From NCBI GenBank assembly GCA_029570385.1, contig JAKPXD010000010.1, positions 1-64,000 on the forward strand: 64,000 nucleotides of DNA, written 5' to 3'. The notes beneath the pieces were generated by a model, which worked only from the letters and a program-made list of their open reading frames with translations, had not been told where the DNA came from and searched no databases. Position 1 is the stretch's first letter. Each line of letters begins with the position of its first letter. Below are positions 1 through 64,000 of this stretch, in pieces. A program made the position numbers and the translations under genes. Origin of the DNA: a bacterium. GTDB lineage: Bacteria > Patescibacteriota > Patescibacteriia > Patescibacteriales > Patescibacteriaceae.

Positions 1-437
1 TCTCGGTGGCGCGGGCTATCAATTTTATTAACAACCAATAAAATTGGTGTTTCTTTGGGTAGTAATTTTTTGCACGCCAAGGCCAATTCACGGTCTGGCG
101 GCAATAAGCCGGCTTGTCCATCAACCACAAATAGGACCACGGCCGCTTTTTTTAATAATTGTCCGGTTTGATATTGGATTTTTTCTTCTAGTTCGGTCAA
201 TTGTTTCGATTTTTTTGGGCTGATCGTCAAGTAGATCAATTCATTCAAACCAGCGGTATCAACTAACTCCAAGCGTCGTCGGTTCCAACTGATGATATGA
301 TGATTGGCGTCACGGGTGGTGTGATCAAGGTCAGCTACCAGCGCCCGCGGCGCACCAACCAGACGGTTAAATAAAGTTGACTTGCCGACATTAGTCCGGC
401 CGAAAATAATAATTTGGCTTGGTTTAATCGGCGGCAT
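1..437 (-). CDS. der: Ribosome-assembly GTPase Der (EngA), 3' end cut by window edge
   Basis: Der has two tandem GTPase domains and helps mature the 50S subunit. Only the first ~145 codons are visible, running off the left edge. Read on the minus strand from ATG at 437, the protein begins MPPIKPSQIIIFGRTNVGKS, giving a P-loop in which the usual GRPN is GRTN. It continues with a TTRD switch I, a DTAGL G3 motif and the sequence VVNKID (G4) near the cut. This spacing and the start of the protein at the P-loop match Der rather than Era or Obg. It lies 4 nt downstream of the LCP-family gene on the same strand, so the two are probably co-transcribed. The second GTPase domain and the KH domain are expected outside the window. 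Confidence 0.85.
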   Translation of the reverse strand, partial: MPPIKPSQIIIFGRTNVGKSTLFNRLVGAPRALVADLDHTTRDANHHIISWNRRRLELVDTAGLNELIYLTISPKKSKQLTELEEKIQYQTGQLLKKAAVVLFVVDGQAGLLPPDRELALACKKLLPKETPILLVVNKIDSPRHR

Positions 438-441
438 AGTT

Positions 442-2124
442 TTAAGGGTTATTGGAATAGTCAAGGCCAAGCAGCAGAATAAAATCCGGTTGGGCAATAT
501 TGGGGTTTTGTTTGATTAATTGGCTGGTTTCTGTCGCCAACCATTGAGGAATATCAGCGGCGATGATTGCTTTGGTCTTGTGTTGCAACAAGGCTAAATC
601 AGCCGGTTTGGCGCCATAGGTTAGATCATAAATAGTGGTTTGCGCCAGATTTTTGTGTTGAGTATTACTAATATTGGTGACGGTAAAACCATATTGCTGC
701 AATCTAGTTTTGGTTCGACCGGCTAAACCGTTGATGGTCGTGCTATTGCGGATATCCAGCTTAGCTTCGGCTTTGTTCGGTAGATTGTCCGGGCTAATTG
801 TTGCCACGGTGGCTGTAGTTTTAGTTATTGCGCTATTATTATCAACAAGAGACGGAGCGGCTACTGTGAATGATTCATTAAAGCGACTGATAATTTGGCT
901 AAAATCACCAGTGACTGGCGTGAGAATATAAGCGCCATCAGTGCCAATCACATCACGCAGCAGCCCCTTGGGCCCATTGTCTAAGATGATGTTAGTAATT
1001 TGGCTTTGATTAACATCTTTGGCCAGTTGCCACACACTAACTAATTCATCAGGTTGTAGATTGGTGGTCACATGTTCCTCGGCATTGCCGATGATATTCA
1101 TAATTAATTTTGGTTTGAATAGGGTATTGGCGCTGAATAGTTTATCTTTAACTGCTTCAAGTATTTTTTGTTGGCGCTTGGAACGGGCAAAATCAGAACC
1201 CTCAACGCCAACACCGTGTCGCGAGCGGGCATACTTGAGAGCTAATTGGCCGTCCATGGTTTGCCGACCGGCATCAATATGTAAATGTTCAAAGCGGCTA
1301 TAATAGTCGGGATTATTTTCACGACCCATAATTGGATAGCGGTAATCATCTAAAGTGTTTTCCACTTCCACTTCAATGCCGCCCAAGTCATCAATAATTT
1401 TAACAAAGCCGTCAAAATCAACTCGCAGATAATAATGAATCGGCATTTCCAGAATTTCACTAATGAGATCAGCCGTGGCTTGGCCACCGCTGCCGGGATT
1501 TTGGGCTTCGGCCAAGGAATTGGCGCTATTGATTTTTCGCCAACCATAACCGGTCATTGGCACAGTTAAATCGCGAGGAATAGACATCATGACTACCTTG
1601 TGAGTTGATGGTTGGAAGCTGGCCACCATAATTGTGTCGGTCAACATGCCGCCATCGTGATTCTTGCCGCCAATACCAAGTAAAACGAAATTAATACGAT
1701 CTTGATCTTCACCTTTAAGAATTGTTCTTTGACTGACACCCAATTTAAATTTAGTTAACATCGACAGGCTTTTCCAAAAAGAAAAACCTTGGCTATTGGC
1801 GGCTCCGCCACTTTGAGTGGCTGGCCAAATACGCCAGCCCAAATAAGCCAACAATACCAGACTGAGCACTAAGAATAAGCAGCTGAAGCGCTTTTTACGC
1901 GGCCGCGGCCTTTCAATAGCTGATGATTGCAAGCCAACTGTTGCTCGTTCATTGCGCCAATGGTTAGCTGGCTGCGGTTGTTTATTGGCTGGCTCAACGA
2001 CTATTCTAATTGGTTCGTTGGCTCGGCTGGTCGGCATTGGCGGCTGGAATTCAGTTGGGTAATCAGGTTGATCGTCAAACAGTTCAGCCAGAATATCTTG
2101 ATTATCATTATTTTGATTAGGCAT
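442..2124 (-). CDS. LytR-CpsA-Psr (LCP) family cell-wall glycopolymer transferase
   Basis: LCP proteins move undecaprenyl-linked glycopolymers onto peptidoglycan or other acceptors outside the membrane. The 560-residue protein has a polar, proline-rich cytoplasmic N-terminus, a basic stretch RPRPRKKRF followed by one membrane segment (about 81-101), then the LCP domain (about 142-330). Visible family motifs are LLGIGG, DTIMVAS, SIPRDL (arginine that contacts the lipid pyrophosphate), the KINSA region, DDLGGIEV, and ALKYARSRH followed by GSDFARSKRQQ. A C-terminal part (about 455-550, with LDIRNST) resembles the LytR_C domain. The ATG at 2124 is preceded by a good minus-strand promoter (2178-2206). 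It is transcribed away from lepB and leads into der. Confidence 0.9.
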   Translation of the reverse strand: MPNQNNDNQDILAELFDDQPDYPTEFQPPMPTSRANEPIRIVVEPANKQPQPANHWRNERATVGLQSSAIERPRPRKKRFSCLFLVLSLVLLAYLGWRIWPATQSGGAANSQGFSFWKSLSMLTKFKLGVSQRTILKGEDQDRINFVLLGIGGKNHDGGMLTDTIMVASFQPSTHKVVMMSIPRDLTVPMTGYGWRKINSANSLAEAQNPGSGGQATADLISEILEMPIHYYLRVDFDGFVKIIDDLGGIEVEVENTLDDYRYPIMGRENNPDYYSRFEHLHIDAGRQTMDGQLALKYARSRHGVGVEGSDFARSKRQQKILEAVKDKLFSANTLFKPKLIMNIIGNAEEHVTTNLQPDELVSVWQLAKDVNQSQITNIILDNGPKGLLRDVIGTDGAYILTPVTGDFSQIISRFNESFTVAAPSLVDNNSAITKTTATVATISPDNLPNKAEAKLDIRNSTTINGLAGRTKTRLQQYGFTVTNISNTQHKNLAQTTIYDLTYGAKPADLALLQHKTKAIIAADIPQWLATETSQLIKQNPNIAQPDFILLLGLDYSNNP

Positions 2125-2177
2125 AATTAGCGGTATTTATGACAAAAAATGGTTTTGGCTGAGGCAAAACCACTTGC

Positions 2178-2206
2178 AGTATAAAAGATTTTTTCTACTT
2201 TGGCAA
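2178..2206 (-). promoter_or_regulatory. Promoter of the LCP-family gene
   Basis: On the minus strand TTGCCA (2206-2201) is separated by 17 bp from TATACT (2183-2178), about 54 bp upstream of the ATG at 2124. Its -35 lies one base from the -35 of the opposing lepB promoter, so the two form a back-to-back pair. Confidence 0.65.
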
Positions 2207-2207
2207 C

Positions 2208-2237
2208 TTGACCGCTAATCCGATTCGGTGCTATATT
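2208..2237 (+). promoter_or_regulatory. Promoter of lepB-hisS-rpsU
   Basis: TTGACC (2208-2213), 18-bp spacer, TATATT (2232-2237). Predicted transcription start near 2244, about 50 nt before the lepB ATG. Divergent from, and nearly touching, the LCP-gene promoter. Confidence 0.6.
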
Positions 2238-2293
2238 AAGACCAAGCTTTTCATCAAAAGCCAATTGTTATTTTTCATAATATTAAATAAAAT

Positions 2294-2878
2294 ATGATAT
2301 TTACTTATGATTTTAAAGCTCGTCTTCGCTTGTGGGGAATTTCTTTGTTAGAGATAGTCAAGGTCGGTCTTCTGGCTTTGGCGATTGTTTTGCCTATCCG
2401 CCTGTTTATTGTTTGCCCTTTTTATGTTAAGGGTGCTTCCATGGAGCCTAATTTTTATGATAAGGAATATCTGCTAATTGATGAAATCAGTTATCGTTTT
2501 CAAGCGCCGCAGCGCGGTGAGGTGGTTGTCTTTCGCTATCCGCAAGATCCGCGTGAATATTTTATTAAACGGATTATTGGTTTGCCGGGCGAAACTTTAA
2601 AAATGGATCAAGGGGATGTTTATCTCTTAGATAAGTCCACAAATGAATGGACTAAAATTACTGAAACTTATCTGCCCAGCACTGATCAGACTTTTGCCCT
2701 TGATAGCAACGAATTAACTCTTGGTCCTGATGAATTTTTTGTTTTAGGCGATAATCGCGCTCATTCTCGTGACTCCCGTTTTTTTGGTCCGCTTAATCGG
2801 CGCTATATAGTCGGCCGAGTTATGCTGCGCGGTTTGCCAATATCAAGAGCGCAAATTTTTAAAACCCCCAGCTATTAA
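2294..2878 (+). CDS. lepB: Signal peptidase I
   Basis: Membrane serine protease that removes signal peptides from exported proteins. The 194-residue protein has one N-terminal membrane segment (about 20-42), then the catalytic serine in KGASMEPN (Ser49) and the catalytic lysine in YFIKRIIGLPGE (Lys92). The C-terminal signature GDNRAHSRDSRFFG is present at 152-165. Length and single membrane anchor match the short Gram-positive/SipS type. There is no Shine-Dalgarno before the ATG. hisS starts 36 nt downstream on the same strand. Likely substrates in this window include the two giant signal-peptide-bearing proteins at 6163-14535. Confidence 0.95.
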   Translation: MIFTYDFKARLRLWGISLLEIVKVGLLALAIVLPIRLFIVCPFYVKGASMEPNFYDKEYLLIDEISYRFQAPQRGEVVVFRYPQDPREYFIKRIIGLPGETLKMDQGDVYLLDKSTNEWTKITETYLPSTDQTFALDSNELTLGPDEFFVLGDNRAHSRDSRFFGPLNRRYIVGRVMLRGLPISRAQIFKTPSY

Positions 2879-2914
2879 TTGGCGAATTGGTTAAAATTTT
2901 AAATTTTATTATAT

Positions 2915-4252
2915 ATGGTGGAAAAAAATAAAACTACTGTCGCTCGTCCGGTTAAACATGAAGCGGCGCCCAGTTCTTTTCGTCGCCTTAAAGGAATGAA
3001 AGATGTTCTGCCTGGCGATTATCCGGTTTGGGATTTTGTTTTGCGGACCGCTTTTCGTTTAGCTGATTTTCATGGTTTTGAACGAGTTGACACACCGGTC
3101 TTAGAAAACTTAAGTCTTTACGAGCGTTCTAGCGGTCGAACTAGTGATATTGTCACTAAAGAGATGTATAGTTTTGTTGACAAGAGTGGCGATCGAATTG
3201 CGTTGCGTCCCGAAGCGACTCCGGGCATTGTTCGTTCGTATATTGAACATGGTTGGCTTAATCTGCCGCAGCCAGTTAAGACTTTGTGGTATGGCCCGCT
3301 TTTTCGTCATGATAAGCCGCAGTTGGGACGCTATCGGCAGCACCATCAGATTAATTTTGATATTTTTGGTGAGGCCAGTCCGTTGGCTGATGTTCAGGTC
3401 ATTTTTTTAGCCCACCAGATTGTTAGTGATTTAGGTATTAAGGCTCAAGTAGATATCAATAGTCTGGGCTGTTCTGATTGCCGGCCGAATTATATTAACA
3501 AGCTTTTGGCTTATTATCGTGAAAAGAAACATCGCGATCAGCTTTGCCAAGATTGTCGCAAACGTTTGTTAAAAAATCCGTTGCGAGTTTTGGATTGTAA
3601 AGAGCCGGCTTGTATTAATGTCGCTCGTGAGGCGCCGCAGATGGTTGATTATTTGTGCGATCCGTGCAAGCAGCACTTTGTTAAGATTCTGGAATTTTTA
3701 GATGGCTTAAGTGTCCCTTATAATCTCAATTCACAATTAGTGCGCGGGTTAGATTATTATACCAGAACGGTTTTTGAATTAGTCGTTCCCAGCCAGACGG
3801 CCGAACGGCCATTGTCATTGGGCGGCGGCGGCCGATATGATCAATTAGTGGAATATTTAGGCGGTCGGCCAACTCCGGCTTGCGGTTTTGCCTTAGGCGT
3901 CGAGCGGCTCATCTTGCAACTAGACGAAAATCATGTTAAGGTAGCGACCAGCCAAGATCAGCCTGACATTTTTTTAGCTCAATTGGGTGACGGCGCTCGC
4001 TTAAAATCATTATTATTATTTGAAGAATTGCGGCAAGTCGGTTTGACTATCCGTCAGTCTTTTACTAAAGATAGTCTTAAGGCCCAGTTAGCTTTAGCTA
4101 GCCAGGTCGGCGCTAAGTATACCTTGATTATTGGTCAAAAAGAGTTATTAGATGGCACGATATTGTTGCGCGACATGGAATCCGGTTCGCAAGAGGTTTT
4201 GGATTTTAAGAAAGTCAAAACCATTATGGCTAAGCGCCTGGGTAAAAATTAA
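2915..4252 (+). CDS. hisS: Histidyl-tRNA synthetase
   Basis: Class II synthetase charging tRNA-His. The 445-residue protein carries motif 2 (ALRPEATPGIVRSYIEHG), the GRYRQHHQINFDIFGE segment, the histidine-specific signature LVRGLDYYTRTVFEL, and motif 3 (CGFALGVERL). The C-terminal ~100 residues form the anticodon-binding alpha/beta domain. An insertion with paired cysteines (CSDC, CQDC, CKEPAC, CDPC) matches the cysteine-rich insertion seen in many bacterial HisRS. The N-terminus carries about 20 extra polar residues before RRLKGMKD; the ATG at 2915 is the first in frame and has no Shine-Dalgarno. It sits between lepB and rpsU in an apparent operon. Confidence 0.96.
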   Translation: MVEKNKTTVARPVKHEAAPSSFRRLKGMKDVLPGDYPVWDFVLRTAFRLADFHGFERVDTPVLENLSLYERSSGRTSDIVTKEMYSFVDKSGDRIALRPEATPGIVRSYIEHGWLNLPQPVKTLWYGPLFRHDKPQLGRYRQHHQINFDIFGEASPLADVQVIFLAHQIVSDLGIKAQVDINSLGCSDCRPNYINKLLAYYREKKHRDQLCQDCRKRLLKNPLRVLDCKEPACINVAREAPQMVDYLCDPCKQHFVKILEFLDGLSVPYNLNSQLVRGLDYYTRTVFELVVPSQTAERPLSLGGGGRYDQLVEYLGGRPTPACGFALGVERLILQLDENHVKVATSQDQPDIFLAQLGDGARLKSLLLFEELRQVGLTIRQSFTKDSLKAQLALASQVGAKYTLIIGQKELLDGTILLRDMESGSQEVLDFKKVKTIMAKRLGKN

Positions 4253-4293
4253 TCCTTTATTTAGTTTAATAAAGCTAGAAAGGTAGGTGTAGT

Positions 4294-4527
4294 ATGGTTG
4301 AATTTAAACGCAAGAAAGGCGAAAGTTTTGAGAGTTTTTTGCGTCGCTTTAATAAGCGGCTGCAGCTTGATGGTAAGTTAATGTTGGTGCGCCAAAATCG
4401 TTACCACAAAAATGAACCTAATAAGCGGCAAGTTCGTTTAAGCGCTCTAGTCCGCAAAGAATTGCGGGAAAAACGAGCCTATTTAAGGCGAATCGGTAAA
4501 TTAAAAGATGAGTTTCGCCAATGGTAA
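4294..4527 (+). CDS. rpsU: 30S ribosomal protein bS21
   Basis: Small, very basic 77-residue protein beginning MVEFKRKKGESFESFLRRFN, the typical bS21 start, and ending in an arginine/lysine-rich helix with REKRAYLRRIGKL. bS21 binds near the 3' end of 16S rRNA, the anti-Shine-Dalgarno region. A purine-rich AGAAAGGTAGGTG lies upstream of the ATG, one of the few possible ribosome-binding sites in the window. It is followed by a strong bidirectional terminator. Confidence 0.93.
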   Translation: MVEFKRKKGESFESFLRRFNKRLQLDGKLMLVRQNRYHKNEPNKRQVRLSALVRKELREKRAYLRRIGKLKDEFRQW

Positions 4528-4550
4528 AATGTGTTTCACCAGCTACCAAT

Positions 4551-4580
4551 TAAAAACCGCGGTTTCGGCCGCGGTTTTTA
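4551..4580. terminator. Bidirectional terminator between rpsU and the RSH gene
   Basis: Perfect inverted repeat: AAAAACCGCGG (4552-4562), loop TTTCGG, CCGCGGTTTTT (4569-4579). The GC core is flanked by A and T runs, so it can act on both strands. It separates two convergent genes. Confidence 0.92.
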
Positions 4581-4607
4581 ATTTTGTCCTTTCTTTTTTT
4601 GTTCTCG

Positions 4608-6080
4608 TTACTTCCACCAGTCACGCAGACTTTGTAATTTCGCTAGTCTAACCAGCGCCGATCGATGGGCATATTGGCGGATAGCGGCTTTGGCTTTACT
4701 GGTTTTAACGAATTTGAGCCAAGCCAAGTCCGGTCCGGCCTGTTTTTTGTCAATAATTATTTCCACTAAATCATTATTATGCAATATTTCATCAAGGCGG
4801 CCAATCTTGTTGTTAATTAAGACACCTTTAGCCTTGTTGCCAATTTCGGTGTGGACAGCATAAGCAAAATCAATCGGCGTCGCGCCGAGCGGTAATTCAT
4901 GGACATCGCCCCGCGGTGTCAGGACAAATAGGTGGTCGTTAAAAATATCCAGCTGTAATTTTTGAATAAAGGTCTGCGTGTCCGGATTATCTTTTTGTAG
5001 GGCTAAAATTTCTTGTGTCCAGTGCAAGTTCGGGGTTAATTGATATTTATTGCCCTCTTTATAGTTCCAATAAGCCGCCACTCCGTATTGAGCCTGTTCG
5101 TGCATCTGCGGGGTTCTGATTTGAAATTCAGTCGCTCGGCCCTCTTCGCCAAAAACAGTCGTATGGAGGCTTTGATAGCCGTTAGGTTTTGGCAAGGCGA
5201 TATAGTCTTTAAAGCGATTATTATTTGGTTTCCATAAACTGTGGATAACTCCAAGCGTCCGGTAACAATCATCACTAGTGGGAACAATAACTCGTAGGGC
5301 AAAAACATCATAGATCTCATCAAATTTACGTTGTTTATTGTTCATTTTTTGCCAGATACTATAAAGATGCTTGAATCGGCCGTTAATTTCGTGATTGATT
5401 TTTAATTCATCCAAAGCCGTCCCCAGTTCACGGCCGGCGCGACTGATATATTGGGCTAATTCCAATTTTTTTTCTACCTCATATTTTTGCAGCAGCTCTT
5501 GATATTCATGTGGATGCAAATGTCTGAAACAAATATCTTCCATTTGCCATTTTAGGTGCCAGATACCCAATAGGCCGGCAATTGGCACATAAATTTCCAA
5601 TGTTTCTCTGGCGATGCGCTGACGCTTTTCTTCCGGTAAATATTCTAATGTTCTGAGGTTATGCAGTCGATCAGCGAATTTTATGAGAATAACCCGCAAG
5701 TCTTTAGCCATAGCCAAAAACATTTTTTTCAAGCTTTCCCGATAACGTTCTTGGCCGCGGTAGCTGATTAAACTTAATTTAGTTACACTGCCAACCAGAA
5801 AAGCGATATCTTCACCAAATAGTTTTTTAATGGTGGGTAATTTATATTTAGTGTCCTCCGGCACATCATGCAATAAACCGGCAGCGACAATCGGGGCATC
5901 AGCGTTAAGTTGAGCTAGAATAAAAGCTGTGTGAAGCGGATGTTGAATATATGGTTCGCCAGTCAGTCGCTTTTGTCCGTCATGAGCTTTAACGGCGAAG
6001 TTATAAGCTTTTTTGATTAAAGCTATGTCGGCTGGCGGATAATGGTCGGCAATCTTGGCAATTATTTGTTCAATAGTCAT
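4608..6080 (-). CDS. RelA/SpoT homolog, bifunctional-type (p)ppGpp synthetase/hydrolase without C-terminal ACT domain
   Basis: Stringent-response enzyme. The HD hydrolase domain (about 25-165) keeps H47, the H71-D72 pair in LLHDVPEDT and D137 in FADRLHNL, so hydrolysis is plausible. The synthetase domain (about 230-345) has GRFKHLYSIWQKM, IYDVFALRV and YIALPKPNGYQSLHT. A TGS domain follows (about 379-446). The protein then ends at 490 residues, whereas typical long RSH enzymes are ~700-750 aa with zinc-finger and ACT/RRM domains. The ATG at 6080 is preferred; a TTG two codons upstream is possible. The missing C-terminus suggests altered ribosome or amino-acid sensing (inference). Confidence 0.9.
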   Translation of the reverse strand: MTIEQIIAKIADHYPPADIALIKKAYNFAVKAHDGQKRLTGEPYIQHPLHTAFILAQLNADAPIVAAGLLHDVPEDTKYKLPTIKKLFGEDIAFLVGSVTKLSLISYRGQERYRESLKKMFLAMAKDLRVILIKFADRLHNLRTLEYLPEEKRQRIARETLEIYVPIAGLLGIWHLKWQMEDICFRHLHPHEYQELLQKYEVEKKLELAQYISRAGRELGTALDELKINHEINGRFKHLYSIWQKMNNKQRKFDEIYDVFALRVIVPTSDDCYRTLGVIHSLWKPNNNRFKDYIALPKPNGYQSLHTTVFGEEGRATEFQIRTPQMHEQAQYGVAAYWNYKEGNKYQLTPNLHWTQEILALQKDNPDTQTFIQKLQLDIFNDHLFVLTPRGDVHELPLGATPIDFAYAVHTEIGNKAKGVLINNKIGRLDEILHNNDLVEIIIDKKQAGPDLAWLKFVKTSKAKAAIRQYAHRSALVRLAKLQSLRDWWK

Positions 6081-6093
6081 AAACAATCGGCTC

Positions 6094-6123
6094 TTGTTGG
6101 CTAAGGCCAGCTTGTGCTATACT
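6094..6123 (+). promoter_or_regulatory. Promoter of the giant surface-protein locus
   Basis: TTGTTG (6094-6099), 18-bp spacer, TATACT (6118-6123) preceded by TGC (extended -10). Predicted start near 6130, about 33 nt before the ATG at 6163. Confidence 0.55.
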
Positions 6124-6162
6124 AAAACTATACTTTAATTTTGTTAATCAGTCAAAATTAAC

Positions 6163-8739
6163 ATGAAAAGGTTATCATTTAGCGTTACCTGGCTGCTAGC
6201 CAGTGTTTGCTTGTTAATTATTTGTTTAACTCCACTGGCGTTTGGCGTTCCTAATGTCTTAGCTGAAGATTCTTTAGGAGTGGGCTACATGAATGATACC
6301 GGATTATCTGCTCAAGATCCGCGCATTACCGTGGCGCGGATTATTCAAATCGCTCTAGGTTTTTTGGGAACCATCGCCGTTGTTTTGGTCATCTATGCCG
6401 GTTTTTTATGGATGACCAGTGAAGGCAATACTGACAAGCTGAAACGGGCTAAAGAGATTTTGAAATCAGCGGCCATTGGTTTGATGATTATTTTATCGGC
6501 CTTTGCTATCGTTACTTTTATTATTGATAAACTTAATGATGCTCTTGGACATGGCTCTGGCCAGTCAGTCGTTGATCGCCCCTCTGATGAAACGGGCGGT
6601 TTAGGCGCTTTAGGTAGTGGCATTATTCAGAGTGTTTATCCGGCGCCAGGTCAGACTGATGTTCCAAGGAATACCGGCGTTATTGTGACTTTTCGGGAAA
6701 AAGTTAAAGCATCAACTGTCTGTCAGGGCGGCAATGATTCAACTGGTGTTTGTAATAATGCCAATATTGTCACTAGTAGTATTAGGTTTTTTCAGACCGA
6801 AGCCGGTGATAATGAGGCCACTAATTTGGCTGCCGATAAAGTTAAGGTTAGCAGTACTGATGGCAAGACTTTTGTTTTTGCCCCAACCGAATATCTGGGA
6901 TCAGCTAGTACTAATATTTGGCAATCAGTCAAATTAACCACTTCTGTGCGCAAGGCTAATGGCCAGCCAGCTTTTAGTCTTGGTGATTTTGTTTGGCAAT
7001 TTGAAATCAGCACTCGGGTTGACTTAACTCCACCGCAAGTTCAACTTGGCGGCGTTACCCCATTCCCTGACAACAGTCAGGATACTAATCATGGCGTTCA
7101 ATTAGCACAACCAGCGACTGCGGTGATTGATGTGTTATTACAGCCGCAGACCGCAGCTGCAGCCACCGCTGGTACACCAGCGCCGCTTGGTTCATCCGGC
7201 GCGGCTCGCCTGGAGGGAACATATAATTGTTCCGGCAGTGGAACCATCCGTGTTGTTGCTTCAGGAACTTCGCCGGTTAAAGCTCAGGTTCAGGGTGGAA
7301 TTGCTGGTTTAATGGATGATAATGATGTCAGTGATGGCCGGGTTAGTTTAGGTTGTGGTTTGACTTTAATTAAGAATGGATCTATCGCTCCCGATAACCA
7401 CGGAACCATTGCTGCTGGCAATAGTTGGGATATTGAAGTGGCCGCGGCGCGGTCAGGTGATAGCTTGACCGTTGGTAACCAAAGTTATGTTTTTGTTAAC
7501 TCCACCAGCACTCATCCTAATCATATTGTAGTGGCTAGTTCTTTATCAGCTACGGCGGATAGAATTGTTGAGCGTATTAATCAGACCAATAGCGATGTTA
7601 GCGCTGCTCGGCAATCAGCCAGTAATAATAAGATTGTTTTACAAGCTCGTTTTGCCGGCGAGGGTGGTAATTCTTTAGTTTTATTGGATAATAGTCTAGG
7701 AATTTCTATTGAATCCGGCTTTAGTGGTGGACAGAATCGTCAAGAACAAATAACCGTTAATGGGCTTAATGATTCGCCGCGCAATTCTATTATTCAAATT
7801 AATTTTTCCGAACCGGTTAATCCGCTAACCTTAGTTGGCACCAGTCAAGAGGTTAGCTCCACGATTGAAGTGATAAATGTTAATAATAACAGTCCAGTTA
7901 GCGGTCGTTTTGTTATCTCTAACCAGTATCAGACGCTCGAGTTTATTCCCAGTGAAGAGTGCGGCACCAATGCTTGTGGCGACCTGATTTATTGTCTGCC
8001 GGCCAATAGTCAGCTATTGGTTAGAATCAGAGCGGCTAATTTACAGCCCTGTGCCGCTAGCGCCGATTGTTTAGATAAGACACCATATAATCAATGCAGC
8101 GGCTCTTGCCAAAAAACAGCTGATGATCATTATCCGCTGGCCGCTCTGCCATTGACTAGCGGTTTAGTTGACGCCAGCTTTAATTCGCTTGATGGTAATC
8201 GTGATACTAAGGTTGTCGGCCCGGTTAATTTTTATAGTGAAAATACTCAAGATACCAATCAGCGGGATAGCTATTCCTGGTCATTCTTCGTTAATGATGA
8301 TATTGACCTGACGCCGCCGCGGCTAACCGCTGGATCATTATCGCCGAGTTTGGGGTTGGCCACTTCTTCGCTCAACCAGTTGATTGAGTTTAGTTTTAAT
8401 AAACTGATGATGATCAGCACCTTAAATAGTGGCGAGGTATTGATTAATAACCATAACCATCGTTTGATTAATTTATTCAGCACCGGTTTAGCGCCAGGCT
8501 ATTGGTTAACCAGCCGAGCAGTTGACTTTGGCGTGCCTGATGGTTATCCTGATTTTACTACCGTTACGGTTAATCATGACCTTTTGGCCGATGCCACCAG
8601 GTATTCGGTGGAAATTGGCTCGGGGGTTAAAGATTTGCGACAAAATTGTTTCAAGCCATGTCAGGATGACGCTGCCTGCAGCGCTACTGACGCTTCTTGT
8701 TGTAATGGCTCGCCGAGTAGTGGAGCCACTTGTAATTAA
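6163..8739 (+). CDS. Surface protein: VirB2/TrbC-like pilin domain fused to Ig-like modules (858 aa)
   Basis: A signal peptide (about 1-35, cut near LAEDS) is followed by two membrane helices (about 60-83 and 102-122) joined by a short charged loop, GNTDKLKRAKEI. This is the layout of the type IV secretion pilin family that is common in Patescibacteria. From about 155 to the end the protein is extracellular. It has a Big_5-like Ig module (VYPAPGQTDVPRNTGVIVTF), a low-complexity alanine-rich stretch near 325-345, and a domain at about 430-520 containing GDSLTVGNQSYVFVN. More Ig-like segments and a cysteine-rich tail (CSATDASCC) follow. The first 125 residues closely match those of the next gene, 12 nt downstream. 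The role is unknown; attachment or a cell-surface fibre is an inference. Confidence 0.8.
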   Translation: MKRLSFSVTWLLASVCLLIICLTPLAFGVPNVLAEDSLGVGYMNDTGLSAQDPRITVARIIQIALGFLGTIAVVLVIYAGFLWMTSEGNTDKLKRAKEILKSAAIGLMIILSAFAIVTFIIDKLNDALGHGSGQSVVDRPSDETGGLGALGSGIIQSVYPAPGQTDVPRNTGVIVTFREKVKASTVCQGGNDSTGVCNNANIVTSSIRFFQTEAGDNEATNLAADKVKVSSTDGKTFVFAPTEYLGSASTNIWQSVKLTTSVRKANGQPAFSLGDFVWQFEISTRVDLTPPQVQLGGVTPFPDNSQDTNHGVQLAQPATAVIDVLLQPQTAAAATAGTPAPLGSSGAARLEGTYNCSGSGTIRVVASGTSPVKAQVQGGIAGLMDDNDVSDGRVSLGCGLTLIKNGSIAPDNHGTIAAGNSWDIEVAAARSGDSLTVGNQSYVFVNSTSTHPNHIVVASSLSATADRIVERINQTNSDVSAARQSASNNKIVLQARFAGEGGNSLVLLDNSLGISIESGFSGGQNRQEQITVNGLNDSPRNSIIQINFSEPVNPLTLVGTSQEVSSTIEVINVNNNSPVSGRFVISNQYQTLEFIPSEECGTNACGDLIYCLPANSQLLVRIRAANLQPCAASADCLDKTPYNQCSGSCQKTADDHYPLAALPLTSGLVDASFNSLDGNRDTKVVGPVNFYSENTQDTNQRDSYSWSFFVNDDIDLTPPRLTAGSLSPSLGLATSSLNQLIEFSFNKLMMISTLNSGEVLINNHNHRLINLFSTGLAPGYWLTSRAVDFGVPDGYPDFTTVTVNHDLLADATRYSVEIGSGVKDLRQNCFKPCQDDAACSATDASCCNGSPSSGATCN

Positions 8740-8751
8740 TAAAACACCATT

Positions 8752-11700
8752 ATGACCAGGGGCCAAAAATTTTTACTAAGCGGATTATTAATTGGCGGTT
8801 TAGCCGTCGCTGTTTGGTGGGGCGGTCAAACTGTTTTAGCTCAGACAACCACCGATCTTGGTGTTGATTATGTGGCCGCTTCCGGCTTAAGCGCTCAGGA
8901 TCCGCGGCTGACCGTCGCTAAAATTATCAGAATTGCTTTCGGCTTATTAGGCACTATTGCCGTTGTTTTAGTCATCTATGCCGGCTTCTTATGGATGACG
9001 GCTGCTGGTAATCAGGATAAAATTCAGCGAGCCAAGGATATTTTAAAGGCGGCCGTCATTGGTTTAGCTATCATACTGTCAGCTTTTGCCATCACCAACT
9101 TTATAATCAATCAATTGCTTGAAGCGACTAATGGACCTGGTGGCAGCGGTTCTGTTGATCCAGAAATAATTTACCCGCCGGCTGATGCTGATTTTATGGT
9201 CACCGGCTCTAGTCCGGCTAACGGATCAATTGATTTGCCGCGCAATACCTTAGTGCGTTTTCAATTTAACGGTTCAATTAATGCTAACAGTGTTAATGCT
9301 GGCACGGCCCAGATTCTGGCTGATGGCAGTCCAGTGGCTGGTTCGTGGCAGGTCAATGGCCAAGAGATGTTTTTCCAACCCGACGCTATCTGTAACGGTA
9401 GCTGCGGCGAGGTTAATTGCTTGCCAGAAAATGGCACGATTAGTGTTGAGTTAACTAGTGGTATTCAGAGCGCCGGTGCTAATCCTAAAAATTTAGTCTG
9501 CGGTTCGGCTATTGGTTCGGCAACTTGCAGTCTTAACTTCGCCGTTGGCTCAACCATTGATTGTCAAGATCCAACAGCTGAATTTATTTCTAGTGTCGGT
9601 ATTTGTTCCGGCCATAATAATAATATCCGGGTAGCCGCCAGTGATGATAGTAGCTTGGCTAGGTTTGAATTCTTGGCTAATAATCAGTCTTTTAATCTGC
9701 AGACTGGCAATTTTGGCACCAGTTTTGTGGCTAGCGCTTTATGGACGCCAACCAGCAGCGCTGGCGCTAATTTTACTTTACAGGCATTAGTTGATGATTT
9801 AGCTGGTCGTCGGACCAGTGTTCAGCAGGCTGGTAAATTATTACCGGCTCATTGTTGTAACCAAACTCAAGATGGCGATGAAACCGGCATTGATTGTGGC
9901 GGCAGCTGCTTGGGTTGCCAGGGCGCGGCGTGCGCTACTGACTTACAATCGCCAGCAGCCACTTGTAATAATAATTTATGCAGCTCGGGTTTTTGTACTC
10001 AACAAGGCTCTAATGCATCAGCTTGTCAGGCGGCTGGCTATGCGGCTGGTACCGCTTCTTGTTGTTTGTGTAAAAATAAACCGATTATTGCTAGCCTTAG
10101 TCCACAAGGTGGTTTTTGTGTTAATAACACTGATCAGTATTGTTTAATTAATAGCGATTGTGGAACTGGCGGAGTTTGTGATCAAAATTCGCCCAATGCC
10201 AAGACTGGTAATTTAATGACTATTATTGGTAGCGGTTTTGGCACGACTACTGGGTCGGTGGTTTTTGCTGACAATAAACAGGGAGATTTATTGGTCTGTG
10301 GTGTCAACTCTTGGTCTAATAATCAGATTGTTGTCAAGGTGCCGACTGGGGCGATTACTGGTCCGGTCAAAGTAACCAATAGCGATAATTTTAGCGCCAC
10401 TAGCACGCAATCAGTGGTAATTAATAATATTGCTCGGCCCGGCCTTTGCTCTTTAAGCAAGCCAACCGGCACCACTAATGAATTGATTAATTATCAAGGA
10501 TTAAATTTCAGTAATAGCGGACCCGCAGTTACCAAGGCTCTTTATGGTAATTTAACCAATCCGATTCCAACTAATGAGTCGCAAGTCCTTAGTAATGTTT
10601 TGATTAAAGCGCGGGTTCCTAGTTTACAGCCTGGTCAAGTTACTACTTTTGTGCGCAACGAGGGGACTACTATTGGTCCGGCCAGTAATTATTTATCATT
10701 TAATAAATTAGCTGATCCAGGCAGTCAGCCGCAGATAACCGGTTTTGAACCGTCCAGCGGACCACCTGGCCAATATGTCACTATTTATGGCCAGGGTTTT
10801 GGTAATTTGCGAGCCGGTAGTTTAGTTAAATTTGGCAGCATTGAAGCTAATTATGAATTTCCAGCTGAATGCGCCAATTCGGTTTGGTCAGACCGACAAG
10901 TTATTGTTAAGGTGCCAAATAATATAGCCGTTGGCACATATAACCTGTCAATTAGTTTAGCTAGCGGCGCAGTCTTGGCGGCTACTGATGTTTTTACGGT
11001 CAACACCAATCCATTAGCTCCCAGTATTTGTCGAATCAGTCCAACCACTGCTCGTGTCGGTAGTCAATTACAAGTTTGGGGTGAATATTTTAGGGATTAT
11101 GATGCCGCGACCAGTCGACTGCGTTTTAGTCAGAATATTAATGCCACCAGCTCTTGGTTTTATCAATCAAGTGATAATTTTGGCAGTGCTTCATCAACAA
11201 TTCCGGTGGGCGCTGTCAGTGGACCAGTAAGAGTGGTTAATGCCAATGGTGTCAGTAACGGCCTTAATCTTAAGATTGGTGCTTGTCAGATTGATAGTGA
11301 TTGTCAGGGCCAGATTTGTTGCCCAGCGTCATCACCGCGGGGTGGTCAGTGTATAACCGGCGGACAGCCAGCCTGTTACGGTACTTCGGCTAGTTGCGTT
11401 TATCGTTGGTCATTCAATACTGGCAGTGGCAACCAAGCTTGCCAAGACGGCACCACTCTTTGTGGTAATCAATGTTGTGACAGCAGCCAGGAATGTCAGG
11501 ATAATGTTTGCGTTAATAAAGCTTTGTTATCTTGTAATGATTATCATCAATGTAATGGAGCTTTATATTGCCCTAATTCACCGGGTTGGTGCAGCCAGAA
11601 ATTGCATCCAACTATCAATGGTGGTTGCGGCGATGATTATTGCCGCGGATTATTTGTGGAACAAGGGTTATCACCGGATTCGGTTAATTATTGGGCTAAT

Positions 11701-14535
11701 GCTAATGTTTGCGTCAACCAACAAGAATGTGATCCGGCTAAAGCTGTTGTTTTCCAAGTTGGTGTTAATCAAGTAACCTATCAATTACACTGTCAAGATG
11801 GCTATTGGACAACTAATTTAACCGCCGGACAATGTCCGCCTGGTCAAACTGATTATGGTCAGTGGCAATTATTAGCTAATAATATTTGTCGTAGCAATAG
11901 GCCTTGCAGTCAATGTGCTAATCATTTATCTTGCTTAACTTTGCAAAATCAATCTTATTGCGGTCTTGACCAGAAGGTTTGTGCTAGCGGTTTTACTTGT
12001 CAGGATAATCAGTGTCAGAAAGCGGCTGATTCGTGCGAATGTTGTTGCGATAAGAGTTTAAATAATCCAATCAGCAAAATCAATCCCGGCTGTTGCTCTC
12101 CGCTGACTTGTACTGATACTTGTGGTGCCGGCGATGTCCAGGTTAGCATTGATGGTGTAACTACTACTAAACAATTTGGAGTTTGTTCCGGTTGTAAAGA
12201 AGTTAGCGGCGGTCAAGCTGAACGGGATGCCGCCTGTAATTGCACTGGCTCAACTGGTAAGTATTGTGATACTTCCACCCCATTGGGCACTTGTCGCGAC
12301 TGTTCACAGATTGCCAATGCTGCCGAATGCGCTAGCCGCGCTTCTTGTTGTTTTGATCAGAAGACCAATAAATGCCGTGGCGTAGTGAATAATGCCAAAA
12401 TAATCTCGGGAGCTGATGCCGGCAAATGCGGTTACTATCATTGTGATGGCCAAGCCTGTGCCGCTGAATTAACAGCCAGCGGTCAGTTCGCCACTGCTAC
12501 CGAGTGTGAAACTAAATGTCGTGTTGTTAGTCTTCAAGGTCAATCTTGTAATTTAGCTACCACCACTATAATTAGCTTGAACCCCTATAATAATTTACCT
12601 AATACTGAGCAAATTGGTTGCGGTTATCAATTATGCGCCGCGCCTTTAAGCTGCCGAGTAGCTAGTGGTACGAGCACAGCTACTAATAATCCAGCCGATT
12701 GCGGAATTTGTTGCTGCGACCCTAGTCATGATACTTGTGCTCAATTGAGTACCAACTTATCGTGCGTGGCTAATCGTGGTCAATGTTCTGGATCTGGGCG
12801 GGGCTTGTGTTGCGGTTGTCAAAGTGATGTTGATTGCGGCGATAATCTTAATAATGGTTGCGGTCGCGATACTTGCTGTCAGGCTCGTCCGATGTTAGTA
12901 GATACTTTGCCTCAAAATGGCGATAATGGAGTGTGTCGCAATGCGGTTATTCAGGCCAGCTTTAATCAAGCGGTTGATTTAGCTAGCCTATCAGATAATC
13001 TTTTATTGATTGCTGATTATGGCAATAACCGGGAATGCCCTGATGGGACCAAATATTTAGCCATGGATTCTGCTAAGCCGATTAGTTGGTTAGCTCGTCT
13101 GCGCCAAAGAATTTTGGCCTGGATTAAGCCGAGCGCTTTGGCCGTCTTATCAACAGCTGGCAATACTTATTGTTCTATTAATCGTGAAATAAGTGTTTTT
13201 AATCAAGATGTGATTATTCGTCCAACCAGTGTTTTAGATATGAATCGGCGTTATTTTGTGGTTATGGTCACCGATGCTGATATCAATGATAATCGGCCAG
13301 CCGGAATTTTGAACCAAGCTGGGATCGGTATGTCTCGAGGTCAGCCGCTACGATTTAATAATTTGCAATTTCCAGCAGCTATTCAGTGGTCGTTTACTAC
13401 TGGAAAACACATCTGTCAAATTGATCACGTTAAGATTGATCCAAATTCAGTATTACTATCTAATTTAGAGGATTCGGCTAATTTAAACGCTACTGCTATT
13501 AGCGCTAATGGCCAGCCTTTAGCCACTAGCACTAATTATAATTGGCAATGGTCATGGTTAGTTGGTAATCAGTCGGTTGCTCAGTTGGATTCAGCTGATA
13601 ACAAAGCGATTGTCCGACCGCAAAACAAGAAAGATGCCGAAACTTATGTTCGAGCTACCGCTCAAGTGACTGCTGATCATTCAACTGGCGCTGGCACTAG
13701 CCAAACTAGTTTTTCTCAAGAAGCAGCCATTAAAGTTTTCCTTTGCGCCAATCCTTGGCCAGCCCGTCGCAGCGACGGTAGCTGGCGGCCTTGGACCGAT
13801 TATGCCACTAATATGCAATTCTATTATTGCCGTGATGGGCAAGCTAATACCCAGTCCAGCGATCTGCCCGGATTGAAGGTGGTTAGCAGTACTGATCCGA
13901 CAGCGATTAATCCGGCCTTCTATTTTTTCCGTTACAACCAAGCGACTACCTCACCGGTTAATTTACAAGGAACTGCTTCGCCAGCTGGTCAATCGGTTAG
14001 TTTAACCTGGAATGCTTACCCCAGCGCTGTCGGTTATAAGGTTTATTATGGTTTACGCAGCGGCCAGTACTTTAGCGATCCAATTAATGTTTCGCAAGAT
14101 ACTCTAACTACTACTGTTAACGATTTAATTAACGGCCAGCTATATTACTTTGCTGTTTCTGCTATTTTACAGATTGATCAAGCTACTTTTGTGGAGACAC
14201 CATTATCTGCGGAAATTCAAGTTCGCCCGCTAGATATCACAGCTCCAGCTGCGGTTCGCTGTGTTGTTCAGAATATTGTTAACAATAATATTAATTTAGA
14301 ATGGCGGCGAAATACTGATGATACTGTGGCCTATCGTATCGAATATCGGGCTAGCGGAGCCACTGCAGCCGGCAAGGTGATTATTATTAATCAGCCGGCA
14401 TCTGGCCGGACTGTTCATGGAGTGATTCCTGATTTAGTTAATCCCGAGAATGTCTTGATTGATATAAAGGCTGTTGACTTAGCTGGCAATATTAGCGCGC
14501 GACAGAACGAATCGCTGGTTGGTTGTTTTAATTAA
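8752..14535 (+). CDS. Giant surface protein: pilin domain, TIG repeats, cysteine-rich region, FN3 domains (1927 aa)
   Basis: The N-terminus repeats the previous protein: signal peptide (1-30), SGLSAQDPRLTVAKII, two membrane helices (about 60-82 and 101-121) and a GNQDKIQRAKDI loop, as in VirB2/TrbC-like pilins. Then come a Big_5-like module, four IPT/TIG-like modules (about 445-843, with MTIIGSGFG, YVTIYGQGFG and LQVWGEYF cores), and a long cysteine-rich segment (about 845-1380) full of CC and CxxxC spacings. Another Big_5-like part follows (about 1381-1553), then an Ig-like module, then two fibronectin type III domains (about 1736-1925, with VSLTWNAYPSAVGYKVYYG). The cysteines suggest a disulfide-stabilised extracellular stalk. 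Function is unknown; adhesin or host-contact protein is an inference from architecture. Confidence 0.82.
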   Translation: MTRGQKFLLSGLLIGGLAVAVWWGGQTVLAQTTTDLGVDYVAASGLSAQDPRLTVAKIIRIAFGLLGTIAVVLVIYAGFLWMTAAGNQDKIQRAKDILKAAVIGLAIILSAFAITNFIINQLLEATNGPGGSGSVDPEIIYPPADADFMVTGSSPANGSIDLPRNTLVRFQFNGSINANSVNAGTAQILADGSPVAGSWQVNGQEMFFQPDAICNGSCGEVNCLPENGTISVELTSGIQSAGANPKNLVCGSAIGSATCSLNFAVGSTIDCQDPTAEFISSVGICSGHNNNIRVAASDDSSLARFEFLANNQSFNLQTGNFGTSFVASALWTPTSSAGANFTLQALVDDLAGRRTSVQQAGKLLPAHCCNQTQDGDETGIDCGGSCLGCQGAACATDLQSPAATCNNNLCSSGFCTQQGSNASACQAAGYAAGTASCCLCKNKPIIASLSPQGGFCVNNTDQYCLINSDCGTGGVCDQNSPNAKTGNLMTIIGSGFGTTTGSVVFADNKQGDLLVCGVNSWSNNQIVVKVPTGAITGPVKVTNSDNFSATSTQSVVINNIARPGLCSLSKPTGTTNELINYQGLNFSNSGPAVTKALYGNLTNPIPTNESQVLSNVLIKARVPSLQPGQVTTFVRNEGTTIGPASNYLSFNKLADPGSQPQITGFEPSSGPPGQYVTIYGQGFGNLRAGSLVKFGSIEANYEFPAECANSVWSDRQVIVKVPNNIAVGTYNLSISLASGAVLAATDVFTVNTNPLAPSICRISPTTARVGSQLQVWGEYFRDYDAATSRLRFSQNINATSSWFYQSSDNFGSASSTIPVGAVSGPVRVVNANGVSNGLNLKIGACQIDSDCQGQICCPASSPRGGQCITGGQPACYGTSASCVYRWSFNTGSGNQACQDGTTLCGNQCCDSSQECQDNVCVNKALLSCNDYHQCNGALYCPNSPGWCSQKLHPTINGGCGDDYCRGLFVEQGLSPDSVNYWANANVCVNQQECDPAKAVVFQVGVNQVTYQLHCQDGYWTTNLTAGQCPPGQTDYGQWQLLANNICRSNRPCSQCANHLSCLTLQNQSYCGLDQKVCASGFTCQDNQCQKAADSCECCCDKSLNNPISKINPGCCSPLTCTDTCGAGDVQVSIDGVTTTKQFGVCSGCKEVSGGQAERDAACNCTGSTGKYCDTSTPLGTCRDCSQIANAAECASRASCCFDQKTNKCRGVVNNAKIISGADAGKCGYYHCDGQACAAELTASGQFATATECETKCRVVSLQGQSCNLATTTIISLNPYNNLPNTEQIGCGYQLCAAPLSCRVASGTSTATNNPADCGICCCDPSHDTCAQLSTNLSCVANRGQCSGSGRGLCCGCQSDVDCGDNLNNGCGRDTCCQARPMLVDTLPQNGDNGVCRNAVIQASFNQAVDLASLSDNLLLIADYGNNRECPDGTKYLAMDSAKPISWLARLRQRILAWIKPSALAVLSTAGNTYCSINREISVFNQDVIIRPTSVLDMNRRYFVVMVTDADINDNRPAGILNQAGIGMSRGQPLRFNNLQFPAAIQWSFTTGKHICQIDHVKIDPNSVLLSNLEDSANLNATAISANGQPLATSTNYNWQWSWLVGNQSVAQLDSADNKAIVRPQNKKDAETYVRATAQVTADHSTGAGTSQTSFSQEAAIKVFLCANPWPARRSDGSWRPWTDYATNMQFYYCRDGQANTQSSDLPGLKVVSSTDPTAINPAFYFFRYNQATTSPVNLQGTASPAGQSVSLTWNAYPSAVGYKVYYGLRSGQYFSDPINVSQDTLTTTVNDLINGQLYYFAVSAILQIDQATFVETPLSAEIQVRPLDITAPAAVRCVVQNIVNNNINLEWRRNTDDTVAYRIEYRASGATAAGKVIIINQPASGRTVHGVIPDLVNPENVLIDIKAVDLAGNISARQNESLVGCFN

Positions 14536-14543
14536 TCGCTGAT

Positions 14544-14572
14544 TTGGTTGATAATAGCCTTTGTGATATAAT
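14544..14572 (+). promoter_or_regulatory. Promoter upstream of the TSP3-repeat membrane proteins
   Basis: TTGGTT (14544-14549), 17-bp spacer, TATAAT (14567-14572) with TGA just upstream of the -10. About 28 nt before the ATG at 14601. Confidence 0.6.
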
Positions 14573-14600
14573 AATTTAGCTTATTTATAAAACTAAACTT

Positions 14601-15344
14601 ATGTTTGATGAAGTGAATAACCAGCCTACTCCAGCATCGGCCAGTCAGCCGACTGACAACTCAATGCCCAACCAGGCTCCAGCAGCGCCAACCAATCAGG
14701 CCACCGATGGTCAAGTCCAAGATATTTTTGCTAATGGTGAATCACCAGCGGCTAATCAGCCCAGCGGTCAGCCCAATTTTTCTCAACCATTTATGCCGGC
14801 CGGACTACCGGTAACTGCTCAGCCAGTTAATCAGCTGGTGCCGAAATCTGGATCTAACGCTAAGTTAATTTTGGTTGTCTTAGTTATTTTGATTTTAGCT
14901 GGTGCCGCCGCCTTAGTTTACTTACAATATTTTAAAAAGACTCCACCGCCGATTATTACTCCAGAGGCTATTAATGTGAACAGCGAAACTGAGGTTACTA
15001 CTACTGATGAGGCCATGGCTACGGCCACTGATGAAACCATTGTCAGTCCGACCAGTAGCGATAATCCGGTTGGTGTTGACATAGATACTATTAATGTTTT
15101 TGATGAAAATGTTAGTTCAACCGAATTAGATCAAACAACAATCATCGACAGTTCAATGCCTGAGCCTGATTCTGAAGCTATCGCCAATCTTGATAGTGAT
15201 CAGGATGGTCTAACCGATGCCGAAGAGATCAATATTTATCAAACTAATCCTCTCCAAGCTGATAGTGACGGTGATGGCTATACTGATGGTGACGAGGTTA
15301 GAGCTGGCTATAATCCATTAGGTAGCGGCAAATTAGTCCAGTAA
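14601..15344 (+). CDS. Single-pass membrane protein with C-terminal thrombospondin type 3 calcium repeats
   Basis: The first ~85 residues are rich in Pro, Gln, Ala and Asn and probably lie in the cytoplasm. One membrane segment follows (about 88-110), then an acidic Thr/Ser-rich linker. The C-terminus (about 195-240) has two calcium-binding TSP3/EF-hand-like repeats, DSDQDGLTDAEE and DSDGDGYTDGDE, ending RAGYNPLGSGKL. The next gene ends its own repeat with almost the same words, so the two are paralogous at that module. No enzymatic motif is visible. Its position after the giant surface proteins suggests a shared envelope role (inference). Confidence 0.75.
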   Translation: MFDEVNNQPTPASASQPTDNSMPNQAPAAPTNQATDGQVQDIFANGESPAANQPSGQPNFSQPFMPAGLPVTAQPVNQLVPKSGSNAKLILVVLVILILAGAAALVYLQYFKKTPPPIITPEAINVNSETEVTTTDEAMATATDETIVSPTSSDNPVGVDIDTINVFDENVSSTELDQTTIIDSSMPEPDSEAIANLDSDQDGLTDAEEINIYQTNPLQADSDGDGYTDGDEVRAGYNPLGSGKLVQ

Positions 15345-15369
15345 TCATTAGGCCGCTGATGTTTTAATT

Positions 15370-16722
15370 ATGTCGGACCAACCGACTAAAAATTTTAAAA
15401 TCGCCTATTCCGACGAAACTGGCGTCTCTACCGACCAGATTGATTTTGTTAAACAAAGTGATGTCGGCGTCGGCATTGAGGCTGGTCAGTATATTTACAC
15501 CATGCCTAAGGCTTTTCGGTTTGGACCAAAAGTTAAAACAAACAACAAGGTTGGAATTTTGGTTATGGTGGCCGGGTTGATTTTGTTTGTTGGTTTAGTT
15601 TACGTCGGTTATTTAATGCTTAGCAAGAAGCCGATTTTTAGCTTTCGGCCGGTGGCTTCTGACAATAATCCAACCCCCATTAGTGTAGACAATCAAGCGC
15701 CGACCACAACGACCACCACTGAACCAATAACAGAGGTCGCGATTGATTTAAGTGATCCTGAACAAGCTTATTTGCAGTTGCGTTTAAAATTAGATCAAGC
15801 AGCCACATTAGAAGAGTATTTGAATTCTTTTATCGCCGGTGCCAGCCAAAATAAGGCCTATCAATTAGCTGAACAGACCATTGGCTTAGACGCTTTATCA
15901 GATAGTCAAAAATCCAGTACACTCAGTATTAGTAAATCAATGTTGGTACCGCTGTCATCAGCTGATCAAATCACCAAGGATATTAGCGGTGACCGGGCAG
16001 TATTAACTATCACTAAAGCCGATACTGGCCGGATTGCCATCGTGACGATGTTGCTGGAAAACGATCAATGGAAGTTTGATGACGAGCATTGGCAGGATGC
16101 TGTTAATTTATCCGTTAGTACCACTACTGATAATTTAATAATACCATCTTCTTCTAGCAGCACTATTGATCTAGTTGAAGAGTTTTCCTTAGACGCTGAT
16201 ACTGATCAAGACGGATTGACCGATAAAGAAGAAATAATTCTAGGCACTAAGATTGACCAAGCCGATAGTGATAATGATGGCTATGATGATCTAACTGAAT
16301 TGCGGGCTGGCTATAATCCAGCTGGTAGTGGTAAGATTACCAATAATAGCGGTTTAAAGGTGGTTAAACAAGGTCGTTGGTCAACCATAGTACCAGCCGC
16401 TTGGACTAGCCAATTGGGTCGTGATGAATCGGCTATTTTCCGAACTGACGATGGTCATTTTATCCAAGCAGTTATCCTCACCAAAAAGAATGGCCAAGAT
16501 TTGGCTGATTGGTATCAGGAAATTTTTACTGGTCAGACTGCTGATGTGGTTAATGTTGGTCGTAATCAGCTAGCTATCAGTCTGGACGGGCTAACTTATT
16601 ATATTGGTCGACCGGATTTAAATTATTTAGTCAGTTTAACCTATAATCCTGAAACCACTAAGTTATTGAGTTACAGCAATATTTTTCGTTTAGCGGCCGA
16701 TAATATGACACTTAGTGATTAA
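15370..16722 (+). CDS. Membrane protein with extracellular domain and embedded TSP3 calcium repeats
   Basis: 450 residues: a ~58-residue N-terminal tail, one membrane helix (about 61-84) and a Thr-rich linker. An alpha/beta region (about 120-260) resembles the small periplasmic domains often found with such linkers. TSP3 repeats follow at about 275-323 (DTDQDGLTDKEE, DSDNDGYDD, RAGYNPAGSGKI), then a further ~125-residue globular C-terminal domain. The TSP3 part is the same module as in the gene 25 nt upstream. ybeY begins 2 nt after the stop, so transcription probably continues into housekeeping genes. Function is unknown. Confidence 0.72.
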   Translation: MSDQPTKNFKIAYSDETGVSTDQIDFVKQSDVGVGIEAGQYIYTMPKAFRFGPKVKTNNKVGILVMVAGLILFVGLVYVGYLMLSKKPIFSFRPVASDNNPTPISVDNQAPTTTTTTEPITEVAIDLSDPEQAYLQLRLKLDQAATLEEYLNSFIAGASQNKAYQLAEQTIGLDALSDSQKSSTLSISKSMLVPLSSADQITKDISGDRAVLTITKADTGRIAIVTMLLENDQWKFDDEHWQDAVNLSVSTTTDNLIIPSSSSSTIDLVEEFSLDADTDQDGLTDKEEIILGTKIDQADSDNDGYDDLTELRAGYNPAGSGKITNNSGLKVVKQGRWSTIVPAAWTSQLGRDESAIFRTDDGHFIQAVILTKKNGQDLADWYQEIFTGQTADVVNVGRNQLAISLDGLTYYIGRPDLNYLVSLTYNPETTKLLSYSNIFRLAADNMTLSD

Positions 16723-16724
16723 AC

Positions 16725-17132
16725 ATGGTAACAGCTTGTAATTTAACTAAACAGAATATTGACCTAGACCGTTGGCAAAAGATTAGTCAGTTATTTTTAC
16801 AAGAACAACAAGCAGATGGTGATATTAGTCTAGTTCTAGTTGGCGATCGGCGTATTCGGCATTTAAATAATCAGTACCGGCATCGTGACCAGACAACCGA
16901 TGTCTTATCCTTTACTGGCGATGGCGACGGACAATTAGGCGAGATTATGGTTAATTATCAGCAAATTACCCGTCAGGCCCGGCGTTTCGGTCACTCAACT
17001 TGGCGAGAATTAATTTTTATTACCACTCACGGGATTTTGCATTTATTAGGCTATGATGATGATACTGATGGTGGCTGGCAAGTTATGGAGAAAATAAGTC
17101 AAGAATTCGTTGAGAAATATAAAATATGTTGA
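16725..17132 (+). CDS. ybeY: Endoribonuclease YbeY (rRNA maturation factor) with an altered metal site
   Basis: YbeY is a metal-dependent RNase needed for 16S rRNA 3'-end processing and 70S quality control. The 135-residue protein has RHLNNQYRHRDQTTDVLSF, the typical core before the GEI/VM strand, and then the metal motif HGILHLLGYDDD. The family motif is HGxLHLxGYDH. Here H102 and H106 are kept, but the third ligand is Asp112, confirmed from the codons cat...gat gat gat. Asp can still bind metal. The ATG at 16725 lies 2 nt after the previous stop, and the end overlaps the next gene by 7 nt. Confidence 0.9.
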   Translation: MVTACNLTKQNIDLDRWQKISQLFLQEQQADGDISLVLVGDRRIRHLNNQYRHRDQTTDVLSFTGDGDGQLGEIMVNYQQITRQARRFGHSTWRELIFITTHGILHLLGYDDDTDGGWQVMEKISQEFVEKYKIC

Positions 17133-17506
17133 GTTATCGTCGTTTATTAAAAAGTTTTCGTTACGCCCGCCACGGTTTATGGCAGGTTGCCAAAGAGGAG
17201 CAGAATTTTGCCATTGAATTAACGATTGGCGTTAGTGCGATAATTTTGGCCGGCCTGTTGAAATTTGCTTTGTGGGAATGGGCGATTCTATCATTAACTA
17301 TCGGTTTTGTCTTAATTACCGAATTGTTTAATAGCGCCGTGGAGAGAATTAGTGATTTATTAAAACCGCGGCTGGATATTTATGTCAAAGAGATTAAGGA
17401 TATTATGGCCGCCGCGGTTTTCTTGGCCGCTGGTTTATCAGTTATTGTTGGATTAATATTATTTTTGCCCCATTTGATTAAACTATTAATCACTATATTT
17501 CAATAA
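17126..17506 (+). CDS. Diacylglycerol/undecaprenol kinase family membrane protein
   Basis: The 126-residue protein has three predicted membrane helices and the DgkA family pattern: an N-terminal amphipathic region (LLKSFRYARHGLWQVAKEEQNFAIE), the core motif ELFNSAVERISDLL, and VKEIKDIMAAAVFLAA. In Gram-positive bacteria this family mostly phosphorylates undecaprenol, recycling the lipid carrier for wall and polysaccharide synthesis. That fits the many undecaprenol-dependent genes here, but the substrate cannot be read from sequence. It overlaps ybeY by 7 nt, an arrangement (ybeY-dgkA) common in bacteria. Confidence 0.88.
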   Translation: MLSYRRLLKSFRYARHGLWQVAKEEQNFAIELTIGVSAIILAGLLKFALWEWAILSLTIGFVLITELFNSAVERISDLLKPRLDIYVKEIKDIMAAAVFLAAGLSVIVGLILFLPHLIKLLITIFQ

Positions 17507-17511
17507 AGCCT

Positions 17512-18765
17512 ATGCGCGATCAAACATTAGTGGCCGGATTGGATATCGGCTCTACGGAAATTAGACTAGTTGTCGGTCAGACCACTGGCGGGCAACTGCA
17601 AATTATTGGCGCGGTGTCTGCTCCGGCGGCAGGTATTAGCAAGGGGATTGTCAATAATATTGAGGAGGTTGCTTCTTCGGTCATGGCTTGTCTAGAAAAA
17701 TCAGAACGCTTGATTGGCGTCCGAGTTGATAGTGTTTATATCGGTGTTAGCGCCCCTAGTTTGAAGTGTGAGCGCAGTAAGGGCGTGGTGGCGATTAACC
17801 AAATGAATAATGAAATTACTGATGATGATGTTACTCGAGTCATTGAGGCCGCTCAAGCTTTATCGTTGCCGGCTAATTATGAAGTTCTGCATGTTATCCC
17901 CATTAAATATCGGGTTGACAATCAAGATGATGTTAAGAATCCGGTTGGTATGTCGGGTATCCGTTTGGAGGTTGAGGTTTTAATTATCCAGTCTTTGACC
18001 AATCAAATTCGTAATATGACCAAGGCGATTGAACAGGCTGGCCTGTCAATTGTTAGTCCGGTTTTAGCGCCGCTAGCGGCGGCCGAGGCTGTGGTCAGCG
18101 CTCGGTCCAAAGAGCTGGGGGTTGCTTTAGTTAATATTGGATCGCTAACCACTAGTTTGGCTGTTTTTGAAGAAGGGCAATTATTGCATGCCGCCATTCT
18201 GCCGATTGGCTCCGATCATATTACTGCCGATATTGCCATTGGTTTGCGCTGTTCTATTAATTTGGCCGAAAAGATTAAGCTAGAATTTGGCCAAGCCAAT
18301 CCGGAGAAAATTGATAAAGATGACGAGGTTGATATTACGCCGCTTATTTCTCCAGATAACGAAGTTGATGAGCCGATGACCGTATCTATGAAGTATCTGT
18401 CGGGTATTATTGAAGCGCGAGTCAGTGAGATTTTTCATAAAGTTGATGCCGAATTAAAAAAGATTAATCGTTCCGGCATGTTACCGGCCGGTGTCGTTCT
18501 TTTGGGTGGCGGTGCTAAGTTGGCTGGGTTAACCGATTTAGCTAAAAAGAATTTGCGTTTACCGGTCTGTTTGGGAGCTAATCGCAATATCACTGCCGTC
18601 ATTGACAAGGTTAATGATTTGAGTTATTTGACTGCTCTGGGCTTAGTGGCCTGGGGTGATCATTATGATTTTTTAACCGATAACGATTCAGTTAGCAGCG
18701 GATTTAAGCCTAAGCAGGTGATTAAGCGAGCCAAAGATTGGTTTGGGTCGTTATTTTTAAAGTAG
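17512..18765 (+). CDS. ftsA: Cell division protein FtsA
   Basis: Actin-like ATPase that tethers FtsZ to the membrane. The 417-residue protein starts with the phosphate-1 loop VAGLDIGSTEIRLVVGQ, has the SHS2/1C region (KGIVNNIEEV... and a following VDSVYIGVSAPSLKC), and phosphate-2 and adenosine motifs (LVNIGSLTTSLAVFEEG, GVVLLGGGAKLAGL). The C-terminus ends KRAKDWFGSLFLK, an amphipathic membrane-targeting helix typical of FtsA. ftsZ follows after an 83-nt gap that has its own promoter. Confidence 0.95.
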   Translation: MRDQTLVAGLDIGSTEIRLVVGQTTGGQLQIIGAVSAPAAGISKGIVNNIEEVASSVMACLEKSERLIGVRVDSVYIGVSAPSLKCERSKGVVAINQMNNEITDDDVTRVIEAAQALSLPANYEVLHVIPIKYRVDNQDDVKNPVGMSGIRLEVEVLIIQSLTNQIRNMTKAIEQAGLSIVSPVLAPLAAAEAVVSARSKELGVALVNIGSLTTSLAVFEEGQLLHAAILPIGSDHITADIAIGLRCSINLAEKIKLEFGQANPEKIDKDDEVDITPLISPDNEVDEPMTVSMKYLSGIIEARVSEIFHKVDAELKKINRSGMLPAGVVLLGGGAKLAGLTDLAKKNLRLPVCLGANRNITAVIDKVNDLSYLTALGLVAWGDHYDFLTDNDSVSSGFKPKQVIKRAKDWFGSLFLK

Positions 18766-18771
18766 TTTTTC

Positions 18772-18800
18772 TTGATTTTTTTAGCCAGATAATTTACAAT
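18772..18800 (+). promoter_or_regulatory. ftsZ promoter
   Basis: TTGATT (18772-18777), 17-bp spacer, TACAAT (18795-18800). Predicted start near 18807, about 42 nt before the ftsZ ATG. It would let ftsZ be expressed above the level of ftsA. Confidence 0.6.
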
Positions 18801-18848
18801 CAAAGCAAACATACTATTTAATTTTATAGCTCGTTAGCTAATATTCTT

Positions 18849-20057
18849 ATGACAGAAATCAAGCCAGCAGTTGAGGCGCCAGCCAAAATTAAAGTTGTCG
18901 GTGTCGGCGGTTCCGGCGGCAACGCCATTAACCGCATGATTGAGGGCGGTATCAAGGGTGTGGAATTTATCGTTATTAATACCGATATTCAGGATTTGAA
19001 TTATAATAAAGCTCCAATCAAGATTCACATTGGAAAAACAGTTACCAAAGGTCTTGGCGCTGGTATGAATCCCGATTTGGGCCGCGATGCTGCAGCCGAA
19101 TCGCAAAATGAAATTCGTGACGCCCTCAAGGGGGCTGATATGGTTTTTGTTACCTGCGGTTTGGGCGGTGGCACCGGTACCGGCGCTTCGCCGGTCGTGG
19201 CCGAACTGGCTCACGATCTCGGTGCTTTGACTATTGCTGTCGTCACTAAGCCATTTACTTTTGAGGGGGCCCAGCGGCGCAAGATTGCTGAACGCGGACA
19301 AGCCGAATTAACTGACAAAGTTGATGCTGTTATTACTATCCCTAATGATCGTATTTTTCAGGTAATTGATAAAAAAACGACTATTCTGGAAGCCTTCGGT
19401 ATTGTTGACGATATTTTGCGGCAAGGTGTTCAGGGAATTTCGGAGATAATCAATGTTCCCGCTTTAATTAATGTTGATTTTGCTGATGTTAAGTCAATCA
19501 TGATGAATGCTGGTAGCGCTTTAATGGGTATCGGTCAAGCTTCTGGTGAAAATCGCGCCATTGAAGCCGCTAAAGCCGCTATTAATTCGCCATTATTAGA
19601 GATGTCGATTGATGGCGCCAAGGGTGTTTTATTTACAATTACTGGCGGGCCCAGTTTGGCTTTAGATGAAATTCATGAAGCCGCCAAAATTATTACTAAT
19701 TCGGTTGATGAGGAAGCGCGAATAATCTTTGGCACCTCGGTAGACAACAATTTTAAAGACGAGGTGCGGATTACAGTGATTGCTACCGGTTTTGATAGTC
19801 GTTCAGCTAGTAATGACAATCAAGCTATCGGCAAGAGCTACAATCATTTTTATAAGCCGACGACTTTTGTTGAAAAAGGACAAGATGATGATGCCAATGA
19901 AGAAGTAAAAGAAAACCGTAAAGGATTGATGTCGGCTCTTAAAAAGGCGCAATCAGAACCGGCTCGCCAGCCAACGCCGCCAGCTGCTTCCAGTTCCCCT
20001 GTCGACGAAGATGACGACTTAAGTATCCCGACTTTTATCCGCAAAAAGTTATTATAA
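18849..20057 (+). CDS. ftsZ: Cell division protein FtsZ
   Basis: Tubulin-like GTPase that forms the Z-ring. The 402-residue protein has the N-terminal VVGVGGSGGNAINRMI, the tubulin signature GLGGGTGTGASPVVAELA (around 103-120), and the T7-loop region with NVDFADVKSIM. After the globular core (to ~320) there is a charged linker. The extreme C-terminus, DDLSIPTFIRKKLL, is the conserved peptide that binds FtsA. There is no Shine-Dalgarno before the ATG. A terminator follows. Confidence 0.97.
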   Translation: MTEIKPAVEAPAKIKVVGVGGSGGNAINRMIEGGIKGVEFIVINTDIQDLNYNKAPIKIHIGKTVTKGLGAGMNPDLGRDAAAESQNEIRDALKGADMVFVTCGLGGGTGTGASPVVAELAHDLGALTIAVVTKPFTFEGAQRRKIAERGQAELTDKVDAVITIPNDRIFQVIDKKTTILEAFGIVDDILRQGVQGISEIINVPALINVDFADVKSIMMNAGSALMGIGQASGENRAIEAAKAAINSPLLEMSIDGAKGVLFTITGGPSLALDEIHEAAKIITNSVDEEARIIFGTSVDNNFKDEVRITVIATGFDSRSASNDNQAIGKSYNHFYKPTTFVEKGQDDDANEEVKENRKGLMSALKKAQSEPARQPTPPAASSSPVDEDDDLSIPTFIRKKLL

Positions 20058-20077
20058 AATGAATAAAAATTGTGCAC

Positions 20078-20111
20078 AAAAAATGCCGCTCATTATTGGG
20101 CGGCATTTTTT
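20078..20111 (+). terminator. Terminator after ftsZ
   Basis: Inverted repeat AAAAAATGCCGC (20078-20089) / GCGGCATTTTTT (20100-20111) with a 10-nt loop, followed by more T-rich sequence. No gene opposes it, so it mainly ends the ftsZ transcript. Confidence 0.85.
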
Positions 20112-20138
20112 ATTATTTTTTAGCTATTTTTTTAGCTC

Positions 20139-20166
20139 TTGCTGGCTTTGGAAAAAGTGCTATAAT
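20139..20166 (+). promoter_or_regulatory. Promoter of the nrdR-nrdD-nrdG operon
   Basis: TTGCTG (20139-20144), 16-bp spacer, TATAAT (20161-20166) with an extended TGC immediately upstream. Predicted start near 20173, leaving a 67-nt leader that contains the candidate NrdR boxes. Confidence 0.7.
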
Positions 20167-20178
20167 GAGAGCATCAGA

Positions 20179-20227
20179 TAACTACATTTTGTGGAGAAAC
20201 AACTTAGTGAGGCACAATATGTAGTTT
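20179..20227 (+). promoter_or_regulatory. Pair of candidate NrdR boxes
   Basis: NrdR binds paired 16-bp palindromic boxes, recalled here as aCaCwAtATaTwGtgt. The site at 20212-20227 (core CACAATATGTAGTT) matches at 13 of 16 positions. The site at 20179-20194 (core AACTACATTTTGTGG) matches at 11 of 16. Their starts are 33 bp apart, about three helical turns, close to the usual spacing. They sit just downstream of the -10, directly before nrdR, which would give autoregulation of the operon. Matches were counted by eye against a remembered consensus. Confidence 0.5.
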
Positions 20228-20239
20228 TAGCCAAAAATC

Positions 20240-20695
20240 ATGAAATGTCCGATTTGTTATCATTCTGAGACCAAGGTAGTAGACTCGCGAGTCGCCAGCG
20301 ATGGCTTGTCGATCCGCCGCCGCCGCGAATGTTTAAAATGCGGTTTTCGTTTTTCCACTTATGAGGAAACTGAGATTTTAGATTTATTAGTGATTAAACG
20401 AGATGGTCGCAAGGAGGTTTATAGTCGGGATAAGATGATTTCTGGCTTGCGTAAAGCCACTGAGAAAAGGCCGATTAATAGCGATCAGTTCAAACAACTG
20501 GTTAACTTAATTGAGCGCGATATTCAGGCGGCTCGTCAGCCCGAGATTAACAGCCAAGATATTGGCCGTATCGTTATGAAACAGCTCAAAAAAATTGATA
20601 AAGTTGCCTATATTCGTTTTGCTAGCGTTTATTCCGATTTTGAATTGCAAGATTTAAGCCAAGAGCTGAATCGGCTGCTTAAGTTAAAAAAGTAA
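20240..20695 (+). CDS. nrdR: Transcriptional repressor NrdR
   Basis: Nucleotide-sensing repressor of ribonucleotide reductase genes. The 151-residue protein begins with the zinc ribbon MKCPICYHSETKVVDSR ... RRECLKCGFRFSTYE (CxxC and CxxC) and continues with an ATP-cone domain (VIKRDGRKEVYSRDKMISGL) to about residue 140. Length matches the family (~150 aa). It is the first gene of the operon, 12 nt before nrdD, and the upstream leader carries NrdR-box-like sequences. Confidence 0.97.
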   Translation: MKCPICYHSETKVVDSRVASDGLSIRRRRECLKCGFRFSTYEETEILDLLVIKRDGRKEVYSRDKMISGLRKATEKRPINSDQFKQLVNLIERDIQAARQPEINSQDIGRIVMKQLKKIDKVAYIRFASVYSDFELQDLSQELNRLLKLKK

Positions 20696-20707
20696 CCTGC
20701 ATCATCT

Positions 20708-22750
20708 ATGAGTCAAGGTATTAGCAAGATTTGTAAACGCTCCGGAGAAATCGTTGATTTTGATCAGAGCAAGATTACCAACGCTATTAATAAAGCAATG
20801 TCCGCCGTCGGTCAACCCGACAAAGCCAAGGCCGAAATTATTTCCAATGAGGTGGTTAAATTAATCAACCAAAAATTTCATGAACGAAGTATTCCGGCGG
20901 TTGAAGAAATCCAAGATATTGTTGAGGAAGTTTTGATTAACAATCGTTTAATCAAGGTTGCTAAATCTTATATTCTGTATCGCGACCAGCATGCTCGTTT
21001 GCGTAACTTGTCCCTGATGATTGATTCGGAGAAAATCATGGATGATTATTTAAAACAAACTGATTGGCGGGTCAAGGAGAATTCTAATATGAGTTTCAGC
21101 TTACAGGGATTAAATAATCACCTGGCCTCAATTATTTCATCAACTTATTGGCTGAATAAGGTTTATAATGCGCCGATTCGTGAAGCTCATCAAAATGGTG
21201 ATTTTCATCTGCATGACCTACAAATTTTAGCGGCCTATTGCGCTGGTTGGGATATTAAAGATTTATTATTAAAGGGTTTCGGCGGCGTTAGCGGCAAGGT
21301 TGAATCTCGTCCGCCTAAACATTTTAGAACCGCTTTAGGCCAGATTACTAATTTCTTTTATACTGTCCAGGGCGAAGTGGCCGGCGCTCAAGCTTTTTCC
21401 AATTTTGACACCTATTTGGCGCCATTTATTCGCTACGATAAATTAACTTATACCGAAGTTAAACAGGCCATGCAGGAGTTTATTTATAATGTTAATGTGC
21501 CGACTCGGGTTGGTTTTCAGACGCCCTTTACCAATATTACTATGGATCTAAAACCGTCCAAGGCAATGGGTGAAGAAAATGTTATTATTGGCGGCGAACT
21601 TAAAGAAGAGCGTTATCGTGATTTTCAGCCGGAGATTGATATGTTAAATATTGCTTTTGCCGAATTGATGATGGAAGGCGATGCCAAGGGGCGGGTCTTT
21701 TCTTTTCCGATTCCCACCTATAATTTAACCAAAGATTTTCAATGGGATTCGCCTGTAGCCAATAAGATTTTTGAAATGACGCGCAAGTATGGCATTCCTT
21801 ATTTCTCCAATTTTATCAATTCTGATATGGATCCGGATGATGCGCGGTCAATGTGTTGTCGATTACGATTGGACAATCGTGAACTGCGCAAACGCGGTGG
21901 CGGTTTGTTTGGCGCCAATCCATTAACTGGTTCTATCGGCGTGGTGACTATTAATTTGCCGCGTATTGGCTATCTCAGTCAGACTAAAGAAGAGTTTTTC
22001 CAAAGACTGGGTAATCTAATGCGACTGGCTCAAGAGAGTCTGGAAACTAAGCGGGAGATTATTGAAAAATTAACTGAAGGCGGTCTTTATCCGTATGCCC
22101 GCTATTATTTGGCTAGCATCAAAGAGCGGTTTGGCGGTTATTGGAACAATCATTTCGGTACTATCGGTTTAATCGGTATGAATGAAGCCTTAATCAATTT
22201 TGCGCCGATTGCTAATAGCATTGCCAGCCCGGCTGGCCACCAGTTTGCTGAAGAGATTCTGGAATTTATGCGCGAAACTTTAGGTAAATTTCAAGAAGAA
22301 ACCAATCATTTATATAATTTAGAAGCCACCCCGGCCGAGGGTACTTCTCGGCGCTTAGCGCGGTTAGATCGTGATCTTTACCCCAATATCAAGGTAGCCA
22401 ATAATGATAAAATTGACCAGGCGCCATTTTACACCAATTCAACTCAATTACCAGTCAATTTTACCAATGATATTTTTGAAGCTTTGGAGCTACAGGATAG
22501 TTTGCAGACCAAATATACTGGCGGGACAGTTCTTCATTTTTTCTTAGGTGAATCATTGCCCAGCGCTTCAGCAGTGCGGACCTTAGTGCGCAAGGTGGCG
22601 GAGAATTATCATTTACCCTATTTTACTATTACCCCGACCTTTTCTATCTGCCCCAAGCACGGTTATATTGCCGGTGAGCATTTTTATTGTCCCAAATGTG
22701 ATGAGGAGATTGGTTTTCACCCCGAACCAGCCTTGGCCGAGATGGCCTGA
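20708..22750 (+). CDS. nrdD: Anaerobic (class III) ribonucleoside-triphosphate reductase, large part, lacking the glycyl-radical segment
   Basis: Reduces ribonucleotides to deoxyribonucleotides without oxygen. The 680 residues comprise an N-terminal ATP-cone (about 1-95) and the ten-stranded barrel domain (with DFHLHDLQ, GGVSGKVESRPPKH, MCCRLRLD). The C-terminal zinc site has the pairs CPKH and CPKC, in ICPKHGYIAGEHFYCPKC. The protein then ends FHPEPALAEMA at a TGA, before the glycyl-radical loop that normally follows the zinc site. That loop is encoded separately at 22780-22944 in another frame. A second in-frame TAA lies 21 nt after the TGA. Either this is a real two-piece enzyme or an assembly indel has broken it. 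Confidence 0.93.
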   Translation: MSQGISKICKRSGEIVDFDQSKITNAINKAMSAVGQPDKAKAEIISNEVVKLINQKFHERSIPAVEEIQDIVEEVLINNRLIKVAKSYILYRDQHARLRNLSLMIDSEKIMDDYLKQTDWRVKENSNMSFSLQGLNNHLASIISSTYWLNKVYNAPIREAHQNGDFHLHDLQILAAYCAGWDIKDLLLKGFGGVSGKVESRPPKHFRTALGQITNFFYTVQGEVAGAQAFSNFDTYLAPFIRYDKLTYTEVKQAMQEFIYNVNVPTRVGFQTPFTNITMDLKPSKAMGEENVIIGGELKEERYRDFQPEIDMLNIAFAELMMEGDAKGRVFSFPIPTYNLTKDFQWDSPVANKIFEMTRKYGIPYFSNFINSDMDPDDARSMCCRLRLDNRELRKRGGGLFGANPLTGSIGVVTINLPRIGYLSQTKEEFFQRLGNLMRLAQESLETKREIIEKLTEGGLYPYARYYLASIKERFGGYWNNHFGTIGLIGMNEALINFAPIANSIASPAGHQFAEEILEFMRETLGKFQEETNHLYNLEATPAEGTSRRLARLDRDLYPNIKVANNDKIDQAPFYTNSTQLPVNFTNDIFEALELQDSLQTKYTGGTVLHFFLGESLPSASAVRTLVRKVAENYHLPYFTITPTFSICPKHGYIAGEHFYCPKCDEEIGFHPEPALAEMA

Positions 22751-22779
22751 TTAATTTGTTTATTAATTTTTTAATCCCC

Positions 22780-22944
22780 ATGCTTATGTCTCCCTTAGAA
22801 ACCAAACGCACCCCTTGTGAGGTTTACAGTCGTGTTACTGGTTATTTGCGGCCAGTTAAACAATGGAATGATGCCAAACAAGCCGAATTTGCTAATCGTC
22901 AAACTTTTATTGCTGAAGGCGAGAGTGATAGCTGCGGTTGCTAA
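22780..22944 (+). CDS. Separate glycyl-radical domain polypeptide of class III ribonucleotide reductase
   Basis: A 54-residue protein containing the class III RNR glycyl-radical signature EVYSRVTGYLRPVKQWN, with the radical glycine at about residue 21 (Gly in RVTGY), followed by AKQAEFANRQTF. This is the segment missing from the C-terminus of the preceding nrdD. It lies 29 nt downstream in a different reading frame, with AT-rich sequence between. ATG at 22780 or 22786 is the likely start; the reading frame is open back to 22705, so a single-base indel could also explain it. The stop lies 2 nt before the ATG of the activase gene. Its role would be to supply the radical glycine, as GrcA/YfiD does for pyruvate formate-lyase (analogy). 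Confidence 0.85.
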   Translation: MLMSPLETKRTPCEVYSRVTGYLRPVKQWNDAKQAEFANRQTFIAEGESDSCGC

Positions 22945-22946
22945 CT

Positions 22947-23678
22947 ATGATTATCGGCGGATTACAGCCAGTTAGTCTGCTTGATTATCCTGATAAAATT
23001 TCCGCTATTGTTTTTACTCAAGGTTGTAATTTTCACTGTCGATACTGTTATAATCCCATGCTTGTCCGGCCGGCAACGGTTGGTGTTACCAATACCACAG
23101 GTCAGCCAGTTTATTCGTTGGCTGACCTGTGGGCGTTTTTAGATCAACGGCAAGATCGCTTGGAAGCCGTAGTGGTGACTGGCGGCGAACCAACTCTCCA
23201 TCATGATTTGCCGGAATTTATCACTGAGATCAAGCGACGCGGCTTATTGGTTAAACTAGACACTAACGGAACAGCCAGCCAAATGGTTAAACAGTTGGTG
23301 CAAGACGGTTTAATTGATTATTTAGCTATGGATATTAAGGCTCCTTGGAATAAATATGATCAAATAATGCCTTTACCGGCGGATATTTTGAGTCGCTTAA
23401 CCGCTGAAGCTAAAATTACGGCCGAGTGGTTATTGACTGATCAACCATTGGATTATGAGTTTCGTACCACTGTGGTGCCACAGTTATTATCGGCGGCCGA
23501 TATTAGCTTACTGGCCGAACAGTTGATTGGCGCTCGATCTTGGTATTTACAAAAAGCTCGGCTGGCTGGTGATTTATTGGATCCTAGCTTAGTGGGGCAG
23601 AGAGTCTATACTGATGCTGAAATGGTTGAGTTATTAGCTATAGCTAAAGCTAAGGTGCCAACCGCCCAGATTCGTTGA
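22947..23678 (+). CDS. nrdG: Anaerobic ribonucleotide reductase-activating radical SAM protein
   Basis: A radical SAM enzyme that would create the glycyl radical in the RNR. The 243-residue protein has the cluster motif CNFHCRYC (CxxxCxxC) after VFTQGCNF, then the SAM-binding VVTGGEPTLHHDL and KLDTNGT. It resembles the longer NrdG/PflA-like activases (~230-245 aa) rather than the short ~155-aa E. coli NrdG. The ATG at 22947 lies 2 nt after the glycyl-radical gene, so translation is likely coupled. It ends with TGA, overlapped by the -35 region of the next promoter. Confidence 0.9.
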   Translation: MIIGGLQPVSLLDYPDKISAIVFTQGCNFHCRYCYNPMLVRPATVGVTNTTGQPVYSLADLWAFLDQRQDRLEAVVVTGGEPTLHHDLPEFITEIKRRGLLVKLDTNGTASQMVKQLVQDGLIDYLAMDIKAPWNKYDQIMPLPADILSRLTAEAKITAEWLLTDQPLDYEFRTTVVPQLLSAADISLLAEQLIGARSWYLQKARLAGDLLDPSLVGQRVYTDAEMVELLAIAKAKVPTAQIR

Positions 23679-23707
23679 TTGGTGAGCTAAAATTTTTTTG
23701 CTATAAT
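23679..23707 (+). promoter_or_regulatory. Promoter of the small membrane protein-prfB-comEC group
   Basis: TTGGTG (23679-23684), 17-bp spacer, TATAAT (23702-23707) with extended TGC. Predicted start near 23714, about 22 nt before the ATG at 23736. Confidence 0.65.
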
Positions 23708-23735
23708 ATTGATATCAATTAGCTTAATTTATTTT

Positions 23736-23951
23736 ATGGATGAAGATTTGCGGCGAGTTTTAGCCGACCAAGCAGCAGCCATTGCCGAGATTCGGGAAAA
23801 CACCCGATTGATTTATCGGTATGTTTATTGGCAAAGAATTCTTAGCTGGATTAAATGGCTTCTGCTTCTCCTGTCTTTATTAGCTGGTGTTATCTATTTG
23901 CCGCCGTTATTAAAAGATTATTTTAGTTTGTATAACTCAATTTTGCGGTAA
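23736..23951 (+). CDS. Small predicted membrane protein, unknown function
   Basis: 71 residues from ATG 23736: an N-terminal helix rich in charged residues (MDEDLRRVLADQAAAIAEIR), then one membrane segment (about 38-58, WIKWLLLLLSLLAGVIYLPPL). No motif is recognised. The layout (short amphipathic helix followed by one membrane helix) is common among small CPR proteins. It lies 4 nt upstream of the prfB start and shares its promoter. Confidence 0.6.
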   Translation: MDEDLRRVLADQAAAIAEIRENTRLIYRYVYWQRILSWIKWLLLLLSLLAGVIYLPPLLKDYFSLYNSILR

Positions 23952-23955
23952 TCTT

Positions 23956-25075
23956 ATGCTTGAAATAGTTAATGGTCAAAATATTGAGGCGGTCCGTCAA
24001 CGCCTTCTAGAGATTGGGAGGTGGCTTTGACCTAGCTGCCAAGCAGCGGCAACTAGCCACTTTGCAAGCAAAAGCTCAGACACCCGATCTGTGGTCTGAT
24101 CCTGAACAAGCCGGCCAATTATTAAAAAGGATTGAAGTTATTCAAACCGAAATTAATAATTATCAGGCCACTGAACAGCGTTTAGCCGACTTAGCCGCCT
24201 TAGCTGCGACTGGCGAAATCGATGCCATCACTGCCGATTTAGTGCAGACTGAACTGCAACAAATTATTCAACTTATCGAGCAGCTGGAAAATAGTCGTTT
24301 TTTTGATCAGCCGCACGATGATTTGCCGGTTATTTTGTCAATTCACGCCGGCACTGGCGGTGTTGATGCTCAAGATTGGGCTCTGATATTAGAGCGAATG
24401 TATCTGCGCTATGCTGATCGACAGGGTTGGTCTAGTCAAGTTTTAGATGAACAGGCCGGTAATGAGGCTGGCATTAAAAGTGTTACCTTGCGTCTAGCTG
24501 GTCCGCTGGCTTATGGTTTTTTACGCGGTGAAGGTGGCACTCATCGGCTATTGCGTAATTCGCCGTTTAATGCTCAACATTTGCGACAAACCTCTTTTGC
24601 CCTGGTTGAAGTTATCCCGGAATTGCCGGCTATTGAAGCGCCGGCAATTACTGAGAATGAATTACAGATTGATGTTTTTCGTTCTTCCGGTCCGGGCGGT
24701 CAAGGCGTAAATACGACTGATTCGGCGGTGCGGTTGACTCATTTACCCAGCGGTTTAGTGGTAACTTGCCAAAGTGAACGTTCGCAACATCAAAATAAAA
24801 TTTTGGCTTTGGCCGTTTTACAATCCAAGTTGGCCCAGCAGCAAGCCGAAAAACTGAATCAGCAAAAGCAAACACTTAAAGGTCAACAAATTAAAGCTGA
24901 TTGGGGTTTGCAAATCAGATCGTATTTTTTATATGGCAGCCAAATTATTAAAGATCATCGCACCGCAGTCAGCACTAGCGATGTCGCCGGGGTTTTAGAC
25001 GGTAAATTAGAGTTATTTTTAAAGGCTTACTGGTTATGGGATTGGCAGCGGCGTCAAGCCGATCCGTCTGCTTAA
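23956..25075 (+). CDS. prfB: Peptide chain release factor 2, expressed by programmed +1 frameshift
   Basis: RF2 ends translation at UAA and UGA. Translation starts at ATG 23956, reads 24 codons to CTT at 24025-24027 and meets an in-frame TGA at 24028. Skipping one T and resuming at GAC 24029 joins RRWL-type sequence to DLAAKQRQLATLQAKAQ, as in other RF2 proteins. The full product is 372 residues. Diagnostic motifs are the RF2 tripeptide SPF (in RNSPFNAQHLRQTSF) and the catalytic GGQ (SSGPGGQGVNTTDSAVRLTH). Coding segments are 23956-24027 and 24029-25075. The gene lies between a small membrane protein and comEC. Confidence 0.95.
24016..24031 (+). promoter_or_regulatory. RF2 programmed +1 frameshift site with internal Shine-Dalgarno
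   Basis: The sequence GGGAGGTGGCTTTGAC contains a Shine-Dalgarno-like GGGAGGT, two bases, the slippery CTT, the stop TGA and a following C. Counted from the anti-Shine-Dalgarno pairing, the spacing to CTT equals that in E. coli (AGGGGGT, AT, CTT, TGA, C). Low RF2 makes the ribosome pause and slip, raising RF2 synthesis. Confidence 0.93.
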
Positions 25076-25093
25076 AAGATAATTGATAAAACT

Positions 25094-26578
25094 ATGTCCG
25101 GAGGGGGACAATTCTTTCCGGCTAGCCGTTATTGGCTGGCTTTTATTTTCGGTATTGCGTTAGTCGGGTTGTGGCCGAGTCATTGGTCAGTGGCTTATTT
25201 TTATGGTGGTTTATTGGGGATTGCTTTGGCTGGTTTGACCGGTAAGCGGAAACGGTCAGTTTTAGTATTGGCTTTATGTTTAGTAATTGGTTTTTGGCGG
25301 GCCGACACTGCCTTGGTATCGGCCGTTACAACAGCATCATCTTTAAGTTCTAGCGGCGATATAATTATTAAGGGGCGATTGGTCAGCCGACCGCAGCCTC
25401 GCTCTAGCGGTGGATCGCAGATGATTATTAAGGATATTAATTATTATAGCCATTCCGGCTGGCGCACTTGGCCCGGGCGAGTCCTGGTTTATGGTCCTGA
25501 AAGCTGGTTAAGCGGAGCTCAGGCTGGCCAAAGCTGGCAATTTAGCGGCCGTTTAGCCGCGTGGCCAGCCGGTGGTGTTTTCAGTTATCGTTATTATCTG
25601 TTTAATCGCAGCGCTCGGGCTATCTTACAGGCCGACCAGCGGCAGCTGGTGGCTAGCCAGCCCCAAAACTGGTGGTTTTATTTGGTTAATGGCCAAGAGC
25701 GCTTATCTCAGGCGTTAGCCAATAGTTTGCCAGAACCGGCGGCTAGTTTGGCTGGTCCCTTGGTTTGGGGTGGCGCAGGTCAAATATCGGCTGAGTGGCG
25801 TCAACGGCTGGCGATTACCGGTTTAAGCCATATTACCGCCGTGTCCGGTTTTAATATTAGCTTGTTGCTTGTTTTATTTATTGATAATTTTATTATTCTG
25901 GGCTGGCCGCGCCGCTGGGCCACAATTAGCGCCAGTTTGGTTATTGCTATTTATGTTTTAGTTATCGGGGCGCCAGCTTCAGCCGTGCGGGCCGGTCTTT
26001 TTGGTTTGTTATTGGTCTGGGGCCGTTATTGCGGTCGCCTGGGCCGGAGCGGCCATCTGCTTTTAATTAGCGCGGCGGTTATGTTGGCCATTAATCCTTT
26101 TTATTTTTGGGGTGATTTGGGTTTTAGTTTGTCATTTGCCGCGGTTTTCGGCCTGCTCTATTGGACTGAATTGTGGCAAAAATGGTTACGGCGGATACCG
26201 TTATTGCGGCTGCCACTGATTAGTGAAAATTTGGCAGTCACTCTGGCGGCTCAGATGTGGACTTGGCCGTTAATTTTTTGGCAATTCGGTCAAATTTCCA
26301 TGATAGCGCCATTGGCTAATTTATTGGTGGTTTGGGCTTTACCGTGGTTGACCATCTTTCTCTTGCTGGCTAGTCCCTTGGCTTGGCTCTGGCCAGCCGG
26401 CGGGGTTTTTATTTTTGCTCCAGCCGGTTGGTTGCTAAAGATTTTGTTAGCCATAATTGCTAATTTAGCTAATTGGCCGGCGGCCGGTTTTATAGTAGAG
26501 TGGCCGAGTGGCTGGCGGATTGGGATCATTATAATTTATTATGGATTAACTGTGGTTTTGCTTAGACGAAGAAAATGA
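25094..26578 (+). CDS. comEC: ComEC/Rec2-family DNA uptake channel, without metallo-beta-lactamase domain
   Basis: ComEC forms the inner-membrane channel for single-stranded DNA during natural transformation. The 494 residues have N-terminal membrane helices, an OB-like segment (about 85-160, IIIKGRLVSRPQPR), then the polytopic competence domain with the signature ISHITAVSGFNISLLLVLF and the following APASAVRAGLFGLL. The protein ends after the last membrane helices at IYYGLTVVLLRRRK. It lacks the C-terminal metallo-beta-lactamase domain found in longer (~750 aa) ComEC proteins. It starts 18 nt after prfB and is followed by a terminator. Confidence 0.9.
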   Translation: MSGGGQFFPASRYWLAFIFGIALVGLWPSHWSVAYFYGGLLGIALAGLTGKRKRSVLVLALCLVIGFWRADTALVSAVTTASSLSSSGDIIIKGRLVSRPQPRSSGGSQMIIKDINYYSHSGWRTWPGRVLVYGPESWLSGAQAGQSWQFSGRLAAWPAGGVFSYRYYLFNRSARAILQADQRQLVASQPQNWWFYLVNGQERLSQALANSLPEPAASLAGPLVWGGAGQISAEWRQRLAITGLSHITAVSGFNISLLLVLFIDNFIILGWPRRWATISASLVIAIYVLVIGAPASAVRAGLFGLLLVWGRYCGRLGRSGHLLLISAAVMLAINPFYFWGDLGFSLSFAAVFGLLYWTELWQKWLRRIPLLRLPLISENLAVTLAAQMWTWPLIFWQFGQISMIAPLANLLVVWALPWLTIFLLLASPLAWLWPAGGVFIFAPAGWLLKILLAIIANLANWPAAGFIVEWPSGWRIGIIIIYYGLTVVLLRRRK

Positions 26579-26593
26579 AGAGATTAGTTTTTC

Positions 26594-26617
26594 ACCTTGC
26601 TTTTCCAAGGTCTTTTT
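26594..26617 (+). terminator. Terminator after comEC
   Basis: ACCTTG (26594-26599), loop CTTTTC, CAAGGT (26606-26611), then CTTTTT. A short but clean stem with a T run. Confidence 0.75.
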
Positions 26618-26625
26618 GTTATGCT
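26597..26625 (+). promoter_or_regulatory. Possible valS promoter
   Basis: TTGCTT (26597-26602), 17-bp spacer, TATGCT (26620-26625) with TGT upstream of the -10. It overlaps the comEC terminator, so the -35 may not be the true one. Start codon at 26649. Confidence 0.4.
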
Positions 26626-26648
26626 AACAGCAGTTTCTCTTGATTTTT

Positions 26649-29276
26649 ATGACTGAATTAGCTAAAACCTACGAACCGCAAAATTACGAAGCGGCGATTT
26701 ATCAGCGTTGGTTGGATAGCGGTTTATTTAATCCAGATAATTTGCCACTGCCGGCTGAAGCGCCCAACTATACTATTATTTTGCCGCCACCCAATATTAC
26801 TGACAAGCTGCATTTAGGCCATGCCGCTATGTTGGCCATTGAAGATTTATTGATTCGCTATCATCGAGCCCGCGGCTATCGGACATTATGGTTGCCCGGC
26901 ACTGATCATGCCGCCATCGCTACTCAGAATGTTGTTGAGAAATTACTTTATCAGACCGAAGGCAAGACTCGCCATGATTATGGTCGGGAAGAGTTTTTGC
27001 GGCGCGTTTGGGAGTTTGTTGGGCCAACTAGAGAAACCATTTTGCATCAAATTAGAAGAATGGGCGCCTCGCTGGATTGGTCGCGGATGACTTTTACTAT
27101 GGATGAGCCGCGACAAAAGGCAGTGCGGGTAATGTTTAAACAGATGTATGACGAGGGGGCGATTTACCGGGGCGAACGGGTGGTTAATTGGTGTCCGCGT
27201 TGTCAAAGCACCTTGTCCGACGATGAGGTTGACTACAAAGAACAGCCGGCCGAATTATATACTTTTAAATATTCAGCTGATTTTCCAATCGCTATTGCCA
27301 CCACTCGGCCGGAAACCAAATTAGGCGATACAGCTGTAGCGGTCAATCCGCAAGATAAGCGTTATCAGCAATATATCGGCCAAACCTACCAGGTTGATTT
27401 TTGCGGCCAGCCATTGACGATTAAGATTATTGCTGATCGGTCGGTAGATATGGCTTTTGGTACTGGCGCGGTCGGTGTGACGCCGGCTCATTCCATGACT
27501 GATTGGCAATTCAAAGAAAAACACGACTTAGCCGTGGTTAAAGTTATTACTCCTGATGGTTTAATGGCGGACAATCTTGGTCGTTTTAGCGGCTTGCCGG
27601 TTGCAGAAGCTCGTCAATTAGTGGTTGCTGAGCTAGGCCAGCGCCAGCTGTTAATTCAACAGACAACTATTACCAATAATTTATCTATCTGTTATCGCTG
27701 CGGCACCGCTATTGAGCCTTTGCCATCGAAACAATGGTTTATTGGTGTTGATCGTCCCTTGGACCGTTTGGGCGGCCGGTCGTTAAAACAAGCCGCCATG
27801 GCAGCGGTGGAACAGGGTCAAACCAAATTTGTGCCCGAGCGGTTTCAAAAACGCTACTTGGATTGGATGGCTAATTTACATGATTGGTGTATTTCTCGGC
27901 AGATTTGGTTTGGCCACCAGATTCCGGTCTGGTATCGTGGTGAAGAAATAATGGTCAGCGATACTGCCCCTCATGGTGGCGATTGGCAGCAGGATCCGGA
28001 TACTTTAGATACTTGGTTTTCATCGGGCATGTGGACTTTTTCCACTTTAGGCTGGCCGGATAATTTTGTTGACGGTCAAAAGATTGGCGATTTAGCCCGA
28101 TTTCATCCGACTCAAGTTTTAGAGACCGGTTATGACATCTTGACTCTGTGGGTGTCGCGCATGATGATGATGACTCTTTTTGCTTTGGGTGAAGTGCCAT
28201 TTACCGATGTTTATATGCACGGCTTGGTTTTGGATGAACATGGCAAGAAAATGAGCAAGTCCAAAGGTAACGGCCTTGATCCGTTAGATATGATTGAGCT
28301 TTATGGTACTGATGCCGTTCGCTTATCGTTATTGATCGGTATTACTCCGGGTAATGATTGTCGCCTGGGGACCGCTAAAATTGCCAGTTATCGTAATTTT
28401 GTCAATAAGCTTTGGAATATTGGTCGTTATATTTTGTCAGCACTGCCTGATAAAACAGTTTTTGTCCATAATAACATAGACTTAACACAAACAACTTGGG
28501 CTGACCGCTGGATTCTGAGCCGTTTTGATAAATTGGTTAAGACGGTTGGCCAACGCATTAGCCGCTATGAATTTTCATTAGCTGGTGAAGCTTTGCGCGA
28601 TTTTACTTGGAATGATTTAGCTGATTGGTATTTGGAAATCAGCAAGATGGAGCCGACTAGTCAGAAAGCTAATATTTTGGGCTATATTTTTAAAAATCTA
28701 TTGATTCTGTGGCAGCCGTTTATTCCTTTTGTGACTGAAGTCCTCTGGCAACAGCTCGGGATTGATCAGCCGCTATTAATTGCTCAATGGCCAGAACAGT
28801 TGAGCGGTGATTGGGCAGATGCCGAATCTTTTACCATAGTTCAGCAATTAATTACTGAAATTCGCAATTTACGCAGCCATCAACAAATCGCTCCCAATCA
28901 AAACTTATCCGCCTTGATTATCGCCGGACAACAGGCCGAAGCCTTAAACAGTCAGATAGATTTATTAAAAAAATTGCGCACCGGTTTAGAACAAGTGGAG
29001 ATTGTAGCTACTGGCTCAGCTCCGGCCGATTCTTTGGCTGGCGTTTGCGGTCAGATTAGTTTTTATTTATTTGGTCAAATTGACCAAACTGGCGCTCAAG
29101 CTAAGATTGCTAAGAAAATTGTTGAGCTGACAACGGCCATTGAGCAGTTATCTATCCGTTTAGCTAATCCTGAATTTATCGCTAAGGCGCCGAAAAAAAT
29201 TATTTTAGCCGAACAAAATAAATTAGCTGATTGGCAAGCCGAATTGACGGCTCTAAATCAGCAAATAACTAAATAA
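26649..29276 (+). CDS. valS: Valyl-tRNA synthetase
   Basis: Class I synthetase. From ATG 26649 the protein has 875 residues. The HIGH motif is HLGH (55-58) in PPPNITDKLHLGHAAML, where the usual glycine before the motif is Asp. The KMSKS motif is KKMSKSKGN near residue 533. The editing (CP1) domain shows TTRPETKLGDTAVAVNP. An anticodon-binding domain and a C-terminal coiled-coil arm (AKIAKKIVELTTAIEQL...) complete the enzyme. A TTG three codons upstream is the only alternative start. First gene of a run of synthetase genes; mscS-like follows within 2 nt. Confidence 0.96.
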   Translation: MTELAKTYEPQNYEAAIYQRWLDSGLFNPDNLPLPAEAPNYTIILPPPNITDKLHLGHAAMLAIEDLLIRYHRARGYRTLWLPGTDHAAIATQNVVEKLLYQTEGKTRHDYGREEFLRRVWEFVGPTRETILHQIRRMGASLDWSRMTFTMDEPRQKAVRVMFKQMYDEGAIYRGERVVNWCPRCQSTLSDDEVDYKEQPAELYTFKYSADFPIAIATTRPETKLGDTAVAVNPQDKRYQQYIGQTYQVDFCGQPLTIKIIADRSVDMAFGTGAVGVTPAHSMTDWQFKEKHDLAVVKVITPDGLMADNLGRFSGLPVAEARQLVVAELGQRQLLIQQTTITNNLSICYRCGTAIEPLPSKQWFIGVDRPLDRLGGRSLKQAAMAAVEQGQTKFVPERFQKRYLDWMANLHDWCISRQIWFGHQIPVWYRGEEIMVSDTAPHGGDWQQDPDTLDTWFSSGMWTFSTLGWPDNFVDGQKIGDLARFHPTQVLETGYDILTLWVSRMMMMTLFALGEVPFTDVYMHGLVLDEHGKKMSKSKGNGLDPLDMIELYGTDAVRLSLLIGITPGNDCRLGTAKIASYRNFVNKLWNIGRYILSALPDKTVFVHNNIDLTQTTWADRWILSRFDKLVKTVGQRISRYEFSLAGEALRDFTWNDLADWYLEISKMEPTSQKANILGYIFKNLLILWQPFIPFVTEVLWQQLGIDQPLLIAQWPEQLSGDWADAESFTIVQQLITEIRNLRSHQQIAPNQNLSALIIAGQQAEALNSQIDLLKKLRTGLEQVEIVATGSAPADSLAGVCGQISFYLFGQIDQTGAQAKIAKKIVELTTAIEQLSIRLANPEFIAKAPKKIILAEQNKLADWQAELTALNQQITK

Positions 29277-29277
29277 T

Positions 29278-30042
29278 ATGTGGTTTTTGAATCTATTATT
29301 ATCATTATTAGCCATTGTAATTACTTGGTTGCTAGCCAGTTGGTCGGCTAGTTTTAGCAAGCGTTGGGCCAATCGTCATAAGGACAATAAGATTAATCCA
29401 ACCATGCATTTGATTGTTCAGCGGGCAATTCAAACGGTTATCTATATTTTAGGCCTATTGACTATCGGCCAGATTTGGCATATTAATATCGGACCGCTCT
29501 GGGCTGGGTTAGGTGTTGCCGGCGTGGCTATCGCTTTGGGTTTACAAGAAACTTTATCCAATCTTTTTGCTGCCTTTTTTGTTATTATTGATAAAACTAT
29601 TCGGGTTGGCGCTTATTTGAAATTGGACGATGGCACGGTAGCCAAAGTTGAGGATATCTCCTGGCGCTCTACTCGGTTGAAGGCGACCAGTGGCGAGCGA
29701 ATTATTATGCCTAATCGTTTATTTGCTAATCAGAAGGTTATTGGTCGCAGTCAGACTGATAAAAACTGGATGGTGACTATTGAAGCTATCGCCGGCCCGG
29801 GCAGCCAATTGACCGAGGTTGAACAAGGTGCGTTGGCGGCTGGCCAGATAGTGGCTAAAAAATATCCGGCCAAAACGGCTACGGTTAAGTTTTATTTTGA
29901 CGAATTGACGGCCGCTGGCTTAAAATTTAAGTTAGTCATTAGTATTGACAGCGCTGCCAATGAAACAGCTGCCCGTCATGAATTATTAAAGAATTTGATT
30001 ATTGAGCTGGCCAAGCGGTCTTGTCCGTTAGTTGGCCGTTAA
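29278..30042 (+). CDS. Small-conductance mechanosensitive channel (MscS) family protein
   Basis: Membrane channel that opens under osmotic down-shock. The 254 residues contain an N-terminal helix (about 1-20), further helices at about 45-65 and the pore helix TM3 with GLGVAGVAIALGLQETLSNLFA (around 79-100). The beta domain follows with IRVGAYLKLDDGTVAKVEDISWRSTRL and IIMPNRLFANQKV. A short C-terminal domain ends the protein. It is tightly packed between valS and tyrS (gaps of 1 and 4 nt). Confidence 0.9.
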   Translation: MWFLNLLLSLLAIVITWLLASWSASFSKRWANRHKDNKINPTMHLIVQRAIQTVIYILGLLTIGQIWHINIGPLWAGLGVAGVAIALGLQETLSNLFAAFFVIIDKTIRVGAYLKLDDGTVAKVEDISWRSTRLKATSGERIIMPNRLFANQKVIGRSQTDKNWMVTIEAIAGPGSQLTEVEQGALAAGQIVAKKYPAKTATVKFYFDELTAAGLKFKLVISIDSAANETAARHELLKNLIIELAKRSCPLVGR

Positions 30043-30046
30043 TTAT

Positions 30047-31246
30047 ATGATTAAGACTGATGCTAAATTGATTGATGAATTACTGGAACGTGGAGTAAAT
30101 GAAGTAATTATTAAAGATCAGCTGCGGCAAAAACTTCTAAGCGGTCAAAAATTACGGATTAAGCTAGGCACTGATCCAACCAGTCCCAACCTGCATTTAG
30201 GTCGTTCTATTCCTTTGCTTAAACTGCGCGATTTGCAGCAATTAGGCCATCAGATTGTTTTAATAGTTGGTGATTTTACCGGCGTCATTGGCGACACTTC
30301 CGATAAGGATAGCGAGCGGCCGATGCTATCGCCCGAAAAGATTCAGGCGAATATGGCTCAGTATTTAAAGCAAGCCGGTCAATTAATTGATTTAGATAGC
30401 TGTGAATTTCATTATAATAGCGAGTGGTTAGGCCAACTAACTTATAATCAGATTGGCGAGCAAGCCGATCAGTTTTCGGTTGCTGAATTTATTGCTCGGG
30501 ACAATATCCGCCGTCGTCTAGAAGCTGGTTCGCGGGTGTCGGTGCGTGAGATGCTTTATCCGTTGATGCAGGGCTATGACAGCGTTATGGTCAAGGCCGA
30601 TGTTGAGCTGGGCGGGACTGATCAACGTTTTAATTTGTTGGCTGGCCGTAAACTGCAAGAACATTTTGGTCAGCCACCGCAAAATATTATCATGACCGAA
30701 TTGGCTGAGGGCACTGATGGTCGCAAGATGAGTTCCAGCTGGGGGAATACTATTAATTTTACCGATGAACCGCAGACCATGTATGCTAAAGTCATGGGCA
30801 TCAGCGATGATTTAATTATCAAATATTTTATTTTAATGACACGCTGCCCCTTGAGCCAAATCACAGAATACGAACAAGCTATCCAAGGCGGCGCTAACCC
30901 GCGCGATGCGAAAATGGCGCTAGCCAAAGAAATTGTCAATATTTATCATGGCCAAGTCGCGGCTGATCAAGCTGAAGCCTATTTTATTAAAGTTGTTCAG
31001 CAGAAGTCATTACCGGAGGATATTGCTACCATTGCTTTAACTAAGAGCGACTGGCCGATTATTGATTTATTATTAGACATTAAGGCGGTCACCAGCCGTG
31101 GAGAGGCTCGGCGCTTAATTGAGCAGGGCGGTGTTAAATTAGCCGAGCAAACGATTACTGATAGTCAATTATTAGTTAAATTAAGCGCTAAGCCGATTTT
31201 ATTACAAAAGGGTAAGAAACAATATTGGTATTTGGTTGCTGAATAA
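30047..31246 (+). CDS. tyrS: Tyrosyl-tRNA synthetase
   Basis: Class I synthetase, 399 residues from ATG 30047. The nucleotide-binding motif is LHLGR in TSPNLHLGRSIPLLKL and the KMSKS equivalent is GRKMSSSWGN. A C-terminal S4 RNA-binding domain (TSRGEARRLIEQGGVKL) is present. The HxGR form and the S4 tail fit the TyrRS subgroup represented by B. subtilis TyrZ rather than E. coli TyrS. Four nt separate it from the mscS-like stop. Confidence 0.95.
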   Translation: MIKTDAKLIDELLERGVNEVIIKDQLRQKLLSGQKLRIKLGTDPTSPNLHLGRSIPLLKLRDLQQLGHQIVLIVGDFTGVIGDTSDKDSERPMLSPEKIQANMAQYLKQAGQLIDLDSCEFHYNSEWLGQLTYNQIGEQADQFSVAEFIARDNIRRRLEAGSRVSVREMLYPLMQGYDSVMVKADVELGGTDQRFNLLAGRKLQEHFGQPPQNIIMTELAEGTDGRKMSSSWGNTINFTDEPQTMYAKVMGISDDLIIKYFILMTRCPLSQITEYEQAIQGGANPRDAKMALAKEIVNIYHGQVAADQAEAYFIKVVQQKSLPEDIATIALTKSDWPIIDLLLDIKAVTSRGEARRLIEQGGVKLAEQTITDSQLLVKLSAKPILLQKGKKQYWYLVAE

Positions 31247-31247
31247 T

Positions 31248-32948
31248 ATGAACGGTTATTATTATCAGGATATAACTTCAAAATTAGCTGACTTAATTAA
31301 TCAGCAATTACCAGAACCGCTGGTTCAGGCGGATGATATTGTTATTCCGCCGCAAGCCGATATGGGCGATTTAAGTTGGCCCTGTTTTCAGGCGGCTAAA
31401 CAGCTGGGGATTGCTCCAGGCGTTTTGGCGCAAGATTTGGTTGCTAAATTGGCAACTGGTAATAATCCGATGATTTCCGGCTGGCAAGCCGCTGGTCCAT
31501 ATTTAAATATTAATTTATCGCCACAATTATTAGCTGAGAAAGTTTTAACCGAGATTAATCAAGAAAAAGAAAACTATGGTCGTTCGGCAGAGGGTCAGTC
31601 GAAGCGAATTATGATTGAATATTCCAACGCCAATACCCACAAAGAGTATCATATCGGTCATCTGCGCAATCTGTTTTTTGGCGACAGTGTCCAGCGAATC
31701 TTAAATTTTGTCGGTTATCAGGCTATTCCCGTATCCTATTTAAATGATTTTGGGGTTCATGTCGCCAAGGTTTTGTGGAAACTGAGTCAACAGCCAGCTG
31801 AACAGATAATTCCGGATAATCGCGGTTATTACTTGGGGCAGCTCTATGCTCAAGCGAGTCAGGAATTACCCAATGATCCAGTCGGTCAGGGCTTGGTCGG
31901 GGCGATTATGAAACGCTTGGAAGCCAAACAGCAGCCGGAATATGGCCGGTGGCAAGAAACTCGCCAATGGAGCGTTGATCAGTTCAATGATATTTACCGT
32001 CAGCTGGATATTCATTTTGACCAGACCTTCTTTGAAAGCGATTATTTGGATGACGGCCGTCAATTAGTCGAGAAAATGCTAGCTGCCGGCCAATTAGAAA
32101 AAAGTCAAGGCGCTGTTTTGGCTAATTTGGAAAATGAAAAACTGGGCGTTTTATTATTTTTACGCAGTGATGGCACCACTCTTTATCCGGTGGCTGATTT
32201 GCCGCTGGCTCAGGACAAATTCAAGCAATACCAATTAGCCGAATCATGGTATGTGATTGATGAGCGGCAGAGTCTGTATTTTCAGCAATTAGCCGCTGTT
32301 TTACGTCGTTTAGGTATTAACCAACCGATTCGTCATTTGTCTTACAGTTTTGTTAAATTACCAACCGGCATGATGGCTTCACGCCAAGGCAATATTATTA
32401 CTTATGAACAGCTCAAACAGGATTTATTGAATAAAGAATTGGCCGAGATTAAGCAGCGGCATGCCGATTGGTCTGAAGAGCAATGTCAGCAGGTTGCTTG
32501 GCAAGTAGTGGTTGGCGCGTTAAAATTTGAAATGGTTAAAGTTGGCCCGGATAAGCCGATTACTTTTGATCTTAATCAAGCTTTGAGTTTTGACGGCTAT
32601 ACGGCTGCCTATATTCAATATGCAGCTGTTCGTTTAGCGGCTATCCAGCGGCAAGCCGCTTGGCCGAAATCGTTGGTTGTTCCCATCGCGCCCATTGAGG
32701 AAAAAACCATTTTATTGACAGCGGCTCAGTTTAATCAGGTTATTAGCCAAGCAGCTCACCAGGCTGATCCGTCAATATTGGCTAAATATTTATTTAATTT
32801 AGCTCGGCAATTTAATGATTATTATCAGCGCGTGCGGATTATCGGTTCCCAGGAACAAGCTTTCCGTTTACATCTAGTAGCGGCCATCCGCCAAGTTTTA
32901 GATAATGGTCTTAGGCTTTTGGGTATCCAGGCGCCAGACCTAATGTAA
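31248..32948 (+). CDS. argS: Arginyl-tRNA synthetase
   Basis: Class I synthetase, 566 residues from ATG 31248, overlapping no neighbour but starting 1 nt after tyrS ends. The N-terminal Arg-tRNA synthetase domain (Add1) covers about 1-100. The HIGH motif is perfect: SNANTHKEYHIGHLRN. The KMSKS position reads KLPTGMMASRQGN. The C-terminal anticodon-binding helical domain (DGYTAAYIQYAAVRL onward) is complete and ends QAPDLM. Confidence 0.95.
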   Translation: MNGYYYQDITSKLADLINQQLPEPLVQADDIVIPPQADMGDLSWPCFQAAKQLGIAPGVLAQDLVAKLATGNNPMISGWQAAGPYLNINLSPQLLAEKVLTEINQEKENYGRSAEGQSKRIMIEYSNANTHKEYHIGHLRNLFFGDSVQRILNFVGYQAIPVSYLNDFGVHVAKVLWKLSQQPAEQIIPDNRGYYLGQLYAQASQELPNDPVGQGLVGAIMKRLEAKQQPEYGRWQETRQWSVDQFNDIYRQLDIHFDQTFFESDYLDDGRQLVEKMLAAGQLEKSQGAVLANLENEKLGVLLFLRSDGTTLYPVADLPLAQDKFKQYQLAESWYVIDERQSLYFQQLAAVLRRLGINQPIRHLSYSFVKLPTGMMASRQGNIITYEQLKQDLLNKELAEIKQRHADWSEEQCQQVAWQVVVGALKFEMVKVGPDKPITFDLNQALSFDGYTAAYIQYAAVRLAAIQRQAAWPKSLVVPIAPIEEKTILLTAAQFNQVISQAAHQADPSILAKYLFNLARQFNDYYQRVRIIGSQEQAFRLHLVAAIRQVLDNGLRLLGIQAPDLM

Positions 32949-32952
32949 ATTT

Positions 32953-33978
32953 ATGTTACCCAATGAATTATTAGAACAATTACGTTCCGAGCTAGCGATT
33001 GTCACTGACGAATCCGGGCTAGGCGTAGTGTGGCAGAAATATCTTGGCAAACAGGGTTTAATCAAAAAACAGGTTAAAGCGCTGTCAGCCTTAACGATTG
33101 AAGAAAAACGCCAACAAGGACCGGCCTGGCAAGCGGCTCAGCAGACCGCTCAGCAATTATTTGATGATCACTCAGCTGAATTGGCCGCGGTTAGCCGACA
33201 AGCGACTTGTCAGGCACAAGCTCAGACTATCGGTTTAAAACCGGTTAAGCTCGGCCATCTGCATCCGATTACTCAGACCATTCGTCAGCTTAATGATTTA
33301 TTTATTAAAATGGGCTATAGCGTTATGGAAGATCGAGAGATTGAAACTGACGAGTTTTGTTTTCAGCGCTTAAATGTCCCGATGGATCATCCGGCCCGCG
33401 ACATGCAAGACACTTTTTATCTACAAGAGCCGAATATTTTATTACGGACCCAGACCTCATCGGTTGAGGCGCGGCTGCTGGCTAATTATCAGCCGCCTTT
33501 CAAGGTGGTTTGTCCGGGGCGCGTTTATCGCAATGAAACTGTTAACAAGAGTAACCATTTTATTTTTCATCACTACCAAGGGGTGGTTGTTATGAACAAA
33601 ACTAGCTTAGCTGATTTGTTTGGCACTTTTACGGCTTTATTTCAGTCAGTTTATGGTCCGGAGGTGAAAATTCGTTTCCGCAATAAATATTATCCTGAAG
33701 TTGAGCCGGGTGTTGGGCCGGATATGCAATGTTTTAATTGCCAAGGCGCTGGCTGTCCAATTTGCAAAGGTGTTGGCTGGATTGAAATGGGTGGCGCCGG
33801 CTTGATTCATCCTAAAGTTTTAACTATGGCCGGGCTAGATCCGGAGCAGTGGCAAGGCTTTGCTTTTGGTCTCGGCCTTGATCGCTGGGCAATGGCTCGA
33901 CACAATATTACAGATGTCCGTACCCTATTGGGCGGTAATTTAGGTTATAAACCCTACAGCCATGAAAATACTTTATAG
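32953..33978 (+). CDS. pheS: Phenylalanyl-tRNA synthetase alpha subunit
   Basis: Class II catalytic subunit, 341 residues. An N-terminal coiled-coil arm (about 1-85) binds tRNA. Motif 2 region is LLRTQTSSVEARLL, and the motif 3 region is FAFGLGLDRWAMARHNITDVR. A four-cysteine insertion (CFNCQGAGCPICKG) precedes the active-site GLIHPKVL, as in many bacterial PheS proteins. Its 3' end overlaps pheT by 17 nt, so the two subunits are translationally coupled. Confidence 0.96.
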   Translation: MLPNELLEQLRSELAIVTDESGLGVVWQKYLGKQGLIKKQVKALSALTIEEKRQQGPAWQAAQQTAQQLFDDHSAELAAVSRQATCQAQAQTIGLKPVKLGHLHPITQTIRQLNDLFIKMGYSVMEDREIETDEFCFQRLNVPMDHPARDMQDTFYLQEPNILLRTQTSSVEARLLANYQPPFKVVCPGRVYRNETVNKSNHFIFHHYQGVVVMNKTSLADLFGTFTALFQSVYGPEVKIRFRNKYYPEVEPGVGPDMQCFNCQGAGCPICKGVGWIEMGGAGLIHPKVLTMAGLDPEQWQGFAFGLGLDRWAMARHNITDVRTLLGGNLGYKPYSHENTL

Positions 33979-35923
33979 TCAAATTAAACAATTAGTGCCC
34001 GGATTAGTGGCTACGCCGGCGGAAGTTGGCGAAGCCTTGACGATGACTGGGCTGATGCAAGAAAGCTTAACTGCGGTCAACTACAATGGCCAAGCCGATA
34101 CCTTAATTGGTTTAGAAGTTCGTCAAAATAGAGCTGATTGTTTTTCGGTTTTAGGCATCGCCCGCGAAGTGGCGGCTTATTTCAATTTGGCATTAAAATT
34201 GCCCGACCTTAAACCATGGTCGCCGACTAATTTTATTTTGCCAATTCGGATTGACACTGATCAAGTTCGCCGTGTTCGGGCAGTTAAGTTATCAGGAGCC
34301 GTTGCCAAGCCATCACCGCAATGGTTAGTTGATTACCTTAGTCTATATGAAATTAAGACTGTTAATCTAGCCGTTGATTTATCCAATTATGTCATGATAC
34401 TGACCGGCTATGCTTCGCATTTAATTGACTATGATCGACTAGATGGCGATGTTGTTTGGTCAGTTAACGATCGAGCTGTTAAAGTTACGACTTTAGATGG
34501 CAGTCAGATTGATTTAACTGGCGGCGAACTGTTAATTAGTGATCGTCGAGAAATTATTGCTTTAGCCGGTATTGTTGGTACTGATTACGCCGCCATCAAG
34601 CCGGAAACGACTAATATTTTACTAGAGATGGCGGCTTATAATCCCAGTTTAGTGCGGCAAAATTCGCGCCGTTTGCATATTGTCACCGAGGCTAGTAATA
34701 AGTTAGAAAAAGATTTGAGTTTAGCTAACCTAGATTACGCCTTTGATTTGTTAGTTAATTTATTGGTTGACCAAATTGGTGTTCAGGTCGCCAGCCAATT
34801 ATTTGAATATTATCCTCAACCGACTCAACCGCTGGTTATTAAATTTGATCCGCAATTAGCGGCTCAGATGGGCGGTGTTGAGATTAGTTCACAGCAAAGT
34901 CAGCAAATATTACAGCAACTTGGTTTTGTTATTGACAACAAAAATAATCCATGGCTAGTAACCGTACCAGATTGGCGGACTGACTTGGAGATGGCTCAAG
35001 ATTTGGTAGAAGAAGTTTTACGGTTATATCGTTTTGATAAAATTCCAGCTATTTTACCCGCCCTGACCGTTACTCCAGAAATTACTTTGCCGTTGACCAA
35101 AGCTAAAGAACAGTGGCGAGATTGGCTAGTGGCTCAGGGCTGGGATGAGGTTTTGTCGTGGACGATGGTTACTAGAGCTAACAATCAAGAGGCCAATTAT
35201 TTGCCGTGGTCAATAGCCAGCACCCAGAATGCCATCAATGAAGATTATCCTGATTTGCGGCAGACAATTCTGGCTAGTTTAATTCAACAAGCGCGTGAAT
35301 ATCTTAAAAAACAGGTGCCGGATTTACAAATTTTTGAAATTGGTAAAGTTTTTGGTCAAGTCGGTGATGACTATCAAGAAGCTGAACACCTTGGTTGGCT
35401 ATTAGCCGGTCAAGATACGGTGGTGGAGCAATTGCGTCAGACAGTTGCCGGTTTTTTGGGTTGGGCTGGAGCCAAGCAGATAACTTGGTCTCAATTAGAT
35501 AATATTCCGCCAGCCGGCAATCCTTACGCCGCTTGGCAGATTCAGCTGGCCGGTCAGTCTCTGGGTATTTTATGTCAACTGATTGATGATTATAACGGAC
35601 AAACTATGGTTGCCGCTGAGATTGATGCTAATCAATTAATCAATCATTTAATTAATGTCGGCAATTTTCCAGCCACCGTGGAGTTAACTCAGAAATTAAT
35701 TAGTTTGGATGCCAATTTAGAATTAGACAATCGTCAAGCGTTGGACGCTGAACTAGCCGATATCACGGCTAAGGTCGGTTATGAAGGTTTGTGGAGCTTA
35801 TCAGTAGTGGATGAATTTGCTCTGCCTAACGGCCGTTATCGCTATACGGTGCGGGCGGTCTATAAGGAATTAGACGATCAGTCGGCTAAAAAATTACATT
35901 TACAAGTTTTTGGTTTAAATTAG
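33962..35923 (+). CDS. pheT: Phenylalanyl-tRNA synthetase beta subunit without the EMAPII-like OB domain
   Basis: The 653-residue subunit is shorter than the usual ~790-800. After the B1 start (MKILYSQIKQLVPGLVATPAEV...) it runs directly into VRQNRADCFSVLGIAREVAAYF. Residues that normally form the ~110-residue tRNA-binding OB-fold (B2) insert between these two parts are absent. The B3/B4 editing region, B5 (IKFDPQLAAQMGG... VTVPDWRTDLEMAQDLVEEV) and the catalytic-like core are present. The C-terminal FDX-ACB anticodon domain follows (NFPATVELTQKLISLDANLEL). Start is ATG 33962 inside pheS. Confidence 0.93.
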   Translation: MKILYSQIKQLVPGLVATPAEVGEALTMTGLMQESLTAVNYNGQADTLIGLEVRQNRADCFSVLGIAREVAAYFNLALKLPDLKPWSPTNFILPIRIDTDQVRRVRAVKLSGAVAKPSPQWLVDYLSLYEIKTVNLAVDLSNYVMILTGYASHLIDYDRLDGDVVWSVNDRAVKVTTLDGSQIDLTGGELLISDRREIIALAGIVGTDYAAIKPETTNILLEMAAYNPSLVRQNSRRLHIVTEASNKLEKDLSLANLDYAFDLLVNLLVDQIGVQVASQLFEYYPQPTQPLVIKFDPQLAAQMGGVEISSQQSQQILQQLGFVIDNKNNPWLVTVPDWRTDLEMAQDLVEEVLRLYRFDKIPAILPALTVTPEITLPLTKAKEQWRDWLVAQGWDEVLSWTMVTRANNQEANYLPWSIASTQNAINEDYPDLRQTILASLIQQAREYLKKQVPDLQIFEIGKVFGQVGDDYQEAEHLGWLLAGQDTVVEQLRQTVAGFLGWAGAKQITWSQLDNIPPAGNPYAAWQIQLAGQSLGILCQLIDDYNGQTMVAAEIDANQLINHLINVGNFPATVELTQKLISLDANLELDNRQALDAELADITAKVGYEGLWSLSVVDEFALPNGRYRYTVRAVYKELDDQSAKKLHLQVFGLN

Positions 35924-35936
35924 CCAATATTAATTT

Positions 35937-36365
35937 ATGGGTTTATTACGATTAGCGCGGCGGATTATTGATTGGGCCTTTAAACAGTTCTATTCACCAC
36001 AATTTGTGCGTTATTTTATTGTTGGCTGCAGCGCGGTGTTGCTAGATATGGCAACGCTTTATTGGCTGAAAACAATTATCGGCTTGACTGCTGTTTGGTC
36101 AATTGTTATTAATCAATTGGCTATGTGTTCTTATGTTTTTTTACTAAACAAATATTGGGTCTTTGCTTCATCAGGCGCTTTTGCCCGTCAGGCGGTTCGT
36201 TATTTTTCATTGGCAGCCGCTAACTATCTGATTGCCATTTTTTGGATGTGGCTATTTAATGAACAGTTTGGTTTTAATTATCTATTAGTCCGATTAGTTA
36301 ATATTGCCTTATCAACCGTTTGGAATTTTTTGCTTTATCGGTTTTTTGTTTATGTTAAAAAATGA
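35937..36365 (+). CDS. GtrA-like flippase-family membrane protein
   Basis: 142 residues with four predicted membrane helices (about 24-42, 50-68, 84-104, 112-132). The N-terminal pattern QFVRYFIVGCSAVLLDMATLYWL and the LNKYWVF motif are typical of GtrA proteins, which move or help move undecaprenyl-linked sugars across the membrane. It starts 13 nt after pheT but its job fits the surface-polysaccharide genes further downstream. No terminator is seen between it and pheT. Confidence 0.88.
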   Translation: MGLLRLARRIIDWAFKQFYSPQFVRYFIVGCSAVLLDMATLYWLKTIIGLTAVWSIVINQLAMCSYVFLLNKYWVFASSGAFARQAVRYFSLAAANYLIAIFWMWLFNEQFGFNYLLVRLVNIALSTVWNFLLYRFFVYVKK

Positions 36366-36390
36366 TTAATAATAGCTAGTCCAATTTTGA

Positions 36391-36419
36391 TTGACAGCTA
36401 GTCATAGGCGTGCTATGAT
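36391..36419 (+). promoter_or_regulatory. Strong promoter of the KH-domain gene
   Basis: TTGACA (36391-36396), 17-bp spacer, TATGAT (36414-36419) with an extended TGC. One mismatch to the sigma-70 consensus. About 51 nt before the ATG at 36470. Confidence 0.8.
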
Positions 36420-36469
36420 TTTGGCATAATGTTAGGTAGTTTAGCCTAATCTTAAGTAAAGTAAAAAGT

Positions 36470-36805
36470 ATGGAGCTTCATGACAAAGAGTTTTTAGAGT
36501 ATGTTGTCAAGGCCATCGTCGGCAATCCGGAAGATGTTTCCGTTGACCGCACTGTTGACGAAATGGGCGTCCTGTTGACCTTAAAAATTAATCCGGCCGA
36601 CATGGGCTATGTTATTGGTCGTCGCGGCCAGACTGCGCAGGCTATCCGCACTTTATTAAAGATTGTCGGCGCCAAAAATAGCGCCCGGGTTAACCTGAAG
36701 ATTTATGATCCGAATGGCGGCCAGCGTCCGCATCGGGAGTTTCATCAGGAAAAACCAGTCGAGGAAAAGATTGACACTTCTTCAGTAGAAGATTTAGCCA
36801 TCTAG
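36470..36805 (+). CDS. khpA: KH-domain RNA-binding protein (KhpA-like)
   Basis: 111 residues: a single KH domain (about 5-80) with the GxxG loop VIGRRGQTAQAIRTLL and the preceding LKINPADMGY. The family (KhpA, YlqC) binds RNA together with KhpB and affects cell size and division. A polar tail of ~30 residues (GQRPHREFHQEKPVEEK) extends past the usual ~75-80 residues. It has its own strong promoter and terminator, so it is a single-gene unit, directly upstream of trmD as in many bacteria. Confidence 0.88.
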   Translation: MELHDKEFLEYVVKAIVGNPEDVSVDRTVDEMGVLLTLKINPADMGYVIGRRGQTAQAIRTLLKIVGAKNSARVNLKIYDPNGGQRPHREFHQEKPVEEKIDTSSVEDLAI

Positions 36806-36820
36806 TATCTGTACTCATAA

Positions 36821-36851
36821 CAAAAAGACCAGAATAATTCTGGTCTTTTTG
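36821..36851 (+). terminator. Terminator after the KH-domain gene
   Basis: CAAAAAGACCAGAA (36821-36834), loop TAA, TTCTGGTCTTTTTG (36838-36851). A perfect 14-bp stem ending in T run. Confidence 0.92.
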
Positions 36852-36856
36852 TTTTA

Positions 36857-36865
36857 TGCTATAAT
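36857..36865 (+). promoter_or_regulatory. Extended -10 element for trmD
   Basis: TGC followed directly by TATAAT (36860-36865), 8 nt before the trmD ATG at 36873, so the mRNA would be nearly leaderless. No convincing -35 is seen because the terminator hairpin occupies that region. Confidence 0.5.
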
Positions 36866-36872
36866 AGTGCAT

Positions 36873-37532
36873 ATGTTATTCCAAATTATTACAGTTTTGC
36901 CCGAGGCTTTTGGTTATTTAGAGCAATCAATTATTGGTCGCGGCCAACAGCAGGGCCATTTTCAAGTAAAAATTCATGATTTGCGAAATTGGTCGCTTAA
37001 TCAACAGCGGCGAGTTGATGATACGCCCTATGGCGGTGGTCCGGGTATGGTGATGCAAGTTGAGCCGATTGCTCAAGTGCTGAAAGCTATTAAAACTAAA
37101 CATAAACACAAAAAAATAGTTCTGCTATCGGCTAAAGGTAAAACATGGACCCAAGCGCGAGCTCGTCAGTATAGTAAATTAGATGAGGTGGTGCTGATTT
37201 GCGGTCGCTATGAAGGGGTGGATGAACGAGTTAATAATTTAATTGATGAAGAAATCTCTATCGGTAATTATGTCCTAACCGGCGGCGAGCTGGGGGCGAT
37301 GATTATACTTGATTCCATCGCTCGCCTTTTGCCCGGCGTTTTAGGTAATGCCGATAGTCTGCTCCAAGAATCTCATAGTCGGGTTGGTCAATTAGAATAT
37401 CCGCAGTATACTAAGCCTGAAGTTGTTAATTTAGCTGGCATAGATTATGCTGTGCCCGAGATTTTACTGTCGGGCAATCACCAAGAGATTGCTAAATGGC
37501 GTCAGGCGCAGATGAAAAGAATAAAAAAATAG
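36873..37532 (+). CDS. trmD: tRNA (guanine-N1)-methyltransferase
   Basis: Methylates G37 next to the anticodon, preventing frameshifting. The 219-residue SPOUT protein begins MLFQIITVLPEAFGYLEQSI and has YGGGPGMVMQVEPI, the SAM-binding knot CGRYEGVDERV, and IGNYVLTGGELGAMIILDSIARLLPGVLG. The ATG at 36873 is preferred because it aligns with the family start; an upstream in-frame TTG would overlap the terminator. Length is slightly short of the usual ~230-250. Confidence 0.95.
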   Translation: MLFQIITVLPEAFGYLEQSIIGRGQQQGHFQVKIHDLRNWSLNQQRRVDDTPYGGGPGMVMQVEPIAQVLKAIKTKHKHKKIVLLSAKGKTWTQARARQYSKLDEVVLICGRYEGVDERVNNLIDEEISIGNYVLTGGELGAMIILDSIARLLPGVLGNADSLLQESHSRVGQLEYPQYTKPEVVNLAGIDYAVPEILLSGNHQEIAKWRQAQMKRIKK

Positions 37533-37560
37533 AGCAGATGCCGTATGGCAGAGCTGCTCT
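37531..37560. terminator. Terminator between trmD and the HD-domain gene
   Basis: AGAGCAG (37531-37537) pairs with CTGCTCT (37554-37560), with an inner TGCC/GGCA pairing. On the minus strand it is followed by a run of seven T after one A, so it should end the HD-domain transcript well; on the plus strand the T run is weaker (TTGTTT). Confidence 0.7.
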
Positions 37561-37577
37561 TTGTTTCTAAATTGTTG

Positions 37578-38738
37578 TTAGGTGGCCAGCATATCATGCA
37601 GGCCACTGCCTAGTATTGGTAGGTTTTTGGGGAGTTGAGCAATCCGCTCGTCTCCCAATTCCTGGCGCATAAAGCGGATTTGCGCCCGAGTGTGTTCTCG
37701 GGCCAGGTTGAGCCCTTTTAGCCAGGCAGTTTTTAGGGGCTCGTCCAGGTTCATAAGGTTATACATGACGACCTTAGCTTCGTTGAGGCCGTCAAAATAG
37801 GTTACTTTTTCCACCAGCCATTTTTCCACGGCCAGTTGGTAGCTTTCACCACCGGTGTTGCCGGTGATGAATCTATTATAAATCTCATTAATTATATCCA
37901 TCAGCCAAGGGGCGTAAGTTGTTAACACCCGGCGGACATCGCCGTAGTGATAACGGTTCAGCTGACTATGTGTCAGTTGGTTGTTAGCCAAGGCGGTAAA
38001 ATGCCGCAGGGCTGATCCGGTTGGGAATTGCCCGTCGACATATTTGATCACCCCTAGCTGATTAATGAAGACGTAGTTGATGACGTCCCAGATATTAATC
38101 AAATATCGGCCTACGAAGAAGCCACTGACACAGTCAGCCTGGTCAATGGCCTTGGTGACATCGCTAGCCACCAGGACCTCTCCGTTGGGAGCTAGTGTCG
38201 GATAGGGAGCCAGCTTATATTCTTGACCACCGACTAACACTGTTCTGTCCTCAGTGTAGAAGGTGTGAGCGGCGGCACTAAAGACGGCCATGCCGGCCGC
38301 ATAAGGATTTTTGGCCGTGAAGCCGATATGTCTAAGGCATAGCCTTAGTAAATATCCGCCAATATCGGCATGGCCGATATTGTTTTTTTCGGCACAGTTA
38401 TAGGTGCCGACCGCTAGGTCATGGGTCAGTCCAGCGATTGCCGCCGCCAAGGCATCGTCGGGATGCATTGGGGTGCCGGGCAGCATAATTAGGGTGTTTA
38501 AAACATCCCTAATAATATGTCCACGGCCATGAGCGGCCGTGAAGTTTGAGGAAAACCCACAATCCTTATACCAGTTTAGTATTTCTGGTAGCCATTGCTT
38601 GAAATCTTGCAATGGGCCTTGAGAAACTGGGTTGGTTGGTTTTCTATTACAAAGTCGGGGAAGATCACTTTGGATCTTCTGGACAAACTGGATGACCTCC
38701 AGTTTGAACTGGTCATCGCTAAAAAAGATTTGTTTCAT
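37578..38738 (-). CDS. HD-domain phosphohydrolase-like protein of unknown substrate
   Basis: 386 residues with HD-superfamily residues: HGRGHIIRDV near residue 90, the HD pair in GLTHDLAVG (near 128), AAHTFYTEDR and later SDVTKAIDQAD. These suggest a metal-dependent phosphohydrolase, but no subfamily is recognised. The gene is unlike its neighbours. It has a strong Shine-Dalgarno (AAGGAG 7 nt before ATG) where almost no other gene does, its own consensus promoter, and more C/G-ending codons (many ATC, CTG, GTC). A tandem 10-mer lies in its leader. Recent acquisition is possible (inference). It stands alone between two terminator-like structures. Confidence 0.7.
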   Translation of the reverse strand: MKQIFFSDDQFKLEVIQFVQKIQSDLPRLCNRKPTNPVSQGPLQDFKQWLPEILNWYKDCGFSSNFTAAHGRGHIIRDVLNTLIMLPGTPMHPDDALAAAIAGLTHDLAVGTYNCAEKNNIGHADIGGYLLRLCLRHIGFTAKNPYAAGMAVFSAAAHTFYTEDRTVLVGGQEYKLAPYPTLAPNGEVLVASDVTKAIDQADCVSGFFVGRYLINIWDVINYVFINQLGVIKYVDGQFPTGSALRHFTALANNQLTHSQLNRYHYGDVRRVLTTYAPWLMDIINEIYNRFITGNTGGESYQLAVEKWLVEKVTYFDGLNEAKVVMYNLMNLDEPLKTAWLKGLNLAREHTRAQIRFMRQELGDERIAQLPKNLPILGSGLHDMLAT

Positions 38739-38759
38739 TTTTTTCTCCTTTTTTCAATT

Positions 38760-38779
38760 GTTTATGTGCGTTTATGTGC
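38760..38779 (-). repeat. Tandem 10-bp repeat in the leader of the HD-domain gene
   Basis: GTTTATGTGC occurs twice in a row on the plus strand (GCACATAAAC on the transcribed strand), 22 nt upstream of the start codon and downstream of the promoter. Could be a regulator- or RNA-binding site; no known operator is recognised. Confidence 0.6.
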
Positions 38780-38805
38780 TTTGTTTAGTATTAACCAGAC
38801 CCACC

Positions 38806-38834
38806 ATTAAAACACACAGGATTATAGTTGTCAA
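38806..38834 (-). promoter_or_regulatory. Promoter of the HD-domain gene
   Basis: On the minus strand TTGACA (38834-38829), 17-bp spacer, TTTAAT (38811-38806). Leader of about 60 nt before ATG 38738. Confidence 0.65.
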
Positions 38835-38838
38835 TTTT

Positions 38839-38873
38839 AAATAGCCTCTCTAGATATACCAGAAAGGCTATTT
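38839..38873. terminator. Inverted repeat downstream of tRNA-Leu, possible terminator
   Basis: AAATAGCCT (38839-38847) and AGGCTATTT (38865-38873) with a 17-nt loop. It lies 7 nt past the 3' end of tRNA-Leu. The T tail is weak on both strands, so termination is uncertain. Confidence 0.4.
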
Positions 38874-38879
38874 TGCCTG

Positions 38880-38963
38880 TACCTCGGGAGAGGCTCGAAC
38901 TCTCATGAGATCACTCCCACACGATTTTGAGTCGTGCGCGTCTACCAGTTCCGCCACCGAGGC
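38880..38963 (-). tRNA. tRNA-Leu (anticodon CAA)
   Basis: 84-nt cloverleaf on the minus strand. Acceptor GCCTCGG pairs with CCGAGGT (G1-U72, as in E. coli tRNA-Leu). The anticodon stem CACGA/TCGTG holds loop CTCAAAA, anticodon CAA, reading UUG. It has a long class II variable arm and T-arm loop TTCGAGC. Discriminator A73; CCA is not encoded. Confidence 0.95.
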
Positions 38964-38973
38964 AACGAAAGCT

Positions 38974-39002
38974 ATTATAGGTTAGCTGATAAAAATTGTC
39001 AA
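38974..39002 (-). promoter_or_regulatory. Consensus promoter of tRNA-Leu
   Basis: On the minus strand TTGACA (39002-38997), 17-bp spacer, TATAAT (38979-38974): a perfect sigma-70 consensus. Its -35 overlaps the -35 of the opposing parA promoter. Confidence 0.85.
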
Positions 39003-39024
39003 AAAATTGGCAATCAGTTATACT
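38996..39024 (+). promoter_or_regulatory. parAB promoter
   Basis: TTGTCA (38996-39001), 17-bp spacer, TATACT (39019-39024). About 25 nt before the parA ATG. The two opposed promoters here share the bases TTGTCAA. Confidence 0.7.
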
Positions 39025-39049
39025 AAAGCAGTAATCATAGCTAGCCATC

Positions 39050-39808
39050 ATGACTAAAATAATCGCTATTGTCAATCAGAAGGGCGGTGTTGGTAAAACA
39101 ACGACCGCTGTTAATTTGGCGGCCTATTTAGCTCAGGCCAAACGCCGTGTACTACTAATTGATATTGATCCGCAGGCTAATGCCACCTCTGGCTCCGGTC
39201 TGATTTCAGCTAGCCAAGCTACCGGTCTTTATGAAGCTTTGGTTGGCCAGCAAACTATGGCTGATATTATTATTGATTCGCCGGCCGGTTATCGGGTCGC
39301 GCCAGCCACCATCAACTTAGCTGGCGCCGGTGTTGAATTGGTTAATCTGCCGGAGCGAGAATTTCGTTTGGCCAAAGTCGTGGACGAAGTGCGGACTGAT
39401 TTTGATTATATTATTATTGACGGTCCGCCGTCATTGGGCTTGTTAACCATCAACAGCTTGGTCGCTGCCAGTCATGTGTTAATTCCGGTTCAAGCTGAAT
39501 ATTATGCTCTGGAAGGATTAAAACAATTATTAGATACCATCAATTTAATCCAAACTCATATTAAGCCCAATTTGGGAATTTTGGGAGCAGTGATAACGAT
39601 GTATGATCAGCGTAATCGTCTGGCCCGGGCCGTAGTAAAAGAATTGGAGCAGTTTTTCCCTAATCGGGTCTTTAAAAGTATTATACCGCGGAATGTTCGT
39701 TTAGCTGAAGCCCCTAGTTATGGTCAAACAATTGTTGAATATGATCGTCATTCCAGTGGTAGTCAAGCTTATCAGGCCTTGGCCAAAGAAATTTTAGCTT
39801 TAGAATAA
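39050..39808 (+). CDS. parA: Chromosome-partitioning ATPase ParA/Soj
   Basis: 252 residues beginning MTKIIAIVNQKGGVGKTTTA, the deviant Walker A motif with the signature lysine (KGGVGKTT). LIDIDPQANATSGSG follows, with a Walker B region DYIIIDGPPSLGLL. The product moves ParB-bound origin regions apart. It is followed 15 nt later by parB. The N-terminus lacks the extra helix-turn-helix domain of plasmid ParA proteins, which fits a chromosomal Soj type. Confidence 0.95.
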   Translation: MTKIIAIVNQKGGVGKTTTAVNLAAYLAQAKRRVLLIDIDPQANATSGSGLISASQATGLYEALVGQQTMADIIIDSPAGYRVAPATINLAGAGVELVNLPEREFRLAKVVDEVRTDFDYIIIDGPPSLGLLTINSLVAASHVLIPVQAEYYALEGLKQLLDTINLIQTHIKPNLGILGAVITMYDQRNRLARAVVKELEQFFPNRVFKSIIPRNVRLAEAPSYGQTIVEYDRHSSGSQAYQALAKEILALE

Positions 39809-39823
39809 TTTTATTATAACGAT

Positions 39824-40669
39824 ATGCCAGCAGGTTTAGGCAAGGGTTTGGGTTCATTGTTAGCGGCTAATCCATTAGTTGAACCGATGGACAGTGAACG
39901 CATCGTCAATTTAGCGCCGGATTTGATTCAAGTTAATCGCCAGCAGCCGCGGCACGATTTTAATCAAGAAAGTTTGCAAGAGCTAGCTGATTCTATTAAA
40001 GAATGCGGTATTTTGCAGCCGTTGATTGTGGCTAAAACAACGGCCGGCTATGAATTGATTGCCGGCGAACGGCGTCTGCGAGCTGCCAAATTAATCGGTT
40101 TAAAAACAGTGCCAGCGATGGTCCGCTCGGTTGATGAACAACAGAAATTAGCCTTGGCTTTAGTGGAAAATATTCAGCGAGAGAATTTAAGTCCGTTAGA
40201 AGAGGCGACGGCTTATCGACGGTTATTAGACGAATTTCAATTAACTCAAGACGAGTTGGCTAGCCGAGTGGGTAAACCGCGTTCAACTATTACTAATTTA
40301 CTGCGTTTACTTAATTTGCCGGTTTCGGCCCAACAAGCGCTGCGTTCAGGCCAAATTAATTTAGGCCAGGCGAAAGTTTTGGCGGGAGTTGATCCGGCTA
40401 AGCAAGATCAGGCTTTGCGTGAAATGACCGCTAAACCGATTACGGTGGCTGACTCCGTTAAAGTAGCGCGCATTTTTAATTCTCGGACTCAATCTAAGAC
40501 AACACCGACAGCGAAGGATGTATATAATGATAAAGGTAAAGAATTCTTATTACGGGAATTTTTTCAAACTAAGGTTAAAATTACGCGCCAAGCCCGTGGT
40601 GGCCAAATAATTATTAGCTTTGATAGCGATGACCAATTGTCAGCGCTTATGAACAAGATTCGCCGCTAA
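39824..40669 (+). CDS. parB: Chromosome-partitioning protein ParB/Spo0J
   Basis: 281 residues. The N-terminus MPAGLGKGLGSLL is the ParA-activating peptide. The CTP-binding ParB domain has LIAGERRLRAAKLIGLKTVPAMV (GERR motif) and ENIQRENLSPLEEA. The helix-turn-helix domain follows (LTQDELASRVGKPRSTITNLLRLL), then a C-terminal dimerisation region. No canonical parS (TGTTTCACGTGAAACA) was spotted nearby by eye. Confidence 0.95.
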   Translation: MPAGLGKGLGSLLAANPLVEPMDSERIVNLAPDLIQVNRQQPRHDFNQESLQELADSIKECGILQPLIVAKTTAGYELIAGERRLRAAKLIGLKTVPAMVRSVDEQQKLALALVENIQRENLSPLEEATAYRRLLDEFQLTQDELASRVGKPRSTITNLLRLLNLPVSAQQALRSGQINLGQAKVLAGVDPAKQDQALREMTAKPITVADSVKVARIFNSRTQSKTTPTAKDVYNDKGKEFLLREFFQTKVKITRQARGGQIIISFDSDDQLSALMNKIRR

Positions 40670-40718
40670 CTGTTGGCTTTCCAGCGACCATTATTAATAA
40701 TGATTAAGTTGTTTTTTA

Positions 40719-41240
40719 TTATAAATCAGAAGCTCGATAAAGATAATAAGGAACGCTACCGACCGGTCGCAGTTTTCGTTGTGGTTGGTAGCCAGCTAAA
40801 GGCCAGTCGCCGATTACAATTTTAGTGGCCGGTGATAGCTGACTCTTAAATTTTTTAATTAATTGGGGATAGATTTTAGGCAGTAAAAAGACATAGACAG
40901 CATCAGCATCATCCAGTCGGTAATGCCAAAGATTAGCCCAGCGGATGGTAACATTAGCTTGCCGTCTCGTCTTCCAAGCGGCCGCCAGGGCCAGTAGCGG
41001 CGATATCTCAAGGCCGATTAAGCGGCTGTCTGGATTTTTTCGGGCTAAATAAGCCAATAAATGGCCATGGCCGCAGCCGATTTCATAAAATATTTGTCCA
41101 GGCTGTAAATCTAATAATTGATTGATTGCTGCCCAATCGCGTTGTCTGGTGGGCACCCACGGTGCCGCTGACCAAGCTCCGGTGGCCAAACTCAATAATA
41201 TTAAGCTGCTGACAATGGTTAGCCCGGTTAAGAGATCCAT
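40719..41240 (-). CDS. Class I SAM-dependent methyltransferase-like membrane-anchored protein
   Basis: 173 residues: one N-terminal membrane helix (about 1-22, LLTGLTIVSSLILLSLATGAWS), then a short Rossmann methyltransferase domain. Motif I is FYEIGCGHGHLLAYLAR, followed by GLEISPLLAL and the motif IV/V region DADAVYVFLLPKIYPQL. Substrate is unknown. It is the second gene of a two-gene unit: its ATG lies 1 nt after the phosphoesterase stop. It converges on parB. Confidence 0.78.
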   Translation of the reverse strand: MDLLTGLTIVSSLILLSLATGAWSAAPWVPTRQRDWAAINQLLDLQPGQIFYEIGCGHGHLLAYLARKNPDSRLIGLEISPLLALAAAWKTRRQANVTIRWANLWHYRLDDADAVYVFLLPKIYPQLIKKFKSQLSPATKIVIGDWPLAGYQPQRKLRPVGSVPYYLYRASDL

Positions 41241-41241
41241 A

Positions 41242-42111
41242 TTAGTGGTGATTAAAATTAATGGCGACTATCTCTGGATAGGCGTTAATTCGTTGGTTAA
41301 ATGAGCTATTACCCAGGCCGCGGTTGATTATTAATCGGCTATTGCCAACTGGTAAATTGCCATAATCATAATCTGGCCATAGTTTTTGGTTGGGTACATA
41401 GATGGCGCCCAGCAGCGGCAGTCTAATTTGGCCGCCATGAGTATGTCCGGCCAAAATGGCAATAGGCTCAATACTTAGATATTCTGGCCATAATTCGGGG
41501 CGATGAGCCAAGACAATAATCGGTTGATTGACTTTATTTTGATTAATTATCTGGCCTAATTTTTGGCTGGTGATTTTGGCGACGACTGACGCTGGTAAGG
41601 GTCCGCCAAGACCAGTCGGATCATCCAAGCCGACTAAAGTAATAGTTTGGTTTTGGCTTTGGATAGTTAGAGCCTGATTGCGCACCACTATAGCTCCGGC
41701 AGCAGTGGCTCGTTCTGCGAGTTCAATGTAGTCATTATTATAAAAATCATGGTTGCCCAAAATAAGGTAAACCGGAGCTAAGTTTTTTAGCCGATTGATT
41801 AAAAATAGGTTGCTTGGAATATTAGTTTGGCGGCTATCAAAAGTATCACCGGTTAAAACGATTAAGTCAGGGGCTAATTTTTCAACGGCCGCGATAATCT
41901 GTCGGTTGCCCGGGCCACTGATAGTCTGGTTATGCAAATCGGATAATTGGACAATTCGCCAACCGGTTAATTCGGCCGGCCAGCGTTGGTCGTTGATATT
42001 ATATTGTTTGATGGTTAGATGGCGATTTTGGTAATTTAAAGTCAGCGCGATCGTTAGAGCTAATAACCAAAAAAACAACCACTTTAACCAGACGGGTAAT
42101 GGGATAATCAT
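41242..42111 (-). CDS. Membrane-anchored metallophosphoesterase (YkuE-like)
   Basis: 289 residues from ATG 42111: one N-terminal membrane helix (about 7-25), then a calcineurin-like domain with all five metal motifs: QLSDLHN (DxH), TGDTFDS (GDxxD), LGNHDFY (GNHD), LAHRPE and AGHTHGGQIRLP. The ending INRGLGNSSFNQRINAYPEI is typical of the YkuE family. Such proteins act outside the cell, often on nucleotide or lipid pyrophosphates. A GTG further upstream (42138) is less likely. Followed at once by the methyltransferase gene. Confidence 0.88.
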   Translation of the reverse strand: MIIPLPVWLKWLFFWLLALTIALTLNYQNRHLTIKQYNINDQRWPAELTGWRIVQLSDLHNQTISGPGNRQIIAAVEKLAPDLIVLTGDTFDSRQTNIPSNLFLINRLKNLAPVYLILGNHDFYNNDYIELAERATAAGAIVVRNQALTIQSQNQTITLVGLDDPTGLGGPLPASVVAKITSQKLGQIINQNKVNQPIIVLAHRPELWPEYLSIEPIAILAGHTHGGQIRLPLLGAIYVPNQKLWPDYDYGNLPVGNSRLIINRGLGNSSFNQRINAYPEIVAINFNHH

Positions 42112-42143
42112 ATTGTTTCTCTGGTGGCATCTTAGCACAACTA

Positions 42144-42152
42144 TGTTATAAT
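42144..42152 (+). promoter_or_regulatory. Extended -10 of the polysaccharide locus
   Basis: TGT followed by TATAAT (42147-42152), 8 nt before the ATG at 42160. No good -35 seen, so an extended -10 promoter giving a nearly leaderless mRNA is likely. Confidence 0.45.
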
Positions 42153-42159
42153 TAAAAAT

Positions 42160-43614
42160 ATGTTAATTAAACTTAATCGGCCGGTTAGATGGTGGTTTAA
42201 GCAAACTAAAGTCGCGCGAGTTTTATTGACAGCTTCGCTTGTTGGTTGGCTGGTATTGCTCTATTTAGCTAGCCGGCCATTTGGTGTTGCTGTTTATAGT
42301 TTAAGCAGCCAGTCTGGTAATTATTTTATCCATAAATTCGGCCCAACTGAACGGTGGTCAACCTCTAGTCCCGATTTAATAATGACCGGCCAGCCAGGTT
42401 ATTTTTTTCTGCGGCCGACTCGGCCATTTAATCAAGCTGAGATCACTGTTACTTGGCAAGATCGTCAGCCGGATACCTATTTAGAGGCGGGGATTTTGAT
42501 GGATCGGGCTAATTGGCAGTATCAATCACAGCCGTTAAATCATCCCGGCTTAAATAAGCTAGATTGGCCGTTGGTAACCGCCGGCCACCATCGTTTGTGG
42601 CAAAAAACCCCAGTTTATCAAACCTGGTCAGAGTTTATTGAACGTTTGCCTAATTTTAGTCAGCTAGCTGTTTATAATTGGTCGCCTAGCTCAACTAAAT
42701 CAATCAATTTGACCGGTTATCGCTCTCATCAAGTCTGGCAGCAGCTTCCTGGCCAGTGGCGCGGTCTTCAGCAGATAGTTACTTATTTGGCCGATGATGA
42801 ACAATTGGCTTGGCGGATAACGGTAACTAGCGATTCTTTACAAGAATTGACTGCTGACGAACGGTTAGTTGAAGTTAATATTACTAATAGCGTTAATCAG
42901 CGCCTGTGGTCTGAGCAACGTCGCTTGGACGATAATCAATTGGAGTGGTTGATTACGGCCGGTCCGTGGTCAGCCGGCGCTTATCGTTTAGAAATTAAAG
43001 CCAGTCGGCAGTTATTACTGAAGTTAGCTACTCAACAGACGGTTTTTGGTTGGCAGGGCCAAGTTTGGCCGGTGGCTTCAGCTGATTATCACTGGCGTTT
43101 TTGGACTGATGCTCCGGCCATTATCGCGCAAACTATCCAGCCGGCCAGCCGGCAAATAATTTTAGTTAATCAGCGGCCATTAAATTTAGCTGATACCTAT
43201 CAGCAATACTCCATTGAAACATTAGCGACTTCCAGTGAAATCAGCTTATCCGGCGGGGATGTTCAGCTAGCTGGCAGTGGTATTTTTTCTTTACAACCGA
43301 CTATCTTTAATCCTCAGTGGCGACGCGCTGGTCGGTTATCCGTTGATCAGTTAGCCGGGTTTGATTTTATCGCGGCCGATTATCAACCGCCGGTTTGTCG
43401 CCAGCATTTATGTACCGCCACCGCTAAATTATCTTTGGCCGGAGCCGATTGGCAATCCGGCGATGGCTACCAAATCATGCTGGCGGCCGATAATAGTCAT
43501 TTATCAACTGTCAGTCCGCTGGTTATTCAAGAGATTAGTGTTAAATTACGCGGCGCTAGCCTTTGGCAGTTTCTTCGATCATTGCCGCGTCGCTTAGTAA
43601 ACAAGTTGCAATAA
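42160..43614 (+). CDS. Exported or membrane-anchored protein of unknown function
   Basis: 484 residues: positively charged N-terminus, one membrane helix (about 20-42), then an extracellular part of about 440 residues with mixed beta-type sequence. It is rich in Trp, Gln and Ser (for example PSSTKSINLTGYRSHQVW). No known domain or catalytic motif is recognised, and it has only two cysteines. It heads the polysaccharide gene block, so an envelope or glycan-binding role is possible (inference from position only). Confidence 0.6.
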   Translation: MLIKLNRPVRWWFKQTKVARVLLTASLVGWLVLLYLASRPFGVAVYSLSSQSGNYFIHKFGPTERWSTSSPDLIMTGQPGYFFLRPTRPFNQAEITVTWQDRQPDTYLEAGILMDRANWQYQSQPLNHPGLNKLDWPLVTAGHHRLWQKTPVYQTWSEFIERLPNFSQLAVYNWSPSSTKSINLTGYRSHQVWQQLPGQWRGLQQIVTYLADDEQLAWRITVTSDSLQELTADERLVEVNITNSVNQRLWSEQRRLDDNQLEWLITAGPWSAGAYRLEIKASRQLLLKLATQQTVFGWQGQVWPVASADYHWRFWTDAPAIIAQTIQPASRQIILVNQRPLNLADTYQQYSIETLATSSEISLSGGDVQLAGSGIFSLQPTIFNPQWRRAGRLSVDQLAGFDFIAADYQPPVCRQHLCTATAKLSLAGADWQSGDGYQIMLAADNSHLSTVSPLVIQEISVKLRGASLWQFLRSLPRRLVNKLQ

Positions 43615-43617
43615 TCT

Positions 43618-43812
43618 ATGAGTATTAGGCGACAAATTAAGATTAAGCAATTAAATGATGATTTGTATTTATGGCTAACCGTCACTATTGCTGTTTTAAT
43701 ATTTTCCGAGGCGGTTTGGCCGGGCCTGGTTAGCGCTTATTTAAACCTATCATTCTGGTTGCTTTTTTGGTCGGTCAGTGCTATCCTGAAGGTGGTTTTT
43801 GTTAATAAATAA
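43618..43812 (+). CDS. Small two-helix membrane protein, unknown
   Basis: 64 residues with two predicted membrane helices (about 17-35 and 38-58) after a basic N-terminus MSIRRQIKIKQLN. It starts 3 nt after the large unknown protein, so they may be made together. No known family recognised. Confidence 0.55.
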   Translation: MSIRRQIKIKQLNDDLYLWLTVTIAVLIFSEAVWPGLVSAYLNLSFWLLFWSVSAILKVVFVNK

Positions 43813-43830
43813 TATTTTTTCTCTAAATTT

Positions 43831-44283
43831 ATGATTCAAGATGTCATCTTTAAAAAGTTGACCGTCTATGAAGATGCCCGCGGCTGGCTAGCTGAGATCT
43901 ACCGCAATGACGAAGACCATTATCAACCAGCTATGGGATATATCAGTGTTACTCGTCCCGGCGTGGCTCGTGGTCCGCACGAACATAAATATCAGGCTGA
44001 CTGTTTTGTCTTTGTTGGTCCTGGCGATTTTGAATTATATCTTTGGGATCGTCGTGAAAATAGTTCGACCAATGGCCAACATATTAAAGAAGTGGTGGGC
44101 CAAAGTAATCCGACTATGGTGATTGTGCCGGCCGGCGTAGTTCATGGCTACAAGGCGATTGGTAATCAAGATGCCTGGTCGGTCAATTTGCCAGATAAAC
44201 TATATCGCGGCGTTGATAAAACTGAAGAGGTTGATGAAATTCGCTGGGAGCAAAATCCTGATTCTCCCTATAAAATCATTTAA
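43831..44283 (+). CDS. rfbC: dTDP-4-dehydrorhamnose 3,5-epimerase-like cupin
   Basis: 150-residue RmlC-like cupin in the rhamnose pathway. It starts VYEDARGWLAEIYRND and has GVARGPHEHKYQADCFVFVGPG in place of the usual RGLHYQ segment, keeping a histidine. A later segment, IVPAGVVHGYKAIG, matches the family's HG turn. It is shorter than typical RmlC (~180 aa), so a related epimerase or a sugar-nucleotide cupin is possible. Gene order rfbC-B-D-A supports its role in dTDP-L-rhamnose synthesis. Confidence 0.78.
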   Translation: MIQDVIFKKLTVYEDARGWLAEIYRNDEDHYQPAMGYISVTRPGVARGPHEHKYQADCFVFVGPGDFELYLWDRRENSSTNGQHIKEVVGQSNPTMVIVPAGVVHGYKAIGNQDAWSVNLPDKLYRGVDKTEEVDEIRWEQNPDSPYKII

Positions 44284-44299
44284 TTATTAGTTTAGAGTT

Positions 44300-45277
44300 A
44301 TGCGGCTATTAGTAACCGGTGGGGCCGGTTTTATCGGTTCCAATTTTATTCACTATTGGCTCCAAAAACACCCCGAAGATCAACTGATTAATCTTGATCT
44401 TTTAACCTATGCCGGTAATTTAGCCAACTTGGAGGATATTGCCAATCAGGCTAATTATCGTTTCGTTCAGGGCGATATTGCTGATTACGCAGTGGTGGAT
44501 AGTTTGATGGGTCAAGTGGATTGCGTGATTAATTTCGCGGCCGAAACTCATGTCGATCGATCAATTGGTGATAGTTTGTCTTTTGTTAAAACTAATATTC
44601 AGGGCACAGCCAATCTACTAGAAGCCGCTCGGCGTCATGGTGGCGTTCGTTTTCACCAAATTTCTACCGACGAAGTTTACGGTGACTTAACTCGCCACGA
44701 TCCGAAATTTGATGAAACATCGCCTTATCGTCCCAGCAGTCCTTATAGCGCTTCCAAAGCGGCGGCTGATCATCTGGTGAGGGCCTATTTCCGAACCTAT
44801 AAGCTACCGGTGACCATTTCTAATTGTTCTAATAATTACGGCCCCTATCAGTTTCCCGAAAAAGTTATTCCTTTGTTTGTAACTAATTTAATTGATGATT
44901 TAAAGGTGCCGCTCTATGGCAATGGCGGCAATATTCGCGATTGGATCCACGTTGATGACCACAACGCCGGTATTGAAGCTATTTTACAGCGCGGCCAAAT
45001 CGGTGAAACTTATTGCTTGGGTGGCGATCATGAAATTACCAATTTAGAATTGACCAAGCAAATTATCCAATTATTAGGCAAAGACGATAGTTATATTGAA
45101 CCAGTTACTGATCGTCTAGGTCATGATTGGCGCTATGCTATTGATTTTAGTAAAGCGACTCGCGATTTGGGTTGGCGACCGGCAATACCTTTTTCAACAG
45201 GGCTAAAGCAGACTGTTCAATGGTACCAAGATCATCCGGAGTGGTGGCGTCCGTTAAAAGAACAAGTCAAGCAATAA
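44300..45277 (+). CDS. rfbB: dTDP-glucose 4,6-dehydratase
   Basis: 325-residue short-chain dehydrogenase-like enzyme: MRLLVTGGAGFIGSNFIHYW (NAD site), STDEVYGDL (catalytic Asp/Glu region), and the YxxxK motif YSASKAAADHL. The SNNYGPYQFPEK segment is typical of RmlB. It converts dTDP-glucose to dTDP-4-keto-6-deoxyglucose. Gaps of 16 nt (upstream) and 3 nt (downstream) place it in the rfb operon. Confidence 0.95.
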   Translation: MRLLVTGGAGFIGSNFIHYWLQKHPEDQLINLDLLTYAGNLANLEDIANQANYRFVQGDIADYAVVDSLMGQVDCVINFAAETHVDRSIGDSLSFVKTNIQGTANLLEAARRHGGVRFHQISTDEVYGDLTRHDPKFDETSPYRPSSPYSASKAAADHLVRAYFRTYKLPVTISNCSNNYGPYQFPEKVIPLFVTNLIDDLKVPLYGNGGNIRDWIHVDDHNAGIEAILQRGQIGETYCLGGDHEITNLELTKQIIQLLGKDDSYIEPVTDRLGHDWRYAIDFSKATRDLGWRPAIPFSTGLKQTVQWYQDHPEWWRPLKEQVKQ

Positions 45278-45280
45278 TTT

Positions 45281-46144
45281 ATGAAAGTTTTAATTTTAGG
45301 CGGCTTAGGTAATTTAGGTAGTCAACTAGTGGTTACTGGCCAACAGCTTGGTTATGAGATTATCGGCTGGGATCAAGAAGATATTGATTTAACCGATTGG
45401 CCGGCGGTTGAGGCTAAATTAGCTGGCCAGCGCTTTGATGTCGTTATTAATACCGTTGCCTATAATGCGGTTGATGCCTGCGAAAGTCAGCCCGGTCAGG
45501 ATTTAGCTTATATTTTGAATGGCGATTTGGTGCGACAGCTGGCCGGCTGGTGTCAGACTAACGGCGCCATCATGGTTCAATATTCCAGTGATTATGTTTT
45601 TGCTGGCGATCAATTGGCTGGTTATACCGAAACTGATCAACCAAACCCGATTAATGAATATGGCCGCAGCAAATTAGCCGGTGAGCAGGCCTTAATTAAA
45701 CAGGGCGAGCAGGGTTTGCAGTACTACCTGATTCGCACTTCTAAATTATTCGGCCCACGGGGCACCAGTCCAGCGACGAAGAGTAGTTTTTTTGATATTA
45801 TGCTTAAGCTGGCCGCCACCGAGCCCGAACTTAAAGGTGTTGATGCTGAAGAGAGTTGTTTTACCTATACACCGGATTTGGCTCAAGCGACTTGGCAATT
45901 ATTAGCCGATAAATTCCCACAAGGTATTTATCATATAGTTAATAGCCAGCCAGCCACCTGGTATCAGGCATTACGCACACTTCAGCAACTAGCTGGATTA
46001 ACTGTCCCGATTCGGCCGATTACCAGCGCTGATTTGCCGCGGCCGGCGGCTCGTCCGCAACACTCAGTTTTATTAATGACCAAATTACCGCCTTTGCGAT
46101 CATATCAGCAGGCGTTACAAGAATATTTAAACAAGTCTAAATAG
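45281..46144 (+). CDS. rfbD: dTDP-4-dehydrorhamnose reductase
   Basis: 287-residue Rossmann enzyme: MKVLILGGLGNLGSQLV, VINTVAYNAVDACE, YSSDYVFAGD and the catalytic YGRSKLAGE. It makes the last step to dTDP-L-rhamnose. A kinked C-terminus is short but complete. It lies 3 nt after rfbB and 4 nt before rfbA. The nearby start has no Shine-Dalgarno. Confidence 0.92.
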   Translation: MKVLILGGLGNLGSQLVVTGQQLGYEIIGWDQEDIDLTDWPAVEAKLAGQRFDVVINTVAYNAVDACESQPGQDLAYILNGDLVRQLAGWCQTNGAIMVQYSSDYVFAGDQLAGYTETDQPNPINEYGRSKLAGEQALIKQGEQGLQYYLIRTSKLFGPRGTSPATKSSFFDIMLKLAATEPELKGVDAEESCFTYTPDLAQATWQLLADKFPQGIYHIVNSQPATWYQALRTLQQLAGLTVPIRPITSADLPRPAARPQHSVLLMTKLPPLRSYQQALQEYLNKSK

Positions 46145-46148
46145 TTTT

Positions 46149-46874
46149 ATGCGAGGAATTATTTTGTCCGGCGGTAGTGCCACTAGATTGCGTCCTTGTA
46201 CGAAGGTTACTTCTAAACAATTATTGCCGATCTATAATCGGCCGATGATTTATTATCCTCTTAATACTTTGGTCAAAGCCGGCATTAAAGAGATTCTAAT
46301 TATCGTTTCACCGGAGCGAGCCGGCGATTATCTAAATTTATTGGGCAGTGGCCGCCAATTCGGCATCAAGCTGACTTATGAAGTTCAGGATAAGCCGCGC
46401 GGCCTAGCTGAGGCTTTTATTATTGGGGAAAATTTTATTGATGATGGTGATGTTACCATGATCTTAGGTGACAATATCTTTGAAGATGATTTAACTGACG
46501 ATATCCGCAACTTCAAGAGTGGCGCTAAGATTTTTGCCAAAAAAGTGCCTGATCCAGAACGCTTTGGTGTTGTGGAAATTGATGATAAAATGCAGGCTTT
46601 GTCAATAGTGGAAAAACCATTGCAACCGAAAAGTGATTTGGCAATTACCGGTCTGTATATTTACGATCATCGGGTTATTGAGGTGGCCAAACAAGTTCAG
46701 CCCAGCGCTCGGGGTGAATTAGAGATTGTTGATTTGCATAATTGGTATTTGGAACGCAATGAATTAGAAGTGGCGATGATTAATGGCGAATGGATTGATG
46801 CCGGCACTTTTGATAGTTTGTTGAGCGCTCAAATATTAGCTCGCGATCGACTGCAAAACAAATTAATTATTTAA
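46149..46874 (+). CDS. rfbA: Glucose-1-phosphate thymidylyltransferase
   Basis: 241-residue nucleotidyltransferase: MRGIILSGGSATRLRPCTKV and SKQLLPIYNRPMIYYPLNTL at the start, then ILGDNIFEDD (metal site) and VEKPLQPKSDLAITGLYIYD. It makes dTDP-glucose for rfbB. It is shorter than the ~290-aa allosterically controlled RmlA, ending after the core at about residue 240, as in short archaeal-type enzymes. Confidence 0.9.
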   Translation: MRGIILSGGSATRLRPCTKVTSKQLLPIYNRPMIYYPLNTLVKAGIKEILIIVSPERAGDYLNLLGSGRQFGIKLTYEVQDKPRGLAEAFIIGENFIDDGDVTMILGDNIFEDDLTDDIRNFKSGAKIFAKKVPDPERFGVVEIDDKMQALSIVEKPLQPKSDLAITGLYIYDHRVIEVAKQVQPSARGELEIVDLHNWYLERNELEVAMINGEWIDAGTFDSLLSAQILARDRLQNKLII

Positions 46875-46892
46875 TATTACTATTATTTTACT

Positions 46893-47948
46893 ATGCACAC
46901 CCGAATTATTGCGACGGTTGGTCCGCAGTCTTTCAGTTATCCAGTTCTAAGCAAATTGGTTACCAGCGGCGTTGACATTATCCGTTTGAATTTTTCTCAC
47001 GCCAAGATTGAGCAACTTAATGATTTAAAAAATAATCTGCAGAGAATTAAGGAAGAAACCGATTGTCAAACTAAAATTATGCAAGACTTGCAGGGACCGC
47101 GTATTCGCATCGGTCGCCTTGATCAAGAAATTGAATTGGTTGATGGTGAAACCTATGTTTTTACTGGTGGTCAGGCCAGTCTAGCTAATCAAGAAATTCC
47201 GATTGACGACCCCGATCTTTATCAGGATCTCAGAATTGGTGATCCAATTTTTTTAGCTAATGGTGAATTAGAACTGAAGATTGTTGACATTAAAGATAAA
47301 ATGATTTATGCCCGAGTAGAGCGGGGCGGCCTGTTGATGTCGCATAAGGGCATTAATCTACCGAATACTAATTTAACCAGAGGCGGTTTAACTAAAAAAG
47401 ATATTGCTGATGTTGAGGCGGCCTTTGAATACAATGTTGACTATATTGCCTTATCTTTTGTTCAAAGCGCTGACGATTTGCGAAGATTGCGTAAGATTAT
47501 TGGTAATCGGCCGATTGGCTTAATTGCCAAAATTGAACGAGCAATAGCTCTAGAAGTAATTGATGAGATTATTAAAGAATCAGATGGTATTATGGTAGCT
47601 CGCGGCGATTTAGGTATTGAGTTGCCAATGGAAGATTTGCCAATTATTCAAAAGAATTTAGTGCGTCATGCTCATTGGCATGGCAAGCCGGCGATTATTG
47701 CTACTCAGATGATGACCTCTATGATTGAACATCCGCGGCCAACCAGGGCTGAGGTTAGCGATATTGCCAATGCTGTTTTAGATGGTGCCGATGCTTTAAT
47801 GTTGTCTGACGAAACCGCGGTTGGTCTTTACCCTAATCAGGCCGTTGCGGCCATGAAAAAAATTATTTGTCGTACTGAAAGCTATCTTAATAACCGTAAT
47901 TATTTTGATACTGAAACAGCAGCTTTTTATTGTCATTACGTTAATTAA
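46893..47948 (+). CDS. pyk: Pyruvate kinase, catalytic A/B domains only
   Basis: 351 residues against the usual ~470. The barrel start MHTRIIATVGPQSFSYPV, DIIRLNFSHA, the B-domain (about 70-155), GLIAKIERAIAL (catalytic lysine), VARGDLGIELPMEDLP and TQMMTSMIEHPRPTRAEVSDIANAVLDG are all present, as is ALMLSDETAVGLYP. The protein then stops about 30 residues later, so the C-terminal allosteric domain is absent. It sits inside the polysaccharide operon, 18 nt after rfbA and 5 nt before a glycosyltransferase. Confidence 0.93.
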   Translation: MHTRIIATVGPQSFSYPVLSKLVTSGVDIIRLNFSHAKIEQLNDLKNNLQRIKEETDCQTKIMQDLQGPRIRIGRLDQEIELVDGETYVFTGGQASLANQEIPIDDPDLYQDLRIGDPIFLANGELELKIVDIKDKMIYARVERGGLLMSHKGINLPNTNLTRGGLTKKDIADVEAAFEYNVDYIALSFVQSADDLRRLRKIIGNRPIGLIAKIERAIALEVIDEIIKESDGIMVARGDLGIELPMEDLPIIQKNLVRHAHWHGKPAIIATQMMTSMIEHPRPTRAEVSDIANAVLDGADALMLSDETAVGLYPNQAVAAMKKIICRTESYLNNRNYFDTETAAFYCHYVN

Positions 47949-47953
47949 ATTTT

Positions 47954-48982
47954 ATGGCACAAAGCTCTCGCGTCTATGTTGGTTTTTTGGGCTATGGCCA
48001 ATCAACCGCTAAATATTTACCGGATTTTTTAGCCAGTTTGCGGCAGCAGACGTTCACTGATTTGGCGATAATAGACGGCGACAATACTCCACCCGACCAG
48101 GTTAATCCTAATGAGTTAGCTATCAAAGATTTTCCTGAAGTTCGCTACTGGCCAGCCGGGGCTAATCTTGGTTTTGCCAAGGGCTATAATCGACTATTCA
48201 ACTTGGCAATTCGTGAGGGGGCTGAGTATTTTTTAGTGATTAATCCGGATGTTGTTTTAGAGTCAACGGCCATTGAGCAATTGGTTAAATATTTAGACGA
48301 TAATCAGGCCGTGGCTGCGGTTATGCCCAAAATTCGGCGCTGGGATTTCGTTAATCATAATCTAACCATGCAAATTGATAGTCTGGGCGTCGGCCTTACC
48401 AAACAGGGGGCATTTATAGATATTGGCCAAGGTCAGCTTGATGACAATCATTTGACAGGACCGCAGCCGATATTCGGTTTTACCGGCGCCGGTGTTTTAA
48501 TCCGTTTAAGCGCCCTGTCGTCCGTTGCCTTTGATAATGGCCAATCGATTGAATATTTTGATGAATTGATGTTTATGTATAAGGAAGACTGCGATTTGTC
48601 TTACCGTTTGCGTTTGGCTGGTTGGCAGATTATGTTATTGCCAGAGGCGATAATTTATCACGATCGCACGGCCGCCAAGGTCGGTCAATCAGTTTGGAGT
48701 CAATTACGGAATCGTCGTCGTGAGAGCAAGTTAATCCGGCAATGGTCGTATTTGCATCAATTAATGATTTTCTGTAAATATTGGTATTTGCCCAAAACCT
48801 TATCTAGTCGTTGGCAAGAATTATTTTATCAAAAGAAACGATTAGTAGCGGCCATTTTGTTTGAGCCATTTCTTTTGTCTGGCTGGCGTAAGTTGTGGCA
48901 ACAGCGGCACTTGGTGGCTGCTCGCCGGCGAGCTTTAGTTATTAAAATCAAGCCATTGTCTTTAGAAGACTGGCGTCAATAA
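47954..48982 (+). CDS. Family 2 glycosyltransferase
   Basis: 342 residues with a GT-A fold: LGFAKGYNRLFNLAIREGA, the NPDV motif (FLVINPDVVL), then FTGAGVLIRLSAL and EDCDLSYRLRLAGWQI (catalytic E-D-x-D-L region). It resembles rhamnosyltransferase-like GT2 enzymes such as WbbL. A basic C-terminal tail (~80 residues) may bind the membrane. First of four GT2 genes in a row. Confidence 0.87.
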   Translation: MAQSSRVYVGFLGYGQSTAKYLPDFLASLRQQTFTDLAIIDGDNTPPDQVNPNELAIKDFPEVRYWPAGANLGFAKGYNRLFNLAIREGAEYFLVINPDVVLESTAIEQLVKYLDDNQAVAAVMPKIRRWDFVNHNLTMQIDSLGVGLTKQGAFIDIGQGQLDDNHLTGPQPIFGFTGAGVLIRLSALSSVAFDNGQSIEYFDELMFMYKEDCDLSYRLRLAGWQIMLLPEAIIYHDRTAAKVGQSVWSQLRNRRRESKLIRQWSYLHQLMIFCKYWYLPKTLSSRWQELFYQKKRLVAAILFEPFLLSGWRKLWQQRHLVAARRRALVIKIKPLSLEDWRQ

Positions 48983-48986
48983 GCTT

Positions 48987-49850
48987 ATGCTTGATTTAGC
49001 TATTGTTACCGTCCCCTTTAAGGTTAAAGACAAGTTGCGGGATAATTTACGCCAATTATTTGCTAGTCAAGGTGATCTTAATTTTGCGGTTTGGGCGGTT
49101 GATAATAATTCTGGTGACGGTACTGTTGAGATGCTTCAACAAGAATTTCCGCAGGTCCATCTGATTGCCAATCCAGACAATCGTGGCTTTGCCAAGGCCA
49201 ATAACCAAGCTTTGCGGGTAATAAGAGCTCGCTATGTTTTATTGCTTAATCCTGATATGCTAGTCGAGCCGGATACTTTGGTTAAAATGTTGGCTTGGGC
49301 TGATGCCAATCCGCAGGCGACTGTTATGGGTTGTCATTTGGTGACTGAAACCGGGGAGACTCTGCTACATGTTCGCCGATTCCCAACTTTATGGGATCAA
49401 TTGGCGATAGTACTGAAGCTACCCCATTTTTTGCCCCATATTTTAGACAAATATCTGCGGACTGATTTTGATTATAGTCAGGCGGCTCCGGTTGATTCAA
49501 TACGCGGCGGTTTTTTTTGGATTCGGGCCGATGCCAACGGTCAAGTGCCACTTTTAGATGAGCGTTATTTTATTTGGTTTGAAGAAGTGGATTATTGCCG
49601 TCAAACTAAGCTGTCAGGTGGTCAGGTCTGGTATACGCCGGCGGCTAATTGCCTTGATTATGTCGGCCAAAGCTTTAAGCAAGTTAAACGCGGTCGAACT
49701 CAGACCTATTTTCGCCAAAGCATGATTAAGTATTTTGCTAAATGGGAGCCGCGCTGGCAATCTTATTTACTGCGTCTAGCCTGGCCGATCGGCGCTAGTT
49801 TGGCTATCATCGGTGAAAAATTAAATTGGCAAGGCCGCGCTAAAACTTAA
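48987..49850 (+). CDS. Family 2 glycosyltransferase
   Basis: 287 residues: AVDNNSGDGTVEMLQ (nucleotide site), NRGFAKANNQALRVI, LLLNPDMLVEPDTL (DxD equivalent), IRGGFFWIRADANG and WFEEVDYCRQTKLSGG. Typical WbbL/RfbN-like rhamnosyltransferase layout. It starts 4 nt after the previous gene and 9 nt before the next. Confidence 0.87.
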   Translation: MLDLAIVTVPFKVKDKLRDNLRQLFASQGDLNFAVWAVDNNSGDGTVEMLQQEFPQVHLIANPDNRGFAKANNQALRVIRARYVLLLNPDMLVEPDTLVKMLAWADANPQATVMGCHLVTETGETLLHVRRFPTLWDQLAIVLKLPHFLPHILDKYLRTDFDYSQAAPVDSIRGGFFWIRADANGQVPLLDERYFIWFEEVDYCRQTKLSGGQVWYTPAANCLDYVGQSFKQVKRGRTQTYFRQSMIKYFAKWEPRWQSYLLRLAWPIGASLAIIGEKLNWQGRAKT

Positions 49851-49859
49851 AATAAATTT

Positions 49860-50939
49860 ATGACTACCTACAAGATTGCCACTATCTTAATCAATTACCA
49901 AGATTACGCCAATAAATATTTAGCTGATTGTTGGGCTAGTCTAGAAAAGCTTAATTTAGCTACTGATGATTGGCAAATTGATCACACTATTTTTATTGTT
50001 GATAATCAGTCCGATGACAAAACTTATCAAACACTGCAGACTATGGCGCCAACAGCTCGCCTGATTCGCAATGCCACCAATGATGGTTTTGCTAAGGGTA
50101 ATAATGACGCCATTGCCATCGCTATGGCCGAGGGTTGTGATTTTGTCTGGGTGTTGAATATGGACACCATTGTTGAGCCGGACAGCTTGATTGAGTTAGT
50201 CAAACCAATGTTAGTTAATCAAAAATTGGGTGCCGCGCAATCCTTAATGCGTTTATGGCCGGATCAAGATCTGATTAACAGTTCGGGTAATGCTACGCAT
50301 TTTTTAGGCTACGGATATTGTCTTGATTATCGTAAGCCAGTCGCAGAACTTAACCTAGCCGCTATTGATGGACAAGCCATAGCTTATCCATCGGGGGCTG
50401 CAGTACTTTTTCGCTTATCAGCTTTGCGGCAAGTTGGTTTGTTTGATGAGACTTTTTGGATGTATAATGAAGATCAAGACTTAGGTTGGCGGTTATGGCT
50501 AGCTGGTTGGGATTGTCGGTTGGCGGCTCATTCTCAAATTTATCATAAATATCAATTTAGTCGTAGTAGCAGTAAGTATTATTGGCTTGATCGTAATCGG
50601 CTATTGTCTGGCTGGAAAAACTATCATTGGTTAACCATTATTGTTTTATTACCAGCTCTTTTAAGTAGTGATTTGATTTTAGCTATTATGTCTTGGCGCG
50701 CTGGTCGCCTCAAACACAAATTAAATGCTTGGTGGTATTTTATTAATCCATTGCACTGGCCGATGCTACTCAAGTCGCGCTGGCAATCACAACGTTTACG
50801 CCGGCGGCCCGATCGACAGATTATTAAGATCTTTAGCGGTCGTATTTTGTTTCAAGAGGTTGATAGCCAAACAGTTCGTTGGGGTAACTGGTTTCTCAAT
50901 TTTTATTGGCAAGTCATTAAGCTAATAATTATTTGGTAA
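49860..50939 (+). CDS. Family 2 glycosyltransferase
   Basis: 359 residues: FIVDNQSDDKTYQTLQ, NDGFAKGNNDAIAIAM, VWVLNMDTIVEPDSL (where others have NPD), YPSGAAVLFRLSAL and YNEDQDLGWRLWLAGW. The C-terminal ~110 residues include hydrophobic stretches (WLTIIVLLPALLSSDLILAI) likely to contact the membrane. Third of four GT2 genes. Confidence 0.86.
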   Translation: MTTYKIATILINYQDYANKYLADCWASLEKLNLATDDWQIDHTIFIVDNQSDDKTYQTLQTMAPTARLIRNATNDGFAKGNNDAIAIAMAEGCDFVWVLNMDTIVEPDSLIELVKPMLVNQKLGAAQSLMRLWPDQDLINSSGNATHFLGYGYCLDYRKPVAELNLAAIDGQAIAYPSGAAVLFRLSALRQVGLFDETFWMYNEDQDLGWRLWLAGWDCRLAAHSQIYHKYQFSRSSSKYYWLDRNRLLSGWKNYHWLTIIVLLPALLSSDLILAIMSWRAGRLKHKLNAWWYFINPLHWPMLLKSRWQSQRLRRRPDRQIIKIFSGRILFQEVDSQTVRWGNWFLNFYWQVIKLIIIW

Positions 50940-50940
50940 T

Positions 50941-51759
50941 ATGGATATTAGCGTTTCCATAGTTAATTATTACAGTCAAAAGGTTATCTATCGCTGTTTA
51001 GAGTCCTTGCGCCAAACTAATTGGCATGGCTTGGAGCATGAAATAATAATTGTTGATAATTCCCACGAAACTGATCTAGCCGCCAAAATAGCCAAAGAGT
51101 GGCCGGAAGTTCGTTATATCGCCAACAGCAACACTGGTTATGGGGCTGGTAATAATTTAGCTTTGCGTCAGGCCACCGGCAAATATTTTTTAGTTATGAA
51201 TCCCGATACGGCAGTTGCTCCAGATACTATCAAACGGTTATATGATTTTATGGAGGCTCATCCTCAAGTTGGTATGGTCGGTCCGCGACAGCGCAATCTT
51301 GATGGTAGCCGTCAGGCCTCTTGTTATCGCTGGCATACCTTAGCAACTCCATTTTGCCGTCGCTGGCCGTGGTTGAGTCGATATCGTTGGGTTCGTCGCG
51401 AGCTTAGGCGCTTTCTCTTGGAAGATGTTGACCTGGAACGGACGATGCCGGTTGATTGGTTACTCGGTTCTTTTTTACTGATTAGAGCCGCAGCGATGCG
51501 GCAGGTCGGTTATTTTGATGAGCGTTATAAGTTATATTTTGAAGACACTGATCTTAGTCGGCAGATGTGGTATCACGGTTGGCAGGTGGTTTACTATCCC
51601 GGTACCGAAGTTTTACACAATCATCAACGAGCCAGCGCCCAAGCTGCTTGGTATAAGGTGTTAAATAATCGAGTTGGTCGCCAGCATACGCTATCTTGGT
51701 TTAAGTATTTATTAAAATGGGGTCTAATAGCTAAGTCTAATATTCCTCGTAACCAATAA
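50941..51759 (+). CDS. Family 2 glycosyltransferase
   Basis: 272 residues: IIVDNSHETDLAAKI, NTGYGAGNNLALRQA, VMNPDTAVAPDTI, then WLLGSFLLIRAAAM and YFEDTDLSRQMWYHGW. WbbL-like rhamnosyltransferase pattern. It starts 1 nt after the previous gene. Fourth of the GT2 run, before galU. Confidence 0.88.
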   Translation: MDISVSIVNYYSQKVIYRCLESLRQTNWHGLEHEIIIVDNSHETDLAAKIAKEWPEVRYIANSNTGYGAGNNLALRQATGKYFLVMNPDTAVAPDTIKRLYDFMEAHPQVGMVGPRQRNLDGSRQASCYRWHTLATPFCRRWPWLSRYRWVRRELRRFLLEDVDLERTMPVDWLLGSFLLIRAAAMRQVGYFDERYKLYFEDTDLSRQMWYHGWQVVYYPGTEVLHNHQRASAQAAWYKVLNNRVGRQHTLSWFKYLLKWGLIAKSNIPRNQ

Positions 51760-51766
51760 TTTTACT

Positions 51767-52636
51767 ATGCGCAAGATTACTAAAGCTATTTTACCGGTTG
51801 CCGGTTTCGGCACTCGTTTTTTGCCAGCTACTAAGGCACAGCCCAAAGAAATGTTGCCGGTAGTTGACAAGCCGGCGATTCAATACTTGGTTGAAGATGC
51901 GGTCGCCGCCGGCATTGAAGAGATTATTTTTGTTACTGGCCGTGGCAAACGAGCTATTGAGGATCATTTTGATTATTCTTTTGAATTAGATAAAACTTTA
52001 GTCGAAAAACATAAGCTGGACTTAGTTAAGCAAGTGCGGCGGATTTCCGAAATGGCTAAATTTTCTTATGTCCGCCAACCACTGCCATTGGGTGACGGTC
52101 ATGCTTTAGCTTGTGCGGCTCATTTAGTTTATGACGAGCCGGTTTTGGTGATGTTTGGCGATACTCTCTATGATGCCGACGAGGGTCCAGCTAGCCAAGT
52201 TTTAAAAACTTTTGATAAATACGGCGATCCGGTTATTGGTTTGTCGGCGGTTGATCGACAAGAAGTCAGCAAATTCGGCGTTATTGATGGTTTAGCGTTG
52301 GCTGATAATGTTTATGAAATTAAGCAATTTATTGAGAAGCCCAGTCCGCAAGAGGCGCCATCCAATTTGGTGGCCGTCGGCATCTATGTCATTACTCCTG
52401 ATGTTTTACATACTTTGACTATGATGAAACCGCGGCCCAACGGTGAGTTGCGTTTAGCTGATGCTTTTGTGCAAATGTTAGCGGCTGACCGGCCGTTATA
52501 TGGGCAAGAACTAATTGGTACCTGGCTAGATACCGGCGATAAGCTTAGCATGATTAAGGCTAATATTCAGCTTGGTCTGAAAAACAAAGAGATTGGTGCT
52601 GATTTGCGTCGCTTTATTGAAGGGATATTGCGTTGA
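51767..52636 (+). CDS. galU: UTP-glucose-1-phosphate uridylyltransferase
   Basis: 289 residues with the GalU signature KAILPVAGFGTRFLPATKAQ and PKEMLPVVDKPAIQYLVEDA, then FGDTLYDAD and IEKPSPQEAPSNLVAVGIYV. It makes UDP-glucose for glycan and lipid synthesis. Length equals the family's usual ~290. It ends the polysaccharide operon; its stop codon directly abuts the convergent PEGA gene, with no terminator seen between them. Confidence 0.95.
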   Translation: MRKITKAILPVAGFGTRFLPATKAQPKEMLPVVDKPAIQYLVEDAVAAGIEEIIFVTGRGKRAIEDHFDYSFELDKTLVEKHKLDLVKQVRRISEMAKFSYVRQPLPLGDGHALACAAHLVYDEPVLVMFGDTLYDADEGPASQVLKTFDKYGDPVIGLSAVDRQEVSKFGVIDGLALADNVYEIKQFIEKPSPQEAPSNLVAVGIYVITPDVLHTLTMMKPRPNGELRLADAFVQMLAADRPLYGQELIGTWLDTGDKLSMIKANIQLGLKNKEIGADLRRFIEGILR

Positions 52637-53503
52637 TTATAGGGCCAGAGAAAATAGTCCGCTCTTGGTGCCGATCCGTCCATAAAAATAGAGCTGGTCG
52701 ACTTTTTTATTAACCGCTGCCGCCCCGAGTTCGTCAAGTTCGGCTAACTGCCAGATATTGTATCCTTGGCGATCGTCTAATTCAATTAACTGCCAGCTGG
52801 AGTCGTGGCCATAAATTAAATAATTGCTAGTGTCGGGCAGGCAGATCAATTGATTAATAGTTTGGCTAAAGCGACCGAGTAGTACTTTGGTTTTATGATC
52901 TGGATCGGCTAGCCATAGTTCAAATTGACTGGCATAGGCAATTTTTTTATCAGGCAGTGGACAAGCTAGATGGATTGAGCGAGTGTCTAGCCAATTGTCA
53001 ATTAGACTGCTATTGGGTATTAAATCGTTAATCGTGTCGGTAGTTAAATTTTTGTTATTGAGATTAAGCTGGTTATTACCTAATAAACTAGCAGTATCCA
53101 CGGTGCTGCTAGCCGGCAAATCAGCTTGCCATTGCGGTTCAGCCTGCTTAAATAGCCGGACATCTTTAGCAAAAGTTGTTTCAGCCGGTTTAATGGTTAG
53201 AATTTTTCGCCAGCTATGGTAGCCGTCTAAACTGAGATTAACTGTGTAATTACTTGGTCGTAGATTTTTTAGCTTAAAGGGGGTGTTTAGATTTTTAGGT
53301 TTACTGAACCAAGCTCGTAATTCTTCAATATTGACCTGAGCGCCGCTGGGAATAGTCTTTATTTCTAGTAGGCCGGTTTTTTCTAGCTTAAGATTGCGCC
53401 AATTAATGTGATAGCCGGTAGCATAGGCTAACACTAACGGTGTTATTATTAAAAACAAGAGAATAAATAAACGCGATAGCCATTGTCGCTGAAGGAGGCT
53501 CAT
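52637..53503 (-). CDS. PEGA-domain membrane-anchored protein
   Basis: 288 residues: one N-terminal membrane helix (about 10-30), a PEGA domain (about 40-118) with TGLLEIKTIPSGAQVNIEE and LSLDGYHSWRKI, then a ~170-residue C-terminal part that looks beta-rich (possibly propeller-like) without known motifs. PEGA domains are found in S-layer and surface proteins. It lies 5 nt downstream of murA on the minus strand. Confidence 0.8.
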   Translation of the reverse strand: MSLLQRQWLSRLFILLFLIITPLVLAYATGYHINWRNLKLEKTGLLEIKTIPSGAQVNIEELRAWFSKPKNLNTPFKLKNLRPSNYTVNLSLDGYHSWRKILTIKPAETTFAKDVRLFKQAEPQWQADLPASSTVDTASLLGNNQLNLNNKNLTTDTINDLIPNSSLIDNWLDTRSIHLACPLPDKKIAYASQFELWLADPDHKTKVLLGRFSQTINQLICLPDTSNYLIYGHDSSWQLIELDDRQGYNIWQLAELDELGAAAVNKKVDQLYFYGRIGTKSGLFSLAL

Positions 53504-53508
53504 AATAT

Positions 53509-54768
53509 TTATTCAACTCGTTCAATGTCGGCGCCAATCGCCCGCAATCTTTCGGCAATTTGTTGATAGCCGCGTTCTATTTGATAGATATTGTCAATTT
53601 CTGTTTTACCTTCAGCAATTAAGGCTGCCATAACCATAGCCATGCCGGCTCGCAAATCGGGCGAAGTTAGTTTGCGACCATGTAGCGGCGTTGGCCCATT
53701 AATAACCACTCGATGCGGATCGCACATAATTATATTAGCCCCCATTTGGGTCAGCATATCGGTAAACAATAAGCGGCGGTCATAAATAGTTTCATGAACA
53801 ATACTGGATCCTTGCGCCTGGGTCATTAAAACGGTGTATGGTGACTGCAAATCAGTCGGGAAACCGGGATATTCGTGAGTTTTAATACTATAGGCCGTAA
53901 TATTTTTACTCGGCAGCATCTTTAGCCAATTGTCGCCTCGTTCAAAATTAACACCCTGCTTACGAAAAATATTTAATAAAACACTGATATGATCTGGAAA
54001 ACAATCGGTAATTAATAATTCGCAACGGCTGGCTGCCGCCAGTAAAGCAAAGGTGCCGGTTTCAATCCGATCAGGCATGACGGTAAAAGCGCCACCACCG
54101 ATTGATTGTACGCCGTTAACAATAATAGTTGATGTGCCGGCTCCGCTGATGTCGGCGCCCTGGCTATTAAGATAATCAGCCAAAGCGACAATTTCTGGCT
54201 CCATGGCGCAGTTCTCTAAGACGGTTTGACCGGCGGCCAGAACAGCCGTCATCATTAGAGCTTCGGTTCCGGTTACACTGATAGTGGTAAAAAAGTAGTT
54301 GGCTCCGGATAATTGCTTAGCCGCCAAATGATAGTAGCCATCAGCAAATTCTATCTGCGCACCAAAAGAGCGAAAGCCTTCTAAAAATAAATCAATCGGC
54401 CGAGTGCCGGCTCCGATGACACAGCCGCCAGGGTGTGGAAAGCTAACCTGGCCCATTCGGGCTAGAATCGGACCGACAAACATAATTGAAGCCCGTAGCT
54501 TATTAGCTAGTTCGGCGGGAATAATCGTTGTTGCCAGGTTTTTGGTTTGGATCCGGCATTGATCAGTCTGCCGATCAACTAGACCGCCCAGCGATTTAAT
54601 AATTTCTAGCGATCGTTTGATGTCTTCAATATCAGGCAGATTATCAATAATGATCGGTTGATCAGACAGCAGACTGGCTGGAATAATTTTGAGCGCTAAA
54701 TTTTTTGCTCCGCCAACCTTGATCTGGCCACCCAGCGGTTGTCGGCCGTTAATAATGAATTTACTCAT
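53509..54768 (-). CDS. murA: UDP-N-acetylglucosamine 1-carboxyvinyltransferase
   Basis: First committed step of peptidoglycan synthesis. From ATG 54768 the protein has 419 residues, the normal length, starting MSKFIINGRQPLGGQIKVGG and KNLALKIIPASLLSD. The active-site cysteine lies in FPHPGGCVIGAGTRPIDLFL. EYPGFPTDLQSPYTVLMTQA and DLRAGMAMVMAALIAEG follow. Ten upstream residues from an earlier ATG are unlikely. The PEGA gene follows. Confidence 0.95.
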   Translation of the reverse strand: MSKFIINGRQPLGGQIKVGGAKNLALKIIPASLLSDQPIIIDNLPDIEDIKRSLEIIKSLGGLVDRQTDQCRIQTKNLATTIIPAELANKLRASIMFVGPILARMGQVSFPHPGGCVIGAGTRPIDLFLEGFRSFGAQIEFADGYYHLAAKQLSGANYFFTTISVTGTEALMMTAVLAAGQTVLENCAMEPEIVALADYLNSQGADISGAGTSTIIVNGVQSIGGGAFTVMPDRIETGTFALLAAASRCELLITDCFPDHISVLLNIFRKQGVNFERGDNWLKMLPSKNITAYSIKTHEYPGFPTDLQSPYTVLMTQAQGSSIVHETIYDRRLLFTDMLTQMGANIIMCDPHRVVINGPTPLHGRKLTSPDLRAGMAMVMAALIAEGKTEIDNIYQIERGYQQIAERLRAIGADIERVE

Positions 54769-54809
54769 AAATTGTAATGATTTAATTATTATCATCATAG
54801 ACTACTTTG

Positions 54810-54838
54810 TTGATTCTTTCAACTTATGTTAATATAAT
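54810..54838 (+). promoter_or_regulatory. Promoter of the S41 protease gene
   Basis: TTGATT (54810-54815), 17-bp spacer, TATAAT (54833-54838). About 26 nt before the ATG at 54865. Confidence 0.7.
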
Positions 54839-54864
54839 AAAAGATTAATAATAATTTATTTTTT

Positions 54865-56136
54865 ATGTTTCAGCGTCGCTCAACGAAATGTTGGGGTCGT
54901 TTTTTGGGTTGGTTATTTTTAGTGGCGATAATCGCCAGCGGTGGTTTTTTATTTGGCTTATTTTATGGTCAAAGGGCTGAATTAGCCCGTCGGCTTTCTG
55001 ATTCGCAGGCGGTTTTTTTGGGGCGCTTAACTGGAATTTATCAACAAGATCAACAAGGTCGTTTAATTAGTGATATTGATTTTTCTTTATTTTGGCAAAC
55101 TTGGGATTTGATTAAAGCTAACTATGTTGATCAGGACAAGCTGACTGATAAGCAGATGTTTTATGGTGCTCTTAGCGGTTTGGTTAGTTCGGTTGATGAT
55201 CCTTATACCGTCTTTATGAATCCAGAAGAATCCAAGCTGTTTAATGAGGATTTGACCGGCACTTTTTCGGGAATTGGCGCTGAAGTTGGTCTGCGTAATG
55301 ATGTTATAACTATCATTGCGCCGTTAGCTGGCACTCCAGCGGAACGGGCCGGTTTGCGTTCTGGCGACAAAGTTTACGCTATTGATAAACAATCTACCGT
55401 TGGCTTGACTGTTGACGAAGCGGTTAAAAAAATTCGTGGCGAGAAAGGCACAACTGTTATCCTGACTATTGCGCGCAATGGTGATAAACTGCGCGATATC
55501 AGTATTACTCGCGATACTATCGTCGTGAAGAGCGTGGCCACTGACTATGATCAAACTAGTGGTCTGTATACTATTACTGTTAGTAATTTTAATGCTGACA
55601 CCGAGCCTCTTTTTCAGGCGGCTGTTCAAGATATTGAACATCAGAAACCGCGCGGCTTGATTCTTGATTTGCGCAATAACCCAGGTGGTTATCTTGATGC
55701 GGCCGTGGCTATTGCCAGTTTTTGGATTAGCGATGGAGTAATTGTTAGCGAACAATTTTCTAATCAGTCGGCAATTCAATCACAACATGCCCGCGGCTTA
55801 GCGCCGTTAGCTGATCTACCAACCGTAGTGTTGATTAACCAAGGCAGCGCTTCGGCTTCGGAAATTGTGGCTGGAGCTTTAATGGATCATCAGCAGGCGA
55901 CCATTATCGGCAAAACAACTTATGGCAAGGGCTCGGTGCAAGTTGTTCGCGATCTGCCTGACGGTTCAATGATTAAAATAACTACTGCTAAATGGTTGAC
56001 ACCGAATGGTACTTCTATCAACGATAAAGGTATTAAGCCCAATATTGAAGTTGAGTTGACCGAAGATGATTTTAATAAGAATATTGATCCGCAGATGGTT
56101 AAAGCTCGCCAATTTTTATTACAAGAGGATAAATAA
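54865..56136 (+). CDS. S41 family carboxyl-terminal processing protease with PDZ domain
   Basis: 423 residues: N-terminal membrane anchor/signal (about 10-32), a helical region with DQDKLTDKQMFYGALSGLVSSVDDPYTVFM, a PDZ domain (about 120-205, with GTFSGIGAEVGLRND and PAERAGLRSGDKVYAID), and the protease domain. The catalytic serine lies in NQGSASASEIVAGAL and the lysine in GKTTYGKGSVQ. This is the CtpA/CtpB type, acting outside the membrane on exported proteins. It has its own promoter and terminator. Confidence 0.93.
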   Translation: MFQRRSTKCWGRFLGWLFLVAIIASGGFLFGLFYGQRAELARRLSDSQAVFLGRLTGIYQQDQQGRLISDIDFSLFWQTWDLIKANYVDQDKLTDKQMFYGALSGLVSSVDDPYTVFMNPEESKLFNEDLTGTFSGIGAEVGLRNDVITIIAPLAGTPAERAGLRSGDKVYAIDKQSTVGLTVDEAVKKIRGEKGTTVILTIARNGDKLRDISITRDTIVVKSVATDYDQTSGLYTITVSNFNADTEPLFQAAVQDIEHQKPRGLILDLRNNPGGYLDAAVAIASFWISDGVIVSEQFSNQSAIQSQHARGLAPLADLPTVVLINQGSASASEIVAGALMDHQQATIIGKTTYGKGSVQVVRDLPDGSMIKITTAKWLTPNGTSINDKGIKPNIEVELTEDDFNKNIDPQMVKARQFLLQEDK

Positions 56137-56154
56137 TTATTAGTTTGTTCAATA

Positions 56155-56183
56155 AAAAAACACCGCCTCAAGCGGTGTTTTTT
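56155..56183. terminator. Bidirectional terminator between the S41 protease and rpmA
   Basis: AAAAAACACCGC (56155-56166), loop CTCAA, GCGGTGTTTTTT (56172-56183). Works on both strands between two convergent genes. Confidence 0.92.
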
Positions 56184-56196
56184 GTCATTGGTCTAA

Positions 56197-56469
56197 TTAA
56201 CCAACCTCAACAATCTTAGTATTTTTGAGATGGCTATCAAAGCGGCGTAATTTTTTAGTACGGAATTTGATGGGTCCAGCGGCAGTGGCAAATAATGTAT
56301 GATCATTGCCAACAGCTACATTATTTCCAGCGCGATATTTGGTGCCGCGTTGACGAACGATAATAGAGCCGGCCTTAGCAATCTGACCGTCTTGTAATTT
56401 AACGCCGAGGCGCTTACTTTGTGAGTCGCGTCCAAGCGATGTGGAGCCACCGGCTTTCTTGTGTGCCAT
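56197..56469 (-). CDS. rpmA: 50S ribosomal protein bL27
   Basis: 90 residues from ATG 56469: [20 protein letters not shown], then LGVKLQDGQ and [21 protein letters not shown], all bL27 signatures. The N-terminus starts directly with the mature AHKKAGG sequence, which reaches the peptidyl-transferase centre, so no propeptide needs removal. Partner rplU (bL21) is not next to it. It has a good promoter and a hairpin at the start of its mRNA. Confidence 0.96.
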
Positions 56470-56488
56470 AATAGTAAAACTAAACAAT

Positions 56489-56513
56489 AAAAAATCAGCT
56501 GTCTTTTAGCTGA
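56489..56513 (-). promoter_or_regulatory. Terminator-like hairpin at the 5' end of the rpmA mRNA
   Basis: On the minus strand TCAGCT (56513-56508), loop AAAAGAC, AGCTGA (56500-56495), then TTTTTT (56494-56489). It begins at about the predicted transcription start (56512) and lies about 20 nt before the ATG. Possibly an attenuator, leader-binding site or stabilising hairpin. Confidence 0.5.
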
Positions 56514-56518
56514 CCACT

Positions 56519-56547
56519 ACTATAACAAAGGCTGACCAGCTTGTCAA
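56519..56547 (-). promoter_or_regulatory. rpmA promoter
   Basis: On the minus strand TTGACA (56547-56542), 17-bp spacer, TATAGT (56524-56519): near-consensus. Its -35 overlaps that of the opposed promoter for 56605-58239. Confidence 0.8.
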
Positions 56548-56568
56548 TTGCGCCTGGTCTGATATAAT
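56541..56568 (+). promoter_or_regulatory. Promoter of the GT-C-like membrane protein gene
   Basis: TTGTCA (56541-56546), 16-bp spacer, TATAAT (56563-56568). Shares the bases TTGTCAA with the opposed rpmA promoter, the same arrangement as at tRNA-Leu/parA. Confidence 0.65.
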
Positions 56569-56604
56569 AAAATTATTAATTATCATTAGCTTAAACTTAT
56601 TCCC

Positions 56605-58239
56605 ATGACCAAACCGTTAATCACCAGCAAATTTTTTAATCGCTGGTTAATTAGTCTGTTAATAATTTTTGGTTTTTTATTGCTGTTAAGGAATAGTTTT
56701 AGTTATCTTGATCCTGATTTTGGCTGGCATTATCGGGTCGGTCAAGAGATTTGGCAAAGTCGTCAATTGCCACGGATTGAACATCATATTTTTCCAGTGG
56801 CTGGTCAGAACTGGGTTGATCACGAATGGTTGTCTAACTTATTGTTGTTTTTAATAACCGATCTAGGTGGTTATTTCCTGCTCAGTCTGCTTTTCGCCGG
56901 CTTAATTATTCTAACCTGGTGGCTGTTAGCTCGATCAACTATCCGACATTGGCTTGATGGTCACGGTGACTGCCTAATATTCTGGCTGCTTTTAATTATT
57001 GGTTTTGTAGCCTGTTTGTCTAATTTTGGCATCCGTATTCAGGAAATAACTGTTTTGTTTTTGTTGATTTTAAATTTGTGGCTAGCTAAGGTTACCCGAC
57101 AACGATTATGGCGGCCGTGGGAAATAATTGCTTTACCAGTCTTTTTTTGGTTGTGGGCCTGTCTGCATGGTGGATTTTTAATTGGTTTAGCCGTGATTAT
57201 AACTTGGACATTTTTTCGCGGAATTCTTTATTATTTACATCGTCATCAGCGGTCAGCGGTTAGTCCGACCAATTTGCTACCACTGAAAACTATTAAACAG
57301 TCAACCATCGTTGCTGGTTTATCTTTAGTAGCTACCTTTTTAACGCCGTATGGTTGGCGTCTGTATAGTTTTCTGGCTGATTATCAGAGTAACCGGGCTT
57401 ATTTAAAGTTTATCCAAGAATGGCAGCCAATGACTGAAGCTATTTGGAGCTGGCGAATGCTTTATAGTTTATTTTTTGGAATGGCTTTAGTGCTATTGTA
57501 TTTTCATCGGCGCAACCAAGCCAAAACTGATCGGCAAATTATTCAATGGTTATGGCAGCAAGATTGGTGGTCGTTACTATTGTCTTTGATAATGTTTATA
57601 GCGGCTTGGCGTTCTTTGCGCCATTTCCCATTATTTTTTGTAGTTTCTTTACCGTGGTTAGCCGGCTTTTATTATCACTCTTGGCAGGATTGCCATTTTC
57701 AGCCGAGTCGTTGGCCGGCTTATCTAAAATGGTTTATTTCGGCGGTAGCTATCTTGTCAATCGTCATTATACCGATAAGCACTCATTGGACAAATCAGCC
57801 AACCACTGATTATTGTGCCAAATATCCCTGTTCCGCTTTAGATTACTTGCGCCAATCGCCTTATCATAATTGGCCAACCATTGTTGATTATGGTTGGGGT
57901 GGTTATTTTTATTGGCAATGGCCAGAGAAATCCATTTTCATTGATGGCCGTTTGCCACAATACCCTTGGCGCGACCGGACGCTCATTGAACATTATAGCC
58001 GTTTCTTTATTGAGTCGGATATTAAGGATGCCTTAAATGATTATGATTTATCAGTTATCGTTTTAGCTCAACCGGCGCCTGTTAAGTTTAACTGGTTAGA
58101 AACTTGGTTGCTTGGCCGTGGCCAGCAAACTACAGATTATGAAACTTCTCAGGAAGTATTCCGTCGAGCTATGCTGAAATTACCAAATTGGCGCTTAGTT
58201 TATTCTGATATGGTAGCCACGGTTTATGTCCGGCAATAA
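56605..58239 (+). CDS. Multi-spanning membrane protein, GT-C glycosyltransferase-like
   Basis: 544 residues with about nine or ten predicted membrane helices, followed by a soluble C-terminal part (about 400-544). The first loop carries LDPDFGWHYRVGQEIWQSRQ and NWVDHEWLSNLLLF. Acidic residues (DPDFGWH) in the first external loop are typical of GT-C enzymes that use lipid-linked sugars. No specific subfamily can be named. It overlaps the following GT2 gene by 14 nt, suggesting coupled translation. Confidence 0.72.
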   Translation: MTKPLITSKFFNRWLISLLIIFGFLLLLRNSFSYLDPDFGWHYRVGQEIWQSRQLPRIEHHIFPVAGQNWVDHEWLSNLLLFLITDLGGYFLLSLLFAGLIILTWWLLARSTIRHWLDGHGDCLIFWLLLIIGFVACLSNFGIRIQEITVLFLLILNLWLAKVTRQRLWRPWEIIALPVFFWLWACLHGGFLIGLAVIITWTFFRGILYYLHRHQRSAVSPTNLLPLKTIKQSTIVAGLSLVATFLTPYGWRLYSFLADYQSNRAYLKFIQEWQPMTEAIWSWRMLYSLFFGMALVLLYFHRRNQAKTDRQIIQWLWQQDWWSLLLSLIMFIAAWRSLRHFPLFFVVSLPWLAGFYYHSWQDCHFQPSRWPAYLKWFISAVAILSIVIIPISTHWTNQPTTDYCAKYPCSALDYLRQSPYHNWPTIVDYGWGGYFYWQWPEKSIFIDGRLPQYPWRDRTLIEHYSRFFIESDIKDALNDYDLSVIVLAQPAPVKFNWLETWLLGRGQQTTDYETSQEVFRRAMLKLPNWRLVYSDMVATVYVRQ

Positions 58240-58978
58240 GCGGATAACTCTTGATTTATGTCTGCCGGTTTATAATGAGGCAGCTATCTTAGCGAGTAAT
58301 GTCCAGAGAATTGTAGACTTTATTAGTAGCAATCAATTAGCCGTTGACTGTCGTCTTATTATTTTAGTAAATGGTTCAACTGATCAGTCACTTCAGATTG
58401 CTCAAGAATTAAGTCAGCGCTGGCCAAACCTTGTTAGTTATAAAAATTATGAAGTGGCTAGTCGCGGGTCAGCTTTATTGGCTTACGCTGATATTAGTCC
58501 GGCTGATTGGTGGGGTTTTATGGATATTGATTTGGCAGTTGATTTGGCTAGTCTACAGCAATTTTTTAAGTTGATGGTTGATCAGTCAGCCGATGTTTTG
58601 TTAGCTTCTAGATTAATGCCCCAAAGTTCTTATAAGCACAAACTGACCAGAAAAATTATATCAGTAGTTTATAATCAGTTAGCTCGTTTTGCTTTAAAAA
58701 CTTCAGTTAAAGATCATCAATGTGGTTTTAAATTCATTAGCCAATCATGGTGGAAAACTCTCCGACCATATTTACAAGATTCTCGTTGGTTTTTAGATAC
58801 AGAAATTATTGCCTGGACGACCAAATTAGGTGGTAGAATAGTTGAAATACCGGTTGATTGGGTTAACAATCGCTATCATATTCGGCCGACTAAAATTAAA
58901 TTAATTCGCGATATAAGCAATTTTTTAATTAATCTATATTGTTTAAGAAAGCGCCTGCGCGCTCATCGCTCATCATAA
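58226..58978 (+). CDS. Family 2 glycosyltransferase, dolichol/polyprenyl-phosphate mannosyltransferase-like
   Basis: 250 residues: LCLPVYNEAAILASNVQRIV, LVNGSTDQSLQIAQ, WWGFMDIDLAVDLASL (DxD), KDHQCGFKFISQSWW, and FLDTEIIAWTTKLGGRIVEI. This is the pattern of Dpm1/GtrB-like enzymes that load a sugar on polyprenyl phosphate. Such a product would feed the GT-C-like protein that its start overlaps (inference). Confidence 0.86.
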   Translation: MSGNKRITLDLCLPVYNEAAILASNVQRIVDFISSNQLAVDCRLIILVNGSTDQSLQIAQELSQRWPNLVSYKNYEVASRGSALLAYADISPADWWGFMDIDLAVDLASLQQFFKLMVDQSADVLLASRLMPQSSYKHKLTRKIISVVYNQLARFALKTSVKDHQCGFKFISQSWWKTLRPYLQDSRWFLDTEIIAWTTKLGGRIVEIPVDWVNNRYHIRPTKIKLIRDISNFLINLYCLRKRLRAHRSS

Positions 58979-59055
58979 TCGTAACTTGAATTAGAATTAA
59001 TTTAAGAAGTTTTAAGCTATTGCCTTTTTAATATTTCTTTGATAAAGTTGAGCCA

Positions 59056-59077
59056 GCAATTTTGAAATTGCTTTTTT
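59056..59077 (+). terminator. Hairpin with T run abutting tRNA-Lys
   Basis: GCAATTT (59056-59062), TG, AAATTGC (59065-59071), then TTTTTT ending exactly one base before the tRNA. It probably ends the upstream GT2 transcript. A weak promoter-like pair (TTGCCT 59020-59025, 17 bp, TAAAGT 59043-59048) precedes it. Confidence 0.55.
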
Positions 59078-59150
59078 GCGCCGTTAGCTCAGTTGGTAGA
59101 GCAACTGCCTTTTAAGCAGATGGTCACTGGTTCGAGTCCAGTACGGCGTA
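59078..59150 (+). tRNA. tRNA-Lys (anticodon TTT)
   Basis: 73-nt cloverleaf. Acceptor GCGCCGT/ACGGCGT (G1-U72), D arm GCTC...GAGC, anticodon loop CTTTTAA (anticodon TTT), T arm ACTGG TTCGAGT CCAGT, discriminator A73. An A27-A43 mismatch closes the anticodon stem. CCA is not encoded. Confidence 0.95.
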
Positions 59151-59173
59151 CTCAATGAATCACCTGGCGTTAA

Positions 59174-59249
59174 GCCACCCTAGCTCAGTTGGCAGAGCAA
59201 CGGTTTTGTAAACCGTAGGTCGTCGGTTCAAGCCCGACGGGTGGCTCCA
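59174..59249 (+). tRNA. tRNA-Thr (anticodon TGT), CCA encoded
   Basis: 76-nt cloverleaf, 23 nt after tRNA-Lys. Acceptor GCCACCC/GGGTGGC, anticodon stem ACGGT/ACCGT with loop TTTGTAA (anticodon TGT), T arm GTCGG TTCAAGC CCGAC, discriminator T73. The 3' CCA is encoded (59247-59249), unlike tRNA-Lys and tRNA-Leu here. Confidence 0.95.
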
Positions 59250-59255
59250 AATCAT

Positions 59256-59286
59256 AAAAAAACAACCCAATCCGGGTTGTTTTTTT
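59256..59286. terminator. Bidirectional terminator between tRNA-Thr and rpmB
   Basis: AAAAAAACAACCC (59256-59268), loop AATCC, GGGTTGTTTTTTT (59274-59286). A perfect 13-bp stem ending in T runs on both strands. Confidence 0.92.
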
Positions 59287-59302
59287 ATTGAAGAAATCAA
59301 GA

Positions 59303-59485
59303 TTATTCTTTACCTTCCCATTTTTTAGCAGTTTTTAGGCAACTGGTACAAACCTTAATAGTGCCGCCGTCAACTTTACAATTTTGTAGGTTGATGCCTT
59401 GGCGGCGGATAGTTTTAATATTGGAGTGGGAGCGGCTAGCGCCCTTGGTGGCGCTGCGCTGGCAAATATCGCATTGCTTAGCCAT
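59303..59485 (-). CDS. rpmB: 50S ribosomal protein bL28
   Basis: 60 residues: MAKQCDICQRSATKGASRSH and the SNIKTIRRQGINLQ core, as in bL28. Two cysteine pairs (CDIC near 5-8 and CTSC near 47-50) mark the zinc-binding form. It is transcribed toward the tRNA-Thr terminator. Confidence 0.95.
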   Translation of the reverse strand: MAKQCDICQRSATKGASRSHSNIKTIRRQGINLQNCKVDGGTIKVCTSCLKTAKKWEGKE

Positions 59486-59532
59486 AATTTTAGATTTATT
59501 ATCAAAAAATAAACTAATTTAACCATTAGTCT

Positions 59533-59561
59533 TTAACTACCATAGCAAGTTTTGCTAAAAT
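59533..59561 (+). promoter_or_regulatory. Possible promoter of the M50 protease gene
   Basis: TTAACT (59533-59538), 17-bp spacer, TAAAAT (59556-59561) with an extended TGC. About 43 nt before the ATG at 59604. It overlaps the opposed rpmB promoter. Confidence 0.4.
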
Positions 59562-59567
59562 AATCAA
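59539..59567 (-). promoter_or_regulatory. rpmB promoter
   Basis: On the minus strand TTGATT (59567-59562), 17-bp spacer, TATGGT (59544-59539) with an extended TGC. About 54 nt before the ATG at 59485. Confidence 0.6.
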
Positions 59568-59603
59568 GGCGTGTTAATCTGAGAACAGTTAATAATCAAG
59601 TTT

Positions 59604-60200
59604 ATGATTAGTTTATTTCAAATCATTATTTTTTTATTGTCAGCTATTTTGCATGAATATGGCCATGCCTGGATGGCGATGCGCCTAGGTGATGATACTG
59701 CCGAGCGAGCTGGCCGATTAACCCTTAATCCATTGGCCCATCTAGATTTGTTTGGTTCTTTATTATTGCCGGGTATATTAATTTTAACAGGATCGCCGGT
59801 AGTTTTTGGTTATGCCAAGCCAGTGCCGATTAATTTACATAATTTGCGTGGCGGATTGGCTGGCCAGGCTAAAGTCGCTTTAGCAGGACCGGCGGCTAAT
59901 TTGTTGTTAGCTCTAGCGGCCGCCGGGTCTATTCGTTACTTGGCGGGCGGTCTAATCTCGGAGTGGGGGCAGCTTTTAGCGGTGGTTGTCTTGATTAATT
60001 TAGTGTTGATGGTTTTTAATTTATTGCCGATTCCGCCGCTGGATGGTTCTAAAATTTTAGTAACTATTTTGCCAAAATCGTGGCGCTATTCTTATCTAGC
60101 GACCGAGCGCTGGGGTTTCTTTATTTTATTAGCGATTATGTTAACTTGGCCGGAGCTGCTTTATTATCCGGTTAGTTGGCTGCTCAGCATTCTCTTGTAA
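59604..60200 (+). CDS. Site-2 protease family (M50) membrane metalloprotease
   Basis: 198 residues with about five membrane helices. The zinc motif is HExxH in LHEYGHAWMAMRLGDDTAE. The second zinc ligand lies in LLPIPPLDGSKIL (NxxPxxxLDG-type). GRLTLNPLAHLDLFGSLLLP and FGYAKPVPINLHNL are typical of the small rhomboid-like M50 subfamily without PDZ domain. It may cleave membrane-bound regulators or leftover signal peptides (family inference). Confidence 0.92.
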   Translation: MISLFQIIIFLLSAILHEYGHAWMAMRLGDDTAERAGRLTLNPLAHLDLFGSLLLPGILILTGSPVVFGYAKPVPINLHNLRGGLAGQAKVALAGPAANLLLALAAAGSIRYLAGGLISEWGQLLAVVVLINLVLMVFNLLPIPPLDGSKILVTILPKSWRYSYLATERWGFFILLAIMLTWPELLYYPVSWLLSILL

Positions 60201-60204
60201 AGCC

Positions 60205-60233
60205 TTGACTTCCCGATTCCTTTCTGCTAAATT
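60205..60233 (+). promoter_or_regulatory. Promoter of the str operon (rpsL-rpsG-fusA-tuf)
   Basis: TTGACT (60205-60210), 17-bp spacer, TAAATT (60228-60233) with an extended TGC. It gives a leader of about 80 nt before rpsL, which contains a small hairpin CTGGC/GCCAG (60256-60272). A ribosomal-protein feedback site is possible but not recognised. Confidence 0.65.
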
Positions 60234-60318
60234 AATAAGCAACTAAGCACAATTCCTGGCTCGGATTGCCAGATTTATTTTAATTTTTAAGAAGAAAACT
60301 TAGGTTTTTATTGTTATT

Positions 60319-60741
60319 ATGCCAACTATTAATCAGTTAGTCCGTAAGCCGCGCACGACCATCAGCCAGAAGAGCAAGTCGCCAGCCATGCAGGTTACAA
60401 TGGATTCGTTGCATCGCAAGCGAAATATTATTCAACAAGGTTCGCCATTTAAGCGCGGCGTTTGTTTAAAAGTAACCACCACCACGCCGAAGAAACCGAA
60501 CTCCGCTTTACGTAAGATTGCTCGTGTCCGCTTGTCTAATGGCATGGAGGTTACCGCTTACATTCCGGGCGTTGGTCATAATTTACAAGAACACTCCATT
60601 GTTTTAATCAAGGGCGGCCGCACTAAAGATTTGCCCGGTGTCCGCTATAAGGTTATTCGTGGTGTTTATGATACTCAGGGTGTTGACGGCCGTCGCCAGA
60701 GCCGTAGTCTCTATGGCGCCAAAGCCCCTAAAGCTAAATAA
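60319..60741 (+). CDS. rpsL: 30S ribosomal protein uS12
   Basis: 140 residues, basic: [69 protein letters not shown]. The KPNSALRK and [11 protein letters not shown] loops hold decoding-site residues. A ~10-residue insert, [10 protein letters not shown], precedes RKRNIIQ; many bacteria are shorter here. First gene of the str operon. Confidence 0.97.
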
Positions 60742-60755
60742 TTTTGTAGACTAAT

Positions 60756-61226
60756 ATGCGAGGAAAACAGGCGCCTAAGCGCGAAATAGTCGGTGATCCG
60801 AAGTATAATGATTTGGAAATCGCCAAACTAATTAATTATTTAATGAAAAACGGCAAGAAAACTACTGCTGAACGTATCGTTTACGATTGTTTTGATATCT
60901 TAAAAGAAGAAACCAAGCAAGAGCCGCGTCATATCTTTAATAAAGGCTTAAAAATGATTTGTCCGTTAGTGGAAGTTCGTAGCCGTCGGGTTGGTGGGTC
61001 TAATTATCAGGTACCGCATCAGGTGCGCGGCGATCGTCGTTTTACTTTAGGCTGCCGTTGGTTATTGACAGCTGCTCGGGCTCGTAAAGGTCGTTCCATG
61101 GCTGAAAAATTAGCTGCCGAGATTCTGGACAGCATCAAGGGTGAGAGCGCTTCGGTTAAAAAGAAGCTAGACGTTCATCGTATGGCTGAAGCCAATAAGG
61201 CTTTTGCTCATTTTGCCCGCCACTAG
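60756..61226 (+). CDS. rpsG: 30S ribosomal protein uS7
   Basis: 156 residues: MRGKQAPKREIVGDPKYND, VEVRSRRVGGSNYQVPHQVRGDRR, and MAEANKAFAHFARH at the end. Length matches the family. It starts 14 nt after rpsL and is followed by a terminator-like hairpin, so fusA may be made at a lower or separate level. Confidence 0.97.
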   Translation: MRGKQAPKREIVGDPKYNDLEIAKLINYLMKNGKKTTAERIVYDCFDILKEETKQEPRHIFNKGLKMICPLVEVRSRRVGGSNYQVPHQVRGDRRFTLGCRWLLTAARARKGRSMAEKLAAEILDSIKGESASVKKKLDVHRMAEANKAFAHFARH

Positions 61227-61234
61227 TTTTTATT

Positions 61235-61271
61235 AAAACCGACCGATTTTTGACGAGTTCGTCGGTTTTTT
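61235..61271 (+). terminator. Hairpin between rpsG and fusA, likely partial terminator
   Basis: AAAACCGAC (61235-61243) pairs with GTCGGTTTT (61261-61269), 17-nt loop, then T run to 61271. An alternative inner stem is GACG/CGTC (61252-61263). It may reduce read-through into fusA. Confidence 0.6.
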
Positions 61272-61302
61272 AATCTGCAAATTTTATTTTACTTTAATTT
61301 TT

Positions 61303-63378
61303 ATGCGTGAATTCAAGTTAGAAAACACTAGGAATATCGGAATCATGGCTCACATTGACGCCGGTAAAACTACTTTTACTGAGCGGGTTCTTTTTTATAC
61401 TGGCAAGAAGCACAAAATCGGTGAAACTCATGATGGTCAAGCCGATATGGATTGGATGGAACAGGAGAAAGAGCGGGGAATTACTATTACCTCAGCCGCC
61501 ACGACTTGTTTTTGGAAAAATAATCGGATTAATATTATTGATACTCCCGGTCACGTTGATTTTACAGTTGAAGTTGAACGATCGTTACGGGTGCTAGACG
61601 GCGCGGTGGCGGTTTTTGATGGCGCGGCCGGTGTCGAGCCACAATCAGAAACGGTTTGGCGTCAGGCGGATAAATATCACGTGCCACGTTTATGCTTCGT
61701 TAACAAGATGGACAAGATGGGGGCTGATTTTATTATGAGCTTAAACTCTATCCGCGATCGCCTTAACTCCAAAGCGGTCGCTATCCAATTACCGATTGGC
61801 GCTGAAGATAATTTAGTCGGTATTATTGATTTATTACTTGAAAAGGCTTATGAATTTCATGGCCAGAATGGCGAGCAAATTACCGAGATTGAAATACCGG
61901 CTAATCTTAAAGATAAGGTTGCCAAATATCGCCATGAGATGATTGAAAAGATTGTTGAGTTGGATGAATCGTTAACGGAAAAATATCTTAATGGTGATGA
62001 GGTTAATGTTGACGACCTTAAGAAAGCTTTGCGCAAGGGAGTTGTTAATAATGAGATTTATCCGGTTCTCTGCGGCGCTGCTTTAAAAAATATTGGTATC
62101 CAGCAGGTTTTAGACGCAGTTAATGAATATTTACCATCACCGCTTGATGTTCCCGAGATTGAGGCCCACGAGGTTGGCGATGATAGCAAGAAAATTATTA
62201 TCAAACCAGACGACAATGGTCCTTTTGTAGCTCTGGCTTTTAAAATTGCCACTGATCCGTTTGTCGGTCGCTTGTGCTTTGTTCGTGTTTATAGCGGCGT
62301 CTTGCGTTCTGGATCTTATGTTACTAATTCCGCCAATGGCCGCAAAGAAAGAATCGGTCGTTTGGTCCGGATGCACGCCAATCATCGCGAAGAAATTAAC
62401 GAAATTTATTCCGGCGACATCGCCGCAGTTATCGGCTTAAAGGAAACTATTACCGGCAATACTTTATGCGATGAAGGTCAAAATATTTGTCTAGAATCAA
62501 TTAGTTTTCCGGAACCGGTCATTAAAATTGCCGTTGAACCAAAAACTAAAGTTGATCAAGAGAAGATGGGTATCGCTTTGGGGCGTCTAGCTGAAGAAGA
62601 TCCGACCTTCCTAGTTGAGACTGATGGAGAGACTAATCAAACTTTGATTTCTGGTATGGGCGAGCTGCATTTGGATATTATTGTTGACCGCATGCGTCGT
62701 GAATTTGGTGTTGAAGCTAATGTTGGCCAGCCGCAGGTTTCTTATCGTGAAACTATCCGTCAAGATGCCGAAGCCGAAGGTAAATATATCAAGCAGTCAG
62801 GCGGTCGCGGTCAGTATGGCCATTGCTGGTTACGCATCGGGCCACAGGCTGAAGGCCAGGGCTCTGAGTTCGTTGATGAAGTTAAAGGCGGCGTTATTCC
62901 GCGCGAATATATTCCAGCTATTGAAAAAGGCTTTCGTGAAGCTTTAGATAAAGGTGTTTTGGCTGGTTATCCCATAGTTGATGTTCGATGTGCTGTTTAT
63001 GACGGTTCCTACCATGAAGTTGATTCTAGCGAGGCAGCCTTTAAGATGGCGGCCGTTATGGCCTTTAAAGATGCCTGCCGTAAAGCTCGTCCGGTTTTGT
63101 TAGAGCCAATTATGAAAGTTGAGGTAACTACTCCGGAAGAATACATGGGCAATGTCATTGGTGATTTAAATGCTAAACGCGGGCAGATTGACCATATGTC
63201 TGATCGTGGTAAACTAAAAATTATTGATGCTAAAGTACCGTTGGCGGAAATGTTTGGTTATGCCACTCAATTGCGGTCAATGAGCCAAGGCCGCGCTAAT
63301 TATAGCATGGAATTTTTACATTATAACGAGGTGCCAAGAAATGTCGCCGAGCAGATTATCGGCAAGTCCGGTAAATAA
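61303..63378 (+). CDS. fusA: Elongation factor G
   Basis: 691-residue translocation GTPase: [20 protein letters not shown] (G1), [12 protein letters not shown] (G2), [10 protein letters not shown] (G3), [11 protein letters not shown] (G4). Domains II-V follow; domain IV contains the [13 protein letters not shown] segment and domain V ends with [19 protein letters not shown]. Length is the usual ~690-700. It starts 76 nt after rpsG, past the hairpin. Confidence 0.97.
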
Positions 63379-63412
63379 GTAGCTGGCCGTGGTTTGGCTC
63401 TCCCCCTAGCCT

Positions 63413-63727
63413 ATGATTAAGAATATTGATCAAATTTTGCGTTTAGCTCAATTAACCGGCGACCGGTTGATTGTTGCTGACCAACAGAATCCGGAGCGTA
63501 GTTTGGCCGTGCTATCGTTGAGCGATTATGAAGAATTATTGTCTCTTGCCGGCTTGACAAAGAAGCAGGGCTTTGCTAAAGTAGACAATAATGTTGCCAG
63601 CCAAGAGGCTGGTAATGTTGCTGTTAATTCCAGTTTTGTGCAAAAACTTGGCCAAAGCCAGGGTAAAAAATCACCGTGGTCAATTCCGGCTAGCCGACAG
63701 GCGGCACAAAAAAATATTGATGATTAA
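63413..63727 (+). CDS. Small protein of unknown function between fusA and tuf
   Basis: 104 residues: MIKNIDQILRLAQLTGDRLIVADQQNP at the start, then LAVLSLSDYEELLSLAGL, which resembles the beta-strand-plus-helix core of Phd/YefM antitoxins. The rest is polar and low-complexity (KKSPWSIPASRQAAQKN). No toxin gene is adjacent. The position inside the str operon, 34 nt after fusA, suggests constitutive expression; similar small ORFs are known at this place in some Patescibacteria genomes (recollection, not checked). Confidence 0.65.
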   Translation: MIKNIDQILRLAQLTGDRLIVADQQNPERSLAVLSLSDYEELLSLAGLTKKQGFAKVDNNVASQEAGNVAVNSSFVQKLGQSQGKKSPWSIPASRQAAQKNIDD

Positions 63728-63797
63728 TAATTTTATTTAATAAAACTTAATAACCACCCAGCTGGCTAAGCAGCTGTCTGGTGTTAATCAAGAAACT

Positions 63798-64000
63798 ATG
63801 ACTGACAAGTACGAACGCAGTAAGCCCCATGTCAATGTCGGCACCATCGGCCATGTTGATCATGGTAAGACCACTTTGACTGCGGCTATGTTGACTGTTT
63901 TAACTGCCGCTGGCCGCAAGACCAGCCAAAAGAGCGTTGATCAGATTGACTCCGCTCCAGAGGAAAAGGCTCGCGGTATTACGATTGCCACTACTCATGT
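63798..64000 (+). CDS. tuf: Elongation factor Tu, 3' end cut by window edge
   Basis: The first 67 codons are visible: [20 protein letters not shown], with the GHVDHGKT P-loop and [11 protein letters not shown] before the edge. Together these mark EF-Tu rather than another translation GTPase. It follows the small unknown gene in the str operon, with a 70-nt gap and no terminator seen. Confidence 0.95.

Follow-up and report, generated by a model that had tools for sequence, protein, structure and literature searches.

Genetic Organization of the prfB Locus

The window, i.e., the whole stretch of 64,000 nt that was analyzed, belongs to a fragmented draft genome (31 contigs, 654 kb, 89.65% complete) and carries the gene prfB for release factor 2 (RF2) as two reading frames on the forward strand (Table 1). 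On direct reading, ORF1 translates to MLEIVNGQNIEAVRQRLLEIGRWL, followed by a stop, and its end reads GGGAGG-TGG-CTT-TGA-C. Between the preceding zero-frame stop, which ends at 23913, and the TGA, only one ATG, GTG or TTG was found. The RF2 body, read from the GAC at 24029, begins with DLAAKQRQL, and the fused product comprises 372 aa. An earlier sequence-only reading of this DNA had pointed out the TGA at codon 25, the CTT before it, the spacing of GGGAGGT and the C after the TGA, and each of these elements was found again. According to the available portion of PMC12421855, a spacing of 3 nt between the Shine-Dalgarno (SD)-like element and CTT is that of the domain-wide motif.

Table 1. Features of the prfB locus and its neighbors in the window.
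Feature	Position	Strand	Remarks
nrdD, barrel ORF	20708..22750	+	ends with TGA 22748-22750
nrdD, C-terminal ORF	22756..22944	+	likely start ATG 22780 or 22786
71-aa protein	23736..23951	+	directly upstream of prfB
prfB ORF1, 24 codons and in-frame TGA (codon 25)	23956..24030	+	ATG 23956-23958, sole zero-frame start; codon-phased conservation
Out-of-frame TTG	24014..24016	+	start chosen by a naive ORF caller, unlikely to be the true start; precedes the SD-like element
SD-like stimulator GGGAGGT	24016..24022	+	GGGAGG 24016-24021, T 24022; 3 nt between GGGAGG and slippery codon; strongest pairing of 61 sites
Slippery CTT_T	24025..24028	+	P-site Leu codon CUU (24025-24027), would slip to UUU; CTT TGA in 61/61 sites
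In-frame TGA with +4 C	24028..24031	+	TGA 24028-24030, C 24031; weak termination context; skipped T would be 24028
prfB ORF2, +1 frame, RF2 body of 348 aa	24029..25075	+	SPF and GGQ motifs; TIGR00020; E. coli RF2 alignment; PCRF/RF-1
ComEC-type competence protein	25094..26578	+	downstream of prfB
Aminoacyl-tRNA synthetase with ValRS C-terminal arm	26640..29276	+	downstream of prfB

When up to one mismatch was allowed, GGAGGNNNCTTTGAC occurred a single time in the window, namely at the prfB site with 0 mismatches (0.11 expected). The looser pattern GGNGGNNNCTTTGA occurred five times in the 654-kb genome; thus, the motif alone is not unique, and the decisive point is that it lies at the RF2 junction.

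A mechanical ORF caller placed the start of the gene at TTG 24014 and returned a product of 353 aa, as had been anticipated for callers that ignore frameshifts. All 24 native N-terminal residues are dropped in this product and five wrong-frame residues are gained, i.e., a net loss of 19 residues. With an RF2 frame that is already open at TTG 24014, RF2 might be initiated internally and the frameshift left unused. However, TTG 24014 precedes the SD-like element, while the next start in the RF2 frame, TTG 24062, lies about 40 nt beyond it and would cut the aligned N-terminal region. Internal initiation would also leave the conservation of ORF1 as a coding sequence (see below) unexplained, and it is considered very improbable.

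Regarding the neighborhood, the 71-aa protein probably contains a membrane segment (judged by eye) and had no Pfam match. Relatives were detected by tblastn in 14 of the 53 loci of the order that were compared, and it may be a conserved neighbor of prfB. The gene nrdD for anaerobic ribonucleotide reductase is split. In the barrel ORF, the Pfam NRDD match breaks off at position 529 of the 562-position profile; the glycyl-radical loop of the C-terminus (CEVYSRVTGYLRPVKQWN) lies on the separate short ORF. A separate C-terminal match was found in 9 of 10 NRDD-bearing genomes (13 searched). In 14 of 15 loci of the order, the radical piece has its own ATG, with a gap of 25–355 nt and in any frame; the separate piece is present in the 15th locus as well. 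Its own ATG, the variable gap and the free choice of frame make the glycyl-radical loop look like a stand-alone, radical-carrying protein of about 50 aa rather than the product of a frameshift. No split class III enzyme was found in literature searches, and the available portions of PMC9669993 and PMC9531940 mention split class II only. The split nrdD is possibly more novel than the prfB finding.

Identity of the RF2 Body and UGA as a Stop Codon

The RF2 body scored 401 bits against TIGR00020 (prfB; cut-off 370) and 233.9 against the best RF1 model (cut-off 400). The fused protein contains the PCRF and RF-1 Pfam domains. Its match to RF2 across the junction, claimed in the sequence-only reading, held up in the alignment proposed there as a check: residues 10 to 357 aligned to E. 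coli RF2 chains from structures with an E-value of 1.8e-80, and the junction GRWL|DLAAKQRQL aligned without a gap to E. coli RGYLDYDAKKERL. The stop-reading motif SPF and the catalytic motif GGQ aligned with their E. coli RF2 counterparts. The nearest named RF2s were those of Ca. Falkowbacteria and other Patescibacteria (64–65% identity). Another place in the genome also matched the prfB model, with 286.8 bits and hence under the cut-off; this is presumably RF1.

Some Patescibacteria are known to have recoded UGA. At E ≤ 1e-105, 39 of the 379 genomes of the phylum lacked an RF2 match, several of them listed as 100% complete (e.g., G085, G135, G192, G234, G273); UGA may be recoded in these lineages and RF2 absent. 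If UGA were recoded or read through here, however, translation in the zero frame would yield PSCQAAATSHFASKSSDTRSVV and then a stop, not RF2. In addition, the genome has RF2, and among the tRNAs read by ARAGORN in this 89.65% complete genome (one tRNA match at a contig end remained unread) there was none with a UCA anticodon, tRNA-Trp having the CCA anticodon only. The missing UCA-anticodon tRNA is supporting, not final, evidence for UGA as a stop. TGA terminates 6 of the 50 ORFs of at least 120 aa in the window. With the RF2 score above its cut-off, these results bear out the earlier statement that UGA is a real stop in this organism, and recoding is given hardly any probability.

Conservation of ORF1

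The ORF1 peptides of the two congeners, EIINKEAVDSLRERLLEIGRCL and EIINKEAIENLRQRLLEIGRCL, are identical to that of the window at 12/22 and 15/22 residues, respectively. Substitutions at the first, second and third codon positions before the TGA numbered 16/7/34 within the genus, as compared to 51/44/42 in the 72 nt upstream. The corresponding values were 24/3/43 and 100/96/91 in family f20, and 24/17/63 and 85/99/99 for four members of the window's own family (f1). Thus, the 24 codons of ORF1 are under purifying, codon-phased conservation, with no codon phase upstream. The sequence-only reading had named a lack of conservation of these codons as the result that would count against it; the opposite was seen. 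In-frame relatives encode this N-terminus with no intervening stop (MENLLKKIEELRERLLKTWRLLDID), which indicates that ORF1 belongs to RF2.

Host Components and Proposed Mechanism

The 16S rRNA gene carries the exact anti-SD sequence GGATCACCTCCTTT at its 3' end. Pairing of the 14 nt before CTT with the genome's own 16S 3' end was calculated as −15.9 kcal/mol. tRNA-Leu(GAG), the reader of CUU, was present according to ARAGORN.

According to the available parts of PMC12421855 and PMC5009743, prfB of E. coli and most bacteria has a TGA near codon 25, CTT_T, TGA-C, the RF2 body in the +1 frame and an SD-like element 3 nt before CTT. All of these are shared by the prfB of the window, whereas its TGA is codon 25 instead of codon 26 as in E. 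coli and its SD-like element is GGGAGGT instead of AGGGGG. By analogy with E. coli, a ribosome starting at ATG 23956 would translate 24 codons and then stall, its P site occupied by CUU and its A site by UGA. The anti-SD of the 16S rRNA would pair with the GGGAGGU located shortly before this point, and termination would be slowed by the weak UGA-C context. With abundant RF2, translation would terminate at UGA and a 24-aa peptide would be released. With scarce RF2, tRNA-Leu would slip from CUU to UUU, GAC would become the next A-site codon, and translation would go on to the RF2 of 372 aa. The observations in this genome cover the identity of RF2, the anti-SD, the tRNA, and the presence and conservation of the sequence elements; slippage in the cell and its response to the RF2 level are carried over from E. 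coli prfB. With high confidence, the gene is regarded as a canonical prfB with a +1 programmed frameshift by which RF2 would limit its own synthesis. The site itself is ordinary, and nothing about it is mechanistically new.

Slippage could instead be constitutive, with the RF2 feedback lost and the site no longer regulatory. The SD-like element is unusually strong, and TGA being a rare stop in the window, the demand for RF2 may be low. On the other hand, the RF2-specific stop TGA was retained in 17/17 sites of the order, 13 of which have C at +4. Constitutive slippage is therefore regarded as unlikely, albeit with a small real chance, and the autoregulated frameshift is retained as the preferred reading.

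Distribution of the Frameshift Site in the Order and the Phylum

Of the 57 RF2 loci read in the order of the window, 56 include the N-terminus (G025, cut by a contig edge, was excluded from the 56). The frameshift site was present in 17 of these 56 genes, while 39 were in frame. Four automatically flagged candidates of the order (L008, L013, L035, L057) and one of the phylum (L217) were rejected, the motif being located either before the RF2 start or not in register with it. Within the window's own family, 11 of the 12 readable prfB genes had CTT TGA at codon 23–26, G012 being the member without a frameshift; the remaining sites of the order belong to families f17, f18 and f20. Some related genera have weaker SD-like elements (G005, −5.6; G008, −4.8; G009, −5.9 kcal/mol). 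These weak elements among its kin and the lack of a frameshift in G012 of the same family argue that the device is dispensable in the lineage.

At E ≤ 1e-105, an RF2 match was obtained for 340 of the 379 genomes of the phylum. From the best-scoring of these 340 matches, 39 loci with a late-starting or stop-bearing profile match (fetched in part) and 35 loci with a profile match from the N-terminus were sampled. Among the matches listed, the frameshift site was present in 38 of the 39 former loci, G285 being in frame, and in 0 of the 35 latter. The in-frame loci were taken in E-value order, so these numbers are not unbiased frequencies.

Since the genome is a draft in 31 contigs and one base decides the reading frame, the extra T of this metagenome-assembled contig might be an assembly or sequencing indel. 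However, 16 further genomes from the order had the same CTT TGA at the same place, including two congeners, mostly together with an SD-like element, and the phylum-wide recurrence of the site in late-starting RF2s also speaks against an artifact. An indel is thus considered exceedingly improbable, and the frameshift is taken as genuine.

The in-frame prfB genes of the order encode mostly the same N-terminal protein (MENLL..ELRERLL..WRLLDID), and some retain GGAGG or GGGGG before the junction. Without the extra T, they have no in-frame TGA and RF2 would be made without a frameshift. The surroundings of the site are often retained in in-frame genes, and both states can lie one T apart, as seen from the in-frame TGGAGG CTT CTT GAT (G044, G018) and TGGAGG TTG CTT TGA C (family f20). 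Among the 74 in-frame windows, drawn from order and phylum, 13 had a calculated anti-SD pairing of −7 kcal/mol or stronger, as compared to 29 of 54 frameshift sites, with medians of −3.5 and −7.6 kcal/mol, respectively (p = 7e-7). In-frame prfB genes are reported in the available portion of PMC12421855 to have lost these elements. As some in-frame genes here still have such elements, the loss may be recent, or gain may be easy.

In a tree of 130 RF2s (54 frameshifting and 76 counted as in frame, including G025; the 183-aa fragment of G011 was excluded), at least 15 changes of state were required, whereas shuffled states averaged 41.5. At least eight of these changes lay on strongly supported branches. 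The tree is unrooted, so that these are changes in either direction, gain and loss being indistinguishable.

Weak SD-Like Elements and Family f46

CTT TGA was present in all 61 sites read. C predominated at +4 (41 sites), followed by T (10), G (8) and A (2). For 27 of the 61, the SD-like element was classed as weak, its pairing lying above −7 kcal/mol. In family f46, 9 of 10 genomes had an RF2 match (L231–L239) and CTT TGA was kept in 9/9, one such site reading GCCGACCGT CTT TGA C. Upstream, GCCGAC (8) or GTCGAC (1) was found, followed by one more codon. No SD-like element was detected in any of these nine sites, with pairing of −2.2 to −6.4 kcal/mol. The anti-SD was checked in three members, G184, G128 and G092, all of which have it in exact form. 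G146, from another family, resembles f46, with a pairing of +0.5. SD pairing at gene starts of −7 or better (3/32, 4/78 and 18/127) was given no weight, the counts being based on crude first-start gene calls. The SD-like element and its spacing are called almost universally conserved in the available portion of PMC12421855, a claim to which these patescibacterial genes form an exception.

TGA Usage in Frameshifting and In-Frame Genomes

The figures on TGA usage cover the 64-kb window and, for each relative, a stretch of at most 20 kb. Loci with fewer than five ORFs (G010 and G022 of the order and 2 of the 74 phylum loci) were dropped, as were G011, whose row was too short for the tree, and G025 and G057, for which there was no 20-kb stretch. 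In the order, TGA ended 35 of 231 ORFs in frameshifting as compared to 36 of 517 in in-frame genomes. Overall, the values were 193/829 (53 frameshifting genomes) and 116/1040 (71 in-frame genomes; Mann-Whitney, 3.8e-6), and the effect of frameshifting on TGA use after accounting for GC was 0.61 (s.e. 0.15). In a test that considered relatedness, the eight independent pairs gave on average 3.5 for and 0.6 against the trend (median p = 0.375). The available portion of PMC12421855, whose main survey covers 12,753 RefSeq genomes, reports more TGA stops and higher GC for genomes without the frameshift. The higher TGA use in frameshifting genomes seen here is opposite to this published trend and is regarded as a lead, coming from a non-random sample and not being significant given relatedness.

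Significance for Patescibacteria

The terms "patescibacter", "CPR" and "candidate phyl" are absent from the available main text of PMC12421855, and searches found no open-licence paper joining prfB or release factor 2, frameshifting and CPR/Patescibacteria. It is a tentative view, held at somewhat less than even confidence, that the prfB frameshift of Patescibacteria is freely switched by a single T in CTT(T)GA, partly simplified, without a stimulator in family f46, and lost in TGA-poor genomes. The worth of the window site lies in the correct N-terminus for annotation and in its support for UGA as a stop in the lineage. On preliminary grounds, the survey around the gene is of more interest than the site itself. 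The wider pattern matters more, since both survey claims, on the SD-like element and on TGA use, are testable in a large, little-studied branch.
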